Of a DNA stretch of 22,189 bases, positions 1-22,189 are shown one piece after another. The DNA is taken from positions 1 to 22,189 of IMG/VR virus record IMGVR_UViG_3300007541_000254; one strand, 5' to 3'. Source of the DNA: a virus. A program made the translations under genes and the position numbers. The notes under the pieces are model-generated. The model was not told the DNA's origin. It saw only the letters and a list, made by a program, of their open reading frames with translations, and made no database searches. Position 1 is the stretch's first letter; every line of letters begins with the position of its first letter.

Positions 1-1
1 A

Positions 2-109
2 CTTCAGGAACAACTGGCGGCGGCACGGCGGGAGCTCAGATCTTGGGAGCGTTACGAATCCAACATCAGCGATGCGTTGAATTCCGGCGACGGAACGTAT
101 CGGCCCTAA
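2..109 (+). CDS. Partial plus-strand ORF, possible C-terminus of a coiled-coil protein
   Basis: The plus strand is open from the window edge to a TAA at 107-109 and gives 35 residues, starting LQEQLAAARRELRSWERYE and ending in GDGTYRP. The first part is rich in Ala, Arg, Gln and Glu, as in an amphipathic or coiled-coil helix, which is more protein-like than the antisense reading. If real, it is the 3' end of a gene convergent with all the others here, and its stop overlaps the stop of the 25-residue minus ORF at 106. The start lies outside the window and I do not recognise the family. It could also be a chance open frame, because the antisense frame is open too. Confidence 0.35.
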   Translation, partial: LQEQLAAARRELRSWERYESNISDALNSGDGTYRP

Positions 110-183
110 TCATCCGTGAGCCACAGCACCAGCACGGCCACGAGGCATACCAGGCCCATGATGACCCAGTCGGGCAAGCCCAT
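106..183 (-). CDS. 25-residue single-span membrane peptide (possible lysis-module ORF)
   Basis: ATG at 183 and TAG at 108-106 give 25 residues. After MGLPDWV comes an almost purely hydrophobic stretch (I, M, G, L, V, C, A, W) of about 15 residues, then a C-terminal LTDD. This is a typical minimal transmembrane peptide with an acidic tail. A weak Shine-Dalgarno (TAGG) lies 3 bases before the ATG. The ORF begins 7 bases after the stop of the 26-residue ORF and is the last of a string of tiny ORFs behind the holin. A small lysis regulator or spanin-like peptide is possible, but no cysteine lipobox is present. The assignment rests on composition and context only. Confidence 0.42.
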   Translation of the reverse strand: MGLPDWVIMGLVCLVAVLVLWLTDD

Positions 184-190
184 CAGCCTA

Positions 191-271
191 TCACTTGAAG
201 GCGTTTTTGAGCTTCGCCCACGCCCGCCGCCACCAGGGGCGGGGATCAGGGGGTGTAGGAGGTAGCGTCAT
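191..271 (-). CDS. 26-residue Pro/Trp/Arg-rich ORF, translationally coupled
   Basis: ATG at 271 overlaps the TGA of the previous small ORF in an ATGA arrangement, with AGG five bases upstream as a possible ribosome binding site. The peptide begins MTLPPTPPDPRPWWRRAWAK and ends with a lysine-rich helix before a TGA at 193-191. It has no membrane segment and is basic and tryptophan-rich in the middle. Its position between the holin and a tiny membrane peptide suggests a lysis-module accessory gene. I do not recognise the family and the length is within chance expectation, so the coupling is the main argument. Confidence 0.32.
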   Translation of the reverse strand: MTLPPTPPDPRPWWRRAWAKLKNAFK

Positions 272-336
272 CTGCGCCTACGCAGGCCGCGAAAGAACGC
301 TGCAATGGCTTGTAGCAAGCGGCTGAGGGCTTCCAT
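268..336 (-). CDS. 22-residue amphipathic peptide with Arg tail, coupled to holin
   Basis: The ATG at 336 shares its A with the holin stop codon (TGATG), so it could be translated by re-initiation. The peptide MEALSRLLQAIAAFFRGLRR carries two more arginines, then TGA at 270-268. It would form an amphipathic helix with a strongly basic C-terminus, as in membrane-active peptides. The stop in turn overlaps the next ORF's start by ATGA, making a chain of three small ORFs behind the holin. No family is recognised. It is supported by the coupling and composition and would not be called on length. Confidence 0.38.
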   Translation of the reverse strand: MEALSRLLQAIAAFFRGLRRRR

Positions 337-542
337 CAGGCTGGCACATTCCCGCGTTTCTGGAGCCATGACCAGGCAATGCTTATAGCCAGCATCCCTA
401 TCCCGCCCGCCGCTTCCACCAGCACTTCTGTCAAACTTGCGGCTTGATCCGCCGTCAATACATCCCTGCCGACCAAGTATCCGCCAAATGCCCCTAATAG
501 ATGTCGCAGCAACAGGCCAAGAGTTACAGCAGATGATTTCAT
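336..542 (-). CDS. Putative phage holin (68 aa, two membrane segments)
   Basis: I start at ATG 542 because GGAAGGA sits six bases upstream; a GTG at 590 would add a 16-residue hydrophobic leader. The 68-residue product begins MKSSAVTLGLLLRHLLGAFG. It has a hydrophobic segment at about residues 5-24, a polar linker at 25-40 (RDVLTADQAAS) and a second hydrophobic segment at 42-60, then a short basic tail (QKRGNVPA). Length, hairpin topology and the LLRHLLG...GGYLVG pattern fit the small phage holins that permeabilise the inner membrane for lysis. It lies at the end of the late operon, where a lysis cassette is expected, but no endolysin is seen in the window. The longer form could be a second, regulatory product of a dual start; that is speculative. 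Confidence 0.72.
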   Translation of the reverse strand: MKSSAVTLGLLLRHLLGAFGGYLVGRDVLTADQAASLTEVLVEAAGGIGMLAISIAWSWLQKRGNVPA

Positions 543-548
543 TTCACA

Positions 549-555
549 TCCTTCC
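549..555 (-). promoter_or_regulatory. Ribosome binding site of the holin
   Basis: On the minus strand GGAAGGA lies six bases before ATG 542. It falls inside the reading frame of the longer alternative (GTG 590), which has no comparable site, and so decides the start. The same GGAAGGA motif serves the cytidylyltransferase-cupin gene. Confidence 0.6.
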
Positions 556-617
556 ACGGAAAAAAATGATGTAAATATATACCACAACACATCCCACCAT
601 TAAGTAATCTAGCCAAG

Positions 618-974
618 TCATCTTTTCCTATTCTTCTCCAGCTCCATCTGCAACATCTGTCGCTGATGTTCGTTTATCATGTCTTTGACTGATTCGACCT
701 TACGTTCTAACTCTCTGCGCTCTCCGCCTGCATAATCCTTGTTATCGAGAATGAGTTTATGCAACTCCCCATCTCTGTACTCTATCTCTTTCAGCGCCGT
801 TTTTATGTCACCAATGTCGGCTTTCGTCTGTGCTATCTGCTCAGCCACCGTACTCAGCTTTAGTTGCAATGCCAAAATGGCAGCGACAGAGGCGGCACCT
901 ATCGTCTTTAACGCTTCCCACAGCCATCGTTCATAGCGAATCTTGCTGGATGCGTTTTCATGGGCGACTGGCAC
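618..974 (-). CDS. Membrane-anchored coiled-coil protein, possible inner-membrane lysis protein
   Basis: The 118-residue product starts at GTG 974, five bases from the previous stop, without a strong Shine-Dalgarno; coupling to the upstream gene is likely. The N-terminal 20 residues are polar, residues about 22-41 form one hydrophobic span (AASVAAILALQL core), and the remaining 75 residues are highly charged and helical with heptad-like spacing (ADIGDIKTALKEIE, ERRELERKVESVK), ending NRKR. An N-terminal anchor plus a long charged coiled coil resembles inner-membrane spanin subunits in shape, and it lies directly upstream of the holin. Spanin genes are very diverse and no outer-membrane partner is identified, so this is a topology-based suggestion. 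Confidence 0.55.
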   Translation of the reverse strand: MPVAHENASSKIRYERWLWEALKTIGAASVAAILALQLKLSTVAEQIAQTKADIGDIKTALKEIEYRDGELHKLILDNKDYAGGERRELERKVESVKDMINEHQRQMLQMELEKNRKR

Positions 975-978
975 TTTT

Positions 979-2511
979 TCATTCTTTACCGCCGAGCAAT
1001 GGCGGAATCATTGATTGTCCAAGAACACCACCAGACCCCATAAATGCGGACTCTACTCCGTATCTGGTCCATGGTCCTAACATTTGATTTCCTGCCCATA
1101 CCTTACCTATAGGGTTAAAGTAAGGCTCATACAAACCTTTGTTCAATGCATATTCCCCGATCATTCTTGATGGAGATGCCAAACGTTCTGCTGTGCCAGA
1201 TCTTCCAAACGCTTTCGGGAATGCTTTATCCATTTTGGCACCGATAACCAATGGACTTGGATCAGCACCACGCGAAAGCGCCTGGATTTCTGTTTCCTTT
1301 AGAGCATTGTAGAGATTACGTCCGCTCACATCTCCATTAGCTGTATTCACAATATTTTGTTTCATTGCAAGCAGAATGTACTTCCAGTTCTTCCGTGCCT
1401 GCGTAAGCGCAGCCTGTTCGGCGCCTGACAATCCTTCCATCAACGCATCATCAACAACGTTTTTAACGTTTGCTAATGCAATAGCAAGCCCTCTATCTCC
1501 TGTCGCTGAACGGAACTGCGATTCCGCTGCTTGCCTAAGTTGAGTTGAGATAGCAACAAGTTGTTCCTGAGTGGCCCCCTGTGAAAATAACTTGTCCACA
1601 TCCTGTATCAATTCATGCTTCGGAAAATCAGCAACAATACCCCTGGATTTAGCAATTGCAGCATTCAGCCCATCCTGGGCGGTTTGTGTATTGAACTTTG
1701 CAGGAACAGGTTTAGCAATACCAGCATATATACCGCGTACACGTTGTAATGATCTTGCCACAACACCTTCATCAACAGTATCTGCTGTCTCGCCCATTGC
1801 TTTCGCAAATTCCCTGTTCAGCTTGGTCTGATTCCACATTTTGATATTTGCAACTTTTTGCGTTGCGAAAATATTGGATTCAGCCCCGGCCTCAATCATG
1901 TCTTGAGCTTTGCTGCCGGTTTTCATACTTGGAAAGGCTTTGTATCCTGCCTTGACACCTTCTTTAAGAGCCTCTTTTTGAGCCGGATTGATATATTGTT
2001 TACTTGTTGGTGTAATAGCTTTTCCTACCATCTTTCCTAGAACTTGCCCTGCTTTCCCTCCTATATATGCTTCACCAGCACTCATTAACTGTTCTTTCGT
2101 CGTAGGCTTCCACTGCAACCCAGCTAACAGTGCTGTTCCTGCAGGGCTCCCGCCCATGCCATACCAGGCAATATCCCCAGCAACTTGTTCCATTGGATAT
2201 GCTGTTTTCTGTTGCTGATATAACCTTGTATTTTCCTGTTGTTGTCTGGCAATTTCGGCTTTACGCTCAGAAGAAGTCCCAGGATATGCAGTCTCAAGAC
2301 CAGCCGCAGCCAAATCCGCATTACGACCAAGAGCAATTGCCATTGCTTGCGGAGATGGAAGATATGGGGAACTTGGTCCTACTTTATGTTCCATTTGCGC
2401 TTGTTGTTGTTTACGCAATGCGTCAGGCAAGTCTTCTAATGGCACAACATTAGATGGTTTCGCCCTTAGTTCGTCCGGAAGATCATCAAGCGGAACTGGA
2501 GTGCCCATCAT
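979..2511 (-). CDS. Putative ejection (internal virion) protein, 510 aa
   Basis: ATG 2511 overlaps the previous stop by four bases (ATGA). The N-terminus carries two copies of a short acidic motif, PLDDLPDELR at residues 7-16 and PLEDLPDALR at 24-33, followed by Gln-rich sequence. The middle is Ala/Gly-rich and helical, and the C-terminus is Gly-rich, ending LLGGKE. Low complexity, large size, helix content and position after two similar proteins and the tail genes match the ejected pilot proteins of P22-like phages (gp7, gp20 and gp16 by position). No lytic transglycosylase motif is seen. Such proteins usually leave the capsid with DNA and form a conduit through the cell envelope; here that role is inferred from order and composition. 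Confidence 0.6.
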   Translation of the reverse strand: MMGTPVPLDDLPDELRAKPSNVVPLEDLPDALRKQQQAQMEHKVGPSSPYLPSPQAMAIALGRNADLAAAGLETAYPGTSSERKAEIARQQQENTRLYQQQKTAYPMEQVAGDIAWYGMGGSPAGTALLAGLQWKPTTKEQLMSAGEAYIGGKAGQVLGKMVGKAITPTSKQYINPAQKEALKEGVKAGYKAFPSMKTGSKAQDMIEAGAESNIFATQKVANIKMWNQTKLNREFAKAMGETADTVDEGVVARSLQRVRGIYAGIAKPVPAKFNTQTAQDGLNAAIAKSRGIVADFPKHELIQDVDKLFSQGATQEQLVAISTQLRQAAESQFRSATGDRGLAIALANVKNVVDDALMEGLSGAEQAALTQARKNWKYILLAMKQNIVNTANGDVSGRNLYNALKETEIQALSRGADPSPLVIGAKMDKAFPKAFGRSGTAERLASPSRMIGEYALNKGLYEPYFNPIGKVWAGNQMLGPWTRYGVESAFMGSGGVLGQSMIPPLLGGKE

Positions 2512-3608
2512 TCATATTCCCATTGTCCATTACGATAGATCATTGGCTTGCCAGACTTTGACCGCATTTTCTGAATTGGCGGTTCTTCCACGGATAACGG
2601 ATATGGCAATGTTTCACTGGGTATCTGAGATGCTTTACGATTAAAATTCTGAATGATCGTTCTTGAAGCCCGTTCGTTAATATCCAAAATCCTATTGATA
2701 CTTGCTTCGTTCATAGTTATCTTTCCGCCAGCCGCAGCCATCGCAAATTCTCTGTCAGCATCAGATAACCCAGTGCCAGCACCAAACGCTTGGATAATTT
2801 GAGCTACTTGTTTAGCTTGTGCTGCAGCAAATGCTTCTGAGTTGGCAATTGCATCTGGATTATAATTAATACCAATTTGTTGCAACGCCTTTCCAAATCC
2901 TACACGAAAATCTGCACCAAACCCGGTAATCATTCCGCCTGCGAGTAACTTACGTGCTTCCCCGATACCGCGCAAACTTGTTGCTGCATCTTCAGCAAGT
3001 TGTTGTTGCTCAGAAAACTTTGCGGCTTCTTTTTCACCTAATCCTTTAAAAAAGGCTTTTTGAGATGTTCCGGTAGTATCCACATGTACTACTGCTGCTG
3101 GTTGTGCATTCGGATTCCATCTTGGGGCTGTCGCAACATCAGTCCATCCGCCTTTTTTATAATCATATTCTTGAGTTATTTCTTGATCATCACGCTTTAT
3201 TGTCCTGGTTAACGGTTTGTGTTCTGGAGTAGTAGTCATGGCCTTGCCGAGACCTTCACCATAAGACTTGGCGAATCCAGGAACTTGCATAAGTTGCTGC
3301 ATTTCTGGCGGCAATGAACTTCTCCACTTTTGTTCTGCTTCTGCAGCTTCTTTTTGCCGACGCATTTCCTCCTGCATCTGTGCCATCTGCATTTGCCGAT
3401 ACTGTTGCATGGCTTGTGCTTCCTGCGCGTCCTGCTGCATCTTCGCGGCCATCTGGTAGGAAAGCATCCCCTGTTGCATCCCGGATCCCAGTGCCTGCCC
3501 CAAACTAATAGGCCGCTGCCCGCGCTGCGGCACACCACCAGCCTGAAATAGCCCAGACGCCATACCCAGCAAGCCCATCGCTCTAGGGTCCATCATCGGA
3601 TCTGCCAT
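2508..3608 (-). CDS. Putative ejection protein, Met/Gln-rich N-terminus, 366 aa
   Basis: A strong ribosome binding site (TAGGAG, seven bases before ATG 3608) supports the start. The first 100 residues are dominated by Met, Gln, Ala and Glu (for example QQYRQMQMAQMQEEMRRQKE), giving a long helix or coiled coil. A central region of about residues 190-310 is helical and contains the motif AFGAGTGLSDADREFAMAAA, a pattern I associate with phage virion proteins of this genome position. The C-terminus ends in a small SKSGKPMIYRNGQWEYE segment. It is the middle member of three consecutive large low-complexity proteins, in the place of P22-type ejection proteins. The stop overlaps the next start (ATGA). 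Confidence 0.6.
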   Translation of the reverse strand: MADPMMDPRAMGLLGMASGLFQAGGVPQRGQRPISLGQALGSGMQQGMLSYQMAAKMQQDAQEAQAMQQYRQMQMAQMQEEMRRQKEAAEAEQKWRSSLPPEMQQLMQVPGFAKSYGEGLGKAMTTTPEHKPLTRTIKRDDQEITQEYDYKKGGWTDVATAPRWNPNAQPAAVVHVDTTGTSQKAFFKGLGEKEAAKFSEQQQLAEDAATSLRGIGEARKLLAGGMITGFGADFRVGFGKALQQIGINYNPDAIANSEAFAAAQAKQVAQIIQAFGAGTGLSDADREFAMAAAGGKITMNEASINRILDINERASRTIIQNFNRKASQIPSETLPYPLSVEEPPIQKMRSKSGKPMIYRNGQWEYE

Positions 3609-3618
3609 TTGTTTTCTC

Positions 3619-5484
3619 CTACACCATCCTGTTCAACGCAAGCCCAGTAACCAGCCCGCCTAGTGCATTTGCAGCCGTGTTACCACCCGGGTATGGACTG
3701 GCATTTCCGATAGGCCGCGTGGCATTTGCCAGATTGCCGTAAGCCTGCCACGGGTATTGCTGCATGAAGTTGGTTGCCTGTTGCCCCGCTTGTCCAAGCA
3801 CGGGTGTAATCTTGCTCAGATTACCAACAGTATTGTTATATTGATTGGTTGCCAGCCACGGGTATTGTGACATGAAGTTAGTTGCCTGCATCCCGGCTTG
3901 ACCTAACTGCGGTACAATCTGCGCTGCCTGTTGCATACGGTTGCGTTCCGGATTGAATAGTTGTGCCGCAAGCTGGCTAGACATTTCTTTCGAGTAAGCA
4001 GGCGCAAACGCACTGCGCTGCTGTAACGGACCAGTCATGTCTGCCCCATAGAACATGGAACCCATCTGCTGTGTTACATCGTTAAAGATGGACTGGTACA
4101 GAGGATTGTCCGGCGTCAGGTAAGCCCCTGCCATCGTCTGATTCATCAAGTCATAGGCATTACCCAGCCCACCCATGTACATCTCATAGTTCAGCAGTTC
4201 GTCTTCAGACGGATTCAGCGTGTTCTGATAGGCTTGATAGGCATTCGATAGCCCAGTATCGACGGCCTGCTGTGCGCCTCCCAGGGACTGCATATATTGG
4301 TTGAACCATGCTTGTTCTTCTGGGCTAGGTGTACTCGTTTGATCGTACAATCCCCGACCTATGTCCCATAGTTCGTTCAATTGCCCGACATTCCACGGCA
4401 CTTGGATTTCCACACCACCCCCAGGCGTACCGGCTGCACCAAGCCCTGCACCGAGCGCCGGCAGGAGCCACGAGGGAAGATTGCCTAATAGGTCACCGGC
4501 ACCACTCAGTAAATCACCGGCACCACTTGCAACATTTCCCGCACCCGGAGTTCCGCCAGATCCCCCAGTAATACCGTTCAACAAATTGTCCAACCAACTG
4601 CCATTATTGATAACGCCAGTACCGCCCAATTCAGGCGCTACGCCACCAACATTCCCACCAACAAACGGTGACAACACATCCGGGATGTAAGGTGCTGTTG
4701 CGCCTGCCACTGCTCCAGCCCCGGCAGCTCCAGGAACGACACTTCCACCTGTAGCAAGCCCACCAGAAATAGGATTCAGATAGGCTCCCGCATCAAGTAA
4801 GCTGGGCGTGAGTCCGCTTGTTCCGGTGCTACCTAACGGGCCACCAGCACCGGGCATGGGCACATTGGAAATGCCAGGAATAGCTGCAGCCCCACCATAC
4901 CCAGCCGTACCGGCAAGCAGCCCAGGATTCTGCGTTCCGGCAAGTCCTGCCGCCCAGTCACTTCCAATAACGTCTGCCGCCGCTGTCGGTGCGGTCGCTG
5001 CTCCACCAGCCGCAGATGCCGCACCCCCAGTTATCAAGTTGTTCAACCCGTATCCACCAAGTGCCGCTGCCGCAAGTGGAGCTAAGTCACCAACTACTTC
5101 CGTAAACTGATCGAAGACTCCTTTTTTCTTAGATTCTTCAAACCTTCTCAACTTATCGCCGTATTGGGCCATCAAGGATTCTTCTTGCGGCGTGAGGCCA
5201 GTCCAGTTCTGGAGTAACCCCCCCGGACCAAAGACCATTCCGGCAGAAGGCCCTGGATTGAATATGTATTGATCTGGAGTAAGCAGCGCAGGCGGCACAC
5301 CCATCAAAAACGAGTTAATCTGCCGCACATACTCCGGGCTGAATGGGCGAGTCCCGGGTGCATTTATATCTGCCGCCGCCTGCGTATATCCACTCGGATT
5401 AAACACTGGACTGACGGCCATGTTCAATGATCCAATGGCTTGAGGCGGATTGATACCACCACCGAAAAATGATCCTATTGCCAT
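3619..5484 (-). CDS. Putative ejection/internal virion protein, Gly/Ala-rich, 621 aa
   Basis: AAGGAA eight bases upstream supports ATG 5484. The N-terminus (about residues 1-130) is mixed and ends in a charged helix. Residues about 135-350 are an extraordinarily Gly/Ala/Pro-rich tract with a small internal duplication (SGAGDLLSGAGDLLG), and the C-terminal 250 residues are helical and Gln/Asn-rich. Near the C-terminus a 36-residue unit (LGQAG.QATNFM.QYPW) occurs twice. It is the first and largest of three low-complexity proteins behind the fiber gene and likely belongs to the set ejected with DNA. A tail-tip or tape-like role cannot be excluded. Little is known for sequences like this and I assign it by context. 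Confidence 0.55.
   Translation of the reverse strand: MAIGSFFGGGINPPQAIGSLNMAVSPVFNPSGYTQAAADINAPGTRPFSPEYVRQINSFLMGVPPALLTPDQYIFNPGPSAGMVFGPGGLLQNWTGLTPQEESLMAQYGDKLRRFEESKKKGVFDQFTEVVGDLAPLAAAALGGYGLNNLITGGAASAAGGAATAPTAAADVIGSDWAAGLAGTQNPGLLAGTAGYGGAAAIPGISNVPMPGAGGPLGSTGTSGLTPSLLDAGAYLNPISGGLATGGSVVPGAAGAGAVAGATAPYIPDVLSPFVGGNVGGVAPELGGTGVINNGSWLDNLLNGITGGSGGTPGAGNVASGAGDLLSGAGDLLGNLPSWLLPALGAGLGAAGTPGGGVEIQVPWNVGQLNELWDIGRGLYDQTSTPSPEEQAWFNQYMQSLGGAQQAVDTGLSNAYQAYQNTLNPSEDELLNYEMYMGGLGNAYDLMNQTMAGAYLTPDNPLYQSIFNDVTQQMGSMFYGADMTGPLQQRSAFAPAYSKEMSSQLAAQLFNPERNRMQQAAQIVPQLGQAGMQATNFMSQYPWLATNQYNNTVGNLSKITPVLGQAGQQATNFMQQYPWQAYGNLANATRPIGNASPYPGGNTAANALGGLVTGLALNRMV
3743..3908 (-). repeat. 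Two 58-base direct repeats, period 108 bases, within the 621-aa gene
   Basis: Positions 3743-3800 and 3851-3908 are imperfect direct copies sharing the core ccacgggtattg and catgaagtt.gttgcctg. They encode a duplicated 36-residue unit with the shared core QATNFM.QYPW. The period is exactly three times 36, so the duplication keeps frame. Divergence between the copies shows it is not a very recent event. Confidence 0.75.
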
Positions 5485-5494
5485 GTCTGTTCCT

Positions 5495-6436
5495 TCACTG
5501 GAATGCTAAATAAAAAATATCTGCCGTACCTGTTGGACTACCAACTTTACTCCAGCTAACAGTAAAACCATTGGAATTTAACGAAGTAATAACTCCGGTT
5601 TGGTATGCGCTAGTAGCCGTCATCAATACTATGCTTGTCCCTGATGCTGTCCCGTAAGTGTTAGCACCATCCGGGTTCCTGTCAAAAATTCGGAAACTAT
5701 TAGTGCCATCATCTATCCCAATCGACATTGCAGATGTAGTTGTCACACCAGCAAGGAAAAATACCAATCTCGGTTGAAACCCAGTATCCGTAATTGACTG
5801 TGTTCCTGATGCAGTAGTCAAATCTCTTTGAAAGCTACCCATCTTGAACGGCACAAGAAAATCACGCATTGCCGAAGCACTAGCCAACCCAACTAGTGTT
5901 CTTCCTGCTGCTGTAATCGAGCCAAGCGCAGCCGTTGTACTACTCGTGAAATAGGGGAACTGGTCAGCAGCCGGAGATAACCCGGCAATCGCCTGCAACT
6001 GAGGATCCTGCGTCTGTACGTTCGTACCAGGCACTAGCCCAAGCGTGGACTGCCATTGGCCTTGCGTTGTATCGTCCAGAAGTGTCCTGGAAAATGTAGA
6101 TACCGTCCCTAATGCTGCTGTGGTACTACTCGTGAAATATGGGAACTGGTCAGCAGCCGGAGATAACGCCGCTATCGCAGACAATTGGGCATCTGCCGAT
6201 TGAAACGCAGAAAGCGGCGTCAACGTTGCCGTAGTGGCTGTATCAAAATACGGGATGGTGTCAGCGGTCGGGGTGACATTCGACAGTCCGTTAAGTGCCG
6301 GGTTATCCCACAGGTCGGAATCTATGTCTCGGAATCGGTCATAGAGGCCCAGGACGAGGCGATGCGCCCAGTCCTTGATACCGTGCCGTTCGATCTGGTC
6401 AGCAGTTGGAAGGCGTGGGTCTCCGCGCTTGCTCAT
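5495..6436 (-). CDS. Putative tail fiber / receptor-binding protein with repeats, 313 aa
   Basis: ATG 6436 overlaps the nozzle gene stop (ATGA). Residues 1-45 resemble a virion-attachment segment (KDWAHRLVLGLYDRFRDIDS). Then come three tandem units built on PAADQFPYFTSSTTAAL: a divergent first copy with TADTIPYFDTATTATL, then two nearly identical ones 62 residues apart. Such DxxPYFxxxxxAxLTP units are typical shaft repeats of phage tail fibers. The C-terminal 110 residues are rich in Thr, Ser, Gly and aromatics with beta-strand character, likely a receptor-binding tip. It follows the nozzle gene, where a fiber or needle is expected. No hydrolase motif is seen, so a plain fiber is favoured over a depolymerase. 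Confidence 0.68.
   Translation of the reverse strand: MSKRGDPRLPTADQIERHGIKDWAHRLVLGLYDRFRDIDSDLWDNPALNGLSNVTPTADTIPYFDTATTATLTPLSAFQSADAQLSAIAALSPAADQFPYFTSSTTAALGTVSTFSRTLLDDTTQGQWQSTLGLVPGTNVQTQDPQLQAIAGLSPAADQFPYFTSSTTAALGSITAAGRTLVGLASASAMRDFLVPFKMGSFQRDLTTASGTQSITDTGFQPRLVFFLAGVTTTSAMSIGIDDGTNSFRIFDRNPDGANTYGTASGTSIVLMTATSAYQTGVITSLNSNGFTVSWSKVGSPTGTADIFYLAFQ
5938..6167 (-). repeat. 44-base near-identical direct repeats in fiber gene
   Basis: Positions 5938-5981 and 6124-6167 match over 44 bases with a single mismatch (g versus t). The copies are 186 bases apart and encode the repeated fiber-shaft unit. A third, diverged copy lies at about 6237-6275. The near identity at the DNA level suggests recent duplication or gene conversion, and the array could change length by recombination without loss of frame. 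Confidence 0.8.
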
Positions 6437-7923
6437 GCTTCGCCGTCTTCCTCAAAGTCAAACGCAAGTTCCGACAGTTCTGGAATTTGTCCAGAAGTAA
6501 TCGGAATACTGGGCGTATAGGGAATAATGGTAACGTTGAACTTTTGTGCAGATTCCATGACTTCCAATTTAACCGGCGAATTGGGGGACCAGGATTCTCC
6601 GATAAGAGTTCTTCCATTGAAAACCAAAGACCCAACTGCAGTTCCAGGATCATTAAATGTAGAAAGATTCCCAGTTGCGGCAATCTGGGTATTGGTGGAC
6701 CGTGGGAAAATCCACCGTGGCCGAACTTGTTTTAGTGTCCTGAATGATCCCCATCTACCTATGGGTGAAATTACAAAAGATCCACTTGAGGTTTCGGTAA
6801 TCGTAGATTGTTGCCCGCCAACATACCTTGGGGCGTTGTTGGACGAACCTATAATCGCAGGCTCCATGCCAAATGTAGTATGGATGTTGTTAGCAACGTA
6901 ACAGGACCACTGCCCTGCGACAAATCCCCACGCTTCGCGGTTGTTGGTTCTTTCGTAGTTTAGACATACCGTGTAACTTCTTTCTTCTGTGGTAGAGCCT
7001 ATTGGATAGAACCAATAGGCGATTTTCTTTCCCTCATCAACCGCGCTCTGTATAAGTTTCCTTCTTGCCCAGTTGAGAGACAGTGCGCCAATTTGCATAA
7101 TGTGTTCTCTGCATGGAGCATTCAGAGCAATAGGTCGCGTACCATCAAAGATATAGAAATCATTTCGCCCAATAAATAAATGTGCATATCCAATGTCAAT
7201 GATTGAACCATTAGCAATGCAACCGATGCTTCCAGGTATCTTCTCAAATGCCCAAGTGTTGCTTTGAGGCCCGACGTATCTCCCCAAAAAGATGGCGTGT
7301 TCCTTGTAAATTACGATATTGTCACCAAGCCGCTTCATCCCGGTAATAGGGCCTGGAGCAGAGGTCAACTGCCCTGTCGCGCATTGCGTTGTAACGGATG
7401 GTGCCCAGTCTGTCGGATTCCCCAGAGCGGAGCATATCCATTGAGAGGATGATGTTGCGGTATTCGCCACGAAAGCGAATTGATTGACAATTTCCAGGTA
7501 CGCCGCAGACGGCGCACCCGATACATCAGCAAAGTTCCCTGTTGCCGTTCTCCTCTGTAGAACATTGCTTTTCTGCGCTGCCAATGTTGCATCTTCAAAC
7601 TGTGCAAATGCCCACGGAAGGCTTGCGGTTGCCGTGGCATATGCCGTTGAGCGACCGACGTTTGTCCAAGAGACAAAGGCGCTACTCATGTAAATCTGTG
7701 AATTCGTGGAAAGAAATATCCTCGATGTTTCATCAAGGAACTGCACAGACGCCATGCTTATGGCTGTTCCGCCAGTAAACGTGCTTCCAGATACCGGGTA
7801 ATTCGGGATTATTGAATAACCGTTTCTTGTCGGTAATATACTGCTACCGAACATCAACACGCCTTCATCATCGGACTTTATGTCCGGTTGAAACCCTTTT
7901 AACCTAACAACGTATTCGCCCAT
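6433..7923 (-). CDS. Tail nozzle / stabilisation protein, P22 gp10-like
   Basis: ATG 7923 overlaps the adaptor stop as TAATG. The 496-residue product is beta-rich throughout, beginning MGEYVVRLKGFQPDIKSDDE. Repeated features include short hydrophobic strands separated by Gly, Asn and Thr, and aromatic motifs such as YIFDGTRPIALNAPCREHI at about residues 260-280. Length and position directly after a gp4-like adaptor match the P22 gp10-type nozzle, which forms a hexameric ring below the adaptor and closes the tail tube in podoviruses. I call the family from order and general pattern; remote structural comparison would settle it. Confidence 0.65.
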   Translation of the reverse strand: MGEYVVRLKGFQPDIKSDDEGVLMFGSSILPTRNGYSIIPNYPVSGSTFTGGTAISMASVQFLDETSRIFLSTNSQIYMSSAFVSWTNVGRSTAYATATASLPWAFAQFEDATLAAQKSNVLQRRTATGNFADVSGAPSAAYLEIVNQFAFVANTATSSSQWICSALGNPTDWAPSVTTQCATGQLTSAPGPITGMKRLGDNIVIYKEHAIFLGRYVGPQSNTWAFEKIPGSIGCIANGSIIDIGYAHLFIGRNDFYIFDGTRPIALNAPCREHIMQIGALSLNWARRKLIQSAVDEGKKIAYWFYPIGSTTEERSYTVCLNYERTNNREAWGFVAGQWSCYVANNIHTTFGMEPAIIGSSNNAPRYVGGQQSTITETSSGSFVISPIGRWGSFRTLKQVRPRWIFPRSTNTQIAATGNLSTFNDPGTAVGSLVFNGRTLIGESWSPNSPVKLEVMESAQKFNVTIIPYTPSIPITSGQIPELSELAFDFEEDGEA

Positions 7924-8543
7924 TACACCACCTGACTTAGTGTTCTAATACGCAGGACAGAGCCGGAATGCCGATCCTTAGAATCCTTGGCTTCCATATC
8001 TTGCAGGGCCTGCTGAAACCGCTGCTCCCAAAGCGGGAATCGCTTTTCATCTTTCAGATAAGGTTGGGCTTCGATCAACGACCCGAACAGGAATACATCC
8101 GGGTTATTGGTAAACAAGCTGTGATTCGTGGTGGATAGCGCAGCAGGCTGCTTGTAGTAGAGGAAATCAAAGGTCAGGCCACTGGCAGGCGTTCCACCAA
8201 TCACCAGGTTTTCCCCCTCGATGGTGAAGGCTTCCGGGGTACTGGTTGTGGTGGATCCCATGTATCTGGCGTAAAAATCTTCAGGCGGAATGTAGGATAG
8301 CTCTGTCTTTGTAGAGCCATTCATGAATAGGCGCTTACCCTCCAGGTAGGACGATGGCAGACTGACAGTTGCCGTGCCCGTGCTGGTCACAGTAGCAATG
8401 GTCTCCATCTCTCGTACACGCAAACGCCGGTAGATGCGCCGCTCAGCGAGCGTGATGAAATCCGGAATGATAGTGGTTAGGTCGCTGCGATGGAGCCAGC
8501 TTGCGACTGCTGACGATAATGCTGTGTAGGTATTAAGGGCCAT
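7923..8543 (-). CDS. Head-to-tail adaptor protein (P22 gp4-like)
   Basis: The 206-residue product starts MALNTYTALSSAVASWLHRS and continues with DLTTIIPDFITLAERRIYRR, the hallmark N-terminal helices of the phage adaptor family that docks under the portal and recruits the nozzle. The C-terminal region has the usual helical stretch (FLFGSLIEAQPYLKDEKRF) near residues 150-170. The N-terminal match runs from the first residue, so ATG 8543 is the right start although no strong Shine-Dalgarno precedes it. The start lies 67 bases inside the aminotransferase gene. The stop overlaps the nozzle start (TAATG). Confidence 0.78.
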   Translation of the reverse strand: MALNTYTALSSAVASWLHRSDLTTIIPDFITLAERRIYRRLRVREMETIATVTSTGTATVSLPSSYLEGKRLFMNGSTKTELSYIPPEDFYARYMGSTTTSTPEAFTIEGENLVIGGTPASGLTFDFLYYKQPAALSTTNHSLFTNNPDVFLFGSLIEAQPYLKDEKRFPLWEQRFQQALQDMEAKDSKDRHSGSVLRIRTLSQVV

Positions 8544-9478
8544 ATCGCGTCAATTACCTTGTCTGGATTGATGTGCGGACCAGTAGGAATCAGATAATGA
8601 TTCCGCCAGATCCACTCCGAAACCGGAAATTTTCCACCCTGCTTGAAGGCAGGCTGCAGATTCAGTGGAGGGAACATAGGACGAGTCTCAACGTTGTCAG
8701 GCCGTTTAGTGGCCTGAACAGCAAACATCCATCTACCCCGCCCAGGAAGGCAAGACGCGAATCTTGAAGAATTGTGAAGGCGTGCTGAGAGAAGATCCTG
8801 CACCCGCTCAAGCTGGGCACACGCCACCGCAGCCTGCAGGTTTGTCAGTCGAAAATTAAGGCCAGGGATATTATGGCAGTAGTTAAGATCAAACCCCCCA
8901 TCCCGCCACGACCGGGCATTGCCCAACTGACCGGACAAAGCCCCCCCTTCCCCGCATGATATAACCTTGTTTGCGAAAAAGCTATATGCCGCCAGTTGAC
9001 CCCGTTGCGGTACTATCCCAAACGCTTGACAGGAATCCTCCAGGACCGGCACCCCGAACTTGGTGAAATCGCCGGCATCCAGACCAAGCAAATGAACCGG
9101 CATGATTGCCTTGGTCCGGTGGCCCACCATATGAACTACTTCGTTCTGGTCCATGCCCCAAGTGTCCGGGTGTACATCCACCAGGACCGGGGTGGCTCCC
9201 AATGCCAATACCACGGATGCCGTGGTCCCGAACGTCAGATTAGGCACCAAAACTTCGTCGCCAGGTCCTATTCCAAGGCTTTTAAGTCCCAGATAGAGAG
9301 CTGCTGTGCCCGAGGTACATACTATGGTCTCCCGGCCCAGAAAACGACTTAACTCCGCTTCCAGCCTGGATACAAATGCTCCCCTGTGGCTTAACTCTTT
9401 CTTATGGATTGCCTCTGATATATAAGCTAATTCATTCCCAGATAAATCCAGATCAACCAGCTTTACGTCGGATGTCAT
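8477..9478 (-). CDS. DegT/DnrJ/EryC1/StrS-type sugar aminotransferase
   Basis: This family transfers an amino group to a keto nucleotide sugar using PLP. The 333-residue product has the fold type I landmarks: SGTAAL at residues 56-61, the PLP-contact LEDSCQAFG with D148, and the Schiff-base lysine K171 in SFFANKVISCGEGG. The C-terminal substrate part is recognisable (PPLNLQPAF, then NHYLIPTGPHINPDKVIDAI). The family usually runs about 370 residues, so this copy is compact. Its last 22 residues are read out of frame across the start of the adaptor gene and look like an added tail. It overlaps the cytidylyltransferase gene by 26 bases and likely acts with it. The keto-sugar precursor enzyme (a 4,6-dehydratase) is not in the window. 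Confidence 0.85.
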   Translation of the reverse strand: MTSDVKLVDLDLSGNELAYISEAIHKKELSHRGAFVSRLEAELSRFLGRETIVCTSGTAALYLGLKSLGIGPGDEVLVPNLTFGTTASVVLALGATPVLVDVHPDTWGMDQNEVVHMVGHRTKAIMPVHLLGLDAGDFTKFGVPVLEDSCQAFGIVPQRGQLAAYSFFANKVISCGEGGALSGQLGNARSWRDGGFDLNYCHNIPGLNFRLTNLQAAVACAQLERVQDLLSARLHNSSRFASCLPGRGRWMFAVQATKRPDNVETRPMFPPLNLQPAFKQGGKFPVSEWIWRNHYLIPTGPHINPDKVIDAIWPLIPTQHYRQQSQAGSIAAT

Positions 9479-10136
9479 CTTCTTCGCAAGTTCCTATTTG
9501 TACTTCAATTACTTGCAAAATATCATCCGTTTCGTTCGCCAGTTGATGCACCTTTCCTGCAGGTACATGGGTTGGCTGGCCACCGTCTTCCCAAAACCAC
9601 CATTCCTGCCTAAAATCATGCACTTGTTCAGAAGTAGCCCGCCCGGGCAATATCTTCATTACCTTGACCTTGAGCTTAGGGCTCTCCCACAGCACATCAT
9701 AAGATCCCCATAGTCTTTGTACTGTCTTGACCCTATTTACCAGGCCGCTGGAACTCTGCACCTTCGCACCCAAGTTAAACAGAGTGCCGATACCCATCTC
9801 CCGGCAAAGCACGGTCTCAGGCGCATTCTCAGGGCTTCTATCACCACCGTTCGCAAAGATTGTTGGCTTGTGCTCACGAATCGCCTGATTAACACTGCCA
9901 TCGGTATCATCTACCGGCACAACCTTATCCACATACTTCAAACTCTGCAGGATCTTCGCCCGCTCATCCCAGGACATAAATACATATCCTTTTTTACGAA
10001 TAAGCCACTCATCAGAATTCAACGCGACGATCACTTTTCCTAACTGAGCGGCCCTGGAGATGTATTCGAGATGTCCGCCATGAAGCGGATCAAAACCACC
10101 ACTAACCATCACCGAAACCGAAACAGATGCTTCCAT
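9453..10136 (-). CDS. Cytidylyltransferase fused to a compact PMI-type cupin
   Basis: I start at ATG 10136, backed by GGAAGGA five bases upstream; the open frame extends 20 codons further. Residues 1-145 are a nucleotidyltransferase of the TagD/RfaE2 type: GGFDPLHGGH at 13-22 holds the HxGH nucleotide-binding motif, followed by MSWDERAKIL and a distal SSSGLV resembling the family's second signature. Residues about 150-227 resemble the cupin of mannose-6-phosphate isomerase type II, with GQPTHVPAGKVHQLAN matching G(X)5PXG(X)2H(X)3N and then IEVQIG and EEDDIRR. The first cupin motif is degenerate (HDFRQE, with Phe for the second His), and the usual loop between motifs is missing. It probably activates a phosphorylated sugar or polyol with CTP; the cupin's activity is uncertain. 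Confidence 0.78.
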   Translation of the reverse strand: MEASVSVSVMVSGGFDPLHGGHLEYISRAAQLGKVIVALNSDEWLIRKKGYVFMSWDERAKILQSLKYVDKVVPVDDTDGSVNQAIREHKPTIFANGGDRSPENAPETVLCREMGIGTLFNLGAKVQSSSGLVNRVKTVQRLWGSYDVLWESPKLKVKVMKILPGRATSEQVHDFRQEWWFWEDGGQPTHVPAGKVHQLANETDDILQVIEVQIGTCEEDDIRRKAG

Positions 10137-10927
10137 GTCAATCCTTCCGCCATTTCTGCTGGAGTCCACTGCGTATAAGCTAAATCCCAAGCCCACTGAT
10201 GCCTATCAGGTTTCCAAGGGTTTTCAAGATCGTCCAAACACCGATTAGCACAAGCGAGAGCCATACTGCCAATATCATCCACGAATACTGGGATACCTTC
10301 GATAAGACCTTCAACCGCCGTATTCGACGAGTAGGTAACGACTGCATGAAATCTACTCCAATCAATCGGCCCAGTAGAGTATTCACAACCGCTCAGCGGC
10401 GGTAGTTGCGCTTTCGGATGCGGCCTGAACCAAACCGTCCTATGTGAAATATCGTTTAGTTTTCTGGCAGTGCGCTGCAGCCAGTCTAAGTGGTCAGAGT
10501 TTTCCACACTCGCATCCCAAGGGACTTGAGCTGCGAGAAGAATGTCTTGTCCTTCGCTTTTCCAGGGCTGGAGTTGGGTTGCGAGCTTAACCCATCTGTC
10601 TGCCGGACTGTGCTGGTTGCGGAAGTCTGCCCTGCCGTTGAGTCCATCGAAGCCCGCTGCGTAGTAGTTTTCTTGCGAGTCGCCCCTTTTGACGTAGCCT
10701 GTTTCAAGTACGATGCATTTCCTTTTCGCTTTCCGTTGCTCATCTATGACTCTCCCCCGATGCTTGGAAAAAGGAACTGCAGATTTATAGACGCCAAACA
10801 CAACGCCTACATCTGATTCCGAATATTGCTCTACATTGAATAGCCGTTTCGGATCAGGACAACCATCGTAGAACGCCACCAACACACGGTCATGGACCGG
10901 ATCACCACTCAGATACACATGAATCAT
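10109..10927 (-). CDS. Capsule-polysaccharide (KpsC/KpsS-like) glycosyltransferase-type protein
   Basis: The ATG 10927 overlaps the previous stop (ATGA). The 272-residue product has two segments recalling capsule-polysaccharide synthesis and export proteins with a GT-B-like fold: VWFRPHPKAQLPPL at about 165-178, and TYSSNTAVEGLIEGIPVFVD in the last third, where a Ser-Asn-Thr loop followed by EGLxxGxPV is typical of the donor-binding half. A middle part with WVKLATQLQPWKSEG precedes it. In capsule systems such proteins add CMP-Kdo or related sugars. It sits next to a cytidylyltransferase, which fits a CMP- or CDP-activated donor, but that link is inference. Confidence 0.58.
   Translation of the reverse strand: MIHVYLSGDPVHDRVLVAFYDGCPDPKRLFNVEQYSESDVGVVFGVYKSAVPFSKHRGRVIDEQRKAKRKCIVLETGYVKRGDSQENYYAAGFDGLNGRADFRNQHSPADRWVKLATQLQPWKSEGQDILLAAQVPWDASVENSDHLDWLQRTARKLNDISHRTVWFRPHPKAQLPPLSGCEYSTGPIDWSRFHAVVTYSSNTAVEGLIEGIPVFVDDIGSMALACANRCLDDLENPWKPDRHQWAWDLAYTQWTPAEMAEGLTWKHLFRFR
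10142..10148 (-). promoter_or_regulatory. Ribosome binding site fixing the cytidylyltransferase start
   Basis: GGAAGGA on the minus strand lies five bases before ATG 10136. It supports that ATG over the in-frame candidate at 10196, which would overlap the upstream gene by 88 bases and add 20 residues before the conserved domain. Confidence 0.65.
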
Positions 10928-11469
10928 AGTCTGCGAATCACAACACGATTAACATCACCATCATATTCCTCTGTAGATCCTGGAAGGCTCCATTTGATGC
11001 TGGGACTGGCATAAACCACGAGGCGCTTTGCCAAACTGCACAACTTCTTCCAGGTTTCGTTTACGTCCAGCGTAGTAATCTGAGTACACCAAACCACTTC
11101 ATGCTGTTTGCTGTAATTGAATACACTTTTGACTTCAAAATATGGCCCGAACAAGCATGTTGCCGCTTCTATCGCATCATCCCATACATCTATGCCGTGA
11201 TATTCGGCTTGCCCACGCACATAAGGATATAGCCAACCACCGTAGCATCCCACATCCAGCACATCCCCCTTCAACTCCGGCAGGAATTTCTGCACAGTAG
11301 GCCAGATTTGACGCGTCATCTTGTCCCGCCACGGCGCCAACACCTGTAACCCTGTTCTGGCTGCTATGTCTGCCGCTTTGCCTTGTATGGGATTGCTGAG
11401 AGAATTTCGTAAATATTCCGCAAGCACATCATCGGCAGACATAGACCAGGAACATCCCTTCCGTGCCAT
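10924..11469 (-). CDS. SAM-dependent methyltransferase-like protein, 181 aa
   Basis: Motif I of class I methyltransferases is clear: DVLDVGCYGGWLYPYV at about residues 69-84, with a second strand ending in HGIDVWDDAIEAA (acidic residue after beta-2). Downstream VVWCTQITTLD marks the usual motif IV position. The C-terminus is short for the fold and ends VNRVVIRRL. ATG 11469 has no obvious Shine-Dalgarno and overlaps the preceding methyltransferase gene by 41 bases; ATG 11442 (MSADDVLAEY) is an alternative. It likely methylates a small molecule or sugar of the glycan cassette. The substrate is unknown. Confidence 0.68.
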   Translation of the reverse strand: MARKGCSWSMSADDVLAEYLRNSLSNPIQGKAADIAARTGLQVLAPWRDKMTRQIWPTVQKFLPELKGDVLDVGCYGGWLYPYVRGQAEYHGIDVWDDAIEAATCLFGPYFEVKSVFNYSKQHEVVWCTQITTLDVNETWKKLCSLAKRLVVYASPSIKWSLPGSTEEYDGDVNRVVIRRL

Positions 11470-11998
11470 GACTAATGCCGCTAACCTTGCTTACTTGACA
11501 ATTCCGTTCTTCCACCCGCCAGCCGCAACCTTCCAACAACAGATCAAATTCTTCTGGCGTATAGTGCCGCTGATGCGGGTAATCATCCCCGGCAAACTTC
11601 TCAGGAAAGAACTTGTAACGTTCTTCGTTGGGTACGCTGCAGATCAATTTACTCGCTGCTCCCCGTGCTTTTCGCAGGAAATGCTGCGGCGACTTTAGAT
11701 GCTCAATAGTCTCAAATGAGACTATCGTATCGCATTCTGGCAGATCGCAGACTTCCAGATTATCTACGATGTATTCCGGCCCGGCGAACTTGTCTATGGC
11801 CCACATGATTGCCCCGGAATCAATATCTATGCCCGTTACCTGCAAGCCAACACTGTATAGATATCCCGTGCCATAACCACACCCGCAAGCCGCATCTACC
11901 GTCCTGCCTTCCGCTTCTCTAGCAGCAAACTTGTAACGCTCTTGATGGTCCAGCCGTGCTTCTTCAAACTTTGTTACCCACTGTCTAGTTTGATCCAC
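11429..11998 (-). CDS. Class I SAM-dependent methyltransferase, 189 aa
   Basis: GTG 11998 is preceded by AAGGGA seven bases upstream. Motif I is VDAACGCGYGTGYL at residues 34-47, followed by VTGIDIDSGAI (SAM ribose contact) and CDTIVSFETIEHL, the motif IV of the Methyltransf_11/23-type families. The C-terminal HYTPEEFDLLLEGCGWRVEE is the usual final helix-strand in this group. These enzymes often methylate sugars, lipids or small metabolites, and the family is also common in LPS and capsule gene clusters. It overlaps the preceding gene by 14 bases and the next methyltransferase by 41. Acting on a cassette sugar is inferred from the neighbourhood. Confidence 0.8.
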   Translation of the reverse strand: MDQTRQWVTKFEEARLDHQERYKFAAREAEGRTVDAACGCGYGTGYLYSVGLQVTGIDIDSGAIMWAIDKFAGPEYIVDNLEVCDLPECDTIVSFETIEHLKSPQHFLRKARGAASKLICSVPNEERYKFFPEKFAGDDYPHQRHYTPEEFDLLLEGCGWRVEERNCQVSKVSGISHGTEGMFLVYVCR

Positions 11999-12311
11999 CT
12001 AGAATCCCTTTCGCGTAATCACCAACCCCTGAAAGTGCTCCCCTCCATCCCGCCATAACCTGATCCAGTGAAGGCTTGCTACGACCCTTTACCAGCCCCA
12101 TCTTCTTGCCCATGGCATCCGCTACCGTCATCGCCATCAATCCTGGGGCTCGTAGCGGGTTATCCGCTGTCTGTTCTCTGGCAAACAACTCCCTGTCAAG
12201 CTCAGCCAATCTCGGTTGACTCGGATGATTGGGTGGCAATTGTGCTCGCAGCCGGCGAATCATAGCCCACTTCTGAAGCAGATCAGGAGGGGCTGTATTG
12301 AAGTCGGTCAC
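11985..12311 (-). CDS. Phage protein of unknown function, 108 aa
   Basis: GTG 12311 overlaps the stop of the 48-residue gene (GTGA). The product is helical with a Pro-rich linker (QLPPNHPSQPRLAELDRELF) and a Gly/Ala-rich C-terminus ending YAKGILGGSN; the middle (LMAMTVADAMGKKMGLVKG) is amphipathic. It has no enzyme motif or membrane span. With its upstream neighbour it looks like a phage-core gene pair inside the enzyme block, because the C-terminus resembles small virion or ejection-type proteins in composition. I do not recognise a named family. Confidence 0.6.
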   Translation of the reverse strand: MTDFNTAPPDLLQKWAMIRRLRAQLPPNHPSQPRLAELDRELFAREQTADNPLRAPGLMAMTVADAMGKKMGLVKGRSKPSLDQVMAGWRGALSGVGDYAKGILGGSN

Positions 12312-12454
12312 TTTTTCTTCTTCTTCAGAATGCCGGTTTTCTTATCGGCCTGGTTAAACTCTTTTGACACCTTTGCAGGCGGGCACGAATCGTATAACGC
12401 CCCATGCGCGCAAGCTGCCATGAACCTAGCCTGCTTCTTGGATTTGCTGGGCAT
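12308..12454 (-). CDS. Small basic phage protein, 48 aa (MPSKSKKQ family)
   Basis: ATG 12454 to TGA 12308 gives 48 residues, starting MPSKSKKQARFMAACAHGA, with KVSKEFNQADKKTG near the end and a poly-lysine tail. The opening and the KEFNQADK motif match a small protein I recall as widespread in tailed phages, often near virion genes, with no known function. An AGGA-type site (GGAGGAATC on the minus strand) lies just upstream. The gene overlaps the glycosyltransferase upstream by 29 bases and the 108-residue gene by four. Two cysteines (15 and 24) are present. Its position suggests that the enzyme block is split by original phage genes. Confidence 0.75.
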   Translation of the reverse strand: MPSKSKKQARFMAACAHGALYDSCPPAKVSKEFNQADKKTGILKKKKK

Positions 12455-13229
12455 TTTGATTCCTCCAGTACGGTTCACTACGATCAATCACAAGATCCTT
12501 ACCCGTGCTTCTGGAATGCTTGCGCGGGCCTTTCCTGTGATCCATGTAGGTTCCTAGAACACTGTTTATAAAAACATGCATGGTGCCTTGCGGGAGATGC
12601 GCCGCCAGGTTTACAAACTGATCCTGTGCGCCGCTGCTTGCCCGCAATTCGTCAAACGCTTCGCAGTCATGCCATATCTTATGCGTCATCCAGGCCCCGA
12701 ACAGGAAATAAGCCTTATATGCCCGCATGAATCGTTCGCAAAGGGGATGCTTACTGTTCCATCCGAGACACCCGGATTCCGTGTAATACCATCTCTCCCC
12801 ACTAGCCGTATGTCGCCCTAGATAACAACACAACTTGTCATCCGGTAATAACTCATCAAGAAACATATAAGGCACGGCACTGTGAGTAACGCTATCAGCA
12901 TCCAGCCAGAAAACTTTACCGCCATACTGCTCCAAGGCATGAGCCTGCATGAAAGGCTTACGGGCCATACGAGCATCCAGATTGATGTTGTACTGTCCGT
13001 CAGGCAGAATACCCTTCTGAATGTCGAAGGTCAGCGCATCCATAAAGTCTTTGATATGCCTTACCTGCCAGTAATCTTCCCACCCCTGCATCCGTCTGAA
13101 TACATCATCACCTTCGTAATACACCACCAGCCTGACGTTATCCGGCCAGAATTGCTTGAAGGTACGGATGAACTCTTTGCCGTATAGCTCGTATCCTTCT
13201 TCTGTGAAACTTGTAATGACAGTGTTCAT
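12426..13229 (-). CDS. GT-A-like glycosyltransferase with DAD motif, 267 aa
   Basis: ATG 13229 overlaps the previous stop (ATGA) with AAGGAA upstream. The N-terminus starts with a Rossmann-like strand (MNTVITSFTEEGYELYGKEF) and the nucleotide-sugar and metal motif is KVFWLDADSV at residues 105-114, with DAD at 110-112. A later segment QDQFVNLAAHLPQGTMHVFI and GTYMDHRKGPRKHSRS near the C-terminus are typical of this phage-associated group. The donor is probably a nucleotide sugar and the acceptor is unknown. Its neighbour is a second GT-A protein of different sequence. Confidence is good for the fold and low for the substrate. Confidence 0.72.
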   Translation of the reverse strand: MNTVITSFTEEGYELYGKEFIRTFKQFWPDNVRLVVYYEGDDVFRRMQGWEDYWQVRHIKDFMDALTFDIQKGILPDGQYNINLDARMARKPFMQAHALEQYGGKVFWLDADSVTHSAVPYMFLDELLPDDKLCCYLGRHTASGERWYYTESGCLGWNSKHPLCERFMRAYKAYFLFGAWMTHKIWHDCEAFDELRASSGAQDQFVNLAAHLPQGTMHVFINSVLGTYMDHRKGPRKHSRSTGKDLVIDRSEPYWRNQNAQQIQEAG

Positions 13230-13933
13230 GCTACTTCCTTAGTTTTATGTTGCGGAACCATATCATGAAGCATTGCCTGCCATTCGTCGGCAAACTCTAC
13301 CTGCTCATAACCGTCAATGAACGGCGCGCCCAGCGTCCAGTGTACCAACTTGGCATTCTTGTTCGGCGGATATTCCTGTACCAGATGATTCCATTCGACC
13401 GGCAGATCTCCAATCAAACATTCATCCGGTAGCCATTTGAACTGGTGCAATTCAGCCCCTGATGCCCTACTAATCCATGTCGGAGTCAGGAACTCCCGGC
13501 AACGCCAAGTATTCAACATCATCACACTGCTTTGATTCTTACGCGGGTAGTTTCTGTTACCCTGGTTAAAGAACTTAGTAGTGACTTTCGTTCGGTAGTC
13601 ATGCTTTACCACCAACACAGCTTTATCAAACTGCGTGTGTGTATATTTCCATAACTCCGTGATATCGCCACGCGCCATCATATCTGAACCATCTATCCAC
13701 AGAATCCACTCTGCCGGATGCCGCCCCTGAGTCTCTATCCAAGGCGCCAGAAACCGAGTACGGCTAAAGTCAGTAGCATCTTCTGGCCTGCGACGCACAC
13801 CATATTTCTCCAGCAACGGTAGCGCCATTGGGGTAATGGATATTGGCTGCGTTGCCTGCTTGATGATGGACTGACAACAAACATGAAACCCCAAGGCTTC
13901 CTTGGGATCATAACCCATGTAAATCTTACGCAT
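13226..13933 (-). CDS. GT-A-like glycosyltransferase, DxxD motif, 235 aa
   Basis: The product opens MRKIYMGYDPKEALGFHVCC, resembling GT8-type enzymes in which an early YD precedes a strand. FSRTRFLAPWI at about 56-66 and WILWIDGSDMMARGD at 76-90 follow, with D81 and D84 in the place of the DxD metal-binding pair. VMMLNTWRCREFL and, near the end, LVHWTLGAPFIDGYEQ match the later part of the fold. It would transfer a hexose or similar from a nucleotide sugar. It is adjacent to and coupled with the DAD-type glycosyltransferase, so the two may act in sequence on one glycan. Confidence 0.72.
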   Translation of the reverse strand: MRKIYMGYDPKEALGFHVCCQSIIKQATQPISITPMALPLLEKYGVRRRPEDATDFSRTRFLAPWIETQGRHPAEWILWIDGSDMMARGDITELWKYTHTQFDKAVLVVKHDYRTKVTTKFFNQGNRNYPRKNQSSVMMLNTWRCREFLTPTWISRASGAELHQFKWLPDECLIGDLPVEWNHLVQEYPPNKNAKLVHWTLGAPFIDGYEQVEFADEWQAMLHDMVPQHKTKEVA

Positions 13934-13956
13934 TATTTATCCAGTCCCGCTGAAAC

Positions 13957-14907
13957 TCAACTGTAGGCAATGCACTGCTCACATACTGTTCCGCTCACAT
14001 CCTTCTTGAGATGCGCCGCCCTGAGCTTTATAAACTCTGGGGAATTCCAGGCTTCCATGAACGTCTGCGTTTTCAAGTCTCCCATCCGCCAATTGGCGTT
14101 CGCGTCGAAGCAGCAAGCCGACAGATACCCCTCTGCGGTAACGTGACCTTCCGTAAATGCGGACCAGCAGGGTAGTGGGTCTCGCAGAGCTTCAAGCCTT
14201 CCCTGGTTACCTGCGGTGGGACGATAACCCAGTTCTTCTTCTCGCTGAGTGGCAAAAGAGCCCATGCTGTAAAGTGGTAGCCAATAATGCTGGTCCACGA
14301 AAGGTACAACCATCCGGCTAAGCAACGATTCCATGCGAGCCTGCTGTTCTCCGTCAAAACGGATACTACTTGCATATAATCCGCATTTGTAGTTTCCATC
14401 ATCGCGTACCTTCTTCGCCGACCGTATGTTCTCCAAGGCCCTATACCAGTTCTTTGCCTTGACCCCCATGATGTCTTCAAACTGCTCAGGATCCGCCGCA
14501 TTCACGGACCATTTCAGGCTATCCAGTCCTGCATCCATTACTCGTTTGACGGATTCAGGATCAGCAAGACTTGCATTGCTGGTCAGAAACACATACGGAA
14601 ACTCGATCCCCTTACACCACCGAATGCAATCCACCAACAAATCTACGTTCATAAAGGATTCGCCAAGATAGAACACACCAATTTCTTCTACCCCGGATTC
14701 ACGCATTTCCAGCGTCATCTTACAAAACAGCCGGAAATCCATATCCTTTTTGGGCTGGTGCTCCCGTGTTCTGAGCGCACAGAAACCGCATAAATAATTA
14801 CATCTGGGGCTAACTTCAATCTTGACTGACTTAGGTGCCGGCAGAATGCTGCTCAGATACTCGCCACTAACTTTTGTGATGGCGTCGATTCTCTCCGTGA
14901 TACCCAA
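13957..14907 (-). CDS. Radical SAM protein with SPASM-like C-terminus, 316 aa
   Basis: The [4Fe-4S] motif CNYLCGFC (C36, C40, C43; CX3CX2C) follows a short lead and a KIEVSP strand, as in radical SAM enzymes. A C-terminal Cys-rich part (CW, then ACCFDANANWRMGD, and CEQC at 309-312) resembles a SPASM auxiliary cluster domain. The start is TTG 14907, supported by AGGAG nine bases upstream; no in-frame ATG lies before the cluster motif. Radical SAM/SPASM enzymes modify peptides (RiPPs, sactipeptides) or carry out chemistry on sugars and small molecules. No candidate precursor peptide is seen nearby, so a glycan-related substrate is the contextual guess. It overlaps the TPR-glycosyltransferase gene by 55 bases. 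Confidence 0.84.
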   Translation of the reverse strand: MGITERIDAITKVSGEYLSSILPAPKSVKIEVSPRCNYLCGFCALRTREHQPKKDMDFRLFCKMTLEMRESGVEEIGVFYLGESFMNVDLLVDCIRWCKGIEFPYVFLTSNASLADPESVKRVMDAGLDSLKWSVNAADPEQFEDIMGVKAKNWYRALENIRSAKKVRDDGNYKCGLYASSIRFDGEQQARMESLLSRMVVPFVDQHYWLPLYSMGSFATQREEELGYRPTAGNQGRLEALRDPLPCWSAFTEGHVTAEGYLSACCFDANANWRMGDLKTQTFMEAWNSPEFIKLRAAHLKKDVSGTVCEQCIAYS

Positions 14908-16310
14908 TTTTTGAGTCTCCTGCTTACGTCATCAATAGGCCAATTAAACTTCACATCCTGCCGGAACATCTCTATAGAGTTGTACCAGGGAATCTTCTCG
15001 CCTTGCATTTGATAGAACCATCGTGGCTTTGCAGGGGCTAATACCCAGCATTCCTTGCCCAGCGCGCCAGATAAATGTACTACCGCCGTGGTCACACTGA
15101 TAACCAGGTCCAGTTCCGCTACCAATGCCGCAGTTTCATCGTAGTCCCACGCTTCTGCCGCCCTGCGCCAATGATGAATCTTGACACCGTGTTTCCCGTG
15201 AAACGCTGCAATCTCATCCCGTGCATCTTTGTATTGGAGACTGATCCAATCCGCATCCACCGACTTGAGGATTGGTGCCAACGCTTCCAGTGACAGGCTG
15301 CGCTTCTGAGTACCTGTTTTCGGAATCCCACCTGTCCAGGCTATCCCTATCTTCGGCTTACTTCCAAGGCTATCCAGCAATGCTCGCCACTGTATCCGGC
15401 GTTCCGTATCCGCAACGAGATATGGCGTTCCTGGAAATTCCTTCGCATTCCGCCGAAACAGTCTTCCAAGACTTCCGAAAGCAATTCGTCCGTCAATCTG
15501 ATAATCATCGGTCCACGGCACTTCATTCTTATAATAAGTGCCATACACTTTAGCTTTCGGGAATGTCCGTTCGAACAAGCCCTGTAGTCGCGCATCCACT
15601 TCTAGGATGGGATTCTCGATCAGCGATAGCGCATCCGGCAGAATCGTACCGAAGCTGATAACATCTCCGATACCCTGCTCCTGGTAGAGCACTATCGTAT
15701 TCGCGTGTTTGCCGTCCCATCTTGGTTCTGGAGGATCGCAGTAAACCCGTTCCTTACGTTCCTTGATATGCCCAAGAGCCGCTTCGTAACACTCCCATCC
15801 CGTTGCCCAATCTTGAACCATCAGACAAGCGAGAGCTTTGTTGTCCAAAGCCTGAATCATCCCAGGCTTGGCTTTCAATGCCAGATCAGCATACTTGATG
15901 GCTTCGTGCGGCTGGCACTTATGAATCGCGCACAGGCTCAGATTGTTGTAAGCAAATGGATCATCGGGCTCTGCTTCCAATGCGGATCTAAAACAGTTTT
16001 CCGCTTCCTGCAGATCATCGGGATTAGCCCATCGTTCAGAGAAGCACATCCCCATGTTGTTTAATGGTTCCGCCCGATGCGGAACCATGTAATGCGCCAT
16101 CCGGTTCAGGTTATATGCCAACCCCAACTGTTCATGCTGCAGAGCGATATAACCTAACAGGAAGATTGCTGCTGATTCGTTGAAATTGATTGCCAGGACT
16201 TCATTAGCAAGTTTCCACGCTTTCTCGTAATCTTTTGCCTCTACTGCCGCCTTGGCTTCGTTCAACTTCCCTAAATATGAAATCCGCTGGTTGTCTTGAG
16301 ATATTTCCAT
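14853..16310 (-). CDS. TPR protein fused to a GT9/GT41-like glycosyltransferase, 485 aa
   Basis: Residues about 10-180 hold tetratricopeptide repeats (for example EPLNNMGMCFSERW, DPFAYNNLSLCAIH, MIQALDNKALACLMVQD). From about 205 a GT-B half follows: NTIVLYQEQGIGDVISFG, then KPKIGIAWTGGIPKTGTQKR at 318-337, and LDLVISVTTAVVHLSGALGK near 400-419, the donor-site signature of heptosyltransferase-type (GT9) and O-GlcNAc transferase-like enzymes. TPR-GT fusions recognise protein or peptide acceptors through the TPR arm, so a protein substrate is plausible. The ATG overlaps the preceding gene by 40 bases and lacks a clear Shine-Dalgarno. It is the first enzyme of the block after the capsid genes. 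Confidence 0.82.
   Translation of the reverse strand: MEISQDNQRISYLGKLNEAKAAVEAKDYEKAWKLANEVLAINFNESAAIFLLGYIALQHEQLGLAYNLNRMAHYMVPHRAEPLNNMGMCFSERWANPDDLQEAENCFRSALEAEPDDPFAYNNLSLCAIHKCQPHEAIKYADLALKAKPGMIQALDNKALACLMVQDWATGWECYEAALGHIKERKERVYCDPPEPRWDGKHANTIVLYQEQGIGDVISFGTILPDALSLIENPILEVDARLQGLFERTFPKAKVYGTYYKNEVPWTDDYQIDGRIAFGSLGRLFRRNAKEFPGTPYLVADTERRIQWRALLDSLGSKPKIGIAWTGGIPKTGTQKRSLSLEALAPILKSVDADWISLQYKDARDEIAAFHGKHGVKIHHWRRAAEAWDYDETAALVAELDLVISVTTAVVHLSGALGKECWVLAPAKPRWFYQMQGEKIPWYNSIEMFRQDVKFNWPIDDVSRRLKNWVSRRESTPSQKLVASI
14917..14921 (-). promoter_or_regulatory. Ribosome binding site supporting the TTG start of the radical SAM gene
   Basis: AGGAG on the minus strand lies nine bases before TTG 14907. 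It is the best Shine-Dalgarno in the area and favours this rare start codon, giving a complete N-terminal strand before the iron-sulfur cluster motif. Confidence 0.5.
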
Positions 16311-16612
16311 TCTGGAGAGTTAAGCAATCGCATGAGTAGTTCTTCATTACCAGCCTTCATAGGCCAGTGCTCAGGACCATAAGTACGCAACCACTGTTCC
16401 TGTACTACATTAGGAATGCAGGCGTAATGCCACATCTCATTCTTGATCCCCTTTCTTGAATAGTCTGAATCATTTGCCAGAGTCTTGTTGCCATCAAGCA
16501 CAGGATCCACCCGTTGCAACGTTTCAATCGTTGTTACACCTGTAGCAAAATCATAGTGAAACAACGTCTTCAAATCGCCGTATTCGTCAAGAATTTCAGT
16601 TCTGATCGTCAT
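16271..16612 (-). CDS. Conserved phage protein next to capsid gene, 113 aa
   Basis: The C-terminal half carries EMWHYACIPNVVQEQWLR, EHWPMKAGNEELLMRLLN and SPEWKYLKTTSG, a pattern I recall from proteins directly downstream of the major capsid gene in several podovirus and siphovirus genomes. The N-terminus (EYGDLKTLFHYDFATG) is mixed. No enzymatic motif or membrane segment is present. A virion-assembly or minor head role is inferred from neighbourhood only. ATG 16612 lies two bases after the T-tract of a strong terminator and has no Shine-Dalgarno, so its expression is probably low or depends on read-through. Confidence 0.66.
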   Translation of the reverse strand: MTIRTEILDEYGDLKTLFHYDFATGVTTIETLQRVDPVLDGNKTLANDSDYSRKGIKNEMWHYACIPNVVQEQWLRTYGPEHWPMKAGNEELLMRLLNSPEWKYLKTTSGFHI

Positions 16613-16614
16613 GT

Positions 16615-16644
16615 AAAAAGCGAGGGGCTTATTAGGCCCCCCGC
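16615..16644 (-). terminator. Rho-independent terminator after the major capsid gene
   Basis: On the minus strand a nine-pair stem GCGGGGGGC / GCCCCTCGC (one G-U pair) encloses a seven-base loop CTAATAA and is followed at once by TTTTT. It sits 12 bases beyond the capsid stop. Its stem, loop and U-tract meet the usual criteria for an intrinsic terminator. It would set capsid mRNA apart from the genes downstream, with read-through supplying the rest. Confidence 0.85.
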
Positions 16645-16656
16645 AGATTCACTACA

Positions 16657-17628
16657 TTACGAAGTCGTGCAAGTAGTCACTTTGCCGCTTGACTTCTCAT
16701 TGCGCGCTTCCAGCGTGGCTTCTGCAACCAGATGCCACTTCTCAGAGTCGCCGGTTTTGGCCAGCTTCTCTTTCGTGACACCACGCAGATAAGCCACCGA
16801 CCAATAATCCATATCCAGGACCAGCACGGTTGCATCCCGACTAAACCTGGAAGGAACAATGGTCAGCGTGCCGAAGTCACTCACGTACACATCGGCTGCG
16901 CCCTGGATGGTGCCCGGTCGCCGACCGGTCACATCATTGTATTGCGTGGCAATGCCAGCAAACGCAGATGCCCGTTGCTTGTTGAACGGACCCACCAGCA
17001 CGGTTCTGGGCTCACCACCTTGCGTCCAGCAAGCCTTGATGATGGCTTTCAGGTGCGCTTCAGTGAAGGTTCCAGACGCAGAGTTATCAGTCGGGGCAGT
17101 CACGGTCCCGGAGATGAATCCAGGAGTCGTGGGTGAACCACCGGAACCGATATCCGTGCGGTTTGTGAACAGCCAGGATTCCACAGAAGCCAGAGTCCTC
17201 CCCGCCGCAGTCGTGCCGACGGTAGAACCCTTGTTCTGCGACAGGCTGGATTCCAGGTCACGCAACAGTTCCTTGCCGCGCTTGGCAAGCTGATACGCAA
17301 CTTCAGAATCGCGGCCCGCTTTATCAACCGTTTCCATCGTGCCGGAAATCTGAATGACTTTCTTCAGGATCTGGCAGTAATTACCAAGCCGCGTGGTAGG
17401 CGGCGAAGTAGCGGTCGTGGAATCATCCCCTTCCGGGTTCGCGTTCGCAGCATTTGCCGCGACAAGTGCATCGGTCTGCCATTCGTGATAGCGTTGCTTC
17501 GCAGTAGTCCGCGCAGCACGGGACATGAATGGGCGTTCCGTGGGACTGATATCGTAAATCGTATCAGTCAGATCTTCCCTTACGCCAATTGCTTCGAATT
17601 GGGTAAGCGTTCCTGCAGTAACAGCCAT
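16657..17628 (-). CDS. Major capsid protein (SU10-type, DUF5309-like)
   Basis: The 323-residue product begins MAVTAGTLTQFEAIGVREDL. DISPTERPFMSRAAR and HEWQTDALVAANAANANPEG in the first 70 residues are hallmarks of the SU10-type HK97-fold major head proteins. GNYCQILKKVIQISGTMETV and the long helix AYQLAKRGKELLRDLE (about 111-126) correspond to the E-loop and spine-helix region; TVLVGPFNKQRASAF and VLVLDMDYWSVAYLRG are typical of the A- and P-domains. Position directly after the scaffold, an excellent ribosome binding site and the terminator behind it fit a very highly expressed gene. The protein forms the capsid shell. Confidence 0.9.
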   Translation of the reverse strand: MAVTAGTLTQFEAIGVREDLTDTIYDISPTERPFMSRAARTTAKQRYHEWQTDALVAANAANANPEGDDSTTATSPPTTRLGNYCQILKKVIQISGTMETVDKAGRDSEVAYQLAKRGKELLRDLESSLSQNKGSTVGTTAAGRTLASVESWLFTNRTDIGSGGSPTTPGFISGTVTAPTDNSASGTFTEAHLKAIIKACWTQGGEPRTVLVGPFNKQRASAFAGIATQYNDVTGRRPGTIQGAADVYVSDFGTLTIVPSRFSRDATVLVLDMDYWSVAYLRGVTKEKLAKTGDSEKWHLVAEATLEARNEKSSGKVTTCTTS

Positions 17629-17635
17629 TGTTAGG

Positions 17636-17641
17636 CTCCTT
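17636..17641 (-). promoter_or_regulatory. Strong ribosome binding site of the major capsid gene
   Basis: AAGGAG on the minus strand, seven bases before ATG 17628, is a near-perfect Shine-Dalgarno at optimal spacing. It fits the high output expected for the capsid protein. Confidence 0.7.
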
Positions 17642-18723
17642 TACTTGATACTTCCTCTAGCAAGGAATAACGCCGCAGCGTCTTCCACCCTTCCAGACTT
17701 GCGTAGTCTGGTAGCGGCATCGTCTGCCACTTTCGCTTGAGGATTAGCTGTTTGCTTGGAGCCTGGTTTTACAACCTTGGGCACCACCACAGCGCGTTTC
17801 TCAGCAATCGGCTTGGCTTGTAGCTGCCTGTACTTAGAGGCGTCGTGAAGTAGCTTAATCACTCGTGCATCAACCACACCGTTCAGTTCTTCCTGACTGA
17901 AACCGTAATCCAGTCCACCCTTGAGGATGGTCTGGTACACTTCCTGGTTCCACCCCGGAATTTCCCGCTTCAGTGTATCAACACTCTTTTCCACAGCCTC
18001 AGCCATCGCCGCTTTTTGCTGCTCCTGCTGTTGCTGCATAAATTGTTGCTGTTGCTGTTGCATCTGACCAAACATCCCCTGCACTTGCTGCGCCTTACTC
18101 GATAGCCGCACATATTCTGCCGGGTCTTCAGATGCCAGCTTTTGCCAGTCCACATTCTTTAACTCCGGGGCCACTAGCTGCCCGATCATGGCTTGCATGA
18201 CCTGGAGTTGGTTCACATACTGCTGTTGAGCTTCCTGCGCCGCCCTGTCAATCTGCGTTCGCGCTTCCTCTCGCATTTTCGAGACTTCCTGCGTTTTGCG
18301 GGTATAGTCCGCTTGACGCATGTAGCCAGATTGCAGATCTTTAAGGCTGAGCTTGACCGATTGATCTGCCCCATCGTCACCCTTCACGGTGACTTCAAAA
18401 ATAGGCGCTTCATAATCGAATTCAATCGTTTCACCAGGCGCTTCTTCCTGCGGCTGATCCTGCTTTTCAGGTTCTGCAGCCTGCGGCTCCGGTGCCGGCT
18501 CAGCCTGTGGACTTGGGGCTTTTACCGGATCTGGTCCAAATTCATCCGACATTCCGCTCTGCCGGACATAGTTAAGCAACTTCTCATGTACCGCTTGTTC
18601 CTGCTCGATAGGATGCACATACTTGGTCGATACGAATCTGCCACCATCATCACGTGGCTGTTCCACCGACCCGGGTTGGTTCTGTGCAACTCCCGGACCT
18701 GTGTTCACTTGGCCTTCTGTCAT
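17641..18723 (-). CDS. Capsid scaffold protein, 360 aa
   Basis: GGAGAAGG three bases before ATG 18723 supports the start. The product is acidic, disordered and helical: an N-terminal Pro/Glu-rich stretch (residues about 65-100), a charged helix with REEARTQIDRAAQEAQQQ at about 150-167, a Gln-rich tract near 218-237, and a basic C-terminal part with AVVVPKVVKPGSKQ at about 308-321 likely to bind the capsid. Location immediately upstream of the capsid gene and the composition match scaffold proteins of podoviruses, which guide procapsid assembly and then leave. No protease domain is apparent. Confidence 0.78.
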   Translation of the reverse strand: MTEGQVNTGPGVAQNQPGSVEQPRDDGGRFVSTKYVHPIEQEQAVHEKLLNYVRQSGMSDEFGPDPVKAPSPQAEPAPEPQAAEPEKQDQPQEEAPGETIEFDYEAPIFEVTVKGDDGADQSVKLSLKDLQSGYMRQADYTRKTQEVSKMREEARTQIDRAAQEAQQQYVNQLQVMQAMIGQLVAPELKNVDWQKLASEDPAEYVRLSSKAQQVQGMFGQMQQQQQQFMQQQQEQQKAAMAEAVEKSVDTLKREIPGWNQEVYQTILKGGLDYGFSQEELNGVVDARVIKLLHDASKYRQLQAKPIAEKRAVVVPKVVKPGSKQTANPQAKVADDAATRLRKSGRVEDAAALFLARGSIK

Positions 18724-18996
18724 TTACCTTCTCCAAATAGCAGAGATGCCGCGTTTCTCCTGCTCTATCTGGAGTTTCGCCAGCTTCCCGGTTTCGATAT
18801 AGGATTGCAGGGCCTGCCGGAATAACTTGGTAATCTTGAACAACCGCCAATAGTCTTCCCGCTGATCCTTGCTTTCCGCCATTTCCCACCTCTGAATCGT
18901 TGCGGCTTCAATCTCATCCAAAGCCTGCTTGAGAAGGGGCTGCTCCAATAAAAAACGGGCTTCTTCAGCCCGTTGAATCTCCTGCTCTGTATCCAT
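18724..18996 (-). CDS. Small helical phage protein, 90 aa, upstream of scaffold
   Basis: The sequence is almost entirely helical and charged: MDTEQEIQRAEEARFLLEQP, then LKQALDEIEAATIQRWEM, REDYWRLFKITKLFRQALQS and ETGKLAKLQIEQEK. The layout RAEEARFLLEQP..KQALDEI...W..A..KDQRE...L..........ETGKLA recurs in small proteins that many phages encode near portal and scaffold genes, and it matches that pattern well. Its role is unknown; a chaperone- or head-assembly function has been guessed for relatives. The stop is adjacent to the scaffold start (TAAATG). Confidence 0.68.
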   Translation of the reverse strand: MDTEQEIQRAEEARFLLEQPLLKQALDEIEAATIQRWEMAESKDQREDYWRLFKITKLFRQALQSYIETGKLAKLQIEQEKRGISAIWRR

Positions 18997-18998
18997 TG

Positions 18999-19367
18999 TT
19001 ACCCCATATTGATAAAATATCCAGGCGGCGGCATCATCAACCGCGTCACATCATCTGACATTCGTCCTGTAACGCCCGGATTTTGCAGCATAGGCCGCCA
19101 ATCATCAGTTCGACTGGCCTGTTGCCTCGGACCACTTAGAAATTGCCCCGGGTTCTGCAGTATGTCAGCCCCTACATTATTAACACCCCAATTAAAGGCT
19201 TGCTTAGCAGGCTGCATAACTTGATTTCTCAATTGAGTCATCGCATTCTGCGGCATTGCTGTTCTCATACGACTACGCCAATCTGTAATACCCGACATGC
19301 CACCAAGTCCACCTAACCCACCCTGATTACTGCGCTGAGCGCGATAACGATCAAACCAGTTTGGCAT
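18999..19367 (-). CDS. Small Gln/Asn/Met-rich protein, 122 aa, likely virion component
   Basis: I start at ATG 19367, with AGGAG seven bases upstream; a GTG at 19370 is in frame and only four bases from it. The protein has a basic N-terminus (MPNWFDRYRAQRSNQ), a Gly-rich run (GGLGGLGGMSG) and then Gln, Asn, Arg and Met-rich sequence with no enzymatic or membrane motif. It sits between a repeat protein and the scaffold gene. Composition and location suggest a minor virion or assembly protein. No family is recognised. Confidence 0.5.
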   Translation of the reverse strand: MPNWFDRYRAQRSNQGGLGGLGGMSGITDWRSRMRTAMPQNAMTQLRNQVMQPAKQAFNWGVNNVGADILQNPGQFLSGPRQQASRTDDWRPMLQNPGVTGRMSDDVTRLMMPPPGYFINMG

Positions 19368-19374
19368 CACATTT

Positions 19375-19379
19375 CTCCT
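19375..19379 (-). promoter_or_regulatory. Ribosome binding site favouring ATG 19367
   Basis: AGGAG on the minus strand lies seven bases before ATG 19367 and four before GTG 19370, so the ATG is the better start. It overlaps the stop codon of the upstream repeat-protein gene. Confidence 0.55.
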
Positions 19380-20523
19380 AATGCATTAACAACCATTCAT
19401 CATCGTCATCAAGATCGTCAGGCACCTTCTTGACCTTGATCTTGTTCCGGCCAACCACTTCCACATATTCCGCTTCCAGCCCAGCTTCAAAGCTGGTCAA
19501 CTTCGGCATCTTGACCAAGACTGCCTTGGGCGTGAATGGGATCTTTGCTTCCTGGATGATTTCTTCTTCTTCATCCTCCACGAAGATATAGCGCGGAACA
19601 CGTCTGCGATGCCTCCGCCCACCAGCCGCAACCTTCGCCGCCACGGAAGGCGGCACCACAATGCTGGAAACAGCTACAGCAGTGGAAATGCCTTCTGCGT
19701 TGCCAACCGCATAGGCTTCCGTTAGCGAAACCGCATTCGCAGTGGAAGTGCCTTCCGCATTGCCTATGGCCGCTGCACCGCTGAGACTGGTGCCTACAGC
19801 CTGGGCATCCGACGTACCCGCAGCATTACCTACGGCATACGCTTCTACCCTGCTTGTTGCCGTTGCCGTACTGGTTCCGGCTGCTACCGCTATTGCTCGC
19901 GCTTCCGCCTGTGCAACCGCCAATGCAACAGCCGTTCCACCAGACAGACCTACCGCATAGACTTCCGTGAACGCACTTGCCGTTGCAGTAGATGTGCCTT
20001 CAGCATTACCTACTGCCTGCTTCTCTATCGTCGCAGTTTCGCTAGCCGCCTGGGCATCTGATGTGCCTGCTGCATGACCGACGGCATACGCATCTACACG
20101 AGATGTAGCAACAACCGTTGCCAATCCCGCAGAAACACCTACTGCATATGCTTCTGTAAGACTGACTGCATTGGCGGTTGCAATACCCTCTGCATTGCCA
20201 ACCCCTACAACACTGGCTACACCAACCGCATTGACTGTTGATGTACCTTCCGCATTGCCGACCGAATAAGCCGCTGTCTGACCAGATGCACTTACCGTGC
20301 TGGTGCCGGACGCATTGCCGACTGCGTAAGCGTAAACAAGGCCAACTGCATTAGCCGTGCTGACGCCAGCGGCTGTGCCAACGGAACCACTGATCCCTGC
20401 TGAAAACCCGCCAACAAGACCTAAATGGGGAAGCGGAGCCGGGTGGCCCGCCGATCCGGGCAGATCCGCCGCCGCCAGCAGCTCGGTGCTGGGGAGAAGC
20501 GGTTGATAGGACCAACCGGCCAT
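19378..20523 (-). CDS. Twelve-repeat Ala/Ser/Thr-rich protein, 381 aa, probable virion appendage
   Basis: Residues 48-292 are twelve tandem units of about 20 residues with consensus VGNAEGTSTANAVSLTEAYA; ten units are exactly 20 long, one is 22 and one 23. Small residues alternate with exposed Ser, Thr, Asn and Glu, so each unit could be one coil of a beta-solenoid. The N-terminal 47 residues are Pro/Gly/Leu-rich. The C-terminus has a basic cluster (GRRHRRR), an acidic run (EDEEEE) and a compact KKVPDDLDDDDEWLLMH end. It sits with other beta-rich virion-type genes before the scaffold. A fiber, decoration or appendage role is likely. It is very Ser/Thr-rich, which makes it one possible target for the glycosyltransferases. 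No known adhesin domain is seen. Confidence 0.7.
   Translation of the reverse strand: MAGWSYQPLLPSTELLAAADLPGSAGHPAPLPHLGLVGGFSAGISGSVGTAAGVSTANAVGLVYAYAVGNASGTSTVSASGQTAAYSVGNAEGTSTVNAVGVASVVGVGNAEGIATANAVSLTEAYAVGVSAGLATVVATSRVDAYAVGHAAGTSDAQAASETATIEKQAVGNAEGTSTATASAFTEVYAVGLSGGTAVALAVAQAEARAIAVAAGTSTATATSRVEAYAVGNAAGTSDAQAVGTSLSGAAAIGNAEGTSTANAVSLTEAYAVGNAEGISTAVAVSSIVVPPSVAAKVAAGGRRHRRRVPRYIFVEDEEEEIIQEAKIPFTPKAVLVKMPKLTSFEAGLEAEYVEVVGRNKIKVKKVPDDLDDDDEWLLMH
19648..20382 (-). repeat. Twelve 60-base in-frame tandem repeats
   Basis: The region encodes the 20-residue units of the 381-residue protein with a 60-base period, except for two units of 66 and 69 bases. Copies differ from each other at many positions, so the array is old or under selection at the protein level. 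It is a coding repeat, not a CRISPR array. Confidence 0.85.
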
Positions 20524-20867
20524 TAGGCCACTTTACGAATTGACCACCCGATGGAACGGTCCGTCCCGGCGAGTTTCTTCACCGTCACATCCCACCCATG
20601 AATCAGAATGAGCGAGGGCGAGACCCAGGTTTCCGCCATCGCCCCAGTGAGAATTGCTTGGTAGATTTCGCGCTGCGTGCCGCCACTCGTGACCTTTTCC
20701 TTCACCTTAATCTCATATTGCTCGGTCACCGTCATGGCTGCTGTATCCAAAAACACCTGATACACGCCATCATCGGTAATGGCCGCCGGCGTCGTCGAAT
20801 TATTGGGGAGCGAGTATTCCGTCGTGCTGATGCTCGCGCTGTTGGTATAGGCTTCGGAAATCGCCAC
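20523..20867 (-). CDS. Phage protein of unknown function, 114 aa, beta-rich
   Basis: GTG 20867 is preceded by GGAGGG at six bases. The protein starts MAISEAYTNSASISTTEYSL, then alternates short strands (GVYQVFLDTAAMTVTEQYEI) and ends with KKLAGTDRSIGWSIRKVA. It is beta-rich and contains no enzyme motif. Relatives that I recall accompany virion proteins with Ser/Thr-rich N-termini in uncultured phages, but I cannot name the family. It lies between two other likely virion proteins; a head or decoration role is plausible. Confidence 0.55.
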   Translation of the reverse strand: MAISEAYTNSASISTTEYSLPNNSTTPAAITDDGVYQVFLDTAAMTVTEQYEIKVKEKVTSGGTQREIYQAILTGAMAETWVSPSLILIHGWDVTVKKLAGTDRSIGWSIRKVA

Positions 20868-20870
20868 AGT

Positions 20871-21713
20871 TTACCCTCCGAGCGCGTAGGCAGCGATGTT
20901 CGGGTTATCGACCGTCCCCGAGTGCTGGGCGCGCACATAGACACCCGTCCCAGATGGGACGGGGAATTCCACGCCCGCCTGAATTGGCGGGTTGCCCAGC
21001 GCCTCGGCTGACGAACTGGTCACCAGCATATCGCTGATGATGATGTTAAAATTCGATCCGTCCCCGACTGCCAGATCTACGGCAATCGCGGCGTTGCCCC
21101 AGGTTGTGTCGGCAGTAGTGATCTGATACCCCACCTGCCACCACCACACCCGCGAACTCGTAGTGCCTAGAGATGTCCAGGCACCCTCGGAAGTGGTGCC
21201 CGGCGTGACCGACGTTCCCGCGGATGCGGTGACCCCATAGGCTTCAACGAATGAACCCTTGCGAATCACCGACGGATTGGCGGGTTGCTGCAGGATCTGC
21301 ACGCCGACGCGAAATGCCGTGGTGACGCTGCCCCACGCCCTCGCCCCGATTGTCGAGCCCGGCGGAACGTAGAGCGGAAAATAGTAATACACACCGGCCC
21401 GGCCCGCCGTCAGAGAGCCCGCGCCACCGACCAGCAGGTCGGGAATCCGCACGGTATAGCTGGTGCCGCCCGCTTCGTCCACGCCAATATCCATCGCGTA
21501 GTTGCGGGATTGCGAACTGGCGCCCGATGTGTGAACCCAGATCAGCACACCATAGGCTGCATCACTCGTCGGTGTGCTGATCACGTTCGCCCAGGACCCC
21601 TTGGCACCGGTCGCAGACGTGACCGACGTTCCCAGAGTAGAACTTGGCCTGCTCGTCCCCCACGAGTTAGTGAACCCGCCGAAGGTGTTAGCCCCCACCG
21701 GAACGTGCAACAT
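20871..21713 (-). CDS. Two-domain beta-sandwich virion protein, 280 aa
   Basis: GAGGTG lies five bases before ATG 21713, which overlaps the previous stop (ATGA). The protein is a tandem duplication: residues about 25-135 and 165-275 share the order GTSVT, a strand with VLIWVHT or WWWQVGY, DIGVDEAGG or DLAVGDGSN, IPDLLV or ISDMLV, then YVPPGSTIGARA or PVPSGTGVYVRA. Repeated strands rich in Gly, Ser and Thr suggest jelly-roll or immunoglobulin-like domains. Such proteins often decorate capsids or build tail appendages, and the neighbouring genes fit that. The exact part is unknown. Confidence 0.62.
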   Translation of the reverse strand: MLHVPVGANTFGGFTNSWGTSRPSSTLGTSVTSATGAKGSWANVISTPTSDAAYGVLIWVHTSGASSQSRNYAMDIGVDEAGGTSYTVRIPDLLVGGAGSLTAGRAGVYYYFPLYVPPGSTIGARAWGSVTTAFRVGVQILQQPANPSVIRKGSFVEAYGVTASAGTSVTPGTTSEGAWTSLGTTSSRVWWWQVGYQITTADTTWGNAAIAVDLAVGDGSNFNIIISDMLVTSSSAEALGNPPIQAGVEFPVPSGTGVYVRAQHSGTVDNPNIAAYALGG

Positions 21714-22189
21714 CAGGCCACCTCGATATAGGTCAGGCAGCCATCGACGCTGATGGCCGCCGACAGTTCCAGGTTAAGCAGCGTGTTGGTGCCGGTTTGG
21801 AACCAGCCGGCGGGATTGAACGGCAGCGCAAAGCCAGTATTCGCCACCAGGTTCATTTGTCCAGTCAGCGCGGTGCCGCTGGCCCCGGATTCAAACCTTA
21901 CATTGACCGTGCCAGCCGAAACGAGGAATGCAGAGACTACCCGGATCTTCTTGGAAGCCACCGCCGCAACCAGGGTGTTGTCGCCAGAGCTTGCCGCGTC
22001 GATGATCGCGAACTTGGGTGTGACCACCGTGCCAGAATCCGTCATCTGCGTCGATTCAAGGCTGGCCTGCACCGGCATCGGCGCGGCCACCGAGGCATCC
22101 ACGGCGCTGCCGTCCACACCCCATGATGGCTTCACCCGTGTATAGCAGACGCTCGAAATATCATCGGCGGCGAACGCAGGACCGGCACC
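21713..22189 (-). CDS. Beta-rich virion protein, 5' end cut by window edge
   Basis: The frame stays open to the right edge, so the gene starts outside; an in-frame GTG at 22135 is internal to the recognisable sequence. The readable 158 residues begin GAGPAFAADDISSVCYTRVK, an opening (FAADDI..V.Y.RVK...G.DG) I recall from many phage structural proteins near the portal, and continue with beta-rich sequence such as IDAASSGDNTLVAAVASKKI. The C-terminus ends SVDGCLTYIEVA. The stop overlaps the next start. A structural role is likely, but its location in the particle cannot be determined. Confidence 0.6.
   Translation of the reverse strand, partial: GAGPAFAADDISSVCYTRVKPSWGVDGSAVDASVAAPMPVQASLESTQMTDSGTVVTPKFAIIDAASSGDNTLVAAVASKKIRVVSAFLVSAGTVNVRFESGASGTALTGQMNLVANTGFALPFNPAGWFQTGTNTLLNLELSAAISVDGCLTYIEVA

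Follow-up and report, generated by a model that had tools for sequence, protein, structure and literature searches.

A twelve-unit, 20-residue repeat protein with a predicted beta-solenoid array and an acidic-leucine tail in an environmental phage record

The described structure most similar to the predicted model of the protein reported here is that of the curli subunit CsgA of Pontibacter korlensis (R15.5, PDB 8c50), a member of a family in which each strand motif of the curlin repeat has a conserved Asn or Gln pointing inward at its ends (PMC10192328). Among phage proteins, a described neighbor of the repeat type is podophage GP4 fiber I (gp80, PF23140): in two of our loci (L057 and L072; loci are numbered with the prefix L), the gene just before that of the repeat protein encodes a match to this family, and a homologue of the L072 protein lies just before the repeat gene of phage Mae-JY04. 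The window analyzed here is the entire IMG/VR record IMGVR_UViG_3300007541_000254 (22,189 bases). Its repeat protein belongs to a type that is common in environmental phages and was seen in many unrelated phages, including at least one in culture, yet has no Pfam entry and only one PHROG, which is unannotated.

A protein-level array of twelve units

The repeat gene is a single ORF on the minus strand, with the following parts:
19378..20523, minus strand: repeat-protein ORF, uninterrupted, with an ATG start; 381 aa plus stop
20383..20523, minus strand: N-terminal segment, aa 1-47 (MAGWSYQPLL...), nonrepetitive, low pLDDT
19648..20382, minus strand: twelve-unit array, aa 48-292, consensus approximately VGNAxGTSTANAVSxxEAYA; predicted beta-solenoid
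19381..19647, minus strand: C-terminal region, aa 293-381, from the translation, with a basic GGRRHRRR near its start and low pLDDT
19381..19425, minus strand: acidic-leucine tail VPDDLDDDDEWLLMH, aa 367-381, of the same kind as tails on other phage proteins

The units begin at residues 48, 68, 88, 108, 128, 148, 171, 191, 211, 231, 253, and 273; nine of the eleven spacings are 20 residues, one is 23, and one is 22. Identity at a lag of 20 residues was 0.404, compared with 0.139 in shuffled sequences (z = 11.5), and was also high at lags of 40 and 60. Pairs of units were on average 47% identical, and residues 1 to 47 and 293 to 381 were nonrepetitive. An earlier note on this DNA had described one consensus recurring twelve times at a strict 20-residue period over 19378-20523. 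The twelve units, their periodicity, and the ORF itself were recovered, but two spacings depart from the strict period, the units fill only residues 48 to 292 (19648-20382), and the exact consensus of that note occurs once, in unit 11.

Tandem Repeats Finder detected no tandem array in the DNA of the repeat, and residues common to two units use the same codon in only 32% of cases. The array is thus repetitive at the protein level only and does not resemble the product of recent expansion in the DNA.

Within units, numbered V1-G2-N3-A4-E5-G6-T7-S8-T9-A10-N11-A12-V13-S14-L15-T16-E17-A18-Y19-A20, residue size alternates. Across the twelve units, Gly, Ala, and Ser occupy 102/120 even positions versus 16/120 odd positions, and charged residues, Asn, Gln, and aromatic residues occur at 1 even and 42 odd positions, an even/odd difference that was reached by 0 of 5000 within-unit shuffles. 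This alternation is consistent with strands that pack tightly on one side. The odd face displays Thr7, Thr9, and Asn, and Ser8 lies on the small-residue face; the Ser and Thr residues are about equally divided between faces (29 odd, 26 even). The proposal that small residues point inward and Ser, Thr, and Asn outward therefore stands for the small/large alternation but only partly for Ser and Thr.

Distribution and predicted fold of the repeat type

Viral contigs were scanned with a DNA pattern of two consecutive units, which returned at least 120 stretches, and ORFs were kept if their lag-20 identity was raised and three or more of their spacings measured 20, 40, or 60 residues. The 143 loci collected (120 of them from the unit-pattern matches listed) contained 50 ORFs with 20-residue repeats, the window's included; the kept ORFs had 4 to 53 unit matches each. 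When 511 units from 49 loci were combined in a profile, its near-invariant small or Thr positions were the same as those of the window units, which carry the Gly2, Ala/Ser4, Gly6, Thr7, Ser8, and Thr9 of the phage GxAxGTST 20-residue type. The cultured Microcystis phage Mae-JY04 encodes such repeats in a hypothetical gene of 626 codons (lag-20 z = 8.2). The window protein aligned with that of L143 at an E-value of 3.6e-21 (BLAST, SEG off), although E-values among Gly/Ala/Ser-rich repeats can be inflated, so that common descent of all such arrays is not established.

A similar N-terminus, mostly MADFGIA..PIAAFPISG, recurs in a set of proteins that includes those of L053, L143, L099, L128, L107, and L065, and a Trp-containing C-terminus is found in the same set and in L066. 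The L053 repeat protein matched phrog_23524 (PHROGs v4, function not annotated; E = 3e-6), a family matched by 5 of the 14 aligned relatives of the repeat protein. The window protein itself matched neither this nor any other PHROG profile at E ≤ 1, and its best Pfam line was DUF1604 at an E-value of 0.69.

The whole window protein as a query returned nothing by tblastn in phages or in a relatives search of viral contigs, and queries with one relative and with an idealized repeat were likewise without matches; low-complexity filtering probably masks the repeats in such whole-protein searches. PDB sequence searches with the alignment and with the window protein yielded nothing relevant, a profile of the relatives retrieved nothing from genome contigs, and no match was found for the C-terminal region (aa 293-381). 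Bacterial and archaeal genomes, scanned with a three-unit pattern, gave at least 119 stretches, and none of the 119 listed encodes a phage-type repeat protein. Eleven ORFs from these listed stretches passed the repeat rule and were set aside by eye as other repeats or shadow frames (e.g., GPSLGSESVTPEGGRPRPRP).

An AF2 model of the window protein, built on a 15-row alignment, had a mean pLDDT of 59.6 and a pTM of 0.57. Confidence was low at both ends of the protein, and ten-residue blocks of the repeat region mostly fell between pLDDT 60 and 87, with two strands of 7 to 8 residues predicted per unit across the whole array. In VIA-align, this model of moderate confidence matched CsgA (8c50) with a Z score of 22.6 and an rmsd of 8.0 over 273 residues, and it matched EtpA with a Z score of 15.9 and an rmsd of 3.5 over 249 residues. 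CsgA was again the top match (Z = 23.7, rmsd 8.5) for a second model, that of the L053 protein, which had a low pLDDT of 48.6. Foldseek with the window model returned no match at E ≤ 0.001 either in the PDB, where CsgA had an E-value of 5.7, or among viral models. Structure prediction of the repeat region, which the earlier note had proposed as a check, thus gave two strands per unit and not disorder only. The beta-solenoid suggested in that note is moderately strengthened by strands throughout the array and by the CsgA match, with which the low-confidence L053 model agrees, and we consider it likely that the repeat region forms such a fold.

Gene neighborhood and the acidic-leucine tail

The repeat gene lies in a run of minus-strand genes that includes those for the head scaffold and capsid:
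21713..22135, minus strand: P0004, 140 aa, no match found
20871..21713, minus strand: P0003, 280 aa, 48% identical to its counterpart in MW202691.1
20523..20867, minus strand: P0002, 114 aa, 68% identical to its counterpart in MW202691.1
18999..19370, minus strand: next gene downstream of the repeat gene, 123 aa, no family
18724..18996, minus strand: 90-aa gene between the repeat module and the scaffold gene, with a homologue in L002
17641..18723, minus strand: head scaffolding protein (phrog_3927, E = 2.4e-54)
16657..17628, minus strand: major capsid protein (SU10_MCP, E = 7.8e-92; phrog_1328)
14853..16310, minus strand: TPR protein with a GT9-like glycosyltransferase domain, the enzyme that the earlier note tied to the repeat protein

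The counterparts of P0003 and P0002 occur in the same order in MW202691.1 (L148), a phage whose annotation includes a P22 coat protein. There, a 38-aa ORF directly after the P0002 homologue (L148:13203-13319) lacks repeats and starts with MWFFQPLL, which resembles the MAGWSYQPLL of the window protein. PDB sequence searches with P0003 and P0004 gave nothing relevant, and no relative of P0003 was confirmed in viral contigs. L053 and L143, both found through the repeat pattern, have capsid genes 41% identical to that of the window and carry the repeat gene within the structural region. In L053 it is flanked by an endolysin gene and a tail-fiber gene (phrog_18345, E = 1e-37), and the same endolysin, repeat, and tail-fiber order was read by eye from the ORF list of L143. 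Sphingobium phage Lacusarx (L191) encodes gp194 after a fiber I homologue; this protein has degenerate repeats (z = 3.5 at lag 18 and 2.5 at lag 20), and EDR motifs recur in series at its C-terminus.

The window protein ends in DDLDDDDEWLLMH. A regular expression for such tails (an acidic run and then hydrophobic residues at the extreme C-terminus), composed after examples had been seen, matched 8/45 repeat proteins, representing five sequence types, versus 4/3356 other ORFs, shadow frames included. One of the latter four, L003:1201-1803, has DAGxY repeats and is encoded upstream of a scaffold gene. The tail also occurs on other, unrelated repeats in L154:2111-5212 and L148:19333-20367. A second phage repeat type, approximately DAGxYxLxGQDAxL, is followed by a similar linker in L003:1201-1803, L151:2317-3123, and L154:2111-5212, with the acidic-hydrophobic tail in L003 and L154.

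A DNA-pattern search for the tail returned 36 stretches, of which many were not real ORF ends; the longer tail-ended ORFs mostly form one group of 155 to 157 aa (L155, L160, L170, and others), and the remainder include L175, L176, and L173. By eye, tail proteins precede scaffold-like genes in L057, L151, L148, L160, L170, L175, and L176; the scaffold position in MW202691.1 rests on the annotation of that record, and the scaffold-like gene of L160 is followed by one that matches a major head protein. In L160 and L057, the scaffold-like genes themselves matched no PHROG, and no phage match was obtained for the C-terminal part of the L057 protein or for the L160 tail protein. Judged from these sequences, the acidic-leucine tail appears to be common to phage proteins with unrelated repeats, often just upstream of scaffold genes, an association that we regard as new.

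Role of the protein and relation to known systems

We consider it about an even chance that the repeat gene encodes a virion-associated rod or fiber component of a podovirus-type phage, with the repeats as a spacer; we infer that the protein is present in virions, that it is anchored there, and that the repeats act as a spacer. Each 20-residue unit would fold into one coil with two short beta strands, and twelve coils would stack into a thin beta-solenoid with a core of nearly all Gly, Ala, and Ser and an outer face that bears Thr, Asn, Glu, and Tyr. This rod would lie between the short N-terminal segment and the C-terminal region, with its basic start and acidic-leucine end; one end of the rod would anchor on the particle, and the repeats would set its reach. 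Because the flanking pieces are mosaic and unit number is widely variable among relatives, the repeats look like an exchangeable spacer. The surface appendage of the earlier note is plausible only from gene context, namely the scaffold and capsid neighbors in the window and the fiber genes beside relatives.

Gene context is also compatible with an assembly or accessory factor that stays outside the mature virion; while the head is being assembled, its tail would touch the scaffold, portal, or capsid. In several loci (L057, L148, and L151), the gene for a tail protein immediately precedes scaffold-like and capsid genes, and tail proteins without such an array exist in L160 (157 aa) and L170 (155 aa), upstream of scaffold-like and head genes. 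Moreover, the only hypothetical proteins detected in virions of Citromicrobium phage RXM (L192) were Gp131 and Gp132 (PMC8953757), so that RXM_154, a hypothetical protein encoded beside a fiber I homologue, was apparently not detected, which also speaks against the virion rod. RXM_154 may, however, lie outside the repeat family, as its 20-residue periodicity is weak (z = 2.5), and we found no virion proteomics of any clear family member. (RXM virions are reported to stick together by their heads [PMC8953757].) An assembly factor would not usually carry long arrays whose length varies so much, and other family members sit among tail-fiber and lysis genes rather than beside a scaffold gene, and we consider this role rather unlikely. 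We also think it improbable that the repeats are a disordered or silk-like aggregating chain with no defined solenoid. Their Gly/Ala/Ser-rich composition and the AF2 confidence (moderate for the window protein, low for L053) would suit such a chain, but the regular small/large alternation extends over whole units, and every part of the array is predicted to contain strands, with block means reaching pLDDT 87.

The earlier note had further suggested, from high Ser/Thr density and co-occurrence with the TPR-glycosyltransferase, that the array is an O-glycosylated surface appendage modified by the enzymes encoded nearby, and this we judge very unlikely. It is true that Ser and Thr make up 22% of the array versus 8% of the remaining protein and that the enzyme block (8477-16310), which sits between phrog_3982 and phrog_2941 genes, encodes a DegT-type (sugar-type) aminotransferase, a cytidylyltransferase with a cupin-like domain, two methyltransferases, a SPASM radical SAM protein, and the TPR/GT9-like protein. 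In addition, a GT9-like gene directly follows the gene for an acidic-leucine-tail protein in L160 (6270-7633) and L170 (7395-8749), and L003 has both a TPR-glycosyltransferase and a tail protein of another repeat type. Against this, of 50 records searched, four yielded the TPR-glycosyltransferase (the window, L002, L003, and L017), versus 0/46 of the others, which were chosen for carrying 20-residue repeats; records may be fragments, so that a missing gene is no proof. Glycos_transf_2 (PF00535) was not enriched, occurring in 7/36 repeat or tail records versus 5/36 control virus records (4 over the cut-off in each). L002, the nearest relative with the enzyme, has a capsid protein 56% identical to that of the window, but its portal gene (as read) is followed directly by the 90-aa gene and then by that for the scaffold, and the repeat-gene slot is empty. 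A general coupling of the repeat protein to either glycosyltransferase was rejected on these counts, and the proposed O-glycosylated acceptor is not supported. High Ser/Thr content characterizes the repeat family as a whole, also in phages where no enzyme of this kind was detected, and about half of these residues lie on the predicted inner face. The assumed link to glycan enzymes is thereby removed.

If the protein is a virion rod, as in the reading we favor, a single structure would aid the annotation of a common class of hypothetical phage genes. The shared C-terminal tail offers a simple, testable marker for the way in which these proteins may be attached. A broader proposal, which we put forward as a long shot, is that the acidic-leucine tail serves diverse phages as a general tag for docking to the head or neck, where it would mount exchangeable rods built of 20-residue solenoids, DAGxY repeats, or other repeats, the 20-residue type being a thin Gly/Ala/Ser-cored solenoid distinct from curli.

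Like CsgA (8c50; PMC10192328), the window protein has a predicted beta-solenoid with two strands per coil, inward residues at alternating positions, and tandem units of approximately 20 residues whose number varies within the family. Unlike CsgA, it lacks inward Asn and Gln; its inner positions are Gly, Ala, or Ser, with only 1/120 charged, Asn, Gln, or aromatic. Its units are 20 residues long, whereas curlin units average 23, and CsgA is a secreted amyloid, whereas the window protein is a phage gene product without a curlin Pfam match. Because its sequence lacks the inward Asn and Gln that are conserved in curlin repeats, we conclude that the window protein is not a curlin. PF23140, the fiber I family found beside relatives, matched neither the window protein nor any other window protein scanned with Pfam. 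The proteins closest to the window protein in layout are the tail proteins L003:1201-1803, L154:2111-5212, and L148:19333-20367. Their repeat sequences and lengths differ, and no similarity to the window repeats was detected, yet all share with the window protein a series of repeats, a basic or glycine-rich linker, an acidic-hydrophobic tail, and a position near head genes.
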